This document shows positions 1-64,000 of a stretch of 64,000 bases of DNA, piece by piece. The stretch is from Marinilabilia salmonicolor JCM 21150. Its GTDB lineage: Bacteria; Bacteroidota; Bacteroidia; Bacteroidales; Marinilabiliaceae. The position numbers and the translations under genes were made by a program. How positions within the stretch are numbered: position 1 is the stretch's first letter; every line of letters starts with the position of its first letter. The DNA is taken from NCBI RefSeq assembly GCF_000259075.1, contig NZ_AJKI01000026.1, positions 1-64,000 on the forward strand, read 5' to 3'. The notes beneath the pieces are model-generated. The model ran no database searches. It was not told where the DNA came from and was given only the letters and a program-made list of their open reading frames with translations.

Positions 1-136
1 GATGAATGCCTTAAATATCAAGGAGTTTAATGATTGTATAAATATTTTGTCATGTACTTAGGAATTTTATATATTAATAACGCAACCTCCACCCCACAAA
101 TTTGCCAACAACCCCAAAATCCACTAAATTAAAATG

Positions 137-170
137 CCTATCCTCAATCATTTTTTTGATGATGGATAGG
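137..170 (+). repeat. Imperfect hairpin of unknown role
   Basis: CCTATCC at the left pairs with GGATAGG at the right, and the inner AATCA/TGATG arms surround a run of T. It sits just before a terminator-like hairpin, so the two may be the 3' end of an upstream transcript or a small RNA starting outside or near the window edge. No known RNA family was recognised. Confidence 0.4.
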
Positions 171-185
171 GTTAATAAATGGGAG

Positions 186-210
186 CCCAGTCATAAGACC
201 GGGTTTTTTT
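186..210 (+). terminator. Rho-independent terminator-like hairpin
   Basis: CCCAGTC and GACCGGG form a 7-bp stem with one A-C mismatch around an ATAA loop, followed by seven T. The transcript it ends is not visible as a gene in the first 185 bases, so it may belong to a gene or small RNA to the left. Confidence 0.6.
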
Positions 211-251
211 ATCGTAGATAAGAAACCCAAATTCTTATTAATACTTAGTCA

Positions 252-524
252 ATGCAGAAAATTAGCTCCTCAAATATCAGCTCAAAATACCTGAAAGATT
301 TCGAACTAAAAGACGACGGTTATTACTGGGAAACAGGAGACAGACAGATCCTCAAAAACCAGTTCCGGAAATTTAGTCGTGTGCTTGACTCATTCTCCAC
401 AGCCATGGAGTCAACTCCTCCTGAATCAAAAGAGAAGATATTGGATTATCTGGAACGAATTGCTGAAAAAACAGACAAATACCTAAAGAATAATAACCAT
501 CCGAATAGAAAAGATTCAAGCTAA
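252..524 (+). CDS. Small hypothetical protein, 90 aa
   Basis: I do not recognise this protein. It is 90 residues, charged and rich in Lys, Glu and Ser, with no signal peptide, membrane segment or Cys pair. The middle (about residues 38-80) looks helical and amphipathic. It reads in the same direction as the DksA-like gene 200 bases downstream and follows a terminator hairpin, so it probably has its own promoter. The ATG lies 40 bases after the T-run. It could be a lineage-restricted small cytosolic protein; a spurious ORF is possible but less likely because it runs cleanly over its full length. Confidence 0.5.
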   Translation: MQKISSSNISSKYLKDFELKDDGYYWETGDRQILKNQFRKFSRVLDSFSTAMESTPPESKEKILDYLERIAEKTDKYLKNNNHPNRKDSS

Positions 525-672
525 AGTTTAAAATATTCTTTTGCAATTAAAGATTGCTTCCGACAGGGCCCTTGCAATAACAGATTCTCTGGTAAACCTC
601 TGTCATATTTAAAGTAAAAGTACATCATTTCACAGCATCCAGAAGAATCATTGCAAATTGTAACAACAACCA

Positions 673-704
673 TTTGCCGGAAAAAAACAAGAAACCTATC
701 TTAG
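673..704 (+). promoter_or_regulatory. Candidate Bacteroidota promoter of the DksA-like gene
   Basis: TTTG at 673-676 is followed after 20 bases by TATCTTAG at 697-704. This differs by one base from the Bacteroidota -33/-7 pattern TTTG and TAnnTTTG. It lies 22 bases before the ATG at 727. Prediction by pattern only. Confidence 0.4.
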
Positions 705-726
705 CAAATCCACCGAAAAACGAATT

Positions 727-1062
727 ATGACCAAAGACGAAAAAGAGCAATTAGTAACCATCATAGAAGCAGAAATACAGAAACTAAAGGCAAAAATAGA
801 GGAGTTGAAACAATTCACCGAACCCATAGAACCCGACTGTGCCATAGGGCGCATCTCCCGGATGGATGCCATCAACAACAAGACAATTTTTGATGCCAGC
901 ATGCGCAACTCCAAAAACAGATTGTCGCAACTGGAACAAGTTCTGAAACTTAAAAATGACGGGATTTTTGGCATTTGCACCAAGTGTCACCAAAGTATTC
1001 CTTTTGAGAGATTAAAAATCAGACCTGAGATCCGATTCTGTGCCAATTGCCTGAAAAGATAA
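727..1062 (+). CDS. DksA/TraR-family zinc-finger protein
   Basis: This 111-residue protein has an N-terminal coiled coil (about residues 1-35 and 55-80) and a C-terminal four-Cys zinc finger with the pattern CTKC then CANC. That is the layout of DksA/TraR proteins, which enter the secondary channel of RNA polymerase and adjust initiation, often with ppGpp. The tip motif between the helices is not the typical DxxDxA of DksA, so it may be a structural relative with another role. It is shorter than DksA (about 150). A family 1 palindromic element begins four bases after the stop codon. Convergent with the HelD-like gene. Confidence 0.8.
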   Translation: MTKDEKEQLVTIIEAEIQKLKAKIEELKQFTEPIEPDCAIGRISRMDAINNKTIFDASMRNSKNRLSQLEQVLKLKNDGIFGICTKCHQSIPFERLKIRPEIRFCANCLKR

Positions 1063-1065
1063 TTT

Positions 1066-1135
1066 GTGTCTGTCCATAAATTACCACCTGCTTCGTTACG
1101 CTTGCCGCCAAAATACTCATTTACAATTGTAATTA
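1066..1135. repeat. Family 1 palindromic element, partial copy
   Basis: The left end GTGTCTGTCCATAAA matches other copies of the family, and the following 50 bases match the left arm of the 44118 copy. The right half is missing; the copy ends at a TAATTA (1130-1135) that overlaps the stop codon of the HelD-like gene. The flank on the left is TAATTT. Probably a decayed or solo half element. Confidence 0.6.
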
Positions 1136-3190
1136 ATCTAACAGCAGTGGCGATTTTTCTTTTACATACATTAGATTAAGGTGGTGCATGGCACGTGTAC
1201 AGGCAATATAGAGAAGGCCCCGGTCCACTTCATTGTTATAGTTGTCTGCATCTGCATCGGGGATTATAACCTGATCAAACTCTAACCCTTTGGCCATGTG
1301 AGATGAAGTAACAACCACCCCCTGTCCAAAGGCCCCTGTTTCGGCAGTCAGCAGAAGAATTCTGTCATAGGAATCTTCTAAACTCTTATAGATTCTGGCT
1401 GCCTGCTTCTGGGTTTTACACACGATACCCAGGGAATGATAGTCCGATTGTTCAAATTTATCGATTACAGCTTTGATTCTATCAGTTTGAGCACGCCTGG
1501 TTTTAAAACACTCCACCGAGGGTGCTTCTCCATGCCGCTCCACAACTTCGAGGTCACTGTCGGGCCGGATTTTTTGTGCAAAACGGGCTATTTCACTGGT
1601 AGAGCGGTAACTTTTGTTCAGTAACATACAATCAGCACCGGGAAAAACTTTTGCAATAGCATCAGAATTGGACGAACTGAAAGGATTAACAGACTGATTG
1701 GCGTCGCCCAAAATAGTCTTTTTGCAAGGAAGCAACCGCGAAAGAACTGCATACTGAACGGGCGTGTAATCCTGCATCTCGTCCACCAGCAAGTGCTTCA
1801 CATGGCTGAATGATTTGAAGCCCTCCAGTTTCAGCTTCATGTATGTCAACGGAAACACATCAGGATACTCAAAGATGGAAGCACGGGCATATTTAAACAT
1901 TTCAGACTCCCCCAGCCATTGATAAAAATCTTTGTAAAGTTCGCGCAAGTTGGTGATTCGAAACATATTTTTCACTTTCTTACGCAGCTCGTTTCGTTCC
2001 TTTCCGGTAATTTCATACTGATTGAAAAACAAGACGTCGCGCTCAATATGACTCACAATTTCATTGAATCTTGAAAAGATCGGCACCCGGTGTAGCGACT
2101 TGAATTTATCGGAAATGTAAGAATCCGGAATGGGATTGCGTTGCACCATCAACATCTCCGGCTCAAAGTAATTATTCTCGATGTATGTAAGATATTCATT
2201 CAGCTTATTTACGAACTCGAAAGTTGACTTGAACTGAATGCGATTTCTGAACTCCTCATCCTCCTTTTCCAACAACAAGGAAACCTGTTCAAAAAAAGTC
2301 TGAAAACGCACTTTTTTATCCAGGAGCTGATGCGCCAGCTCTTCCATGCCAATTTCAGGGATTCGCTCCTCTCCCAGCTCGGGCAATACGTTGGAGATGT
2401 AATCGGCAAAAACCTTATTGGGCGATAAAATCAGAATATCTTTGGAGGAGATAGATTCTCTAAACCGATAGAGTAAAAAAGCTATCCGGTGCAGAGCAAT
2501 GGATGTTTTTCCGGAACCTGCCACCCCCTGAATAATCAGCACACGTGAATCTTCATTTCGGATGATGGCATTCTGATCACGCTGAATAGTTGCCACGATG
2601 TGCTTCATTTTGTCATCCGAAGCTTTACCCAACTCGCGCTGAAGCACCTCATCATGGATATTCAGTGAACTCTCCAGCATGTACTCCATCTCTCCAAAAC
2701 GAATGCGGAATTGTCGCTTCAGGGTGATTTCTCCCTCTACTTTCCCACTGGGAGCTTCATAATATGCCGCTCCCAACTCAAAATCGTAAAACATGGAAGA
2801 TACCGGTGCCCGCCAGTCGTAAACCAAATTATCTTTTTGCTCCTCATCATAATAAGGATGAACTCCAACATAAACAGGCAATGCTTTTTGAGCACCCTGC
2901 TCTTTAAAATCAAAGCGACCAAACCAGGGGGATTGCATCAGCTTGCGCAACCGTTTTTTCTTTTCCACGGCAGCCTCACCAGTCAAAGAAGACTGTCTTA
3001 CCGACTGATGAACAGCCACTTTCTCCACATGGTCCATCCCGGTTTTGTGCTCCCACAGATAGTCCTTTTGAGCCTGAACTTCTTTGGCATATTCCTGCAC
3101 ATTTTTATCAATCCGATCGATGGCCGTTTGCAACTTTTCTTTAACTTCTTCCAGGTAGCTTCTCTCTTCTTTCTCGGTCTGATTGAACAT
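1133..3190 (-). CDS. helD: HelD-like UvrD/Rep-type ATPase
   Basis: This 685-residue protein has an N-terminal long coiled coil (residues 1-60), then a superfamily 1 helicase core. The Walker A motif GVAGSGKTS is near residue 223, the DEMQD Walker B near 470, and helicase motifs in the C-terminal third (SYRST, then TSSHMAKGLEFDQVI and YIACTRA). The long N-terminal arm before the ATPase core is typical of HelD/HelR proteins, which bind RNA polymerase and free stalled or drug-bound enzyme from DNA. Length fits the family (about 650-780). It is a single gene, convergent with the DksA-like gene. A DNA helicase of the UvrD family is the alternative, but the arm argues for HelD. Confidence 0.8.
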   Translation of the reverse strand: MFNQTEKEERSYLEEVKEKLQTAIDRIDKNVQEYAKEVQAQKDYLWEHKTGMDHVEKVAVHQSVRQSSLTGEAAVEKKKRLRKLMQSPWFGRFDFKEQGAQKALPVYVGVHPYYDEEQKDNLVYDWRAPVSSMFYDFELGAAYYEAPSGKVEGEITLKRQFRIRFGEMEYMLESSLNIHDEVLQRELGKASDDKMKHIVATIQRDQNAIIRNEDSRVLIIQGVAGSGKTSIALHRIAFLLYRFRESISSKDILILSPNKVFADYISNVLPELGEERIPEIGMEELAHQLLDKKVRFQTFFEQVSLLLEKEDEEFRNRIQFKSTFEFVNKLNEYLTYIENNYFEPEMLMVQRNPIPDSYISDKFKSLHRVPIFSRFNEIVSHIERDVLFFNQYEITGKERNELRKKVKNMFRITNLRELYKDFYQWLGESEMFKYARASIFEYPDVFPLTYMKLKLEGFKSFSHVKHLLVDEMQDYTPVQYAVLSRLLPCKKTILGDANQSVNPFSSSNSDAIAKVFPGADCMLLNKSYRSTSEIARFAQKIRPDSDLEVVERHGEAPSVECFKTRRAQTDRIKAVIDKFEQSDYHSLGIVCKTQKQAARIYKSLEDSYDRILLLTAETGAFGQGVVVTSSHMAKGLEFDQVIIPDADADNYNNEVDRGLLYIACTRAMHHLNLMYVKEKSPLLLD

Positions 3191-3505
3191 GCCTCGGTTT
3201 TATATTTGAATGATTGGAAAAATTCTTTTCAGGAAATAAATCTGTTGAACGAGCAATGACACTAAAAAGAGTCACCGACACGCAATATAAGAAGGTTATG
3301 CAGGACACATCCTTTCCTATAAAAAATTCAGGGGGGAGTAATGCCGCAATATTTTGATAAATGTATATGCATAGAGCGACAAAAATAATAAAAAAATCAC
3401 TACCAACAGGAGGCACCTATTGACTATAAATGGAGGCTTTTCATTATCTCAGAAAAAACACGTCTCAACCAATAATACTGAATTCACAATTTTATAAAAG
3501 TAAAA
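3191..3505. other. Intergenic stretch without a recognised gene
   Basis: This AT-rich stretch lies between the HelD-like gene and the terminator of the MarR operon. I see no credible ORF, RNA gene or repeat. It must hold the promoter of the HelD-like gene but I could not pick one with confidence. Confidence 0.5.
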
Positions 3506-3539
3506 AAGGGTGATTTCCGGTAAAGAAGAAAATCACCCT
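3502..3539 (-). terminator. Terminator of the nitroreductase-YceI-MarR operon
   Basis: Read on the minus strand, AGGGTGATTT and AAATCACCCT form a 10-bp perfect stem followed by TTTTTT. The stem overlaps the last codons of the MarR gene. Confidence 0.75.
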
Positions 3540-3982
3540 CTGGCTTTATCCAAAAGACGGTTCAGCTCGCTAATCTCGTCAGCAGAAAGATTTGAAAGAA
3601 GATTGTCCGTTTGCTTTTCACAACTCAGCATATCGTCCAACAAGGCAAGCCCTTTAGAGGTTATCTCAATGCTCTTTTGCCTTCGGTCAGCAGGATTTTC
3701 CACTCTGGTAACCATCTTTTTTTCCAACAGCCTGTCGATAATCCTGCTCACATCCGACACCTTATCCAACATTCGCTCTTTAACAAAGCCAATTGACAAA
3801 GGCGCCTCAGAACGAAAACCACGAAGAATCCTCAAAACATTATATTGCGGTTCAGTAATGCCAAACCGTTTGAATGACTGAACCATTTCATAGCTCAGCA
3901 CATTTGTAGTATATCGCAGGTTGATAAACCCTTTGTAGTATTCGTTCCGAAAGCGTCCTTTTATCTCATCTTCGATGCGCAT
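3533..3982 (-). CDS. MarR-family transcriptional regulator
   Basis: This 149-residue protein has the winged helix layout of MarR: an N-terminal dimer helix, a recognition region around LSIGFVKERMLDKVSDVSRI (about residues 75-95) and a wing containing the DRRQKS motif near residue 120, which is the usual D-x-R signature of MarR wings. MarR proteins repress adjacent detoxification genes and release DNA on binding phenolic or oxidant ligands. It is the last gene of an operon after the nitroreductase and YceI (18-bp gap). A dyad in the divergent promoter region (5248-5282) is a candidate operator, which would also control the pirin. Confidence 0.85.
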   Translation of the reverse strand: MRIEDEIKGRFRNEYYKGFINLRYTTNVLSYEMVQSFKRFGITEPQYNVLRILRGFRSEAPLSIGFVKERMLDKVSDVSRIIDRLLEKKMVTRVENPADRRQKSIEITSKGLALLDDMLSCEKQTDNLLSNLSADEISELNRLLDKARG

Positions 3983-4000
3983 AGCTCAACAATCCTTTGG

Positions 4001-4567
4001 TTACTTAACAAATAGTTCCACATTAATGAAAAATTCATCATCAATGGCTTTGTCGGCTAAATTATCAAAGAATTTTTTAGATCCGTAACGAACATCGTAT
4101 AAAGTTCTATCAACCTCTATGCGCGCTTTGTATCCTTCATTGGTTGGCTGTGCCAAAAATTCAACAGGATTGGTTCTTCCTTTTATGGTAAGATTTCCAT
4201 TGACTTTTATGTCAGTACCCGATTTTGATGAAGATAAAACCTCAAACCTGCTGGTTTTATGGTTTTCGACATCGAAGAAATCGGCAGACTTAAGATGTCC
4301 TTCCAACTGCTGATTCAATGACTCATCTTCAATATCTGTCACGGCAATACTTTCCATATCAATGACGAATTCTCCACCATAAATAACGTCGTCTTTAAGC
4401 ACCAGACCTCCTGATTTCAGATTGATGGTTCCATCATGTGATCCACCAATTTTTCCGGCTTCCCAAGTCAGAGTACTCTTCTTTACATCTACTTCTTTAG
4501 TTTCCTGTGCCTCAACATTAACTGCAAGGACAACTGCTACTATAAAAACAAACAATAACTTCTTCAT
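4001..4567 (-). CDS. YceI-family periplasmic lipocalin-like protein
   Basis: This protein begins MKKLLFVFIVAVV with a cleavable signal peptide ending near VEAQ, followed by a YceI domain (residues 25-188) with the features DVKKSTLTWEAGK, GGEFVIDMESI, LKSADFFDVENH and NGNLTIKG. YceI proteins are beta-barrel lipocalin-like proteins that bind isoprenoid or fatty amphiphiles in the periplasm and are linked to stress. I chose the ATG at 4567 because a start upstream would put 39 residues before an obvious signal peptide. It lies between nitroreductase (31-bp gap) and marR (18-bp gap), so the three are probably cotranscribed. Confidence 0.88.
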   Translation of the reverse strand: MKKLLFVFIVAVVLAVNVEAQETKEVDVKKSTLTWEAGKIGGSHDGTINLKSGGLVLKDDVIYGGEFVIDMESIAVTDIEDESLNQQLEGHLKSADFFDVENHKTSRFEVLSSSKSGTDIKVNGNLTIKGRTNPVEFLAQPTNEGYKARIEVDRTLYDVRYGSKKFFDNLADKAIDDEFFINVELFVK

Positions 4568-4598
4568 CTCTTTAAAATTTACAATTAAACCTTCATTT

Positions 4599-5216
4599 TC
4601 AAAATACAGTAACAATATCATCATACGACCTTCTGGGACGTCGCGGATAAAGGTCTTTCGACTCATCAGCATACCCCAGAGCAATGGCCATCACAACCTC
4701 TTCACTATCTTTAAGTCCAAAGGCTTTATGAACGCCGTCAAAATCAAGCCCGCTCATAGGATGCGAATCCACCCCAAATTCTTTGGCTGCAATCATCAAC
4801 GACATAGCCAATAACCCTGCATTGCTTTCTGCAAACTTTAACTTACGCTCCTCACTGGTTCCATAGAGAAACTGCGCAGCCTGTTTGGCTCCTTCAACAA
4901 TTTCTTCTCTGCCACCAACCGATTGAAGCATTTCCTCCCATACAGGATTTTCATTATTGTACCCCTCCTTGTTACCAACAACAATAAAGGTAACAGGGGC
5001 TTGAAGAATCTTCTCCTGATTATTGGCCAACTCATAAAGTTTGTTCCTGCCCTCATCTGTTTGAACCATCACAAGCCTCCAGGGCTGAAGATTAAACGCA
5101 GACGGAGCCATCACTGCCAAATCAACAATTTCTTTCACCTGCTCCTGCGAAAGTGATTTTGTTTTGTCAAAATTATTCACTGAACGACGTTCGGTAAAAA
5201 GTTTTCTTGTTTCCAT
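4599..5216 (-). CDS. NAD(P)H nitroreductase family protein
   Basis: This 205-residue protein (from METRKLFTERRSV) shows the FMN-binding nitroreductase marks: the RRSVNNFD basic start, MAPSAFNLQPWRLV, and a C-terminal VMAIALGYAD followed by PRRPR. The family reduces nitroaromatics, quinones or oxidised flavins as homodimers. A GTG start 30 bases upstream is possible, but the ATG at 5216 fits the family start better. First gene of the operon with yceI and marR; reads away from the pirin. Together with a pirin this looks like an electrophile or quinone stress response. Substrate not known. Confidence 0.85.
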   Translation of the reverse strand: METRKLFTERRSVNNFDKTKSLSQEQVKEIVDLAVMAPSAFNLQPWRLVMVQTDEGRNKLYELANNQEKILQAPVTFIVVGNKEGYNNENPVWEEMLQSVGGREEIVEGAKQAAQFLYGTSEERKLKFAESNAGLLAMSLMIAAKEFGVDSHPMSGLDFDGVHKAFGLKDSEEVVMAIALGYADESKDLYPRRPRRSYDDIVTVF

Positions 5217-5247
5217 ATCAATAGATCTTTTTTTATTATCAATCACA

Positions 5248-5282
5248 TTGCAAATATATGTTTTAACTTTATATGTTGCAAC
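5248..5282. promoter_or_regulatory. Candidate MarR operator dyad
   Basis: TTGCAAATATAT on the left is mirrored by ATATGTTGCAA on the right, and the right half contains the perfect 8-bp palindrome GTTGCAAC (5275-5282). It lies between the divergent nitroreductase operon and the pirin gene, where the MarR product of the operon would be expected to act. Binding is inferred. Confidence 0.5.
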
Positions 5283-5362
5283 GCTTAATTTATTTTTTCT
5301 ATTTTTTTAACAAACAAATTACTATCTTCAGAAATCATAAAATTAATTAGAACCAAAGCATT

Positions 5363-6232
5363 ATGTCAGTAAACAACCTGATAATAGAAGAAAGAGCTGC
5401 AGACATAGGAAACTTTTTAGTAGGAAGACTACTGCCTTTTCGACGCAAAAGAGCAGTAGGACCTTTCGTTTTTATCGATCACATGGGCCCGACCTCCATG
5501 GATAAAAACCAGAACCTGAATGTTCTGCCTCATCCACATATCGGACTCTCGACCCTCACCTATCTTTTCGAAGGTTCCATCATGCATCGGGACAGCTTAG
5601 GAAATGAAGTTGAAATTAAACCGGGGGCAGTAAATTGGATGACGGCAGGAAAAGGTGTGGTACATTCCGAAAGAACCCCAGACTATCTGCGTAACGCACA
5701 CAAAAGTCTCCACGGCCTGCAAATATGGGTAGCTTTGCCAAAAGAGGAGGAGGAAATCGAACCTTCTTTTACACATATCGAAGCAGATAAAATACCGGAA
5801 TGGGAACAAGATGAGTTACAATTCAGACTGATTGCAGGGGAAGCATTTGGACAAAAATCACCCGTACCGGCTTTTAGCAATCTCTACATGATAGAAATCA
5901 AAAGTAAATATCCTCAAAAAGTATCGCCGGGCAAAGATTTGTATGGCGAAAGCGGAATCTATATTCTAAAAGGGAATATCACAAGCGAAGGACAAACTTA
6001 CGAGTCAAAACAGTTACTAATTGCCAAAGACAGCGTTGTTTGTGAATTTGAAATGGGAGAAAATTCAACAGTTTACATTTTTGGCGGAACTCCCCTGCCG
6101 GAAGAACATTACATCGACTGGAATTTTGTCTCCTCGAGTAAAGAACGCTTAAAGCAAGCAAAAAAAGACTGGATAAAACAACTTTTCCCCAAGGTACCGG
6201 GAGAAACGGAGTTTATTCCTTATCCGGGATAA
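5363..6232 (+). CDS. Pirin family protein
   Basis: This 289-residue bicupin shows the pirin N-terminal domain with metal-binding residues in HPHIGLSTLTYLFEG (two His), HRDS and GVVHSE (His, Glu), then the LHGLQIWVALP segment and a second cupin (residues 170-285). Bacterial pirins bind Fe or Ni, and some have quercetin dioxygenase activity; others adjust metabolic enzymes. It is divergent from nitroreductase-yceI-marR with the putative MarR operator between, which suggests joint control under quinone or electrophile stress. Ends before a strong hairpin shared with the convergent GH3 gene. Confidence 0.9.
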   Translation: MSVNNLIIEERAADIGNFLVGRLLPFRRKRAVGPFVFIDHMGPTSMDKNQNLNVLPHPHIGLSTLTYLFEGSIMHRDSLGNEVEIKPGAVNWMTAGKGVVHSERTPDYLRNAHKSLHGLQIWVALPKEEEEIEPSFTHIEADKIPEWEQDELQFRLIAGEAFGQKSPVPAFSNLYMIEIKSKYPQKVSPGKDLYGESGIYILKGNITSEGQTYESKQLLIAKDSVVCEFEMGENSTVYIFGGTPLPEEHYIDWNFVSSSKERLKQAKKDWIKQLFPKVPGETEFIPYPG

Positions 6233-6276
6233 AAAGAAATAAATACAAATCAACTTTCTGATCCCCTCTTTCTCTC

Positions 6277-6314
6277 AAAAAAAACGGGAGTGCCCGCATG
6301 GACAATCCCGTTTT
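6277..6314. terminator. Bidirectional terminator between pirin and GH3
   Basis: AAAACGGGA (6281-6289) pairs with TCCCGTTTT (6306-6314), with A-runs on the left and T-runs on the right so that it can end transcripts from both sides. Confidence 0.7.
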
Positions 6315-6336
6315 AATCTCATATTATGCAAGCTTA

Positions 6337-8676
6337 TTAGATATTGGGAGTTTCCCATTTTTTAGTCTCAGCACAAACAACATCCACGACTTCTTCGCCA
6401 ACCTGTACTTTAAAATCTCCTTCTTCCAGAATCCACTTTCCGTCAGCACCAACAAACGCGAGATCAGAACCTTTAAGGGTCATAGTAACTGTCTTTGTTT
6501 CTCCTGGCTGAATTTCAACTTTCTCGAAATTACGCAAACGACGCACATCAGGAGTCAATGAAGCCACAAGATCACTGCTAAACAGCAAAACACTTTCCTT
6601 CCCTACAACATCACCGGTATTGGTCACGTCCACAGTAAAAGTCAGCTCGTCTCCGGCTGTAAAGGAGGATTTATCCACAGAAAGATTGCTGTAATCGAAA
6701 TCGGTATAGCTCAAACCATAACCAAATGCCCATTGAAACGACATCTGAGAATTGTAGTTGTATGCACCTTCCATCATACCGGTTTGCTCGCTGGGTTTGT
6801 AATCATAACTGCCCAACGAATTCACTGCTTTAGGATAAGAGAACGGCAGCTTACCGCTGAAATTCACATCACCACTAACCAAATTGGCCAAAGCATCACC
6901 ACCAAAGTTTCCGGGCAACATCACATTTACCACAGCATCTGCCAACGGTTCAATTTCACTTAATACACGAGGACGACCACTGTTAATCACCAATACAATT
7001 GGTTTGCCGGTCTTGCTCAGGGCTTTAACCAGATTAAGTTGATTCTCTGACAAAGTCAGATCATTCAGATTTCCGGGCGTTTCACAATAGGAGTTTTCAC
7101 CAATGCAGGCAAAAATCATATCCACATTACGTGCAGCCGCAACAGCCTTTTCGATTTCAGGCTCATTCTCTTCCCAGTACTGGCCATCATTATCGTATGT
7201 TACACCGGGTTCATAAACCACTTTACTGCTTCCAAATCTGGCTTTAAAAGCCTCCTGAATGGTATTGTGCTTTGCAGCAAATTTATCAGCACCTGTTCCC
7301 TGCCACGTGTAAGACCATCCACCATTTAATGTACGCATTGAGTTGGCGTTGGGGCCTGTAACCAAAATCCTCTTCCCGTCAACCAAAGGCAAGACATCGT
7401 CCTCATTTTTCAACAATACGATAGATTCTTCAGCAGCCTGCAAAGCAGCTTTACCAAATTCCTCACCTCCAAACAACGGGAAATCTTCCACCTCGTAAAC
7501 GGGAGTTTCAAAAAGTCCCAAACGATACTTCATCCGTAATACACGACGAACCGCATCATCGATACGACTCATCTTCACTTCTCCATCTTCCACCAATTCT
7601 TTCAAAAGAACACAGAAATCCCAGTTATACGGTTCCATTGCCATATCGATACCGGCATTGATGGCCTGTTTAATGGCGTCTTTTTTGTCGGCTGCAGTTT
7701 TCTCTCTTGTATAAAGATTATTGATATCAGCCCAATCGGTAACAACCATTCCATCCCAATTCAGATCTTCTTTAAGCCATTCAGTCAATAATTCATAACT
7801 GGCATGCACAGGCACTCCATTAACAGAACCAGAGTTCACCATAACACTTAAAGCTCCTGCTTCTATGGCTTCCTTGAAAGGGGCAAAATGCTTTTCACGT
7901 AACTGTTGTTCACTGATAATTGCAGGAGTCCGGTCTTTCCCTGAAACAGACGCACCATATCCCATATAATGCTTCATACAAACAGCAATTTGCTCTTTAC
8001 CAACATTATTGGGATCATCCCCCTGGTGCCCAATAACAGCTTCGTGGGCCATTTCTGCATTCAATAACGCATCTTCACCGTAATTTTCCCACATACGCGG
8101 CCAGCGCGCATCACGCCCAAGGTCAACCGTTGGTGCAAAAGTCCAGGGTACACTACCCGCTTTAGTTTCATAAGCTGTTATCTCTCCACCTCTATGAACC
8201 AAAGAGCGGTTAAAGGTTGCCCCCATATTCAGTGTCTGAGGAAACATTGTACCATCCAGAATATAGGTAGAGCCATGAATCTGATCCAATCCGTAAATAG
8301 CCGGGATACCAATTTCCTCCAGAGATTTTTCCTGAATTTTACTGATGATCTCATGCCATTTATCTCTGGTCTGAGCAGTGGTTCCGGGAGTATTTAGAAT
8401 AGAACCCACTTTGTATTTTCCAATTACTGTATCCAACAATGCCTCGCTCAATTGGAAATCACCTTGATGAACCGATCCGGGAACACCCAATACGTCGATA
8501 GTCAACTGAGTCATTTGCCCGATTTTTTCTTCAAGAGTCATTTCGCTAAGCAAAGCCTCCACTTTCTGCTCAATCTCTGCATCTTTGGGAATTGCAGGCT
8601 CTGCACTTTTTTGAGGTGAAGAGTTGCACGCCTGCAAAAACGCAACAGCAAGTAAAAAAATAAAAATTCGTTTCAT
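6337..8676 (-). CDS. bglX: GH3 beta-glucosidase-type lipoprotein, BglX-like
   Basis: This 779-residue protein has a lipoprotein signal (LAVAFLQAC, Cys 17), a GH3 N-terminal barrel (about 40-370), a GH3 C-terminal domain (about 420-640) and a fibronectin-like domain (about 685-765). The nucleophile Asp is in [10 protein letters not shown] and the likely acid/base Glu in [10 protein letters not shown]. The family releases glucose from beta-linked gluco-oligosaccharides; the ENSYCETPG segment resembles broad exo-beta-1,3/1,4-glucanases. It follows another GH3 gene on the same strand (65-bp gap), so the two probably form an operon for beta-glucan breakdown in the periplasm or at the outer membrane. 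Confidence 0.88.
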
Positions 8677-8704
8677 GGTTTTATTAGTTATTTAGTTTGA
8701 AAGT

Positions 8705-8713
8705 GTAAATATA
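8705..8713 (-). promoter_or_regulatory. Weak candidate -7 element before bglX
   Basis: Read on the minus strand, TATATTTAC matches TAnnTTTG with one change and lies about 30 bases before the ATG. No clear -33 TTTG was seen, so this is a weak call. Confidence 0.25.
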
Positions 8714-8741
8714 ACACGGAAGATTGAATTTCCTATGAGAT

Positions 8742-10955
8742 CTACCTAAGCTCAAACTTAATTTTGTCTTTAACCTCGGCTGATGAAGCCCCGACAAGAG
8801 CCTCAAACTCGCCGGATTCGGCAACCCACTCATGCGTATCTGCATCAAAAAAGCTTAAAGCAGATTTATCGATGGTAAAAGTGACTGATTTTGTCTCTCC
8901 GGGTTGCAATGAAACTTTTTTAAATGCTTTCAATTCCTTCGCAGGACGAGGCAACGAAGATTTCAAATCACTGATAAACAACTGCACAATCTCGGCTCCT
9001 TCCCGTTTACCGGTATTTGTAACATCTACCGAGAAAGTAAGCTTACCCTCCGGGATCATCACTTTTTTATCAGCAGATACTTTCCCATACTTGAAAGTAG
9101 TATAACTCAACCCATGACCAAAGCTAAAAAGTGGTTCAATATTTTCTTTTTCCTGCCATCTATATCCCACAAAGATGCCTTCATTATAATGAACTTGCCC
9201 GTCTTCTCCGGGGAATTCACCAATAGAATGAGCTGAATTATCTTCCAGTTTCACCGGGAAAGTAAAAGGCAACTTACCGGAAGGGTTGGCATCACCAACA
9301 AGAACGGACGCCAGGGCACTCCCGGTCTCAGATCCAAGGAACCATCCCTGCACAATAGCAGGCACTTCATCCACCCATGGCATAGCTACAGCGTTCCCCG
9401 AGATATTAACCACCACCAGCTTTTTATTGACATCCGCTAGTTTTCGAATCAATTCATCCTGGTAGTATGGCAAATCCAATCCCAGACGATCGGCTCCTTC
9501 ACTATCCTGATGCTGGCTCTTATTCAGACCTCCAACAAAAATCACCACGTCGGCATCCTGAGCAACCTCAAGGGCTTCTTTTGTCAATTCTTCCGGCGAT
9601 CGGTCGTCGGACAAGTTCTGACCGGTAACCACCCCGTTGTAACTTCCGCTGGCATCCCCCACATATCCTCGTGCATAAACGACCTCGGCTTTATCTCCAA
9701 CTCGGTTTCGCATGCCGTCCAAAGGAGAAATTTCATACAAAGCCTTCAGCGAAGAACTTCCTCCTCCCACAGTCATCATTTTAATGGCATTCTCACCGAT
9801 AACAGCAATTTTATCGGTTTTATTCAAGTCAATGGGCAATGTGTTTTTTTCATTTTTCAGTAACACAATTCCCTCTTCAGCAATTTTCCTTGCTGCTGCA
9901 GCATGCTCAGGGCTTCCCATTGACCCCCAGGGCTTGTTTCGGTTCATTGCAGTCCGGAAATTCAATCGCAAAACATTGCGAACTTTTTGATCCAGCTCTT
10001 CTGTTCCAACCTCTCCTTTTTTAATCAATTCCCGATAAGGATTGGCGAGATGATAATTGTCGTAAGAGTTGGTAGCTCCCATGGTCAGTCCGTCTGTCCA
10101 GGTACCGAATTCCAGGTCGAGTCCGTTTTTAATGGCCTCCATCGTATTGTGAACACCCCCCCAGTCGGAAACTACAGCTCCGTCAAAGCCCCACTCGTTG
10201 CGGAGAATTTCGACAAGGAGACGCTCATTGTGGCATCCCTGTTGATTTTGATACCGGTTATATGACCCCATAATGGCCCAGGCGCCTCCTTCCTGAACAG
10301 CAGCTTTAAAAGCAGGAAGATAAATTTCGTATAAAGCACGATCGTCCACATTCACATTAATGGTGTGACGATCTGTCTCCTGATTATTCAACGCATAGTG
10401 CTTTACACAGGCTGCTACACCATTTTGCTGAACCCCTTTAATGTAAGGAACGACCATTTGCGAAGCCAGGTAAGGATCTTCCCCCATATATTCGAAGTTA
10501 CGGCCATTGAGCGGAGAGCGATAGATATTAATTCCAGGTCCCAACAACACATCCTTTTCACGGTAACGGGCTTCCTCACCAATGGATTGTCCGTAAAGCA
10601 GAGACAAATCCTCGTTCCATGTTGAGGCCAGACATGTAAGCGCCGGAAATGCAATACAAGAGTCGTTGGTCCACCCTGCCTGCTCCCATTCATCCCAAAG
10701 AACCTCGGGACGAATACCATGAGGCCCGTCAGTCATCCATAGTTCCGGAATTCCCAGGCGGGCGACTCCGGGTGAGCTAAATTTTGATTGTGCATGGACA
10801 ATGGCAATTTTCTCGTCCAGCGTCATACGTGAAAGAGCATCTTCAACACGGTCTTCAATAGGTTTGGTGTCGTCAAGATAGATGGCCTTTTTCTCCTGAC
10901 TATTTGCAGCCATAGCAAATAGAAGCAAAAGAGATACCAATTTAATCGTTTTCAT
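8742..10955 (-). CDS. GH3 beta-glucosidase family protein
   Basis: This 737-residue protein begins with a cleavable signal peptide (ending AMAANSQ). The GH3 barrel covers about 30-330, with the KHYALNNQETDRH substrate motif and the nucleophile Asp in GAVVSDWGG; the C-terminal sandwich covers about 360-580, with a likely acid/base Glu in QDSEGADR; a fibronectin-like domain ends the protein (about 640-725). It resembles GH3 beta-glucosidases of the bglB type more than the downstream BglX-like gene, so the two enzymes are distinct rather than a recent duplication. Promoter of the pair should lie within 10956-11200. Confidence 0.88.
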   Translation of the reverse strand: MKTIKLVSLLLLFAMAANSQEKKAIYLDDTKPIEDRVEDALSRMTLDEKIAIVHAQSKFSSPGVARLGIPELWMTDGPHGIRPEVLWDEWEQAGWTNDSCIAFPALTCLASTWNEDLSLLYGQSIGEEARYREKDVLLGPGINIYRSPLNGRNFEYMGEDPYLASQMVVPYIKGVQQNGVAACVKHYALNNQETDRHTINVNVDDRALYEIYLPAFKAAVQEGGAWAIMGSYNRYQNQQGCHNERLLVEILRNEWGFDGAVVSDWGGVHNTMEAIKNGLDLEFGTWTDGLTMGATNSYDNYHLANPYRELIKKGEVGTEELDQKVRNVLRLNFRTAMNRNKPWGSMGSPEHAAAARKIAEEGIVLLKNEKNTLPIDLNKTDKIAVIGENAIKMMTVGGGSSSLKALYEISPLDGMRNRVGDKAEVVYARGYVGDASGSYNGVVTGQNLSDDRSPEELTKEALEVAQDADVVIFVGGLNKSQHQDSEGADRLGLDLPYYQDELIRKLADVNKKLVVVNISGNAVAMPWVDEVPAIVQGWFLGSETGSALASVLVGDANPSGKLPFTFPVKLEDNSAHSIGEFPGEDGQVHYNEGIFVGYRWQEKENIEPLFSFGHGLSYTTFKYGKVSADKKVMIPEGKLTFSVDVTNTGKREGAEIVQLFISDLKSSLPRPAKELKAFKKVSLQPGETKSVTFTIDKSALSFFDADTHEWVAESGEFEALVGASSAEVKDKIKFELR

Positions 10956-11222
10956 AGTAGTTTTTATTTGTTTGTGTTTTAGAGTTTGGCAAGATAAAGG
11001 GAAATGTACAAAGAAAAATAATGCGCGTATAAAAAGTAGTTATTCATAAAGATTTGATTGATCCCAAACCTACTTCAAATGCGACAGAAACCTTGTTTTT
11101 AAACGTTTTATAAATTATCAGAAGAGAAAAATCAGCTCGTGAAAAAGTAGAAAAAATAGAGTTCAAAACAGCAATACAATAGTACTTTCATCATTAAAAA
11201 CAACAAATTTACAAAAACCATA

Positions 11223-12569
11223 CTACCGATTCATCTTCTTTTTTCGAGCACTTTTCAAGGTAGAACCCCTCTCAATAGAAGGATCGATATCTCCCTTGGA
11301 AATATCGATCCTTTGAGAACTGTAAATCCCCGAATGCCCACTGAAGTAATACGCGACAAAAGAAGCTACGGCAAAATAAAGAATATGTTCACCTCCAAAC
11401 AATTCCACACCCATAATGGTGCAAGCCATTGGGGTGTTGGTAGCCCCGGCAAAAACCGCAATAAAACCAATCGCAGCAAATAACGGGACAGGATTGCCCG
11501 TGATCATAGCAATGGAATTACCCAGAGTGGCCCCGATGAAAAACAAAGGAGTCACTTCTCCCCCCTTAAATCCGGTACTCAGGGTAATTGCTGTCAGCAA
11601 TAGTTTCCAAAACCAACTGAATGTATCGGCTCCTCCGATTTTAAAGGAATTTACAATGGAAACTCCATCCCCGTCGGGAGAATAAACGCCCAATCCCAGA
11701 TAGTCGCGCGTCCCTAACAAAAATGAGATTCCTAAAACCAGTGCTGCTCCAATCACGGGTATTAGGAATTTTTGTTGAATATACTTATTGGCAAAATGCT
11801 TGATTTGATGCGATAACTCGGAAAATCCAAAACTTGCCAATCCGAAAAAGATACCCGCCAGTATCACCCATAATAACAGCGATAAATCAAAATGTAAAAA
11901 AGAAGTTCCTGAAGTAACGGCCTCATGGAAATCAATTTGATAATGCGTATGTGTGATTCCATAAGCTGTACAGACGATATGCGACATCACCGAAGCAAAG
12001 AAAGCAGGTAACAATGCATCGTACTTGATACGTCCAATAGCCATAACCTCCAGGGCAAAAATAGTTCCGGCAACAGGAGTTCCAAACACCCCGCCAAAAC
12101 CCGCGGCCATCCCTGAGATCAACAAAATCCTGAAATCACCCTGATTCAATTTAAAGATCTTTCCCAACCAGTGAGCCATACTCCCACCAATCTGAATGGC
12201 TGTACCCTCACGGCCGGCCGATCCGCCAAACAAGTGAGTTACAACCGTCGTTATCAGCACAAAGGGAGCCATTCGCACGGGAATTCCACCTCCCGGTTTG
12301 TGAATCTCATCCATCACCAGATTGTTTCCGGCTTCAGCATTCTTCCCTTTAAACCGATAAAGTGCGACGATTAAGATCCCGGCAACAGGCAACAGGTAAA
12401 TCAGCCATCCGTTTTCCCATCGCAAATGAGTCGCTTTTTCAAGTAAGAAAAGAAACAAGGCCACCAGAGAACCTGAGGCAAGAGCAACCGGAATTGTCAG
12501 TAAGAACCACTTGACAACGTATTTTAGTATATTAAACTGATCAAATGATTGCTGGATTTTTTTTATCAT
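11223..12569 (-). CDS. CLC anion transporter, possibly fluoride-type
   Basis: This 448-residue membrane protein has the CLC fold with about ten or more hydrophobic helices. The gating Glu lies in [15 protein letters not shown], where the usual GREGP is GREGT. The position of the internal proton Glu seems to be Val (FALEVMA), and the GSGIP selectivity segment is replaced by a [10 protein letters not shown] stretch. From what I know of the family, GREGT and loss of the internal Glu mark the CLC-F fluoride/proton antiporters. No fluoride (crcB) riboswitch is seen upstream. An ordinary chloride channel is the alternative. It lies 123 bp downstream of the arsenite exporter, behind a terminator. 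Confidence 0.8.
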
Positions 12570-12624
12570 TTTCTATTTCTGAGCGATAAATCTCAAAATA
12601 ATACATCAATTCAACAAAAGTAAT

Positions 12625-12664
12625 GAAAAAAGCGCCAACCAAACGATGAATTGCTTTGCGCTTT
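12625..12664 (-). terminator. Terminator after the ACR3 gene
   Basis: On the minus strand AAAGCGC and GCGCTTT form a stem followed by TTTTTT. It separates the arsenite exporter gene from the CLC gene, so the latter probably has its own promoter. Confidence 0.6.
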
Positions 12665-12692
12665 CCGGCTATATTATAATCTTACACTTTGG

Positions 12693-13724
12693 TTAATATT
12701 TCCACTTATTCGCCAGTGCAACTAACGACAACATCACCGGGACTTCAACCAGTACCCCTACCACAGTTACAAGTGCTGCGGGCGATTGCAACCCAAAAAG
12801 TGAAATAGCCACAGCCACCGCAAGTTCAAAGAAGTTACTGGCCCCAATCATTGCTGCAGGAGAACATACCGGATGCGACAATTTCAGCCTCTTACCGGCA
12901 AACCAGGTGATGAAAAAAATAAAATAGGTCTGAATAACCAAAGGCACCGCCGCAAGAAGAATAATAAAGGGATTATTCAGAATGTTCTGCCCCTGAAAAG
13001 CGAAAAGTAACACCAGCGTAACCAGAAGAGCTACAATACTTACAGGTTTCAATTTCGGAAGAAAAACATTTTTAAACCATTCTTTTCCGTGACTCTTAAG
13101 CAGAATCTTTTGCGTAAGAACACCTGCAACAAGGGGAACTACAACAAAAATCAATACACTGGCCACCAATGTATCATAAGGAATGGAAATATTCGTGATA
13201 CCCAAAAGCAATCCGACAATGGGTACAAAAGCCACCAGTATAATCAAATCATTAATAGAAACCTGAACCAGCGTATAATTAGGATCCCCATTTGTAAGAT
13301 ACGACCAAACAAACACCATTGCTGTACAGGGTGCCGCTCCAAGAATTATGGCTCCTGAAATATACTCACCGGCCATTTCGGGTTCTATCCAGGCCTGATA
13401 AAGCTGAGAAAAGAACAACCAGGCAAAAAATGCCATGGTAAAAGGTTTGATAAGCCAGTTTACAACAAGTGTCAGCACGACTCCTTTGGGGCGCTTTCCG
13501 ATTTTTTTAATGCTTGAAAAATCAACCTGAAGCATCATCGGGTAAATCATCAGCCAGATGAGGATAGCAACCGGAATATTGACTTTGGCAATTTCCAGGC
13601 TGCTGATGATCTCGATGGAATCTCCGGCGAAATGACCAATACCTATTCCACCAAGTATGCCCAAGGCAACCCAAATGGTGAGATATTTTTCAAAAAATCC
13701 TATTTTTCGTTTTTGTGTACTCAT
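12693..13724 (-). CDS. acr3: ACR3-family arsenite efflux transporter
   Basis: This 343-residue protein has about ten membrane helices and the ACR3 signature [21 protein letters not shown] (the Cys in the fourth helix is essential in studied members). ACR3 extrudes As(III), driven by the membrane potential. Length fits (about 340-360). It is downstream of arsR-arsC-arsM on the same strand, but a family 2 palindromic element sits in the 310-bp gap, so it may be transcribed together with arsM through the element or separately. With ArsC making arsenite, this is the export arm of inorganic arsenic resistance. Confidence 0.92.
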
Positions 13725-13786
13725 AACGTATAAATTTTACCCTATGCGCTAAAAAGCAAAGTTTTATTTCAGTTTTATCAACTTAA

Positions 13787-13980
13787 CCTGATTTATTGAC
13801 TTCGTCGATCTTCGATTCATGAATTATCGTTGTGAGATGTTCAAATATCAAGAAATACAAGTAACAGCAATCAAATTTGGCTTGAAAACAGTTCACTATT
13901 TCCTGCTTCAAATTTGATGAGGACACTTTTTTTCGCAAATAATTGGACATTGTAACAGGTAAATTTGTGAATTAATCAGG
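13787..13980. repeat. Family 2 palindromic element, copy A
   Basis: This 194-bp element starts CCTGATTTATT and ends AATTAATCAGG. Inside are ATGTTCAA and TTGGACAT near the two ends and a central hairpin with arms ATCAAATTT and AAATTTGAT. It carries about 20 extra bases near the left end compared with the two 174-bp copies at 17585 and 23687. It lies between arsM and the ACR3 gene. Confidence 0.75.
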
Positions 13981-14034
13981 TTTAATCATTCTGATTCAAA
14001 GCTGTGAGAGAGCTTTTCTTAAATTGACTGACAA

Positions 14035-14826
14035 TTACTTCTTTGCATACAGTGTAATGCTATAAATCCCGTTCTCTGATTGCTTAAATGCTTCAAGTTC
14101 CTTCGGACTGATATGATAAAGCAACGTTTCATCCGACAAAACAATTTCTTTCTCCTTCTGAACGGTTATTCCCGAAAATCCCTGCTTTTCAACAATGGAA
14201 ATATACTCCTCTTTATTAATGGCTCCGGATACACAACCGGCATACATCTCTGCATCCTTTTTCAGGCCTTCCGGCAACTTTCCTTTTATCACCACATCAG
14301 AAATGGAAAAGTGTCCCATGGGCTTGAGAACCCTGAATATCTCTGAGAAAGCTTTTTGCTTATCTGGTACCAGATTAAGCACACAGTTACTAATCACCAC
14401 ATCGAAAGAAGCATCAGGCAGTGGCATCTCTTCAATATCACCTTTCACAAATTCAATGTTCCTAAAGCCTGTTTTCTTTAAATTCTCATTGGCTTTATGA
14501 ATCATTTCATCCGTGAAATCCAGCCCGGTAACTTTTCCGTTATCTCCTGCCTGAGTTCTGGCCACGAAGCAGTCATTGCCGGCTCCACTGCCCAAATCCA
14601 GTACATGGTCTCCGTCTTTTATGCCTGCATATTCGGTTGGCAGACCACATCCAAGGCCAAGGTCTGCTTCTTTATTGTACCCCTCCTGTCCGGAATAATC
14701 ATCATTGAACACTGAATAATCGACATCCCCTTCACAACAACCAGTCTCACCACAACAGGAACCACCTTTTTGGGCTATCCTGCCATATTTATCCTGAACA
14801 ATCAACTTCAAATCTTGTGGATTCAT
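14035..14826 (-). CDS. arsM: Arsenite S-adenosylmethionine methyltransferase
   Basis: This 263-residue enzyme has the SAM-binding motif VLDLGSGAGND (about 73-83) and the Cys residues that bind As(III) in ArsM: GLGCGLP, ISNCVLNL and AGCVSGAI, with extra N-terminal cysteines in CCGETGCCEG. It would methylate arsenite to mono- and dimethylated species. The start ATG overlaps the stop of arsC by 4 bp (ATGA), so the two are translationally coupled. Methylated trivalent arsenic made here could be a substrate for the DUF318/ArsP-like permease further on. Some family members are annotated as MerR-linked methylases, but the full Cys set favours ArsM. Confidence 0.92.
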   Translation of the reverse strand: MNPQDLKLIVQDKYGRIAQKGGSCCGETGCCEGDVDYSVFNDDYSGQEGYNKEADLGLGCGLPTEYAGIKDGDHVLDLGSGAGNDCFVARTQAGDNGKVTGLDFTDEMIHKANENLKKTGFRNIEFVKGDIEEMPLPDASFDVVISNCVLNLVPDKQKAFSEIFRVLKPMGHFSISDVVIKGKLPEGLKKDAEMYAGCVSGAINKEEYISIVEKQGFSGITVQKEKEIVLSDETLLYHISPKELEAFKQSENGIYSITLYAKK

Positions 14827-15248
14827 AACTGCGGTTCTATTTCTTCTTTGTAAAACTTGTTAAAGGTCTCTTTTATCTCTTCACGAACACGAATAAATTC
14901 GCTCCTGATGAATTCATCGGTTCCTGTAGCATGAGACGGGTCATCAAAGCCCATGTGCAGGCGATGCTCCACTTTTCCCATGAAAACAGGACAGTTCTCG
15001 TTGGCTCCTCCACAAACAGTGATCACGTAATCCCATTCATCTCCCAAATATTTCTCCACAGAATCAGAAGTATGGTGACTTATGTCAATACCAATCTCTT
15101 TCATTGCTTTCACTGCATTGGCATTGAGCTTACCCGAAGCTTCTGTACCTGCAGAACGTACATATAAATCTTTATTAAAGGATTGCATAAAGCCGTGTGC
15201 CATTTGGCTGCGACAACTGTTTCCGGTACATAAAATAAGAATTTTCAT
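14823..15248 (-). CDS. arsC: Arsenate reductase, thioredoxin-coupled
   Basis: This 141-residue protein has the low-molecular-weight phosphatase-type loop CTGNSCRSQMA near the N-terminus and the resolving cysteine pair in VCGGANENCP, as in the S. aureus/B. subtilis ArsC type that uses thioredoxin. It reduces As(V) to As(III). It is first after arsR (92-bp gap) and overlaps arsM by 4 bp. The two Cys of CGGANENC distinguish it from plain tyrosine phosphatases. Confidence 0.92.
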   Translation of the reverse strand: MKILILCTGNSCRSQMAHGFMQSFNKDLYVRSAGTEASGKLNANAVKAMKEIGIDISHHTSDSVEKYLGDEWDYVITVCGGANENCPVFMGKVEHRLHMGFDDPSHATGTDEFIRSEFIRVREEIKETFNKFYKEEIEPQL

Positions 15249-15340
15249 ATTTCTTCTGTTTTATTTTTATACATGAAATTAAAAAACGAGAAGGGATAAA
15301 AAATGGGACTAAAAAAAAAGATTCGGTCCAAAAATAAGAA

Positions 15341-15673
15341 TCACCCACACTTCAAATTGTCCACATCTATCTCTTTCAAAAATGCCTCACTCATTTCTTT
15401 CAACTTCTTCACTTTTTCAGGATTCAGACAGTAATTAGTATGCTTACCATTCACATGTCCCTGAATAAGTCCGGCCTTCTTCAATTCCGACAGATGTTGA
15501 TTGACAGTGGTTCGACTAAGTGGCAATTCTTCCGATATATCTCCGGTGATGCACACTTTGGTTTCGGCAAGATAACCCAATATCTGAAGGCGCGCGGGAT
15601 GCCCCAAAGCCTTATACAGGAGGGCTGCATCCTGTAAATCAGCATCAAACAATGTGCTTTTTGCAAGTACCAT
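15341..15673 (-). CDS. arsR: ArsR-family arsenic repressor
   Basis: This 110-residue winged-helix protein has the ArsR core ALGHPARLQILGYL, the recognition helix LSRTTVNQHLSELKKAGLI and a wing with HTNYCL. Cysteines near TKVCITGD and at the C-terminus (NLKC) plus the wing Cys could bind As(III); the classic ELCVCDL motif is absent, so the site is arranged differently. It leads the arsC-arsM-(acr3) genes. Two dyads with GACGTA-type arms lie 13-58 bases upstream of its start (15686-15731) and should be its operators. Confidence 0.9.
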   Translation of the reverse strand: MVLAKSTLFDADLQDAALLYKALGHPARLQILGYLAETKVCITGDISEELPLSRTTVNQHLSELKKAGLIQGHVNGKHTNYCLNPEKVKKLKEMSEAFLKEIDVDNLKCG

Positions 15674-15685
15674 AACTCAAGTATT

Positions 15686-15703
15686 TGACGCAAATATACG
15701 TCA
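15686..15703. promoter_or_regulatory. ArsR operator dyad 1
   Basis: TGACG-CAAATATA-CGTCA is an 18-bp inverted repeat 13 bases upstream of arsR. It shares the TGACG/CGTCA arms with the dyad at 15716, and the dyad centres are 29 bases apart, about three helical turns, so two dimers would bind one face. Autoregulation is inferred. Confidence 0.65.
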
Positions 15704-15715
15704 CATTTACAAACA

Positions 15716-15731
15716 GACGTAATTATACGTC
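15716..15731. promoter_or_regulatory. ArsR operator dyad 2
   Basis: GACGTAATTATACGTC is a 16-bp near-perfect palindrome upstream of dyad 1 and of arsR. Confidence 0.65.
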
Positions 15732-15769
15732 ATATTTTTTAAAATCATTCCATTAAATTGTTAGAAGAA

Positions 15770-15916
15770 TTATCTACGATGAGCGCAAGAACACGAAGCA
15801 GATTTATGGCTTGCGGCATATCGGGATGCTGTACAACCAGAAATAATCAAAACCAGACAAATCATTGCTAAGGGAAAGAATTTCCTACCGGTAATATGGC
15901 TGCCATAATTTCTCAT
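15770..15916 (-). CDS. Tiny Cys-rich lipoprotein, 48 aa
   Basis: I found this short ORF by reading the gap before arsR. It encodes about 16 N-terminal residues, a hydrophobic stretch FFPLAMICLVLIISGC that ends in a lipobox (Cys about residue 30), then a mature tail of only about 18 residues ending SASCSCAHRR. The Cys-Ser-Cys-Ala-His tail suggests metal binding. It starts 9 bases after the end of the HGEP-repeat lipoprotein gene, so they are probably cotranscribed. Function unknown; near arsR a role in metal handling at the membrane is a guess. A chance ORF is possible, but the lipobox placement is convincing. Confidence 0.5.
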   Translation of the reverse strand: MRNYGSHITGRKFFPLAMICLVLIISGCTASRYAASHKSASCSCAHRR

Positions 15917-15925
15917 ATCTTTCAA

Positions 15926-16510
15926 TTAAGGCAAAGGACTCCCAACTGCAATATCACATCTGTGCCATGGTTGACCGTGAGGAGGATTGATACGAGGTTT
16001 TTCTCCTGTTGCAGGAGCAGCGGAAGATGAACTTCGACGTAAATTCAGACGTTTGGCGTTTTCCACGGTTGGAGCCATGGGGTTATTTGCAAGATCTGTT
16101 GCAGTGGGTCTGGCCGGATGACTGGTTGTCCCGGCAGGAGAATTCAGCGGAGCGCCCACAGGAATATCGCACCGATGATTCGGCTCTCCATGAGGTGGAT
16201 TTAACATTACCTCAGATTCTTTTTTTGCAGTTTCCGATTCGGAATTCAGTGGAGCTCCCACCGGAATATCACAACGGTGATTCGGCTCACCATGAGGCGG
16301 GTTTAGCATTACTTCAGAGTTGCTTTCTTCTGCGATTTGCGGTTCAACCTCACCAAGACCAGCGCTCTCCGTTGAATCCACCTGTACTTCTGAATTTATA
16401 TTCTGATTCATTCCCTGTGGGGGAAATTCTTTGGTTTCTTTAGAATTTTGATTTGCCTGATTGCAGGATAAGAGGGAAAAAAATATTATTGCAATTAAGA
16501 TAATCTTCAT
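15926..16510 (-). CDS. Lipoprotein with NPPHGEPxHRCDIPVGAPL repeats
   Basis: This 194-residue protein has a lipoprotein signal (IIFFSLLSC, Cys 16), a Ser/Glu/Asn-rich linker and three copies of a 20-residue motif NPPHG(E/Q)PxHRCDI(P/A)VG(A/S)PL at about residues 69-88, 104-123 and 174-193. Each copy has two His and one Cys. Copies 1 and 2 are nearly identical in protein but differ at many synonymous sites, so they are old and under selection. I have seen this motif at the C-terminus of uncharacterised Bacteroidota proteins; its function is unknown to me. The His/Cys pattern suggests metal binding. It precedes the tiny lipoprotein and arsR. Confidence 0.75.
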   Translation of the reverse strand: MKIILIAIIFFSLLSCNQANQNSKETKEFPPQGMNQNINSEVQVDSTESAGLGEVEPQIAEESNSEVMLNPPHGEPNHRCDIPVGAPLNSESETAKKESEVMLNPPHGEPNHRCDIPVGAPLNSPAGTTSHPARPTATDLANNPMAPTVENAKRLNLRRSSSSAAPATGEKPRINPPHGQPWHRCDIAVGSPLP

Positions 16511-16641
16511 AAGTAAATTTTTTTTCGTTAAGTCTATTTTCCGGATACCAAACCAAAATGAACACTACTTATATTCGTCTCTTAATGTTTGCCGGAGTAA
16601 TCCCGGGAAAACAGAAAATCCATTGCGTGTGGCTATAATTA

Positions 16642-16825
16642 GTGCCCGTCTATAAAGTCCGGAAAGTTTGTAAAAAGTCATGTGCCAGGTCAGAAAGTGC
16701 CAATTGCAATGCCTGCCCCGATATCATCGGGGCTTTTCGAAGCCGCCAAATACCGAGTTTACTTGGGTAAACGAGCATTTTGGCGGCAGGCGTAACGATG
16801 CAAATGGTACTTCATGGACAAACAC
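16642..16825. repeat. Family 1 palindromic element, copy 2
   Basis: This 184-bp element runs from GTGCCCGTCTATAAAG to CATGGACAAACAC and is flanked by TAATTA at 16636-16641 and 16826-16831. It contains a long inner hairpin: GCCGCCAAATACCGAG and its near complement, closed by a TTGG loop, and a CCCCGAT/ATCGGGG stem. Confidence 0.8.
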
Positions 16826-16831
16826 TAATTA

Positions 16832-17251
16832 AGGGACTTAAATCCAGTCTTATTTCAACACCAAAAATGTCATAAAGTTTAAGCGAACAACAAAGAAATA
16901 ACTCCTGATGCTTAGTATTAAATATAATCCATATATTTGTTTTCCTATTTGGCAAATTAGCCAATTAGTTCATTTAGTATTCGACTCTGAATTGTTTAAA
17001 ACAACATTAAGACCTAAACCGGACAATTCGGAACCAAACAGGTAAAAGAAGGTTGAGACTGAGGCTGAGATGATACCAATCTTATGACCAAAGCCAAACC
17101 AACCAGCACCAAATGAATTTTAAAGCTGAAAAAAATCAAAACCACCGGAGTTCTTGAGGCAATAATTTTACAGAAAGTGGCAAATAAAATTTTGCCAAAA
17201 AAACACGAATTGTCAGGGTTAAGCCCCTAACAATTACAAAGCGAAAATATT
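16832..17251. promoter_or_regulatory. Upstream region of the ArsR-rhodanese-TauE unit
   Basis: No credible gene was found. It holds three dyads: TTGGC/GCCAA (16949-16964), TGGCAAA/TTTGCCA (17178-17197) and TTGTCAGGG/CCCCTAACAA (17210-17233). The last ends 18 bases before the ATG of the ArsR-family gene and is the best operator candidate. Confidence 0.4.
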
Positions 17252-17584
17252 ATGAACCAAGACATTGTTAACCAATATCAAAATGAAGCCGATATTTTTC
17301 GAGCTTTATCACACCCCACAAGACTTTTCATCCTTCAATCCATAAAAAAAAGGTCCTATTCCGTGTCACAACTTGCGGAAATGGTTGGAATTGACATATC
17401 TACCATGTCCAAACATCTGGATTTATTAAAAAGATATAAACTCATCAAAGGAACCAAAGAACGAAATACGGTTTATTATCAATTAACAATACCATGTTTG
17501 TTTGATTTTATAGGTTGCGCCAGGAAAATAACTGGTTGCCCGGATGAATGTAAAAAGGTTCAATGCAGTGCAAAAGAAATATAG
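17252..17584 (+). CDS. ArsR/SmtB-family regulator with Cys-rich tail
   Basis: This 110-residue regulator has the ArsR core RALSHPTRLFILQSI, recognition helix DISTMSKHLDLLKRYKLI and wing RNTVYYQL. Unlike the other two ArsR proteins nearby, its C-terminus holds five Cys (PCLFDFIGC, TGCPDEC, VQC). Followed by a rhodanese and a TauE/SafE permease, it is more likely a reactive-sulfur or metal sensor for those genes than an arsenic repressor. A family 2 palindromic element starts directly after its stop codon. Sensing mode is inferred from neighbours. Confidence 0.82.
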   Translation: MNQDIVNQYQNEADIFRALSHPTRLFILQSIKKRSYSVSQLAEMVGIDISTMSKHLDLLKRYKLIKGTKERNTVYYQLTIPCLFDFIGCARKITGCPDECKKVQCSAKEI

Positions 17585-17758
17585 CCTGGTCTATTCATAA
17601 GTTTTCGTCATGAGATGTTTAAATACCAATAAATACGGGTAACCGCAAAGAAAATTGATGAAGGGAATAATAATTTATTTTCAAGTCAATTTTATTGAGG
17701 ACGCCTGTATTTAGCCGGTAGTTGAACATTGTAATAGATAATTTATGAATAGTTCAGG
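17585..17758. repeat. Family 2 palindromic element, copy B
   Basis: This 174-bp element starts CCTGGTCTATTCAT right after the TAG of the ArsR-like gene and ends ATGAATAGTTCAGG. The central hairpin has arms AAAATTGA and TCAATTTT. It separates the regulator from the rhodanese gene. Confidence 0.75.
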
Positions 17759-17787
17759 ATAGAATCAAAAACCAAATTAAGATAAAA

Positions 17788-18177
17788 ATGAACGAATTAG
17801 AAAAAACCATCCAAACCATGGATTTCCAGTATTTTGCAACCGGCCAACATAAAGTTGAGCCGGAAGCATTCCTGAAAACCGAAAAAGCATTGCTGTTAGA
17901 TGTCCGTTCGAAAGAGGAAATGGAGACAGTACAATTCCCCCTTAAACACCACGTTGATTTACTCGAAATCCCGGCACATGAGATTCCTTCCAGAATTGAA
18001 GAAATTCCTAAAGACAAATTCTTAGGTGTTTTTTGTTCTTCAGGCGTCCGATGTGTCATGATATTTCTTTACCTGAAGAGCAAAGGATTTGAGCAGGTAA
18101 GGATTTTGGAAGGTGGTTACACAAAACTTTTCCAGGCCCTGATGCCCGGGAAAATTTACAAACATCTAAACCAATAG
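17788..18177 (+). CDS. Rhodanese-domain sulfurtransferase
   Basis: This 129-residue single rhodanese domain has the DVRSKEEM motif and the active loop CSSGVRC (catalytic Cys about residue 84), followed by GGYTKLFQA. It would carry persulfide sulfur in the cytoplasm. It is followed after 4 bp by a TauE/SafE permease, so sulfur transfer and sulfite or sulfur export are probably linked, as in persulfide-response operons (CstR/BigR type) of other bacteria. Substrate not known. Confidence 0.87.
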   Translation: MNELEKTIQTMDFQYFATGQHKVEPEAFLKTEKALLLDVRSKEEMETVQFPLKHHVDLLEIPAHEIPSRIEEIPKDKFLGVFCSSGVRCVMIFLYLKSKGFEQVRILEGGYTKLFQALMPGKIYKHLNQ

Positions 18178-18181
18178 CGCT

Positions 18182-18970
18182 ATGAGTATCTGGATATTAG
18201 GCCTGATAATATTTGGCATTGCGGCGCTCATGACAACAACCGGCCGGGGGGGAGGAAACTTTTATGTCCTCACCCTGGCCCTGACGGGCATTGCAATGCA
18301 CGAAGCTGCTACAACCGGCCAGTTTATCCTGATTGCATCTTCAGTGACAGCCACGTTCTTTTTTGGCAAAAAAAAGGTTACCGACTGGAAGTTGGTGCTG
18401 CATATCGGAGGAATAACACTGGTTTCGGCCTTTCTGGGTGGATTTTTTTCAGACGTGTTTGGCAGCCAAATGCTGAAAATTATTTTTGCCGTGTTTATTG
18501 CCATTGCCTCCATTTTAATGCTGAAACCGGTAAAGGAAGGTCCAAAACAAAACAGCAAATTCAGGGTTAAACTAAGATCGGGAGCAATCACTTATCACAT
18601 CAACCTGTTCATCTTTATCCCAATTGTGCTCATCACCGGCTTTGTTTCGGGAATGGTGGGCATTTCTGGCGGTTCGTTCCTGGTTCCGTTGATGGTTCTT
18701 GGCGTGGGCGTCCCCATGCACATCGCTGTTGGCACCTCCACCACTCTGGTGATGATAACTGCTACAGCTGGTTTCCTGGGACACATGAGCACTGGTCATT
18801 TTGACCCGTCACTGGCTTTTCCGCTGGCAATTGCAGGTGCTATTGGAGGCTATTTGGGGACACACATGACGGTAAAAATCCCATCCAAGAAACTGAAACT
18901 TATTTTTGCCGGAACTTCGCTTCTGGCAGCTTTGATAATGGTTCTAAATACTTTAGCATCCGGCACATAA
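18182..18970 (+). CDS. TauE/SafE-family sulfite/sulfur-compound permease
   Basis: This 262-residue protein has about eight membrane helices and the repeated GxxxGxxGxGGG-type segments of TauE/SafE (near the N-terminus around GRGGGNFY and near residue 160 around VGISGGSFLVP). The family exports sulfite or sulfoacetate, or imports thiosulfate-like anions. It is coupled to the rhodanese gene (4-bp gap), which supports a role in clearing sulfite made during persulfide detoxification. The direction and substrate are inferred. Confidence 0.87.
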   Translation: MSIWILGLIIFGIAALMTTTGRGGGNFYVLTLALTGIAMHEAATTGQFILIASSVTATFFFGKKKVTDWKLVLHIGGITLVSAFLGGFFSDVFGSQMLKIIFAVFIAIASILMLKPVKEGPKQNSKFRVKLRSGAITYHINLFIFIPIVLITGFVSGMVGISGGSFLVPLMVLGVGVPMHIAVGTSTTLVMITATAGFLGHMSTGHFDPSLAFPLAIAGAIGGYLGTHMTVKIPSKKLKLIFAGTSLLAALIMVLNTLASGT

Positions 18971-19043
18971 CCTCTGGCCACATTCCGGTCGTTGATTACA
19001 AGCGTCGGAAGAATCCAGGTTTTATAATAGGTCATTAGACAAA

Positions 19044-19439
19044 TCAACACCCGTTACATCCTCCGGTACAATTACATCCTTTCCCTGAATCGATAATGCT
19101 ATCCCATGGAAAACCTTTGGCTTTCCAAGCCAAAATGCCACCATCGAGATTAAATGCCGACGGATATCCCTGTCGGTTTAGCAAGTTGACGATTTTGCTG
19201 CTTCGCACTCCGGCACGGCACACCACAATAATTGTTTGTTCTTTATAAATAGTTTCCAGGCGTTCTATGAAAACCGACATGGGATGGTATTCAACCCGGT
19301 CATGATCAATCCAGTCAATATCGGTTTCATAACTTTCGCGTACATCAATTAAGATTGTATCCGGGTTGTCAAGCAACGTAAAAGCCTCTTCGGGACTGAT
19401 ATGCCTGACCCCTTCGATGTGAAATTCCTGTATTCTCAT
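19044..19439 (-). CDS. Rhodanese-domain protein with Cys-rich tail
   Basis: This 131-residue protein has a GlpE-like rhodanese domain with LIDVRESYETD and the active loop CRAGVRSS (Cys about residue 84). The extreme C-terminus GCNCTGGCNGC holds four Cys and looks like a metal or sulfur binding tail. It is convergent with the TauE gene, and on the minus strand follows the permease and the broken thioredoxin, so it may be the last gene of that operon. The tail is unusual for GlpE-type proteins. Confidence 0.85.
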   Translation of the reverse strand: MRIQEFHIEGVRHISPEEAFTLLDNPDTILIDVRESYETDIDWIDHDRVEYHPMSVFIERLETIYKEQTIIVVCRAGVRSSKIVNLLNRQGYPSAFNLDGGILAWKAKGFPWDSIIDSGKGCNCTGGCNGC

Positions 19440-19495
19440 AACACCAGCTTTCCGGCTTTAATATTGCAACATTCGGTCTGGTTTTTTTTATCGCT

Positions 19496-19693
19496 TCATT
19501 TTCCATCTTCCAGCCAATTTTTTAAAGTGATTTTGGTAGAAATTTTCCCTTGTGACAGTACTTTTCCTTCCACAACCAAAGCGGGAGTCATCATCACACC
19601 GAATTTTCCTATTTCAGCGAAGTCAGTTACTTTCTAAACCTTTGCATTAATTCCGTTTTCATCTATCAATTCCTTACAAAGATTTTCAAGCTT
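19496..19693 (-). pseudogene. Broken small thioredoxin downstream of permease
   Basis: Reading this stretch on the minus strand gives a protein that matches the small redox protein at 22724-22954 (shared pattern ..MTPALVVEGKVL..G..), from KLENLCKEL to WLEDGK. It lacks the N-terminal 12 or so residues with the CxxC site, which would have been where the permease gene ends, and has an in-frame TAG at 19634-19636 (where the family has Glu or Ala). The start and active site are lost, so it is a pseudogene. Permeases of this type are usually followed by such a thioredoxin, which explains its place. Confidence 0.8.
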
Positions 19694-19702
19694 AATATAA
19701 TA

Positions 19703-21022
19703 CTAATAAAAGGTTCCGAAAAGAAGCCCTGAGACGGTAGCCATAACCACCACAAGTCCGATATAAACCAAAGTTTTTTGCGTTCCCATCACCCCTCGAA
19801 TCACCAGCATGTTGGGTAATGACAATGACGGTCCGGCCAGCAACAGTGCCAAAGCGGGACCTTTTCCCATTCCTGCAGCCATCAATCCCTGCAGAATAGG
19901 GACTTCGGTAAGAGTTGCAAAATACATGAACGCACCGACAATAGAGGCAAAAAAGTTGGAAAACAATGAATTACCACCAACCAATGAGGTAATCCAGCTT
20001 TCGGGAATAATTCCGGCCATAGCAGTATCGTCATGCGTAGAACCCAGTAAAAAACCGGCTGTTACCACACCAATAGCCAGAAGTGGCATAATCTGTTTGG
20101 TAAAGTCCCAGGCAGACATTGTCCACTCCCGGTTTTCGTCATGTTTTTTATCGGTAAGTGTAATAATACTCAAAGCTGCAATACCAACTACCATCGGCAC
20201 AAGTGGCGAAGTGGTCAGAAAAGCTGATGCGGCAGTTGCAATAACACCAAGTGCTACATACTGCCATCTCAGTTTCAGAATAAAAATAAGTGAGAAAACT
20301 AATAATATAGAAAAGAAAGAGGTAATGTACCACTTATTGGCCCACAACCAGTAAAAACCACCACTGGTCACATCATCACCGGGTTTTCCCCAGTTGGCAA
20401 AAACCAAAATCAGTACCAGCGTAAAAAAGTGAAAGGCCGTTTGCCACATGGGACGTTCTTCCGGGACATCAGGAAAATTCAACTGCTCTTCCCGCTTTAC
20501 TTTCTCTTCCTTGCGATAAATGAGCGACATTGCAGAACCGATTACTACGGCAAAAACCACTGCACCAATGATTCGGGCAATCCCCATTTCAATTCCTAAA
20601 ATACGGGCAGTAAGAATAATGGCCAGGATATTGATAGCAGGGCCGCTGTACAAAAAAGCAATGGCAGGTCCTAATCCGGCACCCCGTTTATGAATACTAG
20701 AAAAAAGCGGCAGTATCGTACAACTACAAACAGCCAGAATGGTTCCGGAAACCGATGCTACGGTATAAGCCACCCATTTTTTTGCTTTGGCGCCGAAGTA
20801 TTTCATCACCGCACCCTGGCTAACGAATACAGCAATTACCCCGGCTATAAAGAAAGCAGGCAACAAACATAGTATCACATGTTCCTGCGCATACCATTTG
20901 GTCAGGTCGAAGGTAGCCATGATGGCTTCCTGAAAACGGGCACTGTCCAATGGCATAAAAAAGGCAAAAAGAAATACTGCTATAATCCAGCCTAATATTT
21001 TTAGTTCTTTTTTTATTTCCAT
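19703..21022 (-). CDS. DUF318/ArsP-like permease
   Basis: This 439-residue protein (from MEIKKELKILG) has about ten membrane helices and the DUF318 (ArsP_1) motifs AVCSCTILPLFSSIHKRGAG (Cys pair) and LYSGPAINILA, repeated in a related form LLAGPSLSLPNML near the C-terminus. Related proteins export trivalent organoarsenicals (ArsP) or transition metals. I chose the inner ATG because the upstream 21 codons lie in repeat-like DNA. It is on the same strand as arsEFG but 534 bases away, separated by palindromic elements. With ArsM upstream in the window, methylarsenite export is a reasonable guess. Confidence 0.85.
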   Translation of the reverse strand: MEIKKELKILGWIIAVFLFAFFMPLDSARFQEAIMATFDLTKWYAQEHVILCLLPAFFIAGVIAVFVSQGAVMKYFGAKAKKWVAYTVASVSGTILAVCSCTILPLFSSIHKRGAGLGPAIAFLYSGPAINILAIILTARILGIEMGIARIIGAVVFAVVIGSAMSLIYRKEEKVKREEQLNFPDVPEERPMWQTAFHFFTLVLILVFANWGKPGDDVTSGGFYWLWANKWYITSFFSILLVFSLIFILKLRWQYVALGVIATAASAFLTTSPLVPMVVGIAALSIITLTDKKHDENREWTMSAWDFTKQIMPLLAIGVVTAGFLLGSTHDDTAMAGIIPESWITSLVGGNSLFSNFFASIVGAFMYFATLTEVPILQGLMAAGMGKGPALALLLAGPSLSLPNMLVIRGVMGTQKTLVYIGLVVVMATVSGLLFGTFY

Positions 21023-21077
21023 GATTTTAAGTTTTGGATCCCAAAATCCTATGGAAGGACTTTGGGGTTCTGAGTTG

Positions 21078-21097
21078 AGACGCACGATCGTGCGTCT
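21078..21097. repeat. Perfect 20-bp palindrome
   Basis: AGACGCACGATCGTGCGTCT is a perfect palindrome followed by TTAC. A nearly identical one occurs at 58469-58488. Both lie shortly upstream of a minus-strand gene start and follow a TTTGGGG-type stretch. REP-like; function unknown. Confidence 0.75.
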
Positions 21098-21107
21098 TTA
21101 CTAATTA

Positions 21108-21258
21108 GTGTTTGTCTATAAAGTCCAACTTCCGCGTTGTTGTTCAAAATCTAAATCCTCAAATACATTAGTATTCTGCGGTTTAGTTTTTTCATACGCC
21201 TTGAATTTGAACTTTCTATCTCAAACACTTGAAAAACGCTTAGTTTATGGACAGACTC
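21108..21258. repeat. Family 1 palindromic element, copy 3
   Basis: This 151-bp element runs from GTGTTTGTCTATAAAG to TTTATGGACAGACTC, flanked by TAATTA (21102-21107 and 21259-21264). Subtype B interior (GCGTTGTTGTTCAAAATC). It abuts copy 4. Confidence 0.75.
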
Positions 21259-21264
21259 TAATTA

Positions 21265-21382
21265 TGCGTCTGTCCAAAAAGTCACGTTTGCTTCCCCGAA
21301 GGATGGGGCAGGCTTTGCAAACGCAACTTCCTGAACCGACACAGCTCCAATTAAAATTTTTCCCGACTTTATAGACGGGCAC
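21265..21382. repeat. Family 1 palindromic element, copy 4
   Basis: This 118-bp copy starts near TGCGTCTGTCC and ends GACTTTATAGACGGGCAC, followed by AAATTA. It shares the TAATTA between itself and copy 3. Its interior is a shortened subtype A with a CCCC/GGGG stem. Confidence 0.65.
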
Positions 21383-21511
21383 AAATTATGTGTCGGAGGC
21401 TTCCCTTCAAAGGGGGCAGAAGATAGCGGAAATAGTTTTTTGTTTTTGAAACGTCAAACTCAATCTCAGCCTTAACCTCAGCCTTAGCCCCAGTCTCTAA
21501 ACCTTGAATCA

Positions 21512-21527
21512 TTCGTAATTTTACGAA
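21512..21527. promoter_or_regulatory. TTCGTAA-TT-TTACGAA dyad, candidate ArsR site
   Basis: A perfect 7-bp inverted repeat with a 2-bp spacer lies between arsG and the permease gene. Its TTCGTAA half also occurs in the dyad before arsE (22989-23006), so it may be a site for the same ArsR. It is now about 490 bases from the permease start, with two palindromic elements in between. Confidence 0.5.
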
Positions 21528-21556
21528 CAATATCCACAAAAAAAGGGCGACTTATT

Positions 21557-22255
21557 TTACAGCAGCAACAAAACCGTATAATAAACCCCAACACCGATAA
21601 ACAAAGCAGCGACTACCCGGCGAAACCAGATTTCAAAGGTCTTTAATTTATTATAGGTACTCCCGATTGATCCTACCGAGAATGCTATGAGCCACGCAAA
21701 AACAATGACCGGAATACCGGTTCCCAGAGCAAAGATGATTGGTAAATAAAGTCCGCTTACACTGGAAACAGTCATGGGAATAAGCATCCCAAAGTAAAGC
21801 ACACCGCTATAAGGACAAAATGCCAGTGCAAAAACAATTCCCAGCAGCAAGACGCCCCAGAAACCTTTTCCCGATTGGTCTTGCATTTTATCAGAAATAG
21901 AGCCGAGACCCGGAATCTTAATATTGATAATGCCCAACATCAGGAGACCAATTAATATCAACACCGGACCAATCACTTTTTCGCCCCATTCCTGAATAAA
22001 ACCGGCAAACTCAAACTGACTGGCTCCAAAAAAGAACAACAATCCGATTCCAGTATAGGAGACACTTCGACCAAGCGTGTAAACCAATCCATTAATGAAA
22101 ACCTGCTTCTGGCTCTCCATATCTTTACTGATAAACCCGATGGCCGTAATATTAGTGGCCAAAGGACAAGGGCTGATGGCAGTCATCAGCCCAAGTAAAA
22201 ATGCGGTAAGCAACGGAAGCTCTGTATTTTCAAGGAGGTTTTGTAACAATTCCAT
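21557..22255 (-). CDS. arsG: ArsG-like aromatic arsenical efflux permease
   Basis: This 232-residue membrane protein has about six helices, a CcdA/DsbD-like layout, and the Cys-Pro motifs ISPCPLATN near the N-terminus and ALAFCPYSGVL in the middle. It matches the ArsG-type permeases placed after arsE and arsF. In the described arsEFG system the ArsE/ArsF pair reduces nitroaromatic arsenicals to amines and ArsG exports them. It is 12 bp downstream of arsF. A thiol-electron transporter (CcdA-like) is the alternative reading. Confidence 0.82.
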   Translation of the reverse strand: MELLQNLLENTELPLLTAFLLGLMTAISPCPLATNITAIGFISKDMESQKQVFINGLVYTLGRSVSYTGIGLLFFFGASQFEFAGFIQEWGEKVIGPVLILIGLLMLGIINIKIPGLGSISDKMQDQSGKGFWGVLLLGIVFALAFCPYSGVLYFGMLIPMTVSSVSGLYLPIIFALGTGIPVIVFAWLIAFSVGSIGSTYNKLKTFEIWFRRVVAALFIGVGVYYTVLLLL

Positions 22256-22267
22256 GAAAAATATCTT

Positions 22268-22699
22268 TTAGAGGGATTCAATCGTCTCTTCAATTTTACT
22301 TTTCAGCTTTTCAGGATTGGTCCGTGCATTCATAAAGGCATAGTTGGTAAGATTTTCCACCATGTCGCCTTTAATAATGAGCAATGTCTGACCACTCACA
22401 TTGTGCTTTTTAATCAACGGATGATCTTTTTCTTCTTCCCGATTGATAGACTTGAAAGAAACATCTTCGCCGTATTTCTCAGCTAAAACCTCTTTGGTAA
22501 CATCTTCCACAGCCTGACAAGTGGCACATCGACGAGTTGCATGAAAATAATAAACTTCAACATCGGAAGCTTCTGTAGTTGCAACTGACTCACTTTCGTT
22601 GTTGTCACTTTTTTGGGCTGATGAATTGCAACATTGTGCTGCTACTGAAACAATGGCCAGCAACATAAAGACAGAAAACGTACTTAATTTCTTTTTCAT
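22268..22699 (-). CDS. arsF: ArsF-like thioredoxin-fold protein
   Basis: This 143-residue protein has a signal peptide with a possible lipobox (VSVAAQCC) and a thioredoxin-like domain (residues 45-143) with the CATC motif in YYFHATRRCATCQAVED, without a cis-Pro of the usual type (NVSGQTLL). It fits the ArsF family of the arsEFG operon, involved in reduction of nitro-organoarsenicals. It lies between the small redox protein and arsG (24 and 12 bp). The location outside the cytoplasm is inferred from the signal. Confidence 0.8.
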   Translation of the reverse strand: MKKKLSTFSVFMLLAIVSVAAQCCNSSAQKSDNNESESVATTEASDVEVYYFHATRRCATCQAVEDVTKEVLAEKYGEDVSFKSINREEEKDHPLIKKHNVSGQTLLIIKGDMVENLTNYAFMNARTNPEKLKSKIEETIESL

Positions 22700-22723
22700 A
22701 ATGACTATAGTTTTAAGGCTGAA

Positions 22724-22954
22724 TTAGCTCAACATCTTTTTCAAAGCGTCATAGGAGGGCAGACTTCCTTTAATCAGTACGTTCCCATCCACAACCAATG
22801 CGGGCGTTTTCGCCACATTATACTGCATGATGTCCATGATATCCTCCACTTTCGCAATATTGGCATCAAGGCCTAATTCTTCCACTGCGTCACGGGTCAA
22901 TTTTTCAAGTGTCTTACACTTAGGGCACCCTGTACCTAATACTTTAATGTCCAT
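22724..22954 (-). CDS. arsE: ArsE-like small redox-active disulfide protein
   Basis: This 76-residue thioredoxin-fold protein has the active site GTGCPKCKTLE and the cis-Pro segment AKTPALVVDG. Small redox proteins of this type accompany DUF318 permeases and arsF/arsG; in this place it corresponds to ArsE. It is first after arsR (67-bp gap that holds a dyad). The broken copy at 19496 is its paralogue, so this intact protein may serve both transporters. Confidence 0.82.
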   Translation of the reverse strand: MDIKVLGTGCPKCKTLEKLTRDAVEELGLDANIAKVEDIMDIMQYNVAKTPALVVDGNVLIKGSLPSYDALKKMLS

Positions 22955-22988
22955 AGATTTTAATCTTTCTAAAAATTAATTGTTCGTT

Positions 22989-23006
22989 GTTCGTAAAACC
23001 ACGAAC
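22989..23006. promoter_or_regulatory. GTTCGT/ACGAAC dyad before arsE
   Basis: GTTCGT and ACGAAC flank a 6-bp AAAACC spacer in the gap between arsR (stop) and arsE (start). An extra GTTCGT lies 7 bases to the left. Likely an ArsR operator or internal promoter control; similar in its half-site to the dyad at 21512. Confidence 0.55.
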
Positions 23007-23021
23007 AAAAATATAAAAAAA

Positions 23022-23342
23022 TCAGAGGGACCAAAAATCTTTGAACATTTTTTTTGCTTCTTCCCAATTTTCTTTGCTGACACAATATTTAACGCGGGGA
23101 GCCTCTATTTCGCCCTGAATCAAACCACTATCTCTCAACTCCTTAAGGTGCTGCGAGAGTGTGGATTTGGCAATCGGTAATTCCTGGGAGAGATCTCCAC
23201 TGTAACAGCAAGACTGACTGCCCAACAACTGCATAATGTAAACTCGAACCGGGTGCCCCAGAGCCTTAGCGTAACGAGCCATTCGCTTTTGAGTTTCGGT
23301 GGGAATAACGGACAGTGAATCCGGATTTATCTTTTCAGACAT
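23022..23342 (-). CDS. arsR: ArsR-family repressor of the arsEFG genes
   Basis: This 106-residue ArsR has the core KALGHPVRVYIMQLL, vicinal cysteines in QSCCYSGDL at the start of the sensing helix, recognition helix IAKSTLSQHLKELRDSGLI and wing Cys in RVKYCVS. The Cys-Cys pair resembles As(III)/organoarsenical-sensing ArsR types. It heads arsE-arsF-arsG on the same strand and probably represses them. It is about 40% alike by eye to the ArsR at 15341. Confidence 0.88.
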   Translation of the reverse strand: MSEKINPDSLSVIPTETQKRMARYAKALGHPVRVYIMQLLGSQSCCYSGDLSQELPIAKSTLSQHLKELRDSGLIQGEIEAPRVKYCVSKENWEEAKKMFKDFWSL

Positions 23343-23485
23343 AACAATGAATTTATTTGTTGCAGCAAAAATAAAGGAATTTTTGAAGACAGCCGTTTTT
23401 AGGAAAAATTGGCCTTTGACCAGTAGGTTATTGATTATTGTTTCATCGTATTAGTGTGTACCTCAATGTTGATTTCGATGTTATT

Positions 23486-23636
23486 AAAGACAAAAATGGC
23501 GAAAGCCATTTCTTGTCTTTTGGGTCCACGAATTAAACGATTATAAAAGCTGTGTTAAGCTTTTTTTTAACGGCGATGCCGTTTAAATTCGCACCATCAG
23601 TGTGAATAATTCGTGGAATTCGAATAATTCGTGGAC
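23486..23636. repeat. Composite hairpin region
   Basis: Four nested structures lie here: AAAGACA..AATGGC-GAAA-GCCATT..TGTCTTT (23486-23520, GNRA-like loop), AAAAGCT/AGCTTTTTTTT, AACGGC-GAT-GCCGTT, and an outer 12-bp perfect inverted repeat GTCCACGAATTA (23524-23535) with TAATTCGTGGAC (23625-23636). GAATAATTCGTGG is also directly repeated with an 18-bp period. It lies upstream of arsR and downstream of nothing coding on plus. Role unknown. Confidence 0.6.
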
Positions 23637-23686
23637 AACAAAAAAATAATTGCGCAGCAATTAATACTGGTAAAACAATCTATTAG

Positions 23687-23860
23687 CCTGATTTATTCAT
23701 GAATCTTCGTTATGAGATGTTCAAATATCAATAAATTCTGCCAACCGCAGAGAAAATTGATGAAGGAAATAGTGAACTATTTTCGAGTCAGTTTTATTGA
23801 GGACGCCTGAATTTAGCAAGTAGTTGAACATTGTAATAGATAATTTATGAATTAATCAGG
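23687..23860. repeat. Family 2 palindromic element, copy C
   Basis: This 174-bp element has imperfect inverted ends of about 37 bp (from CCTGATTTATTCATGAAT to ATGAATTAATCAGG, with ATGTTCAA/TTGAACAT at their inner borders) and a central hairpin with AAAATTGA/TCAGTTTT outer and AAATAGT/ACTATTT inner arms. It lies between arsR and the GH97 gene. Confidence 0.8.
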
Positions 23861-23887
23861 TTAGGTATACACAAGATAAAAATTGGT

Positions 23888-25924
23888 TTATTTCAATTTC
23901 GAGAAATGAACTGCCTGCCCTCCTCCTGCAGCCAAGTGCAGAGTAATGGACATCCCGGCAGCCACCTCTTTTTCTTCAATGCGTATATCCAGCGGATTAT
24001 CTTTGTAGTGGGCCTCAGCACCATCTTTGTAAGTAACAGCTTTGTATTTGGTATCCGGATCAAGAAAGTCAAGACTAACGGTCAATGATCGTTCCTGCTC
24101 ATTGGTAATGCTTCCCAAAAACCAATCTTCCGAATTACGATCCTGCCTGACAATGGTCACATATTCCCCAATCTCACCATTCAAGCCCCTTGTATCTTCC
24201 CAATCCACCGGAACATCCCTGATAAACTGGAATGCCGGCTGTTCCTCGTAATTCGCAGGCAAATCGGCAGCCATCTGCAAAGGACTGTAAATAACAACAT
24301 ACAAGGCCAATTGCTTAGCAAGCGTAGTATTTACCTGATTGTTAGGATTCTCCGGCAGTGCAATATTAAAGATACCGGGGGTAAAATCCATGGGGCCTCC
24401 CAGCAAGCGGGTAAAGGGCAGAATCGTCTCATGTTCGGGAGGATTCCCGCCATCAGGCCCCCAGGCATTGAACTCCATACCTCGAGAGCCTTCACGCGTC
24501 ATCATATTAGGATAGGTACGACGAATTCCGGTAGCTTTGATAGGCTCGTGCACATCGAGCATGATCTGATGCTTTGCAGCTGTTTCCAAAGCCTTGCGGT
24601 AATGACGTACCCCAAACTGACTATGATGCCACTCCTTGCTGTTCATCCCACGTGGGTTAACATAACCAGATTTGATATAATTGACACCATATTTTTCATA
24701 AAAAGCATAGGCATCCTCCATTTGAGCTTCATAATTCTCCACGGCGCAACCGGTTTCATGATGACCTACCAGCTCAACTCCTCTGCATGCTGCATAATCG
24801 GTAATCTCTTTAATGTCGAAATCGGGATAAGGAGTGGTAAAATTGAAACCGTTTCCATCATTCCACCAATCAGTATCCCAGCCCAGGTTCCAACCCTCTA
24901 CCAAAACTCCGCCAAAGTTATTTTCCGCCGCAAAATCAATGTATTTCTTCACATTTGCGGTTGTAGCACCATGATTAGGTCCCTGCCCCCACGTACTTTT
25001 ATTGATGTGCATCTCCCACCAGATCCCCACATATTTGGCCGGTTTAATCCACGAAACATCTTCCAGACAATTGGGTTCATTCAAATTCAGAATCATATAA
25101 GATTCAATCAAATCTCCAGAAGTTTCACCAATCTGAATAGTTCTCCAGGGCGTTGAGAATGGTGCTTCGGCATAAACCTTCACTCCATCAGACCAGGGTA
25201 CCAAATCGCACTCCAGTTTGTTGCTTCCCTTATGAAAAAGGGTCATGGAAGCATAATCGGTAAGTGCCGCTTCATGAACAGATATATACAAGTCATCACC
25301 GGCTTCAATGGTCAGAGGTGTATGCATCGTATCAGCCACTTCCTGGAGGCGACTTTTGTTGTAAAGATATTCATAACGATCGGGACGATATGCAGGTTGC
25401 CACCAGACATCATGATTGGCGGTAAAATTAAACTCCGTGAGCTCATCCATAATTTTAAACTCTTTCAGGCCTTCCTGCTCCGGAAAAACATACCGAAAAG
25501 CCACTCCGTCATCGAAAACCCTAAAAACAATGTCAAGCTTTTCCGGTCCCGATTCTTTCACCGAAAGATGAACGACCAACTCGTTGTATTCATTGAGAAT
25601 TTCACGTTTCTCGCCCCAGGGTTGCTCCCAGGTTTCAGAAAATGAGCTGGTCTCAAAACCATCAATGGTAAAATTACCGGCAAAATCGACCATTTCATCA
25701 AGACTGATTCCAAGTTGAGAGTTGTTAATCACAGGATTTCCATCGCGGAATACCGCATAACAGGCACTGTCGTTTTTCAAGTTAAAAACCAAAAACATAC
25801 GACCATCAGGAGAAGTAACCTCCCCTGAGTTTTGTGGCCCCGAACCACATCCCGAAATTAATAAAACAAGGATAAATGACACGGCAAAAAGAACCCGTTG
25901 CCCATGTTCAAAAGTTTTTTTCAT
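23888..25924 (-). CDS. GH97 glycoside hydrolase lipoprotein, SusB-like
   Basis: This 678-residue protein has a lipoprotein signal (FILVLLISGC), an N-terminal beta-sandwich (about 35-290), a barrel (about 295-570) with VGIWWEMHINKSTW, and the GH97 motif HEPIKATGxRRTYPNMMTREGxRGxE, then a C-terminal sandwich. GH97 enzymes are alpha-glucosidases (SusB, inverting) or alpha-galactosidases (retaining). The Glu in HEP fits the inverting alpha-glucosidase type, and the neighbouring GH13 and SusR-like gene support starch use. It is 42 bp after the GH13 gene on the same strand. Confidence 0.9.
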   Translation of the reverse strand: MKKTFEHGQRVLFAVSFILVLLISGCGSGPQNSGEVTSPDGRMFLVFNLKNDSACYAVFRDGNPVINNSQLGISLDEMVDFAGNFTIDGFETSSFSETWEQPWGEKREILNEYNELVVHLSVKESGPEKLDIVFRVFDDGVAFRYVFPEQEGLKEFKIMDELTEFNFTANHDVWWQPAYRPDRYEYLYNKSRLQEVADTMHTPLTIEAGDDLYISVHEAALTDYASMTLFHKGSNKLECDLVPWSDGVKVYAEAPFSTPWRTIQIGETSGDLIESYMILNLNEPNCLEDVSWIKPAKYVGIWWEMHINKSTWGQGPNHGATTANVKKYIDFAAENNFGGVLVEGWNLGWDTDWWNDGNGFNFTTPYPDFDIKEITDYAACRGVELVGHHETGCAVENYEAQMEDAYAFYEKYGVNYIKSGYVNPRGMNSKEWHHSQFGVRHYRKALETAAKHQIMLDVHEPIKATGIRRTYPNMMTREGSRGMEFNAWGPDGGNPPEHETILPFTRLLGGPMDFTPGIFNIALPENPNNQVNTTLAKQLALYVVIYSPLQMAADLPANYEEQPAFQFIRDVPVDWEDTRGLNGEIGEYVTIVRQDRNSEDWFLGSITNEQERSLTVSLDFLDPDTKYKAVTYKDGAEAHYKDNPLDIRIEEKEVAAGMSITLHLAAGGGQAVHFSKLK

Positions 25925-25966
25925 GATGTTGCTATTTTAGATCCATTGTATGTAAAAGGAAATCGA

Positions 25967-27355
25967 TTACTTCCTCAAAATCAAACACTCATAAGGAGCC
26001 AATTCCACATTACTCCCAAATCTTGTCGCGGTTTCTGTAAAGGCATTCTGCCAAACAGATTCCTGAAATAATTCCGGGATTTCATAAGATACCGCTTGAT
26101 TCCGGACATTCACCAAAACAAAAACAGACTCCTCATCCACAGTTTTTTCAAATGCCATAACATCGGTGGAGTTGTAATTGGTCAAATCACCATGTCGCAA
26201 TGCGGAACTCTCCTGACGAAAGTTTAATACCTGCTCATATTCTACCTTGTAAGCTGCATTAATGCCCCAGTCAATTTTATTGGCATTGCCTTCAAAAAAA
26301 GAGAGCTGCTCGGGAAAACCAACCTCCTGCCCGCTGTAAATCAGAGGTACACCGCCCATATAAGCAGTAATAACAAAGGCTGCCATAGCTCCATCCTCAT
26401 TCTCAAACTGATCTATGGGAGTAGTTTCCCAGGCGTTTTGATCATGATTGGAAGTCCATCGAAGCACATGCTTTCCGGTTGAAAGTCCACGATATTCTTC
26501 TTCATGGGCTTCCACAATAGCAACAGTGGATTCCCCTTCACTAAAGGTCTCTTTCAATCCGGTATAAAAACGCCATCCGAACATCATGTCGAAACCTTGT
26601 GATAACAATTCTTTGCGCTCCGACTCAGCAAACATAATGATGTCCCGATTCGGGATGCTGCGTAGCGTATCAATAGCCTGCTTCCAGAAATCATCCGGGA
26701 CCCCGTGGGCATAATCGCACCGAAAACCATCCACATTTGCCTCAAGAACCCAATATTTCATTGCACTGATCATTTCAGAACGCATATTGTTATTATTGAA
26801 ATTTAGCTCAGCCACATCTTCCCATCCGGTGCCGGGAGGAATAATAATATTCCCGTTATCATCCGTCACATACCAGGAAGGATTCTCATCAATCCATTGA
26901 TGGTCCCAGGCAGTATGATTGGCTACCCAGTCAAGAATTACCGCCATATTGCGCTGATGTGCTCCGTCAACCAGCTCTCTCAAATCGGCAAGAGTTCCAT
27001 AATCCTCATGAATATCTATATTATCCTTTACAGCATAGGGTGAGCCTACACTCTTCTCATCCCCAGTTGGATAAATGGGCATAAGCCAAACCACATTGAT
27101 GCCCAGCTTTTTGAGGGAATCCAGTTTTTCTGTCACCCCACTAAGGTTTCCTGTCTGGCTAAAAGCCCTCAGGTTCACCTCATACATGGCAATATCGGGG
27201 GTTTCAGGGATGTTTTCGAAAGGAGTTCCGTATTGGACGGGTTGAGGGACTTCTGTTTCAGTAGGCTTTGGTCTTTCATGTGTATCATTTTCACATGCGG
27301 ACGCAATAAATGAAATCAGAAGAAACTGAATTAGAATAGTTGACTTTTTTTTCAT
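25967..27355 (-). CDS. GH13 alpha-amylase-family lipoprotein
   Basis: This 462-residue protein has a lipoprotein signal (LLISFIASAC) and a GH13 barrel with the four conserved regions: LDWVANHT, GFRCDYAHG (nucleophile Asp), FAESE (acid/base Glu) and TSNHDQN (stabilising Asp). A short C-terminal beta domain follows. It would cut alpha-1,4-glucans outside the cytoplasm. Lipidation suggests surface or periplasmic anchoring as in SusG. It is upstream of GH97 in a two-gene operon and downstream of the DUF6377 regulator. No SusC/SusD genes accompany it here. Confidence 0.9.
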   Translation of the reverse strand: MKKKSTILIQFLLISFIASACENDTHERPKPTETEVPQPVQYGTPFENIPETPDIAMYEVNLRAFSQTGNLSGVTEKLDSLKKLGINVVWLMPIYPTGDEKSVGSPYAVKDNIDIHEDYGTLADLRELVDGAHQRNMAVILDWVANHTAWDHQWIDENPSWYVTDDNGNIIIPPGTGWEDVAELNFNNNNMRSEMISAMKYWVLEANVDGFRCDYAHGVPDDFWKQAIDTLRSIPNRDIIMFAESERKELLSQGFDMMFGWRFYTGLKETFSEGESTVAIVEAHEEEYRGLSTGKHVLRWTSNHDQNAWETTPIDQFENEDGAMAAFVITAYMGGVPLIYSGQEVGFPEQLSFFEGNANKIDWGINAAYKVEYEQVLNFRQESSALRHGDLTNYNSTDVMAFEKTVDEESVFVLVNVRNQAVSYEIPELFQESVWQNAFTETATRFGSNVELAPYECLILRK

Positions 27356-27628
27356 TTGATTAAAATTGGATTCAACAAAATGGTTGCATAAACCAGATTT
27401 ATTTCAGCAAAGCAAATGTGCTAAAGGAAAGAATGACAATCAAAAAATATAAGGAGAATATAACAAGTTCACGGCCCCTCAAACACAACAAACATCTGAC
27501 CATATGGAGATTAACATTTACCCAACCAGGAAAAACAAGCTAAAAAATATAATGGAATTTCGCAGTATTTCTTGAGGTTTTGACACACTAATTAACAAAA
27601 AAGGAGGATGTCTGATTAATTTTCGGAG

Positions 27629-29236
27629 TCAGATTGATTGAATTTTCAGAATCTCTTTTTCAAAATCCTCATTAAGGACTATGGATTTATTCTTGATTCT
27701 GGTTTTGTAGGTATTGATGGTATTGACGGTGTAGTTGAGGATATGGGCCATCTTATCTGTGTCAGATATTCCCAAACGTATCAATGCAAAAATGCGCATA
27801 TCTGTATTAAGGTGCTTACTGCTCTCAGGCAACTCACGGTCTTCCTCCTTGAAAAGAGTATTGAACCGGGCAATAAAATCAGGAAAAATATTCAGAAAAC
27901 CGGCATCGAAATCACGGAAAAGCGCTTCTCGTTCCCGCTTGATATCCGAACGGGTAATGATGGACCCAATTTGCTGAACTTTATTCAAAGCCAGCTTATT
28001 GTCTATTGCCTGTCTGTATTTGTCCAGTTTTTCTATAAGGTCGGAATTGGTTTTGAAGAAAAAGGCAATATACTCTTCCTTAATAAGATTCACTTCCCGC
28101 AACTGGACATTGGTTTCAGAAAGTGCACGGTTGGAAAGATGCAGTTTGTCTTTAACTCTTTTGATTTTTCTGTATTGACGCATCAACAAAATCAGCGTCA
28201 AAATAATTAGAAAAGACAACACAGAAAGCGCCAATGCAAAATTTTGAATTCTGGATTTCTGCTTTTCAATCAGATCCAGTTTTGCAGCTTCCACAAGCGG
28301 TTGTATCTGGGAAATTTGTAATTCGCGCTGTATGGCACCATAACCACGGGCATCCTCAATCGCCACATTCAGGTAGTGGCTTGCTTTCTGAATTTCGCCC
28401 TGATCAAACAGCCGGTTAGCAATGATGCGAAGTGCCACCGTCTCCTTATTGGCGAGCTTAATATCACTGATAGCTGCCTTTAGCAGCCACTCCAGCTCCT
28501 TTTGCGGTTGCCCCAACTGTCGAAAAACGAAAGCAAAAGTAGAAGCATCAACAGCATATTGCCGGCCTCCCACTTCAAAATTGGTGAACAAATCATGAAA
28601 AACTTCTTCGGCTTCCTGGTATTCCAATCGCCAGATGAATCTTAATCCCCTGAGTGAGTACCAGATCCTGGATTCCTTTCTTGCCCAATAAACTGCAGAA
28701 TCGAGATGAGCAGTTACCAACTGACCGAACTTTTCGGAATAAAAAGGACGTTGGTAATAATTACTCATATCTATGTACAACCGGGCATTCATATAATGAT
28801 ACTTTGCACGCAAGCTATCGCTCAGGTCAGGTAAAGAGATCTTCTCCAGAGAATCTTTAACCACAGCAAAAAGTCCGGAGGCCAGAAGTGTTTCGTTCAT
28901 TCGTAATTGGGCACGGGCAATCATATCTTTCTGGCCTGACCTGTTGGCAATTTCAAGCAATTGCCGCGAATAAAGCAGGGCCGAATCATAATTAAAAGTA
29001 AAATAAGCCTGATGCAATTGCTCTGTCACCGAAAACCGCTCTTCCATGGAGCCTGTTTTCACTGTCCTCAGCTGATTTGAAAGGTTTTCAATTTCGTCTT
29101 TTTTATCCTTCTCAAACTCGTGTTTTCTTTCGATTACCTCATCCAGCGCATGAAAAAGAGAATCGATTTCAGGTCGAGCAAAAACCGAAAACGAGATCAT
29201 TAAAAAGAGAAAAATGAGGAAACAATATTTCATCAA
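27629..29236 (-). CDS. DUF6377 membrane regulator, SusR-like
   Basis: This 535-residue protein has an N-terminal signal or anchor (residues 1-20), a helical TPR-like periplasmic region (about 30-320), one membrane helix (about 330-352, FALALSVLSFLIILTLILLM), a coiled coil (355-400) and a C-terminal helix-turn-helix near ISDTDKMAHILNYTVNTINTYKTRIKNK. This is the layout of DUF6377 and SusR-like regulators that control starch operons in Bacteroidota. It lies just upstream of the GH13 and GH97 genes in the same direction, so maltose or starch sensing is likely. Ligand inferred from context. Confidence 0.82.
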   Translation of the reverse strand: MMKYCFLIFLFLMISFSVFARPEIDSLFHALDEVIERKHEFEKDKKDEIENLSNQLRTVKTGSMEERFSVTEQLHQAYFTFNYDSALLYSRQLLEIANRSGQKDMIARAQLRMNETLLASGLFAVVKDSLEKISLPDLSDSLRAKYHYMNARLYIDMSNYYQRPFYSEKFGQLVTAHLDSAVYWARKESRIWYSLRGLRFIWRLEYQEAEEVFHDLFTNFEVGGRQYAVDASTFAFVFRQLGQPQKELEWLLKAAISDIKLANKETVALRIIANRLFDQGEIQKASHYLNVAIEDARGYGAIQRELQISQIQPLVEAAKLDLIEKQKSRIQNFALALSVLSFLIILTLILLMRQYRKIKRVKDKLHLSNRALSETNVQLREVNLIKEEYIAFFFKTNSDLIEKLDKYRQAIDNKLALNKVQQIGSIITRSDIKREREALFRDFDAGFLNIFPDFIARFNTLFKEEDRELPESSKHLNTDMRIFALIRLGISDTDKMAHILNYTVNTINTYKTRIKNKSIVLNEDFEKEILKIQSI

Positions 29237-29272
29237 AACAACAAATACAGATTTAACTATAACCCTCCAAAA

Positions 29273-29989
29273 CTAAAGAGCATCCGCCACATACAAATAC
29301 AAAACACTTATAAGTATTGCCAGTCCAAAACTAATAAAAGTTCCAATAATCATATACTCTGTAAGCTTCCGGTCCTTGGCCCGGGAGAGGTCACTGAACC
29401 TGAAAATAGATTTGGCAGCTATAAGAAAACCAATAGCCTGCCACTGATGTAGCAGTATAAATCCGAAAATAAACAACCGCTCCAACATCCCAATGTATTT
29501 CCCTGCGTTCTTTAAAGATTCATCATTTTCCAGTGATTGCACATTCCAGCGACTCATCATCTGTTTGATGATGACAGAGGATACGGAAGTAAGCGCAAGA
29601 AAAGTAGCGATAAACAGCAATATGCCGGGAGAAATCAGTGTATTCCAATCAATATTGAAAGAATTATAAAACCCGACCAATAGAAAAATTACAATCAGAT
29701 GTGCCATTTGGTCGATTGCAAATAGAAAACGCGGATTCAATCGCCCATTCAGAAATAGTTTTACCAGATCGAAAATAAAATGACTTAAGGTATACACCAA
29801 AAACAGAAGCCAATAGCTCCAGTCAAATTGAAAAACAACCAATAAAAGCAGCACATGAATCCCGATATGGTAATACAAGAAGGGAGACTTTTGCTGTTTT
29901 TTGTTTTTGGCAGCCACCCAACTGTCGGGTTGCAGTGCAAAATCAGCCAAAAAATGGACAATCAATAGCTTCAGGGCCAGGGTTATCAT
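29273..29989 (-). CDS. DUF3307 membrane protein
   Basis: This 238-residue protein has about seven hydrophobic helices and the DUF3307 N-terminal pattern HFLADFALQPDSWVAAKN. Its function is unknown. It overlaps the SatD-like gene by 4 bp (coupled translation), a pairing seen widely in bacteria, so the two act together. Reads toward the DUF6377 gene (36-bp gap) and could be cotranscribed with it. Confidence 0.85.
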   Translation of the reverse strand: MITLALKLLIVHFLADFALQPDSWVAAKNKKQQKSPFLYYHIGIHVLLLLVVFQFDWSYWLLFLVYTLSHFIFDLVKLFLNGRLNPRFLFAIDQMAHLIVIFLLVGFYNSFNIDWNTLISPGILLFIATFLALTSVSSVIIKQMMSRWNVQSLENDESLKNAGKYIGMLERLFIFGFILLHQWQAIGFLIAAKSIFRFSDLSRAKDRKLTEYMIIGTFISFGLAILISVLYLYVADAL

Positions 29990-30585
29990 AAGCAGGATAT
30001 TTGTTCACGATAATATTCTTCAAGCAGCATCATTTCATCCCAACCGCCCCTTTTAAGGGCATCACTAATGCTGCTTTGGGATCTTTCGAGTAAGACCGCC
30101 AGTTCTTGTTGGTTTTTCTCCGGATGTTCTATTCTGGAACTTATAACCCGTCCGACCGCTGCGCTCCAATCGTTTACGGTCAGTAAAGCCAGACCAAGCA
30201 TAATATTCAAAGCTTTATCCAAAGAGCCATCCATTGTTCTTAAACCCAATGTCTGCTTCTTCAGGGATTCAAAACAACCGCCCGAAAACACAAAAACCTC
30301 TCCATTTGATTCTGTGATTTTCACCGCCTGATGTTTTACTGTCCCAACACCAATACCCATACGAACATCCAGTGAAGCTGCAGCCCGCATCACTGCCTTG
30401 ATGTGAAAAGCAGCAAGCATTGCCGTATCAGCATCAAGCATCAACTGAAAACTATCACCCCTGAAAATCTCCCAATCCCCAGGCGTTTCCCCGTAAAGAG
30501 AAAGAACGGATTTTAATGAATCAACCCATTCAAAACTCTTACTTTTCCTGGAGCCAATAACATCGCCTGTGATAACAGCCTTCAT
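29986..30585 (-). CDS. SatD-family protein
   Basis: This 199-residue protein has the SatD N-terminus AVITGDVIGSRK, a central GIGVGTVK segment and a C-terminal helix-turn-helix-like stretch (QQELAVLLERSQSSISDALKRGGW). SatD was named from a Streptococcus acid-tolerance operon; its biochemical role is not known. The C-terminal part suggests DNA binding. It is translationally coupled with the DUF3307 membrane protein. Confidence 0.82.
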   Translation of the reverse strand: MKAVITGDVIGSRKSKSFEWVDSLKSVLSLYGETPGDWEIFRGDSFQLMLDADTAMLAAFHIKAVMRAAASLDVRMGIGVGTVKHQAVKITESNGEVFVFSGGCFESLKKQTLGLRTMDGSLDKALNIMLGLALLTVNDWSAAVGRVISSRIEHPEKNQQELAVLLERSQSSISDALKRGGWDEMMLLEEYYREQISCL

Positions 30586-30626
30586 TCGCTTGAAACTTTG
30601 TATTTATCTGATAGAAAAACTAATTA

Positions 30627-30823
30627 GTGTTTGTCTATAAAGTCTAACTTCTGCGTTGTTGCTCAAAATCTAAATCCTCATCCCGATTGTGCTTTTTGTT
30701 GGTTTTTTGTTTAAAAAACCTTACAAAAGCTACTTCGGGACTGCGGTTTAGATTTTTCACACGCCTTGAATTTGAACTTTCTAGTTCAAACACGGGAAAA
30801 ACGCTTAGTTTATGGACGGGCAC
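30627..30823. repeat. Family 1 palindromic element, copy 5
   Basis: This 197-bp element runs from GTGTTTGTCTATAAAG to TTATGGACGGGCAC with TAATTA on both sides (30621-30626, 30824-30829). Subtype B interior, carrying a 60-bp hairpin module (30681-30740, TCCCGA to TCGGGA) that is also in the 53923 copy. Confidence 0.85.
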
Positions 30824-30829
30824 TAATTA

Positions 30830-31238
30830 AAAATTTAAGAACGAATAAAACCGCTTCGCTCTCACATAATATTTTTTAAACATATTCTATGGTGATATTT
30901 ATGCTTAAAAAATATCATACTTGTTTCATTCGCTTTAAATTTTATAATCGAGTCTGCTGATTTGAGCAGTATCTCTATTTACGGTTAAAATCAAAGATAA
31001 AACAAATAAATAAGATTGTCAAAAATATAGACTATTAAGTCGATATGACTATTTATCGACTAAATTATCGATATTCTTGATTATCGTAGGAATTATAGAT
31101 ATTTCTTGATATTGGATCATACTATTTTGACCTGCCTTATACATAAGACAGGCAAGAGAATAGTCGCACAATCACTTTAATGAACAAAAACCAGGAAATT
31201 GTGCAAAGTCCAATCTGGCATAGCCGAAAACAAAGTAC
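30830..31238. other. AT-rich stretch with palindromes, no gene seen
   Basis: No ORF or RNA gene was recognised. It holds AGTCGATA/TATCGACT (31038-31061) and a longer imperfect hairpin (31121-31164, ACTATT..CTGCCTTAT against its near complement). The second lies 75 bases after the end of the hybrid two-component gene and lacks a clear T-run. Confidence 0.4.
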
Positions 31239-34200
31239 CTATTCCAGATATTCACTTGGTGTCTTCTTAAAAAACTTCTTAAACACACGGCTAAAATACT
31301 TGGGATCGTTAAACCCGACACTGTAAGCCACCTCACTCACCGACATCTCTTTAGACAAGATGAGCGGACGAGCTTTCTTCAGTCTGTAAATGGCAATAAA
31401 GTCGTTGGGCGACAAGTCCACCAAAGCTTTAAGTTTCTTGTAAAGCAATGATCGACTCACAAACATACTGTCTGAAAACATCTCTACGCTAAAATCCGGA
31501 TTGCTGTAGGACTGTTCCAGCACATCGTATGCTTTGGACAAAAACTTATCATCCAGAGACTCGCTTTCCTGATTTACCTGGGGGATATCTGCCCGGGCAG
31601 TAAAAAGACTTCTGATTTTTCGACGTGTCTCAATGACATTGTGAACTTTCGCCTTCAGAATATCCAGATTGAAAGGTTTGGAAATATAGTCATCAGCTCC
31701 AAACTGTAACCCCTGTAACTGATCTTCAAGCAATGCCTTTGCCGACAACATGATAACCGGAACATGACTTGTATAGAGATTATTTTTTATCTGACGACAC
31801 ATCTCAATACCATCCATTTCGGGCATCATCACATCCGAAATAATCAAATCAGGTGGATTCTTACGAGCCATATCGTAACCGATTTTCCCATTTTCAGCTA
31901 CCTGCACATGATACGGACCACTCAACGAGTTGGCAATAAATAATGCGAGTTCTTTGTTGTCTTCTACAATCAGTACAGTAACCTCATCGGTATTTCCGTC
32001 TTCATTCAAGCCCAGAAAAACCTCCTCCTCTTTAATATTATCCAGAACGACCTGTACCTTATTGTTGATTTCAGCAGAGTCATACGTTGGCAGTTCATTC
32101 ACCTCAGCACCGGGAAAATCTTCCTTCCTGAAAGGTATCGTCACGATAAAACGACTTCCCTGAACACCGTTTCGGGCTACAACAATGGAGCCATTCATAA
32201 CGTCCACCAGATCTTTGGTCAAAGCCAAACCGATGCCGGTACCTTTTGTAAGGTTATCACCGGTTGTACGATAGAACCTTTTAAAGATATTCTCCATTTG
32301 CTCTTCTTTAATTCCAACCCCGGTATCGGTCACTTCAATAGAAAGGGAAGGCTTCTGATTTTCCGAATGTTGTTCCGTTACCTTCAAGTTTATCTCTCCA
32401 CCCTCAGGAGTATATTTAAAAGCATTGGACAAAAGATTGTACAGAATATTCTCAAGCTTCTCATCATCATACCAATAACTGTCACCTTTAAGTTCCACAT
32501 TCTTTATATAAATAATATTCTTTTGTCTGGCGAGCACATCATAGGCATGAAATACTTCAGAAATAAAAGATGAAAGATTACTATTGGTTATTCTCACCGA
32601 AAGATTTCCAGTCTCAATCTTTCTGAACATCAACAGCTGGTCAATCAACAGATTCAGTCTGCGAGCATTACGTTGAACCGATGTCAATAACTCGTGGGCC
32701 ATCCCGGGAAGGTGCATCTCTTTCAGCAAACGCTCTACGGGGGAAATGATAAGGGTTAACGGAGTCCTGAATTCATGAGAGATATTGGTAAAAAACCGCA
32801 ATCGGCTTTGATTAATACTCTCAATCTCCTCATTGAGCTGAAGCAACTTATCACGCTGCAGAAGAATTTCCCTGTTTTTCTCCTCCAGTTGAAGTTTCTG
32901 ACCTTCCACCTCATCACTTTTCCTCTGCAGGTCGGTATTTGTCGCTTTAAGCTCTTCGGCCTGATGCCTCATGTGCTCATTCTGTTCAGCTATCTTTTCA
33001 GTCCTTGCGCGTACAGTTCGTTCAAGTGTCTCCTTTTCAAGTACCAAGCGTTTAGTATGGTGCCTGATGTACAAAATAGTCCCTGCAATCACTGCAATGG
33101 TTAGTAAAACAAGGAACCATGTAGTTTGCCAGAAAGGTGGCCGAATAACTATTCGCATGGAGGTTACCTCATCGCTCCAACGGCCGTCGCTATTACTGGC
33201 CTTTACTTTAAACAGATAAGTACCTCCTTTCAAATTAGTATAGGAAGCGGATCGCTGATTAGAACTTACCTCCACCCAGTCGCGGTCAACCCCTTCCAGC
33301 TGATAAGCATATTTTATCTTTCGGGTGAGAAAGTAATCCAATGCTGTAAACTCAAGTGAAAACACATTGTCTTTGTACGAGAGCGAAATTTCCTCAACAT
33401 CCTGAACGGGATTTTTAAGAACAACTTTACCATTCCTTTTATCCCCCACTTCAACTTCAGAATTAAAAATCTTCAGCGAGGAGATGGTAACCTCCGGCTC
33501 ATGCGGATAAACAGGAAAACCGGAAGGGAAGAAATGATTCACTCCATTGATACTTCCAAAAAACAACTCTCCTTCATCAGACTTAAAAGAAGCAGACCAG
33601 TAAAACTGATCACTCAGTAAACCATCATCGGCAAAATAATTATCAATCTGCCCGGTTTTACTGTTTATCCTTGAAAGTCCATAGTCTGTACTTACCCAGA
33701 TAAATCCGGCCACATCTTCCTGAATTGCATAGATTACATTGTTGCTTAACCCATCAGATTTATTGTATTGCCTGAAGGTGTACCCGGTATCGGCAGTAAC
33801 CTCTACCAGTCCATCTCCATAAGTACCAATCCATATATTCCCATCCATATCCTGAGCAAGCGAAGTAATATAGTTGCCCGGAAAACCCTCGGTATTATTG
33901 CTTTTGAATACCCGAAGCTGATTGGATGTACAAATTGCTTTAAACGGAAGCTCAAGTGCATTAACAGGGAATTTAAACAATCCATTACGGGTTCCTATCC
34001 AAAGATTATTTTTGTCATCTTTCATCAAACAACCAATTTCACTGATCTGAACAAGAGCATTTTCATCCTGGTTTATATCGATAAAAGTCTCCGTGCTAAG
34101 ATTAAGAATCGCCAGCCCGCCTTCCGTACCAACAAACAAATATCCCCTGGTATCGTAAAGCAACGATGAAATGAAAGCATTCTGATAATTTGTTTCAGGA

Positions 34201-35549
34201 TTGGGAACAGGTGGAATCACTGTTCGAAATGTTCCGTCAGGCATCATTTTAGCAAGTCCGCTACCCCATGTTCCCACCCATAGAGTTCCTCCTGGTGTTT
34301 TCGTAATGGCTGTCACATAATCAGAAGGTAGGGAAGAAGGTTTTCCGGGCTCATGACGGAATCGGTCAAATTTCCCGGTGCGGCGATCAAATTTATTTAA
34401 GCCTCCACCTGCAGTGCCAATCCACAAAACATCATCATCACCATAAATTGAATTTATAGCATTGTGAGACAAACTATTGGAATTGTTCGGCTCATGAATA
34501 ATGTAATTAAAAGGCTTTTGGTAAAGGTTGAAATGATTGACGCCACCCTTTTCCGTTCCTACCCACACATTTCCCTCTTTGTCAATATCCACAGTGTTAA
34601 TAAAAATGCTGTTGAGGGAAAATTCATCAATGGTATTGAAAGGAAATGATTCAAAAGAATTACTAACCGCTTTAAAGACATCTATTCCGCCCAGAGATCC
34701 CACATAAACATTACCTCTAAAGTCCTGTACAATAGAGTTGACCCTGTTGTGGCTAAGAGAAGAATCATCCAGTGGATCATGAAAAAACCACTCATCTCTC
34801 CCCGAAACAGGATTATATACCCACAATCCGTTAAGTGTTCCTACCCACAGGTCGCCTTCTCTGCTCTCAAATATGGAAAGTATCATGGCATCCTGTAAAC
34901 CAGCATGCGAAAACAGGTGAATGCCGGAACGCTGGTTATCAAAAACGGCAATACCATGGTTAGTGCCTATCAATAAACGACCATCTTTCATCTTCCCAAA
35001 TGAAGCCACATGATCTCCGGGAAGCAAACTGTTACCTGAATCATAATGACTGATATCCAAAGTATCTTCGTTCTCTTTAAGTAAAAACAGTCCGTTTTCA
35101 TAAGTCCCCACCCAAACACGATTATCCGTATCTGCATAAAGAGCTACAACATTGAAGGAATGCTCCGGATGATCCGATAATAAAATCTCCTCGAATTCTT
35201 CGTTAACCTTATCGTATCGCATCAAACCCTGGGAAGTTCCCACCCATATATAATTTTCATGGCTTTGAGTAAGTGCATTTATAAGATTGGAAGGAAGATC
35301 AGGTTTCCAATAATTTGTAAAATCGTATCCATCATAACGACTAAGACCGTTTCCGGTGGCAAACCACATAAAACCATCCTGATCACGTAAAATATCATTT
35401 ACCGTATTCTGAGGCAAACCCTGATCAATGGTCAGATACTGAACATGGTAACTAAACTCTCCTCTGACAAGAAAAAGCAGGGGAGTGCAAACAAAAAAAA
35501 GAAAAAAGAATAATGTCCTCCTAAGTAATCCCATCGTTATTTTTTTCAT
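31239..35549 (-). CDS. Hybrid two-component system regulator (HTCS)
   Basis: This 1436-residue protein (from MKKITMGLLRR) has a signal/anchor (5-25), about 14 Reg_prop propeller blades with WVGT..GL repeats (35-700), a Y_Y_Y domain (about 735-800), a membrane helix (about 810-830), a coiled coil, a histidine kinase core with SHEFRTPL, NLLSNAFKYTPEGG and GTGIGLAL, a receiver with ISDVMMPEMDG and SAKALLEDQ, and a C-terminal AraC DNA-binding domain. It senses a periplasmic glycan and activates polysaccharide genes. It is divergent from the GH43 arabinanase gene, so arabinan-derived oligosaccharide is the likely signal. I chose the inner start because it directly precedes the signal segment. Confidence 0.93.
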   Translation of the reverse strand: MKKITMGLLRRTLFFFLFFVCTPLLFLVRGEFSYHVQYLTIDQGLPQNTVNDILRDQDGFMWFATGNGLSRYDGYDFTNYWKPDLPSNLINALTQSHENYIWVGTSQGLMRYDKVNEEFEEILLSDHPEHSFNVVALYADTDNRVWVGTYENGLFLLKENEDTLDISHYDSGNSLLPGDHVASFGKMKDGRLLIGTNHGIAVFDNQRSGIHLFSHAGLQDAMILSIFESREGDLWVGTLNGLWVYNPVSGRDEWFFHDPLDDSSLSHNRVNSIVQDFRGNVYVGSLGGIDVFKAVSNSFESFPFNTIDEFSLNSIFINTVDIDKEGNVWVGTEKGGVNHFNLYQKPFNYIIHEPNNSNSLSHNAINSIYGDDDVLWIGTAGGGLNKFDRRTGKFDRFRHEPGKPSSLPSDYVTAITKTPGGTLWVGTWGSGLAKMMPDGTFRTVIPPVPNPETNYQNAFISSLLYDTRGYLFVGTEGGLAILNLSTETFIDINQDENALVQISEIGCLMKDDKNNLWIGTRNGLFKFPVNALELPFKAICTSNQLRVFKSNNTEGFPGNYITSLAQDMDGNIWIGTYGDGLVEVTADTGYTFRQYNKSDGLSNNVIYAIQEDVAGFIWVSTDYGLSRINSKTGQIDNYFADDGLLSDQFYWSASFKSDEGELFFGSINGVNHFFPSGFPVYPHEPEVTISSLKIFNSEVEVGDKRNGKVVLKNPVQDVEEISLSYKDNVFSLEFTALDYFLTRKIKYAYQLEGVDRDWVEVSSNQRSASYTNLKGGTYLFKVKASNSDGRWSDEVTSMRIVIRPPFWQTTWFLVLLTIAVIAGTILYIRHHTKRLVLEKETLERTVRARTEKIAEQNEHMRHQAEELKATNTDLQRKSDEVEGQKLQLEEKNREILLQRDKLLQLNEEIESINQSRLRFFTNISHEFRTPLTLIISPVERLLKEMHLPGMAHELLTSVQRNARRLNLLIDQLLMFRKIETGNLSVRITNSNLSSFISEVFHAYDVLARQKNIIYIKNVELKGDSYWYDDEKLENILYNLLSNAFKYTPEGGEINLKVTEQHSENQKPSLSIEVTDTGVGIKEEQMENIFKRFYRTTGDNLTKGTGIGLALTKDLVDVMNGSIVVARNGVQGSRFIVTIPFRKEDFPGAEVNELPTYDSAEINNKVQVVLDNIKEEEVFLGLNEDGNTDEVTVLIVEDNKELALFIANSLSGPYHVQVAENGKIGYDMARKNPPDLIISDVMMPEMDGIEMCRQIKNNLYTSHVPVIMLSAKALLEDQLQGLQFGADDYISKPFNLDILKAKVHNVIETRRKIRSLFTARADIPQVNQESESLDDKFLSKAYDVLEQSYSNPDFSVEMFSDSMFVSRSLLYKKLKALVDLSPNDFIAIYRLKKARPLILSKEMSVSEVAYSVGFNDPKYFSRVFKKFFKKTPSEYLE

Positions 35550-35929
35550 ATTAGAACTGCTTTGACACTTGATCGTTTCCTTAAAAAAGAGCGAAAATCT
35601 TTGAGCAACAAGACTGAAGTTGCCCGGATTGCTATTCAACAGCTTTCAATATATTAATCTCCGTCTGCCAAAGAAGTATTAGAACCTCCACTCAATTTGA
35701 AAAATTCGAGCCATTAAAACCTGTAAAACAGATAACCTGCAATATGCTGAATCATTTTATACAGGCATAAATTTAAAAGAAACCAGAACAAATAAACGCC
35801 GCAAGACAAACAATTATTCAACAGTCCCCTACTTTTCACATTTCATCCTCCCTGTTTCCCTGCGTTGTAAATACATTTGAAAACAGTTTATTCCTACCCT
35901 TTTTAATGGTAATTTAATCAAATTTTGCG
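35550..35929. promoter_or_regulatory. Divergent promoter region of HTCS and GH43
   Basis: No gene is seen. TACATTTGA at 35872-35880 is a possible -7 element for the GH43 gene. The AraC part of the HTCS should bind here, but I could not define direct repeats with confidence. Confidence 0.3.
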
Positions 35930-37396
35930 ATGAACATTTTAAAAATCTTCTTTCCTGCTTCACTGGCCATTCTGATATTGGCAATGGGATGCAATGAAAA
36001 AGCCCCCTCCCCGGAAACCAATCCGTACAAGGATGATTACGCTGACATCACTCCGCTGTCGCAAAGAGACAAATGGGGAACAGCAAACGTTCATGATCCC
36101 TCCATCATCAAGACAGACAGTTTTTACTACGTTTACTCCACCGATGCCTACTATATAAAACGAGGAGTTAAGTTCAACGACACTGACGAAAAAATGGGAA
36201 ATATCCCCATTCGCAGATCCAAAGACCTGGTCAACTGGGAATTCGCAGGATGGGCGCTCGAGTCCATCCCTCAACCGGCCATTGACCATGTTCACTCATA
36301 CACTGGCAACAAAGGCGCTGACAATATGTGGGCTCCCTATATATACAAACACAATGATACCTATAGGATTTATTACTCTGTTTCCAGCTTTGGCTCACAG
36401 GCATCTTACATCGGACTTGCAGAAGCCCGATCGCCCGAAGGCCCATTCACCGACAAAGGAGTCGTCGTAAAAACCGACACTTCAAGTGTTATGAATGCCA
36501 TTGATGCCTCAGTCATTAAGGACAAAAAAACCGATAAGGTCTGGATGCATTATGGATCTTATTTTGGTGGTTTACATGTCATGGAACTGGATGAAGAAAC
36601 CGGACTGGCAAAAACACCGGGAGATCAAGGCAACCTGGTTGCCACAAGAGGGAATAAAGAAACGCGTGTAATCGAAGCCCCCGAAATCATTTACCATCCT
36701 GAATTTGACCAATACTATCTCTTTGTATCCTACGATCCGTTGTTCACATTCTACAATATACGTGTTGGCCGTTCAGACAATCCTAATGGTCCTTTTCTGG
36801 ACTATTTTGGGAACGATATGGCGGAAGAGACCAACAACTACCCAATGCTGACTCATTCTTATATGTTTGAAAACCATCCCGGCTGGTCAGGCAACGGACA
36901 TTGTGGCGTTCTTAGCGACAATGGTAAGTTTTTCATGCTACATCAGGGACGTCTGGCTCCTGATAATCTGCAGATGAGAATGCACGTCAGGGAGATGAAA
37001 TGGCTTCCATCCGGATGGCCTGTTGTTTCGCCCGAGCGATACGCAGGATTGAAAGATAAAAGCATTAACTCCGGGGAAATTCCCGGAACATGGGAAGTCA
37101 TACATTTCAAAGATCTTGTAGATCAAACAGAACTTTGGCAGGGCCAGATTCCTCCCGGAGGTTGGACCTATGACAAAAGTGCTTTCAACGTATCTGAAAA
37201 ACTGGAACTTTCCGATGATGGCAAAATCAACCATGAATGTATTAATCAGTGGACCTTTGATGGTGAGCTCCTTGAAATAAACGATGCAAAATGTACTGTT
37301 TTTACAGGATGGGACTGGGAGAACGAAAAAGAAACCATTCTTTTTTCCGGTATCATGGAGAACGGAACTGCAATATGGGGGAAAAAGGTTGAGTAA
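35930..37396 (+). CDS. GH43 endo-arabinanase-type lipoprotein
   Basis: This 488-residue protein has a lipoprotein signal (LAILILAMGC), a five-blade propeller (about 45-370) with the general base Asp in NVHDPSII, a structural Asp in NAIDASVI and the acid Glu in VIEAPEII, followed by a C-terminal beta domain (about 385-488) of the kind found in GH43 arabinanases. It would cut alpha-1,5-arabinan. Divergent from the HTCS gene, which probably controls it. A bidirectional terminator follows. Confidence 0.88.
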   Translation: MNILKIFFPASLAILILAMGCNEKAPSPETNPYKDDYADITPLSQRDKWGTANVHDPSIIKTDSFYYVYSTDAYYIKRGVKFNDTDEKMGNIPIRRSKDLVNWEFAGWALESIPQPAIDHVHSYTGNKGADNMWAPYIYKHNDTYRIYYSVSSFGSQASYIGLAEARSPEGPFTDKGVVVKTDTSSVMNAIDASVIKDKKTDKVWMHYGSYFGGLHVMELDEETGLAKTPGDQGNLVATRGNKETRVIEAPEIIYHPEFDQYYLFVSYDPLFTFYNIRVGRSDNPNGPFLDYFGNDMAEETNNYPMLTHSYMFENHPGWSGNGHCGVLSDNGKFFMLHQGRLAPDNLQMRMHVREMKWLPSGWPVVSPERYAGLKDKSINSGEIPGTWEVIHFKDLVDQTELWQGQIPPGGWTYDKSAFNVSEKLELSDDGKINHECINQWTFDGELLEINDAKCTVFTGWDWENEKETILFSGIMENGTAIWGKKVE

Positions 37397-37490
37397 AACT
37401 TAAATTATCCGCCTGAGGTCAATTAAACCTATATCTGATGCCGTTATCCCCGGAAGAAAGAAATTCAACAAAACTCTTTTTTTCATAGCC

Positions 37491-37530
37491 AAAAAAGGGC
37501 CTTTCTGATAATTCGGAAAGGCCCTTTTCT
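37491..37530. terminator. Bidirectional terminator
   Basis: AAAAGGGCCTTTC (37493-37505) and GAAAGGCCCTTTT (37516-37528) form a 13-bp perfect stem with A- and T-runs. It ends GH43 on plus and the redoxin genes on minus. Confidence 0.85.
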
Positions 37531-37559
37531 TTTTTAACGATAATATACCCACAATCAAC

Positions 37560-38156
37560 TTACTTCCATTTGATACTGCACCCAATGGCTTTTGTCTCTT
37601 TAGGATCAACAGGCTCTCCTGCTTGCAGGCTCGTGATAGCGGCTGCAACATATTTCTCCTTTACCGCAGATGCATCCTGATAGTTGTCGTCAATTGCCCC
37701 GATGTATCTTACAATCAACTTACCGACTTCCTTGTTTACCAGATATACATGAGGCGTACGGGTAGCTCCGTAAGTTTTGGCAATTTCCTGGGTCTCATCA
37801 AACAAATATGGAAAGGTAAAACCCTTCTCCTCTGCCCTCACCTTCATGTTTTCAAAAGAATCGGAAGGATAGGCCACCGGATCGTTAGGATTTATAGCAA
37901 TTACGGGATACCCACTGCTTTTAAACTTTTTATCCAGCGCAATAATCCTGTCTTCATAGGCAACCGCATAAGGACAGTGATTGGTGGTAAAAATCACAAT
38001 GAAACCTTTTGCATCAGGGAAATCGGCCATTGACACCAAACCATCATCCACATTTTTCAGCCGGAAATCTCTTGCTTCATCACCGGGAGCATATCCCTGT
38101 CCTGTGACAGCAACGGCAAAAAATGCCACTGTCAGACTCATCATCAGCTTCTTCAT
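37560..38156 (-). CDS. Secreted redoxin-family protein with one active Cys
   Basis: This 198-residue protein has a signal peptide (ending VTGQ) and an AhpC/TSA-type redoxin domain. The usual CNHCPY motif of this group is TNHCPYA here, so the first Cys is missing; a second Cys occurs only near the C-terminus (IGCSIKW). It may work as a one-Cys peroxidase or use the C-terminal Cys as partner. The cis-Pro segment is TRTPHVYL. It overlaps the TlpA-like gene by 4 bp and is translated after it. Confidence 0.83.
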   Translation of the reverse strand: MKKLMMSLTVAFFAVAVTGQGYAPGDEARDFRLKNVDDGLVSMADFPDAKGFIVIFTTNHCPYAVAYEDRIIALDKKFKSSGYPVIAINPNDPVAYPSDSFENMKVRAEEKGFTFPYLFDETQEIAKTYGATRTPHVYLVNKEVGKLIVRYIGAIDDNYQDASAVKEKYVAAAITSLQAGEPVDPKETKAIGCSIKWK

Positions 38157-38632
38157 AACTTTATTGATTTAATTATGGATATTAATTTTTCTTTTGAAAG
38201 GGAACTTTCGTGAAAATTCCTACTGTCACCTCTGTAAATCATAGTGGCGGGAATCGCTCCCGACCAGGTTGGATCGACTTTATTTATCCACTCATTACTA
38301 TTAGGATCATTCAACAGTATTACCTGCTCTCCAATCCGGTGTTTCTCAATGAATGGTAATAACCGACTATCTTTTTGAGTCGGAAAATCAAGACTCACAA
38401 AAACAAACTTCACTTTTTCATCTTTCATCTCCGATGCCACCTCCAGAAAATGAGGTATCTCCTCCACACATGGTTTGCACCAGGTTGCCCAGAAATTCAC
38501 AACATATGTGGTATCGTTGTTTTGGTGAAGCAGCGGAGACAACTCTTCAAAGTTCACCTCTTCAATTGACTGACTATCAATCGGCACAACAAAAGCCAAT
38601 ATCAGAAGAACAATAAAAAGCACCTTTTTCAT
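38153..38632 (-). CDS. TlpA-like secreted thioredoxin
   Basis: This 159-residue protein (from MKKVLFIVLLIL) has a signal peptide and a thioredoxin domain with the active site NFWATWCKPCVEEIP. TlpA/ResA-type proteins reduce periplasmic disulfides. I chose the inner ATG since it begins the signal peptide. It overlaps the next gene by ATGA and probably feeds electrons to the one-Cys redoxin. Confidence 0.87.
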   Translation of the reverse strand: MKKVLFIVLLILAFVVPIDSQSIEEVNFEELSPLLHQNNDTTYVVNFWATWCKPCVEEIPHFLEVASEMKDEKVKFVFVSLDFPTQKDSRLLPFIEKHRIGEQVILLNDPNSNEWINKVDPTWSGAIPATMIYRGDSRNFHESSLSKEKLISIIKSIKL

Positions 38633-38773
38633 GGAGCATATTTTAAAAAGAAAAAAACTGTTATACATTTCCTAAACAACAAGCACCGCAATCGGGTTCA
38701 ACCAATCCTATAGGATTCTATGTTTTGCCTGATAGTTCATTTTACAACCTTTCTCAAATAATAAAAGCAAAAA

Positions 38774-38812
38774 CTCAGGTTTATTGTTATTTTAAAATAA
38801 AAATGACCTGAG
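38774..38812. promoter_or_regulatory. 39-bp near-perfect palindrome in divergent promoter region
   Basis: CTCAGGT and ACCTGAG bracket an AT-rich inner palindrome (TTATTTTAAAATAA), with T-runs to the right. It lies between the TlpA-like gene (minus) and the porin gene (plus), 180 bases before the porin ATG. It could be an operator, or an attenuator on the porin side. Confidence 0.45.
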
Positions 38813-38907
38813 AAACCTGTCTTTTTTTGATCAGAATATTACTGCTCTTTGCACACAATAATTATGTATATGGTTTTTTTGCACGGCAGAGAGCATTGCT
38901 CTGAAGT

Positions 38908-38939
38908 TTTGCTTTCGGTCTGAAAATTTAATAATTTGT
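38908..38939 (+). promoter_or_regulatory. Candidate promoter of the porin-nhaC operon
   Basis: TTTG at 38908-38911, then 20 bases, then TAATTTGT at 38932-38939, resembling the Bacteroidota -33/-7 pattern. 54 bases before the ATG. Confidence 0.35.
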
Positions 38940-38992
38940 CAATTAGAAATAAGGTTTGTTTTTATTAACCTTCACTAAATCATTGTTTTGCT

Positions 38993-40303
38993 ATGAGAAT
39001 ATTATCTACGGCGATTCCCTCCTCCCCAAAACAGTTTGTATTACTCATACTACTTTTGATTTCAGCACAAATAAACAGTCAGACAACTACTGAAAACGAC
39101 TCTGTCAGACATACCAAAACAGACGCAGAACTTGACTCCTTAAAACAAGCCTTCCGGCAAATGCAGGGAGCCATCAATGAGTTGCGCCAGGCGGTGGATT
39201 CCAGTCATTCAGATATGAACCAATTAATCAGCATTTTTGACCCCAACGAAACTACAGATGAAAATTTCCAGTCACGTTCACGACGCGGAAGAGTTGATGC
39301 CCTATTACAGGCGATCACAAAACAACCGGGGCGATTACAATTTAACGGAGGAGCGACATCGATTTATCAAAACTCCCGCAACAGAAAAGATCATCACAAT
39401 ACTTTTACCGGCTCATTCGACATTTATGCCCATACAGCTTTTAGTCCCAATTCCTTGCTCTTTTTCGATTTGGAAGCAATTGGCGGCAACGGGCCCGACA
39501 AATACTATCCAAATATGGCCGGAATCAATGGTGATGCAGGCTCCACCCAATCTTCTGACGGCACCGACAGGCTCACCATTCTGGAAGCATGGACTGAATT
39601 CACCATGCTGAATAAGGCAATTACCATAACTGCAGGAAAGATTGATCTGACCAACTACTTCGATAACAACTCCTCGGCCAATGACGAAACGATGCAATTC
39701 ATCAGCGGAGCATTTATCAACAGTGCTGCTTTTGCAGTTCCCGGCAATGGACCGGGAGTGAGATTAAGAACCACCTTGCTTGATAAATACCACTTTCAGT
39801 TCGGAGCCTCAAGTGCAGATAATTCAGGTGATGAAATATTCGAAGACATCTATAGAATCGGCAGTCTGGGATGGACGGTTTTACCAGGCACCGGCTTCGA
39901 ATCTAACCTTCGAATATACGGCTACCAACACCCGTTGGCCAATCACGGATGCGGGTGGGGGATTAGCTTTGATAAAATCCTGTTTGGCGCCTACCACTTT
40001 TTTGGTCGTTATGGACAAAATGAAGACAATGTGGCACAGTTCCGGGGCATCAAAGAAGCATGGAGCGCGGGAACACGATTTGTAAGAATCATTGCAAACC
40101 AGACCCTGGCAATAGGGATGGCTTATGGCGAAAACTTCTCGGATAATGATCAGATAGAAAAAGAACAAGTGGCAGAATTGTATTTCAGAAGACAGATCAA
40201 TCAATGGATTCACATCTCGCCCCACGTCCAGGGAATCCGAAATGCCAGTGGAATTGATGAAGATGTGCTTATATTTGCTGTCAGAACACACTTTAATTTT
40301 TAA
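38993..40303 (+). CDS. Outer-membrane porin with N-terminal coiled coil
   Basis: This 436-residue protein has a signal peptide (ending ISAQINSQ), a short coiled coil (about 50-85, LDSLKQAFRQMQGAINELRQAVD), and a beta-barrel domain with many aromatic-ended strands and a terminal Phe (RTHFNF), resembling the OprB-type carbohydrate porins. It is followed after 1 bp by nhaC, so the two are expressed together. Substrate unknown; with NhaC it may serve ion homeostasis rather than sugar uptake. Confidence 0.75.
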   Translation: MRILSTAIPSSPKQFVLLILLLISAQINSQTTTENDSVRHTKTDAELDSLKQAFRQMQGAINELRQAVDSSHSDMNQLISIFDPNETTDENFQSRSRRGRVDALLQAITKQPGRLQFNGGATSIYQNSRNRKDHHNTFTGSFDIYAHTAFSPNSLLFFDLEAIGGNGPDKYYPNMAGINGDAGSTQSSDGTDRLTILEAWTEFTMLNKAITITAGKIDLTNYFDNNSSANDETMQFISGAFINSAAFAVPGNGPGVRLRTTLLDKYHFQFGASSADNSGDEIFEDIYRIGSLGWTVLPGTGFESNLRIYGYQHPLANHGCGWGISFDKILFGAYHFFGRYGQNEDNVAQFRGIKEAWSAGTRFVRIIANQTLAIGMAYGENFSDNDQIEKEQVAELYFRRQINQWIHISPHVQGIRNASGIDEDVLIFAVRTHFNF

Positions 40304-40304
40304 C

Positions 40305-41750
40305 ATGCCTGATTCCAAAAACACATCTCTGTTCGAAGCACTTCTTCCCATCCTGTTCCTGATTGGGTTACTTACGGCTAATGTATTTCTGTTTGATGAT
40401 ACACTGGGAGGTGCCAACCAGATTGCTTTGTTACTGGCAGCATCACTGGGAGGCATCATTGTTTCGCGCAACGGGCTAAGCTGGGCTAATACCAAAAATC
40501 ACATCGTAAAAACCATCGGTTCGGCTATGCCCTCCATGTTAATTTTATTGCTGATAGGCTCCCTGGCAGGAACCTGGATGATTAGCGGGGTAGTTCCGGC
40601 AATGATCTATTACGGTATGGATATTATAAATCCTCACGTATTCCTGATTACTGCCGTAATCGTTTGTGCCATCGTTTCGGTTGCGACCGGAAGTTCGTGG
40701 TCCACCATTGCGACCATTGGAATTGCCCTGTTAGGAATTGGAAAAGCCATCGGTGTAAATGATGCCGTTACTGCCGGCGCCATTATTTCAGGAGCCTATT
40801 TTGGCGACAAAATATCGCCACTGAGCGACACCACCAACCTGGCACCGGCCATGGCTGGCACCGACCTCTTCACGCACATCAGGTATATGTTTTACACCAC
40901 GGTTCCCAGCATGACCATCACCCTGATTATCTTCGCAATTATCGGCATCAATTACAATTTTGGAACCACCATCACAAGTACAGAAACCGTAAAAGCAGCC
41001 ATCGAAGGTTCCTTTAACATTTCGCCATGGCTTTTTCTGGTTCCGTCAATTTTATTGACCATCATTATTCTTAAAATGCCCCCTCTCCCGGCACTTATGA
41101 TCGGAACCTTACTGGGCGGACTCTTTGCCATTATCTTTCAACCGGAAACCATTCAGGAAGTGGCAGGCAAAGGAGTGGGTTTCGTGAAAGCCTCCTACAT
41201 ATCAGTGATGCAGGCAATGTTTGGCGATGTGCAACTCTCAACAACAAACTCTACCGTTAACGCTCTTTTGAATACTTCCGGGATGCGCGGGATGCTGGAC
41301 ACCATTTGGCTGATTCTTTCTGCCATGGTGTTTGGCGGAGTCATGGAAGCCGGAGGACTCCTTACCCGCATCACACGACCGATTATGAAGATGGCCAAAT
41401 CAACAGGGGCATTGGTGACATCCACTGTGGGAACCTGCATCTTCTTCAACACCACGGCTTCCGATCAATACATCTCCATTGTAGTCCCCGGGCGTATGTT
41501 CAAAAAAGCCTATGAAGAGAAAGGACTGAAACCAGAGGTTTTGAGCCGCACGCTGGAAGATTCAGGTACCATGACCTCCGTACTGATACCTTGGAATACC
41601 TGTGGGGCAACCCAATCCCGAATTCTGGGAGTAGCCACTTTTGATTATCTTCCTTATGCTTTTTTTAATATCATCAGTCCTTTGATGAGCATACTTTTTG
41701 CAGTTTTGAAGATTAAAATCAGGAGGTTTAAGGACAGGAATAACACGTAA
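40305..41750 (+). CDS. nhaC: NhaC-family Na+/H+ antiporter
   Basis: This 481-residue protein (from MPDSKNTSLFE) has about eleven membrane helices and NhaC marks: ATGSSWSTIATIG, SGAYFGDKISPLSDTTNLAPA and SDQYISIVVPGRM. It exchanges sodium for protons, sometimes with malate-lactate, in pH and salt control. The start chosen lies 2 bases after the porin stop; an upstream start would overlap the porin by 60 bases. This fits a marine or saline habitat. Confidence 0.88.
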   Translation: MPDSKNTSLFEALLPILFLIGLLTANVFLFDDTLGGANQIALLLAASLGGIIVSRNGLSWANTKNHIVKTIGSAMPSMLILLLIGSLAGTWMISGVVPAMIYYGMDIINPHVFLITAVIVCAIVSVATGSSWSTIATIGIALLGIGKAIGVNDAVTAGAIISGAYFGDKISPLSDTTNLAPAMAGTDLFTHIRYMFYTTVPSMTITLIIFAIIGINYNFGTTITSTETVKAAIEGSFNISPWLFLVPSILLTIIILKMPPLPALMIGTLLGGLFAIIFQPETIQEVAGKGVGFVKASYISVMQAMFGDVQLSTTNSTVNALLNTSGMRGMLDTIWLILSAMVFGGVMEAGGLLTRITRPIMKMAKSTGALVTSTVGTCIFFNTTASDQYISIVVPGRMFKKAYEEKGLKPEVLSRTLEDSGTMTSVLIPWNTCGATQSRILGVATFDYLPYAFFNIISPLMSILFAVLKIKIRRFKDRNNT

Positions 41751-41777
41751 AAGTTTTTCAGCAAGGTTGGCAGAGGC

Positions 41778-41820
41778 CCGTCATTGCGAACGTAGAGAAG
41801 CAATATCAATCTATTAACCG
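41778..41820. repeat. REP-like GTCATTGCGA fragment
   Basis: The sequence CGTCATTGCGAACG followed by AGAAGCAAT is of a type scattered in many bacterial genomes as intergenic repeats. Here it is one short copy after nhaC. Confidence 0.5.
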
Positions 41821-41872
41821 GACACCAATGAATTGAATTGTAAAACATTAAAAACCAGATTTAAACTAACCC

Positions 41873-42493
41873 ATGAAACAAAGAATCCTTCTCAAAAGAT
41901 TATGGAAGCTATTGATTATTTCGACATTCTTAATGGCATTTCAATGCGAGGATGAAAATCAGGAAATTTTAAAGTATAATGATTATAAAGTAAATATATC
42001 ACCTGCATCATCTTTCTCTTTAAATGATACCATTTGGATAAAAGGAATTATTTCTTCACAAGTATATAATCTATCATTGAATGACTCTGTATTCCTGGAG
42101 TCTCCCAATGGTGATTATTTTTCAATCTATAAAATATTTGAACCTGACGGAACTTCAAACTGCATAGACGCAATGAATAAATTCAAGTTAATATTAGACA
42201 AAGGAGACTATTCATTGGGTCGTTGTAAAAATGCAGACTTATATATGTCACCAGTTTTAGAAAAAGATAATTTACTTTACACATATAGAATTGGATTAAA
42301 ACCTCTGCTAATCGGAGATTATGCCATTAGCTGGAGAAATGCAACAATTCAAAATGCAAATAGACATAAAAATGTTATCAATAATTATCCAATCCAAAAC
42401 AGTCCTAATCTACTAGGCTTTAATTCATGTGGTGAAATTTCATGGAGATTTTTAGATGAATCTGAGGGCGAATATTATTTTCGAGTAGAATAA
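41873..42493 (+). CDS. Hypothetical AT-rich lipoprotein, 206 aa
   Basis: I do not recognise this protein. It has an N-terminal signal with a lipobox (TFLMAFQC, Cys about 25) and a beta-rich mature part with pairs of Cys at CIDAM and GRCKN and a late Cys in NSCGEIS, which may form disulfides. Its DNA is visibly richer in A and T than the genes on both sides, and it stands alone between a REP-like fragment and the dehydrogenase gene. This suggests a recently gained lineage-specific surface protein. Confidence 0.7.
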   Translation: MKQRILLKRLWKLLIISTFLMAFQCEDENQEILKYNDYKVNISPASSFSLNDTIWIKGIISSQVYNLSLNDSVFLESPNGDYFSIYKIFEPDGTSNCIDAMNKFKLILDKGDYSLGRCKNADLYMSPVLEKDNLLYTYRIGLKPLLIGDYAISWRNATIQNANRHKNVINNYPIQNSPNLLGFNSCGEISWRFLDESEGEYYFRVE

Positions 42494-42614
42494 AAACGTT
42501 TTACGACAAAGCTACATCCGGGCCATGGTCGCAATCAATAAAACAATCATAACTTCACCTCCGAAATGTTCCAGTTCCACTTACTGTTTGTTACCTTCGT
42601 GAAAAAACAAAATT

Positions 42615-43403
42615 ATGGATAACAAAAAAGTAATTCTCATAACCGGCGGAAGTTCGGGAATCGGACTCAGCATTGCAGAGAAATTAACAGGTCAAAATTA
42701 CAAGGTCATTTCTGTAAGCCGAAATCAGGAGAAAATTGAACGTGCGGTTAAAGAGAAGCCCCAACTGAAAAACAAAGTGGATTTCATACCAGGGGATGTT
42801 TCCAGTCAGGAAAGCATTGGCAAGCTGTTTTCGTATATTCAAAATCAATATGGCGTATTGCATGGGCTCATCAATAGTGCAGGAATCATTAGCATAGGAA
42901 CACTGGAGACACTCAGTCCTGCTGACTGGCAAATGATGCTGAATGTAAATCTTACCGGCCCCTTTCTTATGGCAAAAACAATGCTCCCCCTTCTGAAAAA
43001 AGCCAATGGAGCTTCCGTAATCAACATTTCGTCTATTGCAGGGCTGCGTCCGGGCACCAGCATAGGCTATTCTGTATCCAAAGCAGGGCTGGATATGCTT
43101 ACACGTTTTCTGGTAGCCGACTTAGGGCCCTACAACATCCGGGTCAACTCCATTAATCCGGGATTAGTAAAAACCCATCTGCATTTCGACAACAACATTT
43201 TTACCAGTCGGGAAGATTACGACAAAATGATAGAGGGTGCCAGAGTGCGTCATCCGCTAAAAAGAGTAGGAGAACCCGTAGATATTGCCAATATGGTGAA
43301 TTTCCTGATATCTGATGAAGCCTCCTGGATATCCGGCGCTATTATCCCCCTGGCTGGGGGAGTCACCGAAGAAAATGGTTTTTTACCTCCAAAGAGGATG
43401 TGA
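42615..43403 (+). CDS. Short-chain dehydrogenase/reductase
   Basis: This 262-residue SDR has the cofactor motif TGGSSGIG, the NSAG motif, the catalytic Ser in NISSIAGL and YSVSK (Tyr-x3-Lys), and the C-terminal segment ISDEASWISGAIIPLAGG. It would oxidise or reduce an alcohol or ketone with NAD(P). The substrate cannot be told. It is followed by a sugar or galactoside acetyltransferase gene on the same strand (72-bp gap). Confidence 0.88.
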   Translation: MDNKKVILITGGSSGIGLSIAEKLTGQNYKVISVSRNQEKIERAVKEKPQLKNKVDFIPGDVSSQESIGKLFSYIQNQYGVLHGLINSAGIISIGTLETLSPADWQMMLNVNLTGPFLMAKTMLPLLKKANGASVINISSIAGLRPGTSIGYSVSKAGLDMLTRFLVADLGPYNIRVNSINPGLVKTHLHFDNNIFTSREDYDKMIEGARVRHPLKRVGEPVDIANMVNFLISDEASWISGAIIPLAGGVTEENGFLPPKRM

Positions 43404-43475
43404 GAGCGAAGCGGTTCAATTCGTTCTCAAATTTTTATTTAATTCTACATCAGGCAATTACAAGATTTTAAACGG

Positions 43476-44030
43476 ATGAAAACAGAAAAAGAAAAAATGC
43501 TCGCAGGTGAGCCCTATGATGCTCATTGCGAAGAGATGATTGCCATACGTACAAAGATAAAACGCATATTACACAAGCTCAATGTGACCGAATATTATAC
43601 CGACCACTTTAAAGATACGATGAATGAGCTGTGTCCCAACTCAGCCCCAAATATACATTTGGAACCACCCTTCTACTGCGATTATGGAGAGAATATCTAT
43701 GCCGGTGATGGTGTTTTCATCAACTTCGGAGCTGTTATTCTTGATGGAGCCAGAGTGACCATTGGACGTAAAACCCTCATTGCACCGGGAGTGCACATCT
43801 ACACAGCGGAACACCCTGTAAACATTGAGGATCGAAGAAAATGGGAAAACTGTCGGCCAGTTACCATTGGAGATGAGTGCTGGATTGGTGGTCATGCCAC
43901 CATCTGTCCGGGAGTTACCATTGGCGACAGAGCTGTGATTGGAGCAGGGGCGGTAGTCACAAAAAACATTCCTGCAGACAGCCTGGCTGTTGGCAATCCG
44001 GCCAAAGTCATTAAAAAATTGAATCAGTAA
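43476..44030 (+). CDS. Maltose/galactoside O-acetyltransferase-type enzyme
   Basis: This 184-residue protein has the Maa N-terminal segment (MLAGEPYDAHCEEM) and left-handed hexapeptide repeats, with the catalytic His in IYTAEHPVN and the end GAVVTKNIPADSLAVGNPAKVIK. It moves acetyl from acetyl-CoA to a sugar hydroxyl. Cytoplasmic trimer. A terminator follows. Confidence 0.88.
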   Translation: MKTEKEKMLAGEPYDAHCEEMIAIRTKIKRILHKLNVTEYYTDHFKDTMNELCPNSAPNIHLEPPFYCDYGENIYAGDGVFINFGAVILDGARVTIGRKTLIAPGVHIYTAEHPVNIEDRRKWENCRPVTIGDECWIGGHATICPGVTIGDRAVIGAGAVVTKNIPADSLAVGNPAKVIKKLNQ

Positions 44031-44041
44031 GAAATAAAGAA

Positions 44042-44087
44042 CAGAGGGCCTCACTCGCTTGATGTGAGACCCTCTGTATAAAAAAAT
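44042..44087 (+). terminator. Terminator after the acetyltransferase gene
   Basis: CAGAGGG and CCCTCTG, with CTCAC/GTGAG inside, form a stem followed by an A-rich tract on plus; the T-run is weak on this strand, so it may act with the reverse strand too. Confidence 0.55.
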
Positions 44088-44117
44088 CTCTTCTGCCTTC
44101 TGCCTGAAGACTAAATA

Positions 44118-44280
44118 GTCTCTGTCCATAAAGTACCATTTACTGCGTTACGCTTGTCCGGAAAGTACTCATTTACGAAAAGTAAACTCCGTATTTTCGG
44201 ACTTCGCAAGCCTTGTAACTGGCACTTTCTGAACAGACACAGCTCCAGCCAGAAACTTTCCTGACTTTATAGACGGGCAC
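44118..44280. repeat. Family 1 palindromic element, copy 6
   Basis: This 163-bp element runs from GTCTCTGTCCATAAAG to TTTATAGACGGGCAC, flanked by TAAATA (44112-44117 and 44281-44286). Subtype A interior with GCGTTACGCTTG and a central hairpin. Confidence 0.85.
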
Positions 44281-44286
44281 TAAATA

Positions 44287-44437
44287 GTCTCTGTCCATAA
44301 ACTAAGCGTTTTTCATGTGTTTGAGCTAGAAAGTTCAAATTCAAGGCGTGTGAAAAATCTAAACCGCAGAATACTAGTGTGTTTGAGGATTTATATTTTG
44401 AGCAACAACGCAGAATTTGGACTTTATAGACAAACAC
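44287..44437. repeat. Family 1 palindromic element, copy 7
   Basis: This 151-bp element is a subtype B copy in the opposite direction to copy 3, running from GTCTCTGTCCATAAAC to TTTATAGACAAACAC, flanked by TAAATA (44281-44286, shared with copy 6, and 44438-44443). Confidence 0.85.
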
Positions 44438-44451
44438 TAAATAGCTATTTC

Positions 44452-45030
44452 CTAGTAATTCTCCGGCTCAATCTCGAAATGTTCCTGCGGATGGTTACAG
44501 GCGGGACAAGCCTTGGGCGCTTTATTAGCTTCATGAACAAAACCACATTTGCGGCATCTCCAACGTACTTTTTCCTCACGCTCAAAAACTTTTCCTTCGT
44601 CCACATTGGCCTTCAGTTTTCGGTAGCGGGCTTCATGTTCCTTCTCTACCTTAGCAATATTTTTAAAGGCATTGGCCACTTTCTGAAAACCTTCGGCAGC
44701 AGCAACCTCAGCAAATTTGGGATACAGCTCTTCCCACTCTTCATTTTCCCCCATGGCAGCAGCTTCCAGGTTCTCTGCTGTAGTGCCCACTTTACCGGCG
44801 GGATAGGTAGCAGTAATCTCCACATCCCCACCTTCAAGAAAATCAAAAAATCGTTTGGCATGCTGCAACTCCTGCTCGGCAGTTTCCATAAAAATGGCCT
44901 CAATCTGACGATATCCTTCCTTGCGTGCCTGGCTGGCAAACATGGTGTAGCGACTGCGTGCCTGAGACTCACCGGCAAAAGCTTTCAACAAATTCTTCTC
45001 TGTTTCTGTTCCTATTAATAATTTGTCCAT
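44452..45030 (-). CDS. Rubrerythrin
   Basis: This 192-residue protein has a ferritin-like four-helix domain with diiron ligands in FAGESQARSRY, AEQELQHAKRF and KEHEARYRKL, and a C-terminal rubredoxin domain with CRKCG and CPACNHP. Rubrerythrins reduce hydrogen peroxide in anaerobes and microaerophiles, taking electrons from rubredoxin or NADH reductases. It stands alone, with two family 1 elements just downstream of its stop codon. Confidence 0.93.
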   Translation of the reverse strand: MDKLLIGTETEKNLLKAFAGESQARSRYTMFASQARKEGYRQIEAIFMETAEQELQHAKRFFDFLEGGDVEITATYPAGKVGTTAENLEAAAMGENEEWEELYPKFAEVAAAEGFQKVANAFKNIAKVEKEHEARYRKLKANVDEGKVFEREEKVRWRCRKCGFVHEANKAPKACPACNHPQEHFEIEPENY

Positions 45031-45223
45031 ATTATTTGTCGTTTATCTTTAACATTTGATTTTGGATCACGAAAATAATCATGGAAATATTGAGAATGAA
45101 ACCAAATAAAGGATGAAATAAGGGGAGCAACCTGTCAAAAACTAAAAATCAGAAACAACCTCGTTCTGTTGCCCACAGAAAATGATTACTTTTATACTTC
45201 ATACACATGAAAAAACAAAAACC

Positions 45224-46147
45224 ATGAAAAACCTTTTATTCTTCTCAGCAATAATCCTTATAACCTCCTGCTCTTCAGGCATTAAACCTGTCGAAAGCAC
45301 CCCAACTGCCCAATTAGGGGAAGGTGCTATCTGGCATCCCGAAAAAGAAGCTTTGCTTTGGGTGGATATCACCGGAGGCAAGGTATATATGTACAAACCA
45401 GGCAAAGGAATGATTCACGACATCTCTCTTGAAAGTATGGTAGGTACGGTGGTGCCGGCAACCGGAGAATATTTTGCCATTGCAGCCCAGGAAACAGGGA
45501 TTTCCGGATTAAAAGAGGACGGGACCAAACAAAAAATTGCTGATTTTCCGGCCGATGCACTTTCCAATGTGCGGTTCAACGACGGCAAATGTGATCCGGA
45601 AGGACGTTTTTGGGTTGGAACCATGGAAAAAACAGCAAAAGAGGGTGCTGCCAAACTCTATATGTTGGGGGACGACAGCCTGCACATCAAAAAAAGTAAC
45701 ATCACTATTTCCAATGGAATTGTCTGGGATACCAATAAAAACATCATGTACTACATTGATACCCCGACGCAACAAGTGGCAGCATACGATTATGAGCCTG
45801 AAACCGGAGCCATCTCCAATAAGCGGGTTGTAGTGGAAGTCCCCAAAGAAAAGGGAAGTCCTGACGGAATGAGCATTGATGCAGAAGGCAAACTCTGGAT
45901 AGCTCACTGGGGTGGCAACGGCGTTTATCGTTGGGATCCGGAAACCGGAAACCTGATGGAGAAAATTGAAGTACCAGCTCCCAACGTTACCTCCTGCGCA
46001 TTCGGAGGGTCTGATCTTACCACCCTCTACATTACTACTGCACGCGAGGGACTATCGGAAGAACAGCTAAAAACTTATCCTCAAAGCGGGTCTTTGTTTG
46101 TAATAGAAACAAATGTAAAGGGGACACAGGCTAATCTGTTTAAATAA
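45224..46147 (+). CDS. SMP-30/gluconolactonase-like lipoprotein
   Basis: This 307-residue protein (from MKNLLFFSAII) has a lipoprotein signal (ILITSC) and a six-blade propeller with AQLGEGAIWHPEKEALLWVD (metal Glu), VRFNDGKCDPEGRFWVGTM and SPDGMSIDAEGKLWIAHWGG, the marks of SMP-30/gluconolactonase. It would open sugar lactones in the periplasm. I chose the ATG at 45224 because it starts the signal peptide. Confidence 0.88.
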   Translation: MKNLLFFSAIILITSCSSGIKPVESTPTAQLGEGAIWHPEKEALLWVDITGGKVYMYKPGKGMIHDISLESMVGTVVPATGEYFAIAAQETGISGLKEDGTKQKIADFPADALSNVRFNDGKCDPEGRFWVGTMEKTAKEGAAKLYMLGDDSLHIKKSNITISNGIVWDTNKNIMYYIDTPTQQVAAYDYEPETGAISNKRVVVEVPKEKGSPDGMSIDAEGKLWIAHWGGNGVYRWDPETGNLMEKIEVPAPNVTSCAFGGSDLTTLYITTAREGLSEEQLKTYPQSGSLFVIETNVKGTQANLFK

Positions 46148-46160
46148 AACAGGAAATTTA

Positions 46161-46187
46161 TTCCAACCTTTTTTGCTCTTCATCGTC
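46161..46187 (+). promoter_or_regulatory. ECF-type promoter of the sigma operon
   Basis: TTCCAACC (46161-46168), 15 bases, then CGTC (46184-46187), 25 bases before the ATG of the first gene. The same motif with the same spacing lies upstream of the DUF4382 gene (48844-48870). AAC and CGTC are typical -35 and -10 cores of ECF sigma promoters. Confidence 0.6.
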
Positions 46188-46212
46188 TTTAAAATACCAA
46201 AAACAACAAAAA

Positions 46213-47001
46213 ATGCGCAAACAAAGGTTCTATCTGCTGATTTTAACAACATTGATACTGGGGGCATGTCAAAAAGACGAACTGACATTGCCCGCCAGTG
46301 TGGATGTAAACTTCGACCTTATACCCTTTGTTAAAAGCGATATTGATTATCAATCAAGTCAGGCTCTGCTCAAAAACAGTTCCCTAAGTAATACTGACAT
46401 CCTTGGGCAAACCCCACCTCCGGGATTAATTAAAAAAATGGAGATTTTTAAAGCCACTTTTTTCATCACCGACATGATTATAGAAGGAATAAGAAAACAG
46501 GGTGCTGATGTATATGAGACCATTCCCTTTGATCCTCCCCTGGAGATTCAACTGGACGAGAGAAAAACCACGTCCCAACATCTTTCCTTTGACATTCCTC
46601 AGGGGGTGTACGAAAAACTCGAACTCAGGATTTTTATGGGCACAGAGAACCACACCGCATTGGAATTCCAAGGAGAAGTTACCCCGGGAAAATCACCAAC
46701 AATCACTTTCAATTATCAGTTTGTTCTGAAACAGGAAGTAACGATCCAGGCAACCAAAAAGGCCGGAAGACCCGGCGACAGTATTATTCTGAATAAGGAC
46801 CACAAAGAGCAGGCATCCCTTAACCTGGATGCAGATTACTTTTTCAAATTTTTCCCAATTCCTTTGTTAGCTCAACATAAAAAAGAGGAACTCACAGAGG
46901 GAAACGAAATAATCATAAGCAATATCAACGAAAAAGATACACCCTTTTTTACAGCTATGAGTGAAAGACTTGAAGAGTCTTTTTCTTTAGTTTTTGAATA
47001 G
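46213..47001 (+). CDS. Hypothetical lipoprotein of the ECF operon
   Basis: This 262-residue protein has a lipoprotein signal (LTTLILGAC, Cys 19). The mature part is beta-rich, with FKATFFITDMIIEGIRKQGAD and a central FDIPQGVYEKLELRIFMG segment. That pattern resembles DUF4382-like lipoproteins such as the gene at 48937, but the match is loose. It starts the operon that continues with the ECF sigma factor (5-bp gap) and its membrane partner, so it is probably part of the signal or envelope output. Confidence 0.7.
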   Translation: MRKQRFYLLILTTLILGACQKDELTLPASVDVNFDLIPFVKSDIDYQSSQALLKNSSLSNTDILGQTPPPGLIKKMEIFKATFFITDMIIEGIRKQGADVYETIPFDPPLEIQLDERKTTSQHLSFDIPQGVYEKLELRIFMGTENHTALEFQGEVTPGKSPTITFNYQFVLKQEVTIQATKKAGRPGDSIILNKDHKEQASLNLDADYFFKFFPIPLLAQHKKEELTEGNEIIISNINEKDTPFFTAMSERLEESFSLVFE

Positions 47002-47006
47002 CATGA

Positions 47007-47564
47007 ATGGAGAAAGAACTGTTTCCTGAAGAGGAGGTAATAGAAGGCTGCAAGGAAAAAAAGCGATATTATCAGGAACTGTTATATCGCCGTTTTGCCC
47101 CGAAAATGTACGGGGTGTGTCTTAGTTATGCCCAAAACCGGGAGCAGGCAAGTGATGTTTTACACGATTCTTTTTTGAAAATATTCAGAAATATTCAATC
47201 ATACAAAAACCAGGGTTCTTTTGAAGGTTGGATTCGACGTATTGTCACCAATACAGCAATTGACCATATTCGAAGAAATATTAAAAACGTACCGCTGATT
47301 AATGAGGAGATCCCGGAAACGGAAGAGATAGACGAAGAAACTGTTTCCATCAGCATGAATGAATTGCACCAACAGGTAGCGCGCTTGCCGGAAGGAGCCA
47401 GAATTGTATTCAACTTATATGCTCTGGAGGGAATGACACACCATGAAATTGCAGAAAAACTGAACATTACAACAGGAACATCCAAGTCGCAATTCAGCCG
47501 GGCGCGACAATTGCTTCAGGGATGGGTAAAAGAATTAATGCACAAAAAAGATGGACTTTCTTAA
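47007..47564 (+). CDS. ECF RNA polymerase sigma factor
   Basis: This 185-residue protein has sigma region 2 (LLYRRFAPKMYGVCLSYAQN, then DVLHDSFLKIFRNI and GWIRRIVTNTAIDHIRR) and region 4 (LPEGARIVFNLYALEGMTHHEIAEKLNITTGTSKSQFSRAR). It directs RNA polymerase to a small regulon. The next gene overlaps it by 14 bp and encodes its likely anti-sigma factor. Two TTCCAACC-N15-CGTC motifs, one before this operon and one after it, are candidate targets, giving a self-activating loop. Confidence 0.9.
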   Translation: MEKELFPEEEVIEGCKEKKRYYQELLYRRFAPKMYGVCLSYAQNREQASDVLHDSFLKIFRNIQSYKNQGSFEGWIRRIVTNTAIDHIRRNIKNVPLINEEIPETEEIDEETVSISMNELHQQVARLPEGARIVFNLYALEGMTHHEIAEKLNITTGTSKSQFSRARQLLQGWVKELMHKKDGLS

Positions 47565-48840
47565 GTGGTATAAAAACACAGTAGATTCAGGCCAGGAAGA
47601 GCCTCCTGACTATACATGGGAAGATATTCAGAATGATCTGGATATTGACCATGTGTATGAACGCCTCGAAAGATCACTGCAGAAAGACCGCCGGAAAATC
47701 TGGATTTGGCGGGCATCCTCTGCTGCCGGTATTCTTTTGTTGCTTTCAGTAGGAACAATGCTCATAAATCGTTTTCGACAAACAACCACTGAACCCCCCA
47801 TTGCTATCAATTCATCCTCACCCCCAACAACTCTGCATCAACCTGAGAGCATTGCCCCTCCCCTGCTACAAACAGATACCAGCTCCCTTCAGGAAATGTC
47901 TCACACCCTAATTATTCCTATACAGTCAACCCAGAAAAAACAAAAAAACGATACTGATAAGAGTATCCTGATGGCAGACCTGCAACCGGAACCGGATAAT
48001 CAGACAATAATAGTAAATCCGGATTCATTTCACATCGAAACTGCATCCCCTGTGTTTCCCATGGCGGGAAACGCCGGCCACATAGGAATCAACAAGGACA
48101 GGCTTTCCCCAATGAGTTTCATCATCCCTGAAGCCAAAATGTCCATAGATTACGAAACACTTCAGGCCCATATTGAGATGCCGGAACCGAAACAAGAACC
48201 AATCTTCCCTGAAAGAAGCAATACAAATCAGATTCTTTCCAGAATTACCATCTTTGCGGCTGGCGAACTGGCAAATACCTGGCTCATCAGCCCCAAAACA
48301 AAAGAGGCGTTCGATCCACAAGACTTTACGGCCAACCAGACAACCATAAAACAAAATTACGGGATCGGGATTTCCGGAAACATTACAGAGCGATGGGAGA
48401 TAGTAGGACAGTTCAGTTTCGCCCGACAAACCGGCCAACATTACAAAGAGTACTACCAGGGGAAATATGTCTCCAACAACATTGACCTGGAATATACAGA
48501 CATTGCCTTAAGAGCCCGCTACAGGCCATTTAAAAGAAATCTGAACCATGCATTTTCAACAGGCCTTTATTCTGCATTTTTAAATGATGCACATCAATTT
48601 ATCAGCAACCAAAGAACAGACATCTCAACAGATTATACAAAAACTGACTTTGGCATCATTGCAGGATACCAATATTTCGCTCCTGTAACGAACAAAATAA
48701 CGCTGGCAGCAGGTGCGTTTTACAGGCAGGGATTGAAAAACATCTTCGCAGGCAACGATTTAATTTCCAGCAATCTAAACCAATCCTCCAACACATCTTT
48801 TAACTTCACCATTTCGGTTGGTTACACATTTTCTTTATAA
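47551..48840 (+). CDS. Dual-membrane anti-sigma factor candidate (Dma-like)
   Basis: This 429-residue protein has a short cytosolic part (1-50, DFLKWYKNTVDSGQ with helical VYERLERSLQKD), one membrane helix (about 51-73), a long Pro/Ser/Gln-rich periplasmic linker (about 75-230), and a C-terminal beta-barrel (about 233-429) with alternating aromatic strands, ending in YTFSL. So one chain seems to span the inner membrane, periplasm and outer membrane. Such anti-sigma factors were described in Bacteroides thetaiotaomicron, where they affect vesicle formation. It overlaps the sigma gene by 14 bp, which fits coupled synthesis. Topology is read from sequence only. Confidence 0.78.
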   Translation: MDFLKWYKNTVDSGQEEPPDYTWEDIQNDLDIDHVYERLERSLQKDRRKIWIWRASSAAGILLLLSVGTMLINRFRQTTTEPPIAINSSSPPTTLHQPESIAPPLLQTDTSSLQEMSHTLIIPIQSTQKKQKNDTDKSILMADLQPEPDNQTIIVNPDSFHIETASPVFPMAGNAGHIGINKDRLSPMSFIIPEAKMSIDYETLQAHIEMPEPKQEPIFPERSNTNQILSRITIFAAGELANTWLISPKTKEAFDPQDFTANQTTIKQNYGIGISGNITERWEIVGQFSFARQTGQHYKEYYQGKYVSNNIDLEYTDIALRARYRPFKRNLNHAFSTGLYSAFLNDAHQFISNQRTDISTDYTKTDFGIIAGYQYFAPVTNKITLAAGAFYRQGLKNIFAGNDLISSNLNQSSNTSFNFTISVGYTFSL

Positions 48841-48843
48841 TTT

Positions 48844-48870
48844 TTCCAACCCTTCACCAACCTCCACGTC
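48844..48870 (+). promoter_or_regulatory. Second ECF-type promoter, before the DUF4382 gene
   Basis: TTCCAACC (48844-48851), 15 bases, CGTC (48867-48870), 66 bases before the ATG at 48937. Same core words and spacing as at 46161-46187. Confidence 0.6.
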
Positions 48871-48936
48871 TATTCATTAAAGTCCGGAGATAAAACCGGA
48901 GAATTTATTTTTTTAACTAAAAAATCAAGGGCAATT

Positions 48937-49836
48937 ATGAAGAAATTAATCTTTCTGACAATCGGGTTAATTACACCATTTCTATTTTTATCCTGTAATG
49001 AGGATGGAAATTCAACCTCAGGAACAGGTACTTTGAAACTTTCAATAACAGATGCTCCGGTTGATACGGATGGCATCACGGCAGTCAATATTGCCGTTAA
49101 AGAAGTGCAGTATCACGTGGAAGGTGAAGAATGGAAATCGTTTGAAGGATTTGAACCGGATACATTTAATTTATTGGAGTTGACGGGAGGCGAATCCGAA
49201 TTATTGGGACAATTTGAATTAGGATCAGGTAATTATACCCAACTGCGCTTTATTTTAGATTTGCCTGTTGGAGTGCCTGCATCGGCAATGGCCAACCCCG
49301 GATGCTACCTGGAATTTGAAGATGGCTCTACCCAACCACTTTTCGTACCCAGCGGAGCTCAAACCGGGTACAAAGCCACCGGTAACTTCACGGTTCCTGT
49401 GAATGGGCAGATAGCCGTTACAGCCGATTTCGACGCACGAAAATCAGTTGTTAAAGCCGGCAATTCGGGCAAATACATTCTCAAGCCCACCATTCGGCTG
49501 ATTGCGGACAATCAGGCGGGAAGCATCTCGGGAACTGTCACCAATATTCCCGAAGGAAGCAGCATAATGGTTTATGCCTATGAAGATGGTATTTATACAG
49601 AAGAAGAAGCTGCAGAACCGGAAGAAGAAGCAGTCCGTTTTTCCAATGCCGTTACCAACTGGAAAGTTGATGAAGAAGGTAATTACACCTTGGCATTTTT
49701 GGCTCCGGGAGCTTACGATTTAATCGTTGTTGAAACCCTGGAGGGTGAATTCAGCCAGGTACTGAAGGTTTTGGAAGATATTCAGGTTGAAAGTCTTGAG
49801 GAAACAGTATTGGATATAGATATCAACGACCAGTAA
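48937..49836 (+). CDS. DUF4382 lipoprotein
   Basis: This 299-residue protein has a lipoprotein signal (TPFLFLSC) and a DUF4382 domain (about 27-190) with GTLKLSITDAPVDTDGITAV and the WKSFEGFEPDTFNLLEL segment, then a second beta-sandwich domain (195-299), like carboxypeptidase regulatory modules (GSISGTVTNIPEGSSIMVYAY). Its function is unknown. It reads after the anti-sigma gene with its own ECF-type motif and so is probably a main product of the sigma regulon at the cell envelope. A terminator hairpin begins in its stop codon. Confidence 0.85.
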   Translation: MKKLIFLTIGLITPFLFLSCNEDGNSTSGTGTLKLSITDAPVDTDGITAVNIAVKEVQYHVEGEEWKSFEGFEPDTFNLLELTGGESELLGQFELGSGNYTQLRFILDLPVGVPASAMANPGCYLEFEDGSTQPLFVPSGAQTGYKATGNFTVPVNGQIAVTADFDARKSVVKAGNSGKYILKPTIRLIADNQAGSISGTVTNIPEGSSIMVYAYEDGIYTEEEAAEPEEEAVRFSNAVTNWKVDEEGNYTLAFLAPGAYDLIVVETLEGEFSQVLKVLEDIQVESLEETVLDIDINDQ

Positions 49837-49859
49837 ATCTAATTCATGAATTAGATTTA
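49834..49859 (+). terminator. 26-bp perfect palindrome at the DUF4382 stop
   Basis: A perfect palindrome begins with the TAA stop codon (TAAATCTAATTCA and its exact mirror) and is followed by CCTTTTTTT. It serves as a terminator. Confidence 0.75.
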
Positions 49860-49895
49860 CCTTTTTTTGAACTTTTGGGTTAGGTTTAAGTTAGG

Positions 49896-49932
49896 AAAGC
49901 CGGTGGACAAACGTGTCCGCCGGCTTTTTTTG
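49896..49932. terminator. Second terminator, GC-rich
   Basis: AAAGCCGGTGGACA pairs with TGTCCGCCGGCTTT around AACG, followed by a T-run; it can also end the DUF1080 transcript from the minus side. Confidence 0.75.
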
Positions 49933-49953
49933 GCAATTGTTATTTTCTTCAAC

Positions 49954-51210
49954 TTACAACTCCTGAAGCTTCAAATCTCTGAACATTATCTTAACATTTG
50001 AATCAGAATGTATTTGCAACGCGATACGCCCCTGGGCCCGACCAATCTTTTCATCTTCCAGATCTGCCATTTGTTCTCCATTAAGCCAGGTAGTTACTCT
50101 TGAGCCTTCCAGTCTTATTCTCAGGTTATTCCACTCGCCATAATTCAGTAGATCTTCTTTTTCTTCAGGTATTTGAATGAGCCAGCCCCTGCCATACGAT
50201 TCATAAACACCACCGGAATCCTTTCCCGGGGGTGCAATTTCCACTTGCCAACCGGTTATTTTTGTTCCTTCCAAAACGCTTCTGAAAAATAATCCGCTGT
50301 TACCATCTTTCACCTGCTTAAATTCAAAGGTAAGATCAAAGTCATCAAAATACCTTCTTGTAGCAAGATAGCCATACTCTTTTTCAGGCCCGTTTTCTCC
50401 AATAATAGCACCTTCTTCAACATACCATTTTTCATTCCCAAACTCTGTCCATCCATGAAGGTTTTCCCCGTTAAAAAGACCAAAGGACTTTGGTTTGTCA
50501 GGAAGCTCTTTGACTTTTATATTTCTGAACCAGGTTTTACTGCCGTGATCCTGCAGACAGAACTTTCCTTTTTGCGCCAAACCGTACTCCGGTGCATTTT
50601 CCCATTTCCCACTGTTTTTTAACTCGAACCATTTATCTGTCCATGCTTCAAACTCAACAATCTTCACACCATTGAGCCAGTGTGCAACATTTCCATTGTC
50701 AAAAACTATACGTGAAGTATTCCACTCCCCGGCCTTTTTTATAATCTTTTTCTCCGGATCAGCAATATGCATAGCATAATCGGCACCCGTCAACTGCCAA
50801 TCCGCCAGTTCCTGAGGGAATTCGAAATCATCTATCATCTGGTATTCCGGTCCGGTAAGATAAGGTGCCCCGAATTTTTTATCTTCAATAACATGATACA
50901 TTACACCACTGTTTCCCTGAGCCTCTATTTTCCAATCCCACTTAAGTTCAAAGTTTTGGAATTGGCGCTCTGAAACAATATCACCACCAATGTCCCCTCC
51001 TTTACCCAAGGCGACCAGACACTGATCTTCAACAGTCCATCCGGTAACCTCACCAGAATCATTAAACATATGCCAACCATTTGTTGAAGAGCCATCGAAA
51101 AGAAGTTGCCACCCGTCTCTATGTTCTTCCTCTGTAAGCCTGTTCTGTGGCTGCGTACAGCCTGCCATTAAAGAAACTGTTAAAAAGAATAAAAATACAG
51201 TCGTTTTCAT
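49954..51210 (-). CDS. Double DUF1080 glycan-hydrolase-like lipoprotein
   Basis: This 418-residue protein has a lipoprotein signal (TVSLMAGC) and two LamG-like DUF1080 domains (about 30-220 and 230-418). Both hold the GW..F and GNSG motifs (GNSGVMYHV and GNSGLFFRS). DUF1080 proteins include 3-keto-disaccharide hydrolases and other surface sugar enzymes. It is a single gene. The duplicated domain layout is common in Bacteroidota and Planctomycetota. Confidence 0.88.
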   Translation of the reverse strand: MKTTVFLFFLTVSLMAGCTQPQNRLTEEEHRDGWQLLFDGSSTNGWHMFNDSGEVTGWTVEDQCLVALGKGGDIGGDIVSERQFQNFELKWDWKIEAQGNSGVMYHVIEDKKFGAPYLTGPEYQMIDDFEFPQELADWQLTGADYAMHIADPEKKIIKKAGEWNTSRIVFDNGNVAHWLNGVKIVEFEAWTDKWFELKNSGKWENAPEYGLAQKGKFCLQDHGSKTWFRNIKVKELPDKPKSFGLFNGENLHGWTEFGNEKWYVEEGAIIGENGPEKEYGYLATRRYFDDFDLTFEFKQVKDGNSGLFFRSVLEGTKITGWQVEIAPPGKDSGGVYESYGRGWLIQIPEEKEDLLNYGEWNNLRIRLEGSRVTTWLNGEQMADLEDEKIGRAQGRIALQIHSDSNVKIMFRDLKLQEL

Positions 51211-51438
51211 AATCAGAAGATTTAATAAAGTTGATTTTTCACATCAGAAATATCAGAACTATTTCCCTTTAGTACAAACAAAATTGGGAAATCCGTTCAC
51301 ATTAACCGTTTTATTAACCTGAAGGGTCATTCCTTACAAATCAGAAGCATTAACACATCTTAACGCATCAAAAGATTAAACTATTTCAGGACAAAAGCAT
51401 CTAAATTACCGAAATACAATAACATAAAATAAATTGTT

Positions 51439-53919
51439 ATGATGCAAAGATGCTTTTTCTTTCTTACCATACTTTCCCTAATCAGCATAAATCTTTATAG
51501 TCAGTCGGCACCACCTCCGGCAGCAAAAGGCAAAATAACGGGAAAAGTTATGGATGCCTCAGAAAATGCGCCACTCGAATTTGCCACTGTTTCTATTTTC
51601 ACAACTGATTCATCATTGGTGGATGGTGGTATTACGGATGCCAAAGGAGAGTTTCTGTTTGAACTGAATCCCGGCGATTATTATGTGGAGGTTCAGTTTG
51701 TATCTTATGAAAAACGTACCATCGAAGACGTCAATATTGCCAATCGCAAGGCTTCCGTGGATTTAGGAACCATCCGATTGCAATCCGCCACAACCAATCT
51801 GAACGAAGTAACCGTTCGGGGTGAAAAAAGCGAGATGGTAATCGGAGTAGATCGCAAAATCTTCAACGTAGGGAAAGATCTGAGCAACACAGGAAACTCA
51901 GCTGCGGAAATTCTGGACAACATCCCCACGGTGGCGGTAGATGCCGAAGGGAACATTTCCCTGAGAGGCAGTGGCGGGGTGCGTATGTTGATTGACGGAA
52001 AACCATCAGGACTTGTCAACTCGGGAGATGCAAGTGCGCTCCAGGCTTTGCAGGGAAATATGATTGAGCGCGTAGAAGTAATTACCAACCCCAGTGCCAG
52101 GTACGAAGCTGCCGGTATGGTAGGAATTATCAACATTGTTTTGAAGAAAGACGAACGTAGAGGAGTAAATGGCTCTTTTGAAGCCTCTGTGGCCTCTCCC
52201 GAACGTTACCAGTTTGGAGCCAATGTAAATTTCAGACGCGAAAAAATCAATTACTTTTTCAATTACGGCCTTCGATACGGAAACCGATTGGGAGAAGGTT
52301 ACTCCAATCAGTTTTTCCCATTGGTAGAGACGCCCTTTCATACACGACTCGACCGCGACAGGGAACGAAAAGGTCTCTCCAACAATCTGAGGGGAGGTGC
52401 CGACTTTTTCATTAACAGCACCACCACCCTCACCGCTGCCGGTATGTTCGACTACGACACGGATAAAAATTACACCGATGTGGTCTATCAGGACTATTAC
52501 GACAACAATGGTGAGCCCGGAACGCTCTTTGAACGCACCCGACGATACGATGAAGAGATTGAAACAGAATGGGATGTGGAATTCTCTTTGAACTTTGAGA
52601 AAGTATTCGATCCGCAAAATGAGGAACATAAACTCAACATCTTTACACAATATATCCTCGATGATGAAACAGAAGATTCTGAGATTGAAGAAGAAATGCT
52701 TCTCTCGGAAACCGGCACCCTTGATGACATCATTTATCAGCAGGTGCTGAACGAAGAAAAAGAAGAGAATTATATGTTTCAGGCCGATTATGTCTATCCT
52801 TTTAGTGAGAACGGCCGCTTTGAGGCCGGGACACGCGGAGAATTCCGGGTTATTGACAATCCTTATGAAGTGCAGAATCGTAACGAATCCGGGAACTGGG
52901 TGAATGACCCGGAATATACCAATGATTTCAGTTATGATGAGAATGTGGTAGCGCTCTACCTTCAGGGAGCCAACAAGTGGGGCCCCATCAGCGCCCAACT
53001 GGGGTTACGTGGGGAATATACAGGGATAACAACCCTCCTGAAAACAACAGGAGAGGAAAACGACCGTTCATATCTTGATTTTTTCCCTACCATCCACACA
53101 ACCTACCATTTCAATAATTACAACTCATGGCAGATCAGCTACAGCAGACGTATCGACCGGCCTCATTTCTGGCACCTGAACCCGTTCTTCGGCCTAAGTG
53201 ATGCCCGGAATATCCGTCGCGGAAATCCGGAGTTGGAACCCGAATATACCGATGCCTACGAAAGTGGATATGTCTATACACCGGGACAGGCATCATACTA
53301 TGCCGGAGTTTATTACCGATACACCACCGGAGTAGAAGAACGCATCAATTTTGTAACAGACGATGGCATTACCATTTCTGAGCCGCGAAATCTGGCCGAA
53401 CGTCATGCCTACGGAGCCGAAGCGAATGTTTCAGTCGAGCCCTGGAAATGGTGGAATCTTTCAGGAAATGTCAATTTCTATCGTATGCAAACTGAAGGAA
53501 GTTTCGAAGAGAATGGAATTGTTCAGGATTTAGAAAGCGACACCTACTCCTGGGATACCCGTCTCAATTCCCGTATGCGCTGGAACAATGATCTGAGCTT
53601 TCAGACCACTTTCTTCTATCGGGGAGAACAAGAGACCACCCAGGGAATCCGGAAACCTTTTTATATGATGCATATGTCTCTGAGTAAAGACATCCTGAAA
53701 GGAAAAGGAACGCTCACCTTCAATGTGCGAGATGTGCTGAACAGCCGAAAATTCCGCTACGAAATCCATCAACCTAATCTCATATCGAACAACCAGTTTC
53801 GCTGGAGCACCCGGGAATTCAGACTTTCATTTATCTATCGACTGAACCAAAATAAACGTCAGGGTGGCGGAAGCAGAGATGGAGGAGATGATGGCGGTGG
53901 TGAAGATATGAGTTTCTAA
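51439..53919 (+). CDS. TonB-dependent-receptor-like outer-membrane protein
   Basis: This 826-residue protein has a signal peptide (ending NLYSQSA), a carboxypeptidase-regulatory-like domain (about 30-115), a plug domain (about 125-220, EILDNIPTVAVDAEGNISL and DGKPSGLV), and a 22-strand-like barrel with aromatic-rich ends (about 230-805), as in the OMP_b-brl_3 group. A Gly/Asp-rich tail (QGGGSRDGGDDGG) ends it. No SusD partner follows. Such proteins import unknown ligands or peptides, or sense them. A family 1 element starts 4 bases after the stop. Confidence 0.87.
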   Translation: MMQRCFFFLTILSLISINLYSQSAPPPAAKGKITGKVMDASENAPLEFATVSIFTTDSSLVDGGITDAKGEFLFELNPGDYYVEVQFVSYEKRTIEDVNIANRKASVDLGTIRLQSATTNLNEVTVRGEKSEMVIGVDRKIFNVGKDLSNTGNSAAEILDNIPTVAVDAEGNISLRGSGGVRMLIDGKPSGLVNSGDASALQALQGNMIERVEVITNPSARYEAAGMVGIINIVLKKDERRGVNGSFEASVASPERYQFGANVNFRREKINYFFNYGLRYGNRLGEGYSNQFFPLVETPFHTRLDRDRERKGLSNNLRGGADFFINSTTTLTAAGMFDYDTDKNYTDVVYQDYYDNNGEPGTLFERTRRYDEEIETEWDVEFSLNFEKVFDPQNEEHKLNIFTQYILDDETEDSEIEEEMLLSETGTLDDIIYQQVLNEEKEENYMFQADYVYPFSENGRFEAGTRGEFRVIDNPYEVQNRNESGNWVNDPEYTNDFSYDENVVALYLQGANKWGPISAQLGLRGEYTGITTLLKTTGEENDRSYLDFFPTIHTTYHFNNYNSWQISYSRRIDRPHFWHLNPFFGLSDARNIRRGNPELEPEYTDAYESGYVYTPGQASYYAGVYYRYTTGVEERINFVTDDGITISEPRNLAERHAYGAEANVSVEPWKWWNLSGNVNFYRMQTEGSFEENGIVQDLESDTYSWDTRLNSRMRWNNDLSFQTTFFYRGEQETTQGIRKPFYMMHMSLSKDILKGKGTLTFNVRDVLNSRKFRYEIHQPNLISNNQFRWSTREFRLSFIYRLNQNKRQGGGSRDGGDDGGGEDMSF

Positions 53920-53922
53920 AAG

Positions 53923-54149
53923 GTGTCAGTCCATAAAGCACCATTTGCTGCGTTAAGCTTGCCACCAAAAACCTCATCCCGATTGTGCTTTTCGTTGGTT
54001 TTTTGTTCAAAAAACCTTACAAAAGCTACTTCGGGACTCCCTTTTTTGTGTCTTGTGCCCACCGCTAAAGCTATAGGTGGCACGTAGTCGCAAGCCCCCG
54101 AAAAAAAAATCGGGGCAGGCTTTGCAACTTGCCTTTTTTGGCCAGACAC
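53923..54149. repeat. Family 1 palindromic element, copy 8
   Basis: This 227-bp element runs from GTGTCAGTCCATAAAG to TTGGCCAGACAC. The subtype A ends hold the 60-bp hairpin module (53977-54036) also found in the subtype B copy at 30681, with 58 of 60 bases the same. A CCCCGA/TCGGGG hairpin is also inside. No clear direct repeat flanks it. Confidence 0.75.
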
Positions 54150-54229
54150 CGAACTTTGCTTTTTAGTTAAACTTAAATTAATTAATCAAAAACTACTAAA
54201 ACAGCGGGCCATTTCGCATCCAAATAAAT

Positions 54230-54265
54230 CAAAAAAGACCGGTTCGAACAACATCGAACCGGCCT
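54230..54265 (-). terminator. Terminator of the trx-trxB operon
   Basis: CCGGTTCGA (54239-54247) and TCGAACCGG (54254-54262) form a 9-bp stem followed, on minus, by TCTTTTTT. Confidence 0.8.
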
Positions 54266-54301
54266 CTTCCATCTTTGGGTTTTTAGAAACAATTCAAAAA
54301 A

Positions 54302-55225
54302 CTACATCTGTCTGAGGTATTCTGAAGCACTCAGTGCTGCGACGGTACCTTCAGCTGTTGCTGTGGTAATCTGTCTGTATCGTTTGTTGATGCAATCCCC
54401 GGCAGCAAACACTCCGGGAATGCTTGTCTTCATCTCACCATCAACTACAAATTCGTTGCGCTCATTCAACTCTACCAAGCCTTTGAATGGTTCAGTATTG
54501 GGCAGGTAACCAATAAAAATAAAGGTTCCGTCTACTGCAATATTTTTCTTTTCACCTGTGGGAAGATGCTCCACGGTAAGGCTCTGCAACGAACCGTTTC
54601 CCGAGAATTCGCGGGGTTCAGATTCCATCACAAATTCTATTTTCAGATTTTTCCGAGCCTCCTCCACTGCATGTTCAAATGCCTGAAAATGATCAAACTG
54701 ATGCACAATAGTCACTTTTGATGCAAAGTTGGTCAGTGTCACTGCCTCCTCTAGTGCTGAATTTCCGCCGCCAATCACCGCAATCTCCTTATCCCTAAAG
54801 AAATCGCCGTCGCACGTAGCACAATACGAAATCCCAGTTCCTTTAAAAGTATCCTCACCGGGAATTCCCAACGAACGGGGACGACCTCCCGGTGTCAGAA
54901 TCACTGTCTTTGCACTGAAGGTACGACCATCTTCCAACTCCACCGACTTCACATCACCTTCCAGATGGTAACGGGCTATTTTTGCATTTGACTTGATTTT
55001 ACAACCAAAGGATTTGGCTTGTTTCTTCATGGTATTGGCCAGCACATAACCATTGGTCGTCTCCACACCGGGATAGTTGGCCACCTCATTGGTCAGCACC
55101 ATTTGTCCTCCGATAGCTCCGTCATTCAATATCAGCGTTGACAACCGGGCACGGGAGGCGTAGATGCCGGCTGTGAGGCCCGCAGCTCCTGCTCCGATAA
55201 TCATTACGTCGTATGTATCGTTCAT
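54302..55225 (-). CDS. trxB: Thioredoxin reductase
   Basis: This 307-residue flavoprotein has the FAD motif GAGAAGLTAGIYASRA, the redox site CATCDG, the NADPH motif GGGNSALEEA and the FAD segment GVFAAGD. It reduces thioredoxin with NADPH. It is 1 bp after an atypical thioredoxin gene, so that protein is its likely partner. Enzymes of this type serve ArsC and peroxiredoxins too. Confidence 0.93.
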   Translation of the reverse strand: MNDTYDVMIIGAGAAGLTAGIYASRARLSTLILNDGAIGGQMVLTNEVANYPGVETTNGYVLANTMKKQAKSFGCKIKSNAKIARYHLEGDVKSVELEDGRTFSAKTVILTPGGRPRSLGIPGEDTFKGTGISYCATCDGDFFRDKEIAVIGGGNSALEEAVTLTNFASKVTIVHQFDHFQAFEHAVEEARKNLKIEFVMESEPREFSGNGSLQSLTVEHLPTGEKKNIAVDGTFIFIGYLPNTEPFKGLVELNERNEFVVDGEMKTSIPGVFAAGDCINKRYRQITTATAEGTVAALSASEYLRQM

Positions 55226-55226
55226 A

Positions 55227-55574
55227 TTAGTTGAAATGTTCGTCTAGTACACTGGTAATCTGATCCATGCTTTGAATACTGCTGGTGGCATTTGCTACCT
55301 TACCGTTTTTGTAATACATAGTAAAGGGCAGTCCCATGAATCCCTGTGCCTCGGGTGCATTGCGAATTACGTGCGCTTCAGGATTATCGAAAGCCATCGA
55401 GTAAAACTTCACATTCTCACGCTCCTCTTCCAACTCTTCCATAGCATCATAGACGGGAATACACATGGGGCCCATACGTCCACAGCATACCATCACGTTA
55501 TCATTTTCTGAAATAATTTTTTGCAGCTCATCGGCTGATTCAATCTCCTGGATTTCTGTTTGCAACATTTTCAT
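55227..55574 (-). CDS. Atypical thioredoxin, CCGRMGPMC site
   Basis: This 115-residue protein has a thioredoxin-like fold with the cis-Pro segment FMGLPFTMYYKNG. In place of WCGPC it has CCGRMGPMCIP: two adjacent Cys, then a third after six residues. The redox spacing is therefore unlike normal thioredoxin. It pairs with trxB (1-bp gap) in one operon, so it is probably a real electron carrier with special potential or a persulfide carrier. The promoter with TATGTTTGC lies 71 bases upstream. Confidence 0.8.
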   Translation of the reverse strand: MKMLQTEIQEIESADELQKIISENDNVMVCCGRMGPMCIPVYDAMEELEEERENVKFYSMAFDNPEAHVIRNAPEAQGFMGLPFTMYYKNGKVANATSSIQSMDQITSVLDEHFN

Positions 55575-55933
55575 ATTACTATACTTTTTGTTTGTTTACA
55601 ATTTGATGTCGATTTCATCATTGAGACATCGTTTATTTGACATTGCAAACATACTACGTCCGCCTGAGCAGCCCAATAAATAAGGGCTGGAGCATTCCGG
55701 GTTCAAAACTGAAATTTTTCAGCTTTTTTTATGTCATGAAAGGGTTTTTAGTTTTGGCGTTTTTAATTTTGGGTTCTGTGTTCGGGTTTTGGGCTGTGTG
55801 AACAACATCTAAACTCTGAGGTCAATTCAGAACTCATTATACATTTCAAAGTCCTATTTGGGGGGATTTAGGGGGACGTCTACCACCATTTTTTCCTTAA
55901 CTTTACCATCAAATTCTTTAAAATGAACGCTAC
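55575..55933. promoter_or_regulatory. Divergent promoter region, trx and Crp/Fnr gene
   Basis: No gene seen. On minus, TATGTTTGC (55645-55653) matches the Bacteroidota -7 box, with TTGG 19 bases upstream. No clear TTGAT-type FNR box was found. GGGGGGATTTAGGGGG (from 55860) is a G-rich stretch near the Crp/Fnr start. Confidence 0.45.
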
Positions 55934-56620
55934 ATGCCTGATAAAATAAATACCGAGAGCATATTTGACTCAGCTGCCTGTTTTCAGGGACTTTATCCCG
56001 AAGAACTGGAGAAACTCAGCGACAGTAAGACAAGGGTTCAATATCTGAAAGGAGAGAATATTTTTAAGCAGGGTGCTTTTTCTCCGCATGTCACGTATGT
56101 GTTGAGTGGTTTAGTTCGGGTGTATCTGCAAACCGGTCACAACCGACAGCTCAATATTCGAATGGCCGGTCCTGGCGATTTTCTGTCGTTCAGTTCTGTT
56201 TTTGGAGAGACCACCTATAACTATTCAGCCCTTGCAGTAAAAGATGCCTGGGTATGTATGATAGAAAAAGATGCCCTCCGTAATTTACTGCAAAACAACG
56301 CTGACTTTGCCCTTCGGATTGTATCCCGGAATTGTCGCAACGAAAAACAACTCCTGGATGTGATTGGGAATCTTTCATATAAGCAGATGCGCGGCAAACT
56401 GGCCTCTGCCCTGCTCTACCTCTCTTCTGAATCGTTTATGCAGGAACAGGTATTTCAACACCTCACCCGCCAGGACATCGCCGATTTTGCCGCCATCTCC
56501 ACCGAAAGCACCATTAAGTTTTTGAAAGAATTTGAAAGCGAAGGGATTGTGGAACTAAAGAAAAAAGATATTGAAATAAAGAATATAAAAAAGCTGGAAG
56601 TGATTAGTCGGAATAGTTAA
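55934..56620 (+). CDS. Crp/Fnr-family regulator
   Basis: This 228-residue protein has a cyclic-nucleotide-type sensor domain (about 20-140), a dimer helix and a winged helix (LTRQDIADFAAISTESTIKFLKEFESEGIV, about 170-200). It has Cys residues in AACFQG and RNCRNEK but no FNR-like Cys cluster at the N-terminus. Divergent from the trx-trxB genes and next to the CoADR-rhodanese gene, it may sense redox or reactive sulfur and control these genes. Confidence 0.87.
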   Translation: MPDKINTESIFDSAACFQGLYPEELEKLSDSKTRVQYLKGENIFKQGAFSPHVTYVLSGLVRVYLQTGHNRQLNIRMAGPGDFLSFSSVFGETTYNYSALAVKDAWVCMIEKDALRNLLQNNADFALRIVSRNCRNEKQLLDVIGNLSYKQMRGKLASALLYLSSESFMQEQVFQHLTRQDIADFAAISTESTIKFLKEFESEGIVELKKKDIEIKNIKKLEVISRNS

Positions 56621-56621
56621 T

Positions 56622-56655
56622 AAAAACCCGGACAGAAAATCAACTCTGCCCGGGC
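56622..56655. terminator. Terminator between Crp/Fnr and CoADR genes
   Basis: ACCCGGACAG and CTGCCCGGG form a stem that ends transcription from both convergent genes, with A-run on the left serving the minus strand. Confidence 0.65.
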
Positions 56656-56685
56656 TTCAACAAACTCTCAAAAGTAATATACAGA

Positions 56686-58377
56686 TTATTTCTCCCGTTC
56701 AAAAGGCCATGCTGCGATTCCTCCCTCAAGGATTTTCACATTTTTATAACCGTGATGTTTCAACAGCACAGCTGCCTCGTAACCACGTAATGAAATCTTA
56801 CACAAGGTGACAATTTCTTTATTTTTGTCCTGTGGCAACTCATGAAGCCGTTCCCTCAGTTTTCCGATGGGAATCAGGGTTTCGCCGATGCCCAGACGCA
56901 TTTGTTCGTACTCATCGGCTCCACGGGCATCCAGGATAAACAAGTCCTCCCCCTTATCCAATTTAGCTTTCAAATCAACCGAAGAAATTCCGTCAAAGAT
57001 TCCCTCCAGTTTGTTTTGCATGATATGTGCCGTGGCGATACTGTGGTCGATGGCCAGAGAGAATGGTGGTGCATAAGGCAGGTCGGCATTGACCATGTCA
57101 TCTACTGTTAGTTTACCTTTAATGGCAGTCGCCCAGATGGCTAACTGCTTGCTTACATCTCCGGGGCCCAAAACCTGAGCACCAAGTATCTTCCTGCTCT
57201 CTCGATCAACTACCAATTTAGTTATCAACAATTTCCCATCCATAAACCCCGGCTTATCAGGACTTGCATTCAGCACACGTTCATAATCAAACCCTGCTTC
57301 TATTGCCTTGGTCTCCGATAAACCGGTAATGCCAACTCCATAATCAAACAGCTTGCATATACCTGTTTGTATTGTTCCCGGGAATTTAGCGATATTTCCT
57401 TTCGTAGTGTTTTCACCCACGGCACGTCCCTGCAAGTTGGCCAAATCACCATAAGGAGCCAACACATTCTTTCCCGTGATGAGATTTTTAACCTCACAAC
57501 AATCCCCAGCTGCATAAATATCCGGGTCATTGGTTTGCATAAATTCGTTGGTAGAAATACCTCCAAGTTCTCCAATATTCAATCCTGCTTCTTTGGCAAG
57601 TTTAGTATTGGGACGCACTCCAATCGCAACGACGGCCAACTCACAAGGAATTTCTGTTCCATTCTGAAGTTTAACAGCGGTCAGTTTCCCGTTTTCTCCG
57701 ACAAATTCGGAAACACCGTTTTTAGTGATAACATTTGCTTTTGTTTTCAAATAATTCTCCACCAACTTAGCCATTTTCCAATCAAGAAAAACAAGCAACT
57801 GAGGCAACAATTCTACCAGTGTTAATTCTATCCCTGCCAGATGTAGCGCCTCCAATGTTTCAATACCAATGAGTCCGCCACCGATAACCACAGCTTTCTT
57901 TATTTTGCCGTCATCACGTACTTTCCGCAAATAATCGGCATCCTGCATGGATTGCAAAGTAGTAATTCCTTCCAGTTCCACACCGGGTATTGGAGGCATA
58001 TTGGGGGTTGCACCGGTAGTAATGACCAACTTATCATATTCCTGAGATCCTTTTTCACCAGTCTCAAGGTTGGTGTATTCCACCAGTTTTCTCTCACGGT
58101 CAATACGCGTAACTTCCGTATTTACTTTTGCCACGATACCTTTGGCATTCCAGTAAAACTTAGGATCCCGGACCACCCCGGTAGGCGTACACAACAATTT
58201 ATTACGATCATCAAAAAAGCCCCCTACAAAATAGGGATATCCACAGGAAGCCATTGACAAATCAGGAGCTTTCTGAAACATGGTTATTTCTGCAAATTCG
58301 TCCATCCTGCGCGCTTTGGCGGCTGCTTTAGGACCGGCGGCAGAGCCACCAATGACAATGATTTTTTTGTTTGACAT
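56686..58377 (-). CDS. CoA-disulfide reductase with rhodanese domain
   Basis: This 563-residue flavoprotein has the FAD motif GGSAAGPKAAAKARR, the single redox Cys in MASCGYPY, NADH-binding VVIGGGLIGIE, FAD-binding IYAAGDCCE, a dimer domain, and a C-terminal rhodanese domain (about 460-563) with the active CKISLRG loop. CoADR-RHD enzymes reduce CoA disulfide or persulfide and polysulfide with NAD(P)H. In sulfur-rich habitats they take part in sulfur reduction. Single gene, convergent with Crp/Fnr, with a G-rich repeat stretch just upstream. Confidence 0.92.
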   Translation of the reverse strand: MSNKKIIVIGGSAAGPKAAAKARRMDEFAEITMFQKAPDLSMASCGYPYFVGGFFDDRNKLLCTPTGVVRDPKFYWNAKGIVAKVNTEVTRIDRERKLVEYTNLETGEKGSQEYDKLVITTGATPNMPPIPGVELEGITTLQSMQDADYLRKVRDDGKIKKAVVIGGGLIGIETLEALHLAGIELTLVELLPQLLVFLDWKMAKLVENYLKTKANVITKNGVSEFVGENGKLTAVKLQNGTEIPCELAVVAIGVRPNTKLAKEAGLNIGELGGISTNEFMQTNDPDIYAAGDCCEVKNLITGKNVLAPYGDLANLQGRAVGENTTKGNIAKFPGTIQTGICKLFDYGVGITGLSETKAIEAGFDYERVLNASPDKPGFMDGKLLITKLVVDRESRKILGAQVLGPGDVSKQLAIWATAIKGKLTVDDMVNADLPYAPPFSLAIDHSIATAHIMQNKLEGIFDGISSVDLKAKLDKGEDLFILDARGADEYEQMRLGIGETLIPIGKLRERLHELPQDKNKEIVTLCKISLRGYEAAVLLKHHGYKNVKILEGGIAAWPFEREK

Positions 58378-58419
58378 GGATCATAAAGTTTTGAATGTTG
58401 AGAATTGGATTTTGAGTTT

Positions 58420-58458
58420 GGGGTTTTGGGTTTGGGGTTTTGGGTTTTGGGGCGGGGG
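58420..58458 (+). other. G-rich stretch, G-quadruplex candidate
   Basis: Six runs of three to five G separated by TTT or TTTT, ending in GGGGCGGGGG, in only 39 bases, in the 141-bp gap upstream of the CoADR gene. Followed after 10 bases by a 20-bp palindrome (58469-58488). Confidence 0.65.
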
Positions 58459-58468
58459 ATATAAATAG

Positions 58469-58488
58469 AGACGCACGATCGTGCATCT
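58469..58488. repeat. 20-bp palindrome, second copy
   Basis: AGACGCACGATCGTGCATCT differs by one base from the perfect palindrome at 21078-21097, and is also followed by TTTAC. Confidence 0.7.
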
Positions 58489-58518
58489 TTACACTCTTAT
58501 CGATACAAAAGCCAACAG

Positions 58519-59415
58519 CTAAGAGCTAACCACCCTCCCAACTTCCAAAAACTCCTTCATCTGTTTCCACACCATTCTTCCAGAGCGGGTGGTTTGGCTA
58601 TCCGGTGAATATTCCACCACACTCTTTTTTTCAATCATGGACTCTACCAAACCTGTATCAAAACTCCATCGTCCCAGCAGAGAAATGTCATTTTGTTCCA
58701 GGTAATCTTCAATTTCACGGGTAACTTCCACATTAATGTCATCCTTATTAATAAATGCAAACAGAGGAATATTAAATGAATCAACCAGTTCCACAAGTCG
58801 CTGTGCATCATGCAACCCCGAACGGGTGGGTTCTATCACAAGCAAAACCGCATTGGTTCCTGTAACCGATGATATTGCCGAACATCCGATTCCCGGAGGT
58901 CCATCATTAATTACAAAGTCGGCTCCTGTCTCTTTCGCAATTTCTCTTGCTTTCCGGCGCACCTCGGTCACCAGCTTTCCGGAATTCTCTTCACCCGGCC
59001 CCATTTTTGCATGCACAAAAGGACCAAAACGACTGTCGGAAACGTACCAGAAATTATTCTCACTCCTTTCGGATGTAATAGCTCCTACCGGACAAACCCG
59101 TTCACACAAACGACATCCCTCACACTGAAAAGGATTGATGTACAAGCCGCCTTCCTCTTTGTAATGAATGGCATCAAAGTGGCAATGAGATTTACAGATA
59201 CCACAATTGGTGCATTTATCCTCATCAATGGAAGCGATCCAGGCTCCGTAGAACGTATGTGTTTCTTTTACCTCCGGATTAAAGATCAGATGCAAATCGG
59301 CAGCATCCACATCGTTGTCGCAAAAAACAGCATTCTCTGCAACCGATGCAATGGCAGCCGTTACGCTGGTTTTTCCGGCACCGCCCTTACCACTTAAAAT
59401 AGTTACTTCCTTCAT
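58519..59415 (-). CDS. MinD/Mrp-type ATPase with ferredoxin insert (B)
   Basis: This 298-residue protein has a deviant Walker A GKGGAGKTS, an inserted double [4Fe-4S] domain (about 60-115: CTNCGICKSHC and CEGCRLCERVC), and INDGPPGIGCS and PTRSGLHD. It belongs to the paired P-loop/ferredoxin ATPases found with NifB/NifX-domain proteins; they may handle Fe-S or Fe-Mo clusters. It overlaps ATPase A by 29 bp on the same strand and probably forms a heterodimer with it. Confidence 0.88.
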   Translation of the reverse strand: MKEVTILSGKGGAGKTSVTAAIASVAENAVFCDNDVDAADLHLIFNPEVKETHTFYGAWIASIDEDKCTNCGICKSHCHFDAIHYKEEGGLYINPFQCEGCRLCERVCPVGAITSERSENNFWYVSDSRFGPFVHAKMGPGEENSGKLVTEVRRKAREIAKETGADFVINDGPPGIGCSAISSVTGTNAVLLVIEPTRSGLHDAQRLVELVDSFNIPLFAFINKDDINVEVTREIEDYLEQNDISLLGRWSFDTGLVESMIEKKSVVEYSPDSQTTRSGRMVWKQMKEFLEVGRVVSS

Positions 59416-60286
59416 ATTGCAGATAACGCTCTTCTATCGATTTTACAATTTTTTTATATGATTCGGTGGTCTCCTGGTCAATATCAGTAAGCAAATCACC
59501 TGATGCATACTTCCCTGCATAGGCTTTATTAAAAGGGATTTCAGCCAGGATATCGATATTCTGTTCATTCAGAAACTCATAAACATCCCGATTCCCCAAA
59601 CCTGCTTTATTTATGACAACCCCAAAGGGTTTATCCAGGTTAACAAGCAACTCAACCATCAACATTAAATCGTTCAGGCCAAAAGGCGTAGGTTCAGTGA
59701 CTAAAACCACATAATCCACATCGGCTACTGTCTCAACAACCGGACAACTGGTACCCGGAGGGGCATCATACAATACTACATCATAATCCTCTGTGATGGA
59801 TTTTTTGAGTTCTTTGATCATAAGTGTTTGCATGGCCGAACCCACTTTCAGGTTTCCTTCTGTCAATCCGGCCCCAATCCCTGTATCCATACGGGTAATT
59901 TCCCCCACCGGAACCGGCTTCTCGTTAATGGCACCATCCTGACACGCCACACTACACGCACCACAGGAGTGACACAAAGAAGTATTAACTTCTGCAAAAC
60001 CAGCTGGCGGCAACACCACAATGGCATTAAATTCACAGTACTCTACACATTTGCGACAAAAAGTGCATTTATCGGTATCAATTTCCGGAACCATCTGATG
60101 AACCTCTTCCTCAGAGATAATAGTCGCATCAGAAAAAAATATCCGATCATTGGGTTCCTCCACATCACAATCAGCAAGCAAAACACCGGATGTCAACTCA
60201 CTGGCAATTGCCTTTTGCAGATTAACAGAAACAGTAGTTTTGCCCGTGCCTCCCTTGCCGCTGGCGATGGCTATCTTATAGGACAT
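59387..60286 (-). CDS. MinD/Mrp-type ATPase with ferredoxin insert (A)
   Basis: This 299-residue paralogue of the next gene has ASGKGGTGKTT, an inserted ferredoxin domain (CTFCRKCVEYC and CHSCGACSVAC), and YDAPPGTSCPV and EPTPFGLND. It would bind and use ATP to move or assemble clusters. The start of ATPase B lies inside its 3' end. It follows the DUF5320 and NifX-like genes; a 13-base ATTCTCATAATAA site upstream matches that before the DUF134 gene. Confidence 0.88.
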   Translation of the reverse strand: MSYKIAIASGKGGTGKTTVSVNLQKAIASELTSGVLLADCDVEEPNDRIFFSDATIISEEEVHQMVPEIDTDKCTFCRKCVEYCEFNAIVVLPPAGFAEVNTSLCHSCGACSVACQDGAINEKPVPVGEITRMDTGIGAGLTEGNLKVGSAMQTLMIKELKKSITEDYDVVLYDAPPGTSCPVVETVADVDYVVLVTEPTPFGLNDLMLMVELLVNLDKPFGVVINKAGLGNRDVYEFLNEQNIDILAEIPFNKAYAGKYASGDLLTDIDQETTESYKKIVKSIEERYLQYEGSNYFKW

Positions 60287-60327
60287 AAAAATGGCCCCCT
60301 ATATTCCCCCCAAGGGGGATTAAAAAA

Positions 60328-60340
60328 ATTCTCATAATAA
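60328..60340. promoter_or_regulatory. Half site shared with DUF134 operator
   Basis: ATTCTCATAATAA is identical to 61504-61516, the right half of a palindrome before the DUF134 gene. Lies 42 bases upstream of ATPase A. Confidence 0.5.
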
Positions 60341-60406
60341 TTAAAAACACAACTTCTTACAATATCAGAAAACAACAATTTGTTGAATAATAAGACACTT
60401 ACCTGT

Positions 60407-60589
60407 TTATGGCATATTACTTCGCAGACGTTTTCCTTTGCCTTCGCCACAATCGCCTTTGCGTCTTTTTCCCATTCCTTCTCCAATTTTGCCAGATGGT
60501 GTTTCTCCATCTTTTTTGGCGCAACGTCCCAGATTTCTTCCCGTTCGCGGACCTTGTCCCTCAGGGCCTGTATGATCCATTTTTGGCAT
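60407..60589 (-). CDS. DUF5320 small Gly/Lys-rich protein
   Basis: This 60-residue protein begins MPKMDHTGPEGQGPRTGRNLGRC, the DUF5320 pattern (MPGGDGTGPxGxGPMTGR) found beside NifX-like and ATPase genes. The rest is Lys/Gly-rich with a KGDC. Function unknown. It starts 4 bases after the NifX gene and has a clear AGGA before the ATG, so it is a real gene though too short to score well. Longer ORFs on both strands here are shadows. Confidence 0.75.
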   Translation of the reverse strand: MPKMDHTGPEGQGPRTGRNLGRCAKKDGETPSGKIGEGMGKRRKGDCGEGKGKRLRSNMP

Positions 60590-60593
60590 TATT

Positions 60594-60911
60594 TTATCCT
60601 TTTATTCGTTTCACAATATCACCAATGGTCAGATCATCTTCTTCTATAATGACCATCTGCACATTAAATTTATCCAGTAAATCTTTGGCTTTTGGACCAA
60701 AATCACCGGAGATAACCTTCCGAGCTCCCAGTTCTACAGTTTTTTCAGCTGCTTTAGTCCCTGCCCCACCCGTGGCATTGACATTTTCATTTTCAAAGAA
60801 TTCAGTCTTCCCTGACTCCTCGTCCAAAAGACAAAACCACGCTGCACGTCCATAACGCTTGTCAAAAGAAGCATCAATGCTTCCACCTGTTGATGTTATT
60901 AGTGTTTTCAT
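60594..60911 (-). CDS. NifB/NifX-domain cluster-binding protein
   Basis: This 105-residue protein has the NifX/NifB-C fold: LITSTGGSIDASFDKRYGRAAWFCLLD and AAEKTVELGARKVISGDFGPKA. Family proteins bind Fe-Mo-type or Fe-S cofactors. No nitrogenase genes are seen, so this is the stand-alone type linked to the paired ATPases and DUF134. Confidence 0.88.
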   Translation of the reverse strand: MKTLITSTGGSIDASFDKRYGRAAWFCLLDEESGKTEFFENENVNATGGAGTKAAEKTVELGARKVISGDFGPKAKDLLDKFNVQMVIIEEDDLTIGDIVKRIKG

Positions 60912-61066
60912 TTTCTTCGTATAAGTGTTTCTTCTAAACTCTGATTAATTACTACTCTTATAATTTAATTCTTAGGATCCGCATTTTTCGCATCACTTTA
61001 GGGACTCTTTCACGTATGCCTGTGCCCTTTGCTCCACGCCCTTTCCTACATGCACCATGCTAATGC

Positions 61067-61468
61067 CTACTTCACGGCCACCACGTTAAAAGACCTGCAC
61101 ACAGGACAATTACGTTCACCGGCAGTCTGCGGAAGTGTAAAACGTGCGTTACAGGCGTTACAAATCAGCCAGCTTTTATCAAGATAAGCATGCCCGTAAA
61201 CAGCTTTTATCTCTTTCACCTCTACAAGAGCCAAAGCAACTTTCCGTCTGGCTCTTTCATATATCCGGGCAAAAGTCGCCCTGGAAACACCCATAACCTT
61301 GGAAGCTTCCAGGTGTGTCATAAGGTCAAAATCGGCCAGCTTCAGCGCTTCATACTCTTCATAAAGCAACTCAACCGGACTTCCTGAAGCATCCTGATTA
61401 CCATAAGGCTTATATCCCTTGAAGCCTGGTGGCTTCACCACCTTTCTCAATGATTTTGGTCGTGCCAT
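61067..61468 (-). CDS. DUF134 regulator with zinc ribbon
   Basis: This 133-residue protein begins MARPKSLRKVVKPPGFKGYKP (DUF134), has a helix-turn-helix of sigma-4 type (MTHLEASKVMGVSRATFARIYERARRKVA) and a C-terminal zinc ribbon (CNACNARF and CPVC). It probably regulates the NifX-ATPase genes downstream. A 16-bp palindrome ATGAGAATATTCTCAT lies 28-43 bases before its start. Confidence 0.88.
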   Translation of the reverse strand: MARPKSLRKVVKPPGFKGYKPYGNQDASGSPVELLYEEYEALKLADFDLMTHLEASKVMGVSRATFARIYERARRKVALALVEVKEIKAVYGHAYLDKSWLICNACNARFTLPQTAGERNCPVCRSFNVVAVK

Positions 61469-61495
61469 AAACGAACTATTGTTCAGACAAATATA

Positions 61496-61511
61496 ATGAG
61501 AATATTCTCAT
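61496..61511. promoter_or_regulatory. 16-bp palindrome, DUF134 operator candidate
   Basis: ATGAGAATATTCTCAT is a perfect palindrome just upstream of the DUF134 gene. Its right side with flank, ATTCTCATAATAA, recurs at 60328-60340 before ATPase A, inside the same operon. Confidence 0.6.
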
Positions 61512-61608
61512 AATAAAAATTTAAAGAAAGAATCATTGGCAATAGAAGAATAAAAAGAAATGCCTCAATTGTATATTGACAGAATTATCATCAAACTATA
61601 AACCAGCT

Positions 61609-62487
61609 TCATCCAGCTTCCTGAGTTTTGGCATAAATGGCTTTTGCAGTTGCATCAGCCCCCAATTTAAGCAATTCATCGGAACGATGAAAATCAAAGG
61701 TACTGGCAGAATCGGCAGGAATATCAATAACAAGATCAGGCTTAAAACGATCGATATTCATTTTTGCAAGCTTATGAATCATAGCAGCAGAACTGATGGT
61801 AAGCAGTGAAATGTATCCCAGACTCTTTTTGTCTCCGGTAGCAACCAAATTTGAGAAAGCTGCAAACAAGCCCCCTTCCCCATGTTTCTCTTTTTCTTTT
61901 TGACTTTCATCTACCAACTCTGCTTTGGGTTGCTTTTCTCCGTATAAATTTACAACAACCAGCAAATCATTATCCCGCCGACGGACATGTTCGATGGGAA
62001 TAGGATTCAGGATACCTCCATCAACCAGAAAAGTACCATCGTATTTCACAGGAGTAAACATAGCTGGAATAGCAATAGAGGCCCTCGCTGCTCTGTAAAA
62101 ACTTCCTTTATCAAATACAATCTCTTTTTCATTAAGAATATCAGAGGCCACAGCAGTAAACGGGAGCGTCATCTCTTCTATGTCAATATCGGGAATGAAT
62201 TCCTTCATCCTGTCAAAAACACGTTCTCCCTTCAAAAGTCCATTGGAGGTAAAAGAAAAATCCATTAATCCCCAGACAGATTTGCGATCCAGGGTTTTTA
62301 TCCAATGGGTATAATCCTCAAGTCTTCCCATTGCCAGAAGTCCGCCAATCACCGCCCCAATAGAAGAACCGGAAACTGAAGTAATATTGTATCCCTGACG
62401 CTGCAGTTCTTCAATGGCTCCAATGTGGGCAATACCTTTGGCTCCGCCGCTGGAAAGTACAAGGGCAATATTTTTTTTATCTTTCAT
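61609..62487 (-). CDS. Patatin-like phospholipase
   Basis: This 292-residue protein (from MKDKKNIALVLSS) has the oxyanion segment SSGGAKG, the catalytic Ser in GSSIGA (GxSxG) and the Asp in VDGGILNP. It resembles the RssA/YchK-type cytosolic patatins. It lies 187 bases after tssF on the same strand, so it may also be a type VI-linked lipase effector, but it lacks any adaptor domain. I chose the inner ATG since the segment before it does not resemble the family. Confidence 0.87.
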   Translation of the reverse strand: MKDKKNIALVLSSGGAKGIAHIGAIEELQRQGYNITSVSGSSIGAVIGGLLAMGRLEDYTHWIKTLDRKSVWGLMDFSFTSNGLLKGERVFDRMKEFIPDIDIEEMTLPFTAVASDILNEKEIVFDKGSFYRAARASIAIPAMFTPVKYDGTFLVDGGILNPIPIEHVRRRDNDLLVVVNLYGEKQPKAELVDESQKEKEKHGEGGLFAAFSNLVATGDKKSLGYISLLTISSAAMIHKLAKMNIDRFKPDLVIDIPADSASTFDFHRSDELLKLGADATAKAIYAKTQEAG

Positions 62488-62674
62488 AGGATAACTTTTT
62501 ATCAATTCAATCTCAATAAGCAACGAAATTAATAAATCCTACCCCAAACCATTTTTTAAAGAACAAAAACTTTGACCCTTTACAACAAACAATAATGCAT
62601 CATTGACAAAAAACCGGGTAATCTATCATTTAACCTCTTTTCTCTGCCTGAATACAAACCATATTTTCCGGTAG

Positions 62675-64000
62675 TCACTGCACATAGACCCGGTAATTAA
62701 AGTCATCGGGTGAAAAGCGTTTCAAGTCGGCATATAATTCTTCAGAAAAGTATCCTTTCTCTCTGCTACCCAATTTCTCTGCCGAAAAAACATGCACATC
62801 AATCGTGCGAATGATTCCTTCACCCGGTATTATGCCTGTGGTATATCCCCGTTTCACTTCTACTTTTTCAGCAAAATTCCCATAACGACTAAGACAAAAA
62901 TTTATGATATCTTCCCTGGAGTAAACCGAGCCATGCGATGTTAGGTGGTACTTATACATAGCTGTTTGCTGATTGGCATCAGGAGCCATTTGACCGCCCC
63001 TGGTGGCAGACAGTAACTGAGCCGTTCCTCTCTCGATGTCTGCATCAGAAGTATAAAATAAATCTTCGGATGCATTAATGTCATTCGCCATCGGTCCGTT
63101 TGAAACCCAATACTCCGGAAACAACATACGAGCATTTTCAACTTCCTGCTCCAAAATCAAATATGAAGTAACTTCCTGATTCTTTTTCGCCAAATCCACT
63201 TTATGTTCCAAATGATTGATCTGCGCTAATAAGTCACCGGCACTTTCGGCCAGGGTATCCTTTTCTAAACCTGAAAAAGCCACGCTTTCATCATGCAATA
63301 AATCAATGAGTCTTATCAGATATTCACGTGCATCAGCAGAATTAAATCGTTCACAGCCTCCTCTTCTCAACGAGTAGGTAAAGCTGTTTTTATCTTTATC
63401 TATATCACTGATATGCTCAGAATAATGATTGCCATAAGAATCAGTCACCGAGTTGACAGCAATAAAATATTCATTCTCTCCTTTTATGAGCGGAACAACC
63501 GTTGACATTTCATTTATGGAATACTCCATCCGTTCCTTAAATTTATTCGCAACCGGAAATGCATTGATATTTACCCTCACCTCATCAATAATATGCTCTG
63601 TGAAAAACGGCGGAAATTCAAGTTTAAGCCACAACAAAGGCTTGGCAGATTGCGGCACAACATCATCGGGGAATAGCCCTGTGATCTCCCGGGGAAATAC
63701 TTCTGTGGTATCATCTTGATGGTGGAGCCGCGTTTTAATGGTAATAAACCGGTGATGGTACCAGTTCAATGTATCATCATCAATCATACTACACAACTCA
63801 TATTTGTGTGCAATTCTCTCTTTTCGTTCATCCCCCTCATTGGTTAACGAATAAATACCGGTTCTTACATCAAGGGGGGTCCCACCCTGATGCCAATTAC
63901 AATAGGACAAAAGCCGAAAGTATTCTTCCTTATTTTCGATATAGGGAAAATCAAAATAGAAAGATAAATTATCTATGGATCTTATTTCTTTGCCCAGATC
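62675..64000 (-). CDS. tssF: TssF-like T6SS baseplate protein, N-terminus cut by window edge
   Basis: The reading frame stays open up to the window edge, so the gene is partial (442 residues visible). It has TssF-type features: SAKPLLWLKLEFPPFF, an NINAFPVANKF segment, VPLIKGENEYFIAVNSV, RRGGCERFNSADAREYL and a C-terminal VKRGYTTGIIPGEGIIRT region. TssF forms the wedge of the T6SS baseplate with TssG and TssK; Bacteroidota use subtype iii. A TTG at 63908-63910 is not a real start because coding sequence continues. More T6SS genes should lie beyond the edge. A contractile-injection relative is the alternative. Confidence 0.75.
   Translation of the reverse strand, partial: DLGKEIRSIDNLSFYFDFPYIENKEEYFRLLSYCNWHQGGTPLDVRTGIYSLTNEGDERKERIAHKYELCSMIDDDTLNWYHHRFITIKTRLHHQDDTTEVFPREITGLFPDDVVPQSAKPLLWLKLEFPPFFTEHIIDEVRVNINAFPVANKFKERMEYSINEMSTVVPLIKGENEYFIAVNSVTDSYGNHYSEHISDIDKDKNSFTYSLRRGGCERFNSADAREYLIRLIDLLHDESVAFSGLEKDTLAESAGDLLAQINHLEHKVDLAKKNQEVTSYLILEQEVENARMLFPEYWVSNGPMANDINASEDLFYTSDADIERGTAQLLSATRGGQMAPDANQQTAMYKYHLTSHGSVYSREDIINFCLSRYGNFAEKVEVKRGYTTGIIPGEGIIRTIDVHVFSAEKLGSREKGYFSEELYADLKRFSPDDFNYRVYVQ

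Follow-up and report, generated by a model that had tools for sequence, protein, structure and literature searches.

A putative Dma-type sigma switch with a conserved promoter pair and proposed lipoprotein outputs in Marinilabilia salmonicolor

Results

A candidate autoregulated sigma locus

A tight operon in the genome of Marinilabilia salmonicolor JCM 21150 encodes a lipoprotein, an ECF sigma factor and a 429-residue anti-sigma factor, and is followed by a gene for a DUF4382 lipoprotein (Table 1). We consider it probable that this locus is an autoregulated sigma switch of the Dma type, with a limited change to the cell surface as its response. The layout of two promoters and four genes was found again in many relatives, and the genes for the sigma factor and the Dma-type anti-sigma are adjacent in the relatives examined as well. 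Since no strong terminator was found between the anti-sigma and DUF4382 genes, read-through could also feed production of the DUF4382 lipoprotein. A hairpin in the DUF4382 leader (48883-48900) was rejected as a feature; its z-score of -0.83 does not beat shuffled sequence, and it is not plainly conserved.

Table 1. Features of the locus, numbered from the first base of the window, which is the entire 64,000-nucleotide stretch analyzed.
Feature	Position	Strand	Details
Putative promoter site 1, TTCCAACC-N15-CGTC	46161-46187	+	25 nt upstream of first lipoprotein start codon
First lipoprotein gene	46213-47001	+	262 aa; no Pfam family
ECF sigma factor gene	47007-47564	+	185 aa; Sigma70_r2 3e-16, r4_2 1.1e-14
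Dma-type anti-sigma gene	47551-48840	+	429 aa; 14-nt overlap with sigma gene
Predicted anti-sigma membrane helix, about residues 51-73 (range from the first-pass annotation)	47701-47769	+	within AlphaFold2 helix 32-77
Predicted disordered periplasmic tether, anti-sigma residues 78-225	47782-48225	+	low pLDDT; poorly conserved in alignment
Predicted 8-strand outer-membrane-type barrel, anti-sigma residues 231-428	48241-48834	+	AlphaFold2 model, structure comparison
Putative promoter site 2, TTCCAACC-N15-CGTC	48844-48870	+	3 nt past anti-sigma stop codon; 66 nt upstream of DUF4382 start codon
DUF4382 lipoprotein gene, proposed main output	48937-49836	+	299 aa; PF14321 9.2e-35
Strong intrinsic terminator 3' of DUF4382 gene	49890-49936	+	-29.2 kcal/mol, z -6.3; 0 of 200 shuffles as good

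Conservation of the promoter pair

The first-pass annotation, made from the sequence of the window, had reported one copy of TTCCAACC-N15-CGTC ahead of the operon and another ahead of the DUF4382 gene. Both occur exactly as claimed. They are the only two in the window, where 0.03 would be expected, and none of 100 shuffled versions contained two. Among 23 related loci that have the first lipoprotein gene, 22 carry the site before it (19 with CGTC, three with CGTT or CGTA), the exception being L132. The second site, after the anti-sigma gene, is present in 19 of the 23 loci in which that stretch is visible and absent in L027, L030, L060 and L117. The output gene of L028, which stands 1.2 kb off behind two genes on the opposite strand, has kept a site of its own. 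The first gene has a longest open frame that begins before the site in L021, L027, L030 and L244, where a later ATG was assumed. Spacer lengths at sites 1 and 2 change in step (15/15 in six loci, 16/16 in eight, 15/14 in three); this covariation was matched by 3 of 100,000 random pairings, a figure that is no true probability because the loci are related.

A fixed form of the pattern was then applied to 18 loci totaling 131,304 bases, which include 15 independent loci unused in defining the pattern and one duplicate, L241. All 18 matches fell on the coding strand, with none on the other strand and none for the reversed control. Seventeen of them (16 of 17 without the duplicate) stand at the two predicted places, and the sole match elsewhere is at another lipoprotein-like gene. 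Five of the 15 independent loci (L246, L249, L253, L254 and L255) lack a strict match at the predicted places. Over both sets, at least one site occurs at the two places in 34 of 39 distinct loci, 24 by the looser reading and 10, among the 15 independent loci, by the fixed pattern. By this footprinting the promoter pair is real, and transcription would start from it. Because the shared promoter is conserved in relatives, distant ones included, the locus is best read as autoregulated and as having the DUF4382 lipoprotein for an output, which lends support to the autoregulation proposed at first pass.

Sites elsewhere in the genome and the genus

The strict motif has five matches in the whole genome and its reversed pattern has none; a looser form has eight against three. 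All five matches lie between genes, and none falls in an open frame of at least 70 aa. In four of five genomes of the genus, a site also precedes a gene for a T9SS-type SprB-repeat protein, a secreted surface protein. A second additional site recurs in three genomes, in four copies, one of them with an intact T9SS-type gene. These T9SS-type surface protein genes may be targets too in Marinilabilia. The earlier proposal of a single output holds as far as the DUF4382 lipoprotein is concerned and is too narrow for the genus, with its two further recurring sites. Across the family, the 14 genomes that have the module show 16 motif sites outside the locus against 19 for the reversed control, a result at control level, on which a large regulon was rejected. 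In one genome, G038, the site before the SprB-repeat gene is kept, yet the sigma factor of the locus was not found; this assembly is 89% complete, and the neighboring SGL gene was not found in it either.

The sigma factor and its anti-sigma partner

In a phylogenetic tree, the sigma factor shares a single clade with 22 further lipoprotein-linked sigma factors and with one at a contig edge (support 95/92). Sigma partners of the Dma family are placed in group ECF21; the match of the Marinilabilia sigma factor to TIGR02985 (Bacteroides sigma-70) is below the cutoff. The nearest other sigma factor in the genome is 46% identical and might share some of the sites.

The partner protein had been described at first pass as a cytosolic N-terminus, one membrane helix, a linker and a C-terminal barrel, an arrangement borne out by an AlphaFold2 model, built with 13 sequences, and by structure alignment. 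The model, with a mean pLDDT of 59.4 overall, contains both the helix, at low confidence, and the barrel. Helices are predicted at residues 2-13, 20-30 and 32-77, and the hydropathy maximum falls at residue 55 in the anti-sigmas of the close relatives L057 to L059. Confidence is low in the N-terminal helices (pLDDT about 56-65) and below 50 at residues 73-217 and 219-226, the region of the tether, values that are expected for such parts and are not proof of them. The barrel has eight main strands, with pLDDT by block mostly 76-90 and lower at 251-260 and 391-410. It aligns with OmpW at Z 18.3 (170 residues, 3.1 A), with OprF at Z 17.9 and with OmpA (1qjp) at Z 16.9. The protein thus has the predicted layout of the published Dma family: a short cytosolic N-terminus that leads into a single transmembrane helix, a long disordered tether, a C-terminal eight-strand beta-barrel of the OmpA/OmpW type, and a gene beside that of an ECF sigma factor. 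It diverges widely among genera: in the far rows of the alignment, full-length identity is 19-25%.

Relation to known systems

In the FecI/FecR system, an outer-membrane signal reaches an ECF sigma factor by way of an inner-membrane anti-sigma, through separate proteins, a TonB-dependent transducer and FecR. The route proposed for Marinilabilia is the same, but would run through one chain. The Dma anti-sigma factors form a new class whose first paper, by the references of PMC13088901, dates from 2024. Dma1/Das1 of Bacteroides thetaiotaomicron founded the layout and, according to the available text (PMC13088901), works by way of a NigD-like protein; NigD1 belongs to another family, and NigD_N is unmatched in the Marinilabilia genome. 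Dma2/Das2 likewise pairs an ECF sigma factor with an anti-sigma that has an N-terminal binding part, one helix, a long disordered tether and a C-terminal barrel. Deletion of dma2 raises expression of its own sigma gene and of neighboring genes for DUF4943 and DUF4858 proteins; these are not called lipoproteins in the available text, which names neither DUF4382 nor a lipoprotein gene before the sigma gene (PMC13088901). The effect of Dma2/Das2 on vesicles is described for B. thetaiotaomicron (PMC13088901), and a link of the Marinilabilia anti-sigma to vesicle release would be by analogy only. EcfO-Reo of Phocaeicola vulgatus and Bacteroides fragilis shares the sigma/anti-sigma layout. As far as the available texts go, its regulon holds three NigD surface lipoproteins, one next to ecfO by locus number, and its proposed role is a response to outer-membrane stress in the form of longer O-antigen (PMC9308784, PMC13114119). 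No promoter motif for EcfO-Reo was met in those texts. Its lipoproteins are of another family, and the NigD_N search found no NigD neighbor or output in Marinilabilia.

Our first-pass reading had presented the two lipoproteins as envelope outputs not described before in this setting. As a kind, surface lipoprotein outputs are not new, given NigD in the EcfO-Reo regulon described in PMC13114119. The first-lipoprotein family and DUF4382 were not found described in this role in the literature searched, where a single paper, on archaea, mentions DUF4382. For the study of Dma systems, this lineage offers a promoter that can be read, a candidate output that is conserved and a partner lipoprotein of its own, and it includes named strains beyond gut Bacteroides (Marinilabilia salmonicolor, Anaerophaga thermohalophila and Nafulsella turpanensis). 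What a barrel-tethered sigma factor controls and how it is reset become testable on a pair of promoters and a handful of small proteins, as does the role of the lipoprotein output.

The two lipoproteins

The N-terminus of the first lipoprotein, C-Q-K-D-E-L, fits C-X-K-(D/E)2-X, a surface export signal (PMC5080379), and 13 of 18 aligned members have this signal. Its AlphaFold2 model is mostly beta, with a mean pLDDT of 82.9. Foldseek returned no match at E up to 0.001; a second structure comparison gave MbnP (7l6g) as the best chain (Z 9.2, 175 residues, 3.7 A), and fimbrillin-like proteins at Z 7 to 8.5, near the level of common arrangements. No Pfam family, DUF4382 included, matches at E up to 1, and a PDB sequence search gave one meaningless weak match (E 0.24). 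Kinship to NigD is without sequence support in the Pfam and NigD_N searches; NigD_N had no match in the whole genome, while the control search matched Bacteroides ihuae. The DUF4382 lipoprotein scores 120.3 bits against PF14321, where the curated cutoff is 25, and has a lipoprotein-type signal peptide ending in SC. A PDB sequence search found no match for it.

Some relatives have divergent output lipoproteins. These match DUF4382 below the cutoff in L028, L029 and L090, and not at all in L025 and for both in L064; the one in L090 also has a weak match to Pfam MbnP, below the cutoff. When mature parts were compared by hhalign, the first lipoprotein gave a probability of 0.2% with the DUF4382 output found in close relatives; with the divergent outputs it reached 39.9% for the close group and 74.4% for the far group. 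Column shuffling, done 30 times for each of four pairings, yielded at most 3.6%. Between DUF4382 outputs and divergent outputs the probability was only 0.3%. A value of 97.2%, obtained with signal peptides and all rows mixed, is not relied on. When profiles were iterated from the first lipoprotein and from the divergent outputs, the two converged on each other. Direct homology between the first lipoprotein and DUF4382 is rejected; a remote link, running only through the divergent outputs of relatives, is suggestive only.

Proposed mechanism and alternatives

By analogy with published Dma proteins, the cytosolic N-terminus of the anti-sigma would hold the sigma factor, the helix would lie in the inner membrane, the tether of some 150 residues would cross the periplasm, and the OmpA/OmpW-like barrel would sit in the outer membrane. 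A disturbance of that membrane, or a ligand, would alter barrel or tether and free the sigma factor, which may then read TTCCAACC-N15-CGTC. Site 1 would restart the operon, yielding more first lipoprotein, sigma and anti-sigma, while site 2 would lead to the DUF4382 lipoprotein and, in Marinilabilia, the same site would call up T9SS-type surface proteins, so that the cell surface would be remodelled on a small scale.

The strongest competitor, to which we give somewhat less than even chances, takes the barrel protein as an ordinary envelope-stress sensor that does nothing but report misfolded or unassembled outer-membrane proteins, a gauge of BAM or of integrity without a specific ligand, and the lipoproteins as repair factors. 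A small OmpA-like barrel is what an assembly-machine client should look like, and in the available accounts EcfO-Reo of P. vulgatus, which shares the layout, responds to an outer-membrane-active toxin and probably to envelope stress as well (PMC9308784, PMC13114119); the divergence of the anti-sigma and the second pair in the genome, L053, instead suggest different inputs. It is rather unlikely, at perhaps one chance in a few, that the first lipoprotein belongs to the sensor, binding or capping the barrel at the surface and keeping the switch off until its loss or a ligand frees the sigma factor. Its export signal would suit that role, as would its gene, which lies directly upstream of the sigma gene in the 23 clade members with the stretch visible and in 14 of the new loci; however, the choice of loci depended partly on this gene, and being transcribed with the sigma gene would suit feedback or output equally well. 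A little less likely still is that the two lipoproteins are distantly related to each other and both on the cell surface, one produced together with sigma and anti-sigma and docking on the OmpA-like barrel to reset or tune the switch as a feedback lid, and the other a released effector. Were this true, the Dma lineage here would sense at the surface in a loop that its own product closes.

Two further explanations concern the motifs. They could be generic Bacteroidota ECF sites read by several sigma factors, the two genes forming no dedicated unit: the L053 pair, also of Dma type, is preceded by a similar stretch, GCAACCTTT followed by CATCTAAG, and CAACC-N-CGTC occurs in some loci outside the sigma clade. 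We think this improbable, as spacing at both sites covaries with the clade and the fixed pattern in new loci was confined to the two places and one other lipoprotein-like gene. Chance resemblance has a negligible probability. The motif is short, and sites outside the locus are at background family-wide, but conservation at the two places, the shuffles and the reversed-pattern controls, at zero in the second set, rule out chance or artefact.

Occurrence of the first lipoprotein in the phylum

A survey of the phylum with a profile of the first lipoprotein found matches in 12 of 395 genomes. In 10 of the 11 genomes besides that of the window, the matches are lipoproteins without an adjoining sigma factor, and the survey is therefore no measure of the module. 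At L206, the lipoprotein is immediately preceded by a distant sigma match (3.4e-12) and by a 254-residue protein that has a single hydrophobic stretch.

Results

Gene order and promoter motif

The locus holds four genes in the order lipoprotein, ECF sigma factor, 429-residue anti-sigma and DUF4382 lipoprotein (the proposed output). With a 5 nt gap and then a 14 nt overlap between them, the first three are taken as one operon, and a strong terminator lies downstream of the DUF4382 gene. Pfam assigns no family to the first lipoprotein. A gene for an SMP-30/gluconolactonase-like lipoprotein lies directly upstream in six close loci and is absent there in far loci of the family; being confined to the close loci, it is probably a neighbour outside the switch.

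The first-pass annotation had proposed a shared promoter motif, TTCCAACC-N15-CGTC, before the first lipoprotein gene (site 1) and between the anti-sigma and output genes (site 2). Both copies are present, two matches in the 64-kb window against 0.03 expected. The whole genome (4.98 Mb) has five matches and none for the reversed pattern, and all five fall between genes. A looser search (TCCAACC, spacer 14-16) gives eight matches in the genome against three in the control.

Features of the locus and of the loci compared with it
Feature	Location	Coordinates	Strand
SMP-30/gluconolactonase-like lipoprotein	window	45182-46147	
Motif, site 1	window	46161-46187	
Four-gene locus	window	46213-49836	+
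Motif, site 2	window	48844-48870	
Terminator	window	49890-49936	
Second Dma-type sigma	L053, contig C31	3504-4013	-
Second Dma-type anti-sigma	L053, contig C31	2083-3528	-
Site before SprB gene	L056	5567-5593	
Second off-locus site	L054	5357-5383	
Fib_succ_major protein	L132	6947-7633	
Sigma, 254-residue protein and lipoprotein	L206 (reverse complement of locus)	202-2403	
Extra match	L246	38-65	

Conservation of the site pair

Of 71 family genomes searched, 14, counting that of the window, have the anti-sigma. Footprinting used the family loci plus same-type loci from named genomes, taken from the best 80 of 588 sigma matches there, which made 24 distinct loci after removal of duplicates; L075 ends before the first gene and L063 inside the anti-sigma. 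Site 1 precedes the first lipoprotein gene in 22 of the 23 loci having that gene (all except L132), assuming a later ATG in L021, L027 and L030, where the longest open frame begins 5' of the site. Its second half is CGTC in 19 loci and CGTT or CGTA in three (L061, L063, L117). Site 2 is present in 19 of the 23 loci where the stretch 3' of the anti-sigma is visible, with altered bases or a spacing of 14 in L029, L031, L062, L075, L084, L090 and L132; it was not found there in L027, L030, L060 or L117, the first two of which have an opposite-strand gene next after the anti-sigma. Part of these sites were identified with a looser pattern or by eye. Seventeen loci have both sites at a clear spacing; in 14 of them the two spacings are equal (15/15 in the six close loci, 16/16 in eight), and in three, all of one subgroup, they are 15/14. 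This association is matched by 3 of 100,000 random pairings, although the loci are related to one another.

The pattern [AT]T[AC]C[AC]ACC-N14..16-CGTC, fixed beforehand on the earlier loci, was then applied to new ones. An anti-sigma profile matched 19 of 393 genomes of the order, two already in the earlier set; the remaining 17 supplied 18 loci, of which L241 duplicates L061, L256 and L257 are without the first lipoprotein and L247 is cut. Fifteen were counted as independent. In the 131,304 bases of the new loci the pattern has 18 coding-strand matches, all with spacing 16, and none on the other strand or in reversed controls. The two predicted places hold 17 of the 18, with at least one match there in 10 of the 15 independent loci and none in L246, L249, L253, L254 or L255. 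The extra match, in L246, lies about 110 nt before a gene for a 574-residue lipoprotein-like protein. This gene is 2 kb upstream of the module and may be another target in that locus.

Sigma clade and anti-sigma architecture

In a tree of 57 sigma sequences, a branch supported at 95/92 separates the 23 lipoprotein-linked sigmas and one at a contig edge from the others. Those others are the L053 sigma, from a second Dma-type pair in the window's own genome, and 32 other sigmas of the scan (best 80 of 588 matches), chosen from 66 such loci, so that the tree shows coherence rather than full diversity. The first-lipoprotein profile found no match in the genes before the sigma in these 66 loci, some incomplete. 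Members of the clade include Nafulsella turpanensis, several Bacteroidales and a locus from Lentimicrobiaceae, which is the cut one.

The anti-sigma had been described from sequence as a membrane helix, a long linker and a C-terminal barrel, and AlphaFold2, run on 13 sequences, bears this out: the model has helices as far as residue 77 and a disordered stretch over about 78 to 225, and ends in eight strands. Structural alignment of the barrel ranks OmpW, OprF and OmpA highest (Z 16.9 to 18.3); mean pLDDT of the whole model is 59.4, with confidence limited to the barrel. The predicted layout is that of Dma2, given in PMC13088901 as an N-terminal sigma-binding part, helix, disordered tether and barrel.

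The L053 sigma is 46% identical to the window's sigma. Its 481-residue anti-sigma matches OMP_b-brl_2 weakly, below cut-off, and the first lipoprotein is absent. The pair is preceded by GCAACCTTT...CATCTAAG, a putative promoter related to, but different from, the window motif.

Proposed mechanism and regulon

The anti-sigma would reach both membranes and hold the sigma factor. Most likely, a disturbance of the outer membrane would be the signal that starts the chain: sigma would be released, and transcription from the two sites would renew the operon and place the DUF4382 lipoprotein on the surface. EcfO-Reo, a pair of the same layout, responds to an outer-membrane-active toxin (PMC9308784), and its regulon includes three NigD surface lipoproteins (PMC13114119). 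Dma1 and Dma2 affect vesicles (PMC13088901). The window system is of the same kind as Dma in a separate lineage, set apart by a partner lipoprotein of its own, a defined promoter pair and a DUF4382 protein as output. The module was not found among the matches listed in literature searches on DUF4382, Dma, ECF21, barrel anti-sigmas, and Marinilabilia with anti-sigma, subscription papers being mostly outside their scope.

Away from the locus, one site lies about 150 nt before the start codon of one gene in four of the five genomes compared within the genus, namely G000, G037, G038 and G039 (L056, L166, L169, L174). Its spacers have diverged, and it was not found in G036. The window genome's copy of the gene encodes SprB repeats and a T9SS tail. 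A second recurs in G000, G037 (twice) and G039 (L054, L167, L168, L170). Behind it, L168 from G037 has an intact gene whose product carries a T9SS tail, whereas L054 (window's genome) and L167 have just short remnants of such a gene, and L170 has no open frame of 70 aa; the promoter at L054 and L167 may thus have outlived its gene. Of 35 motif matches in the 14 module-bearing genomes of the family, 19 fall at the locus and 16 outside it, and the reversed control gives 19; in the 57 genomes without the module the motif has 36 matches and the control 64. Since off-locus matches do not exceed the control, the regulon probably has few members, most of them at the locus itself.

The two lipoproteins

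Thirteen of 18 aligned first lipoproteins carry C-X-K-(D/E)2-X behind the cysteine, which PMC5080379 gives as the optimal signal for surface export in Capnocytophaga. Output proteins often begin C-N/S-(D/E), which resembles the acidic signal proposed there for Bacteroides fragilis. Pfam clearly identifies the output of the window and of L060 as a DUF4382 protein, and a close-group profile does so in L061, L062 and eight new loci; the other loci, L132 excepted, have a divergent relative there. L132, itself a diverged member, has a Fib_succ_major protein at the output place and no DUF4382 relative.

The first lipoprotein and the outputs may be remotely related; the model of the former (mean pLDDT 82.9) has no strong match. 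The first-lipoprotein profile also matches lipoproteins across the phylum (L200 to L210), 10 of 11 without an adjoining sigma, which points to a broad, mostly unnamed lipoprotein group around DUF4382. In L206 the lipoprotein directly follows a distant, different sigma and a 254-residue protein that has a single hydrophobic stretch; here a lipoprotein of this group may have been joined independently to a sigma/anti-sigma pair.
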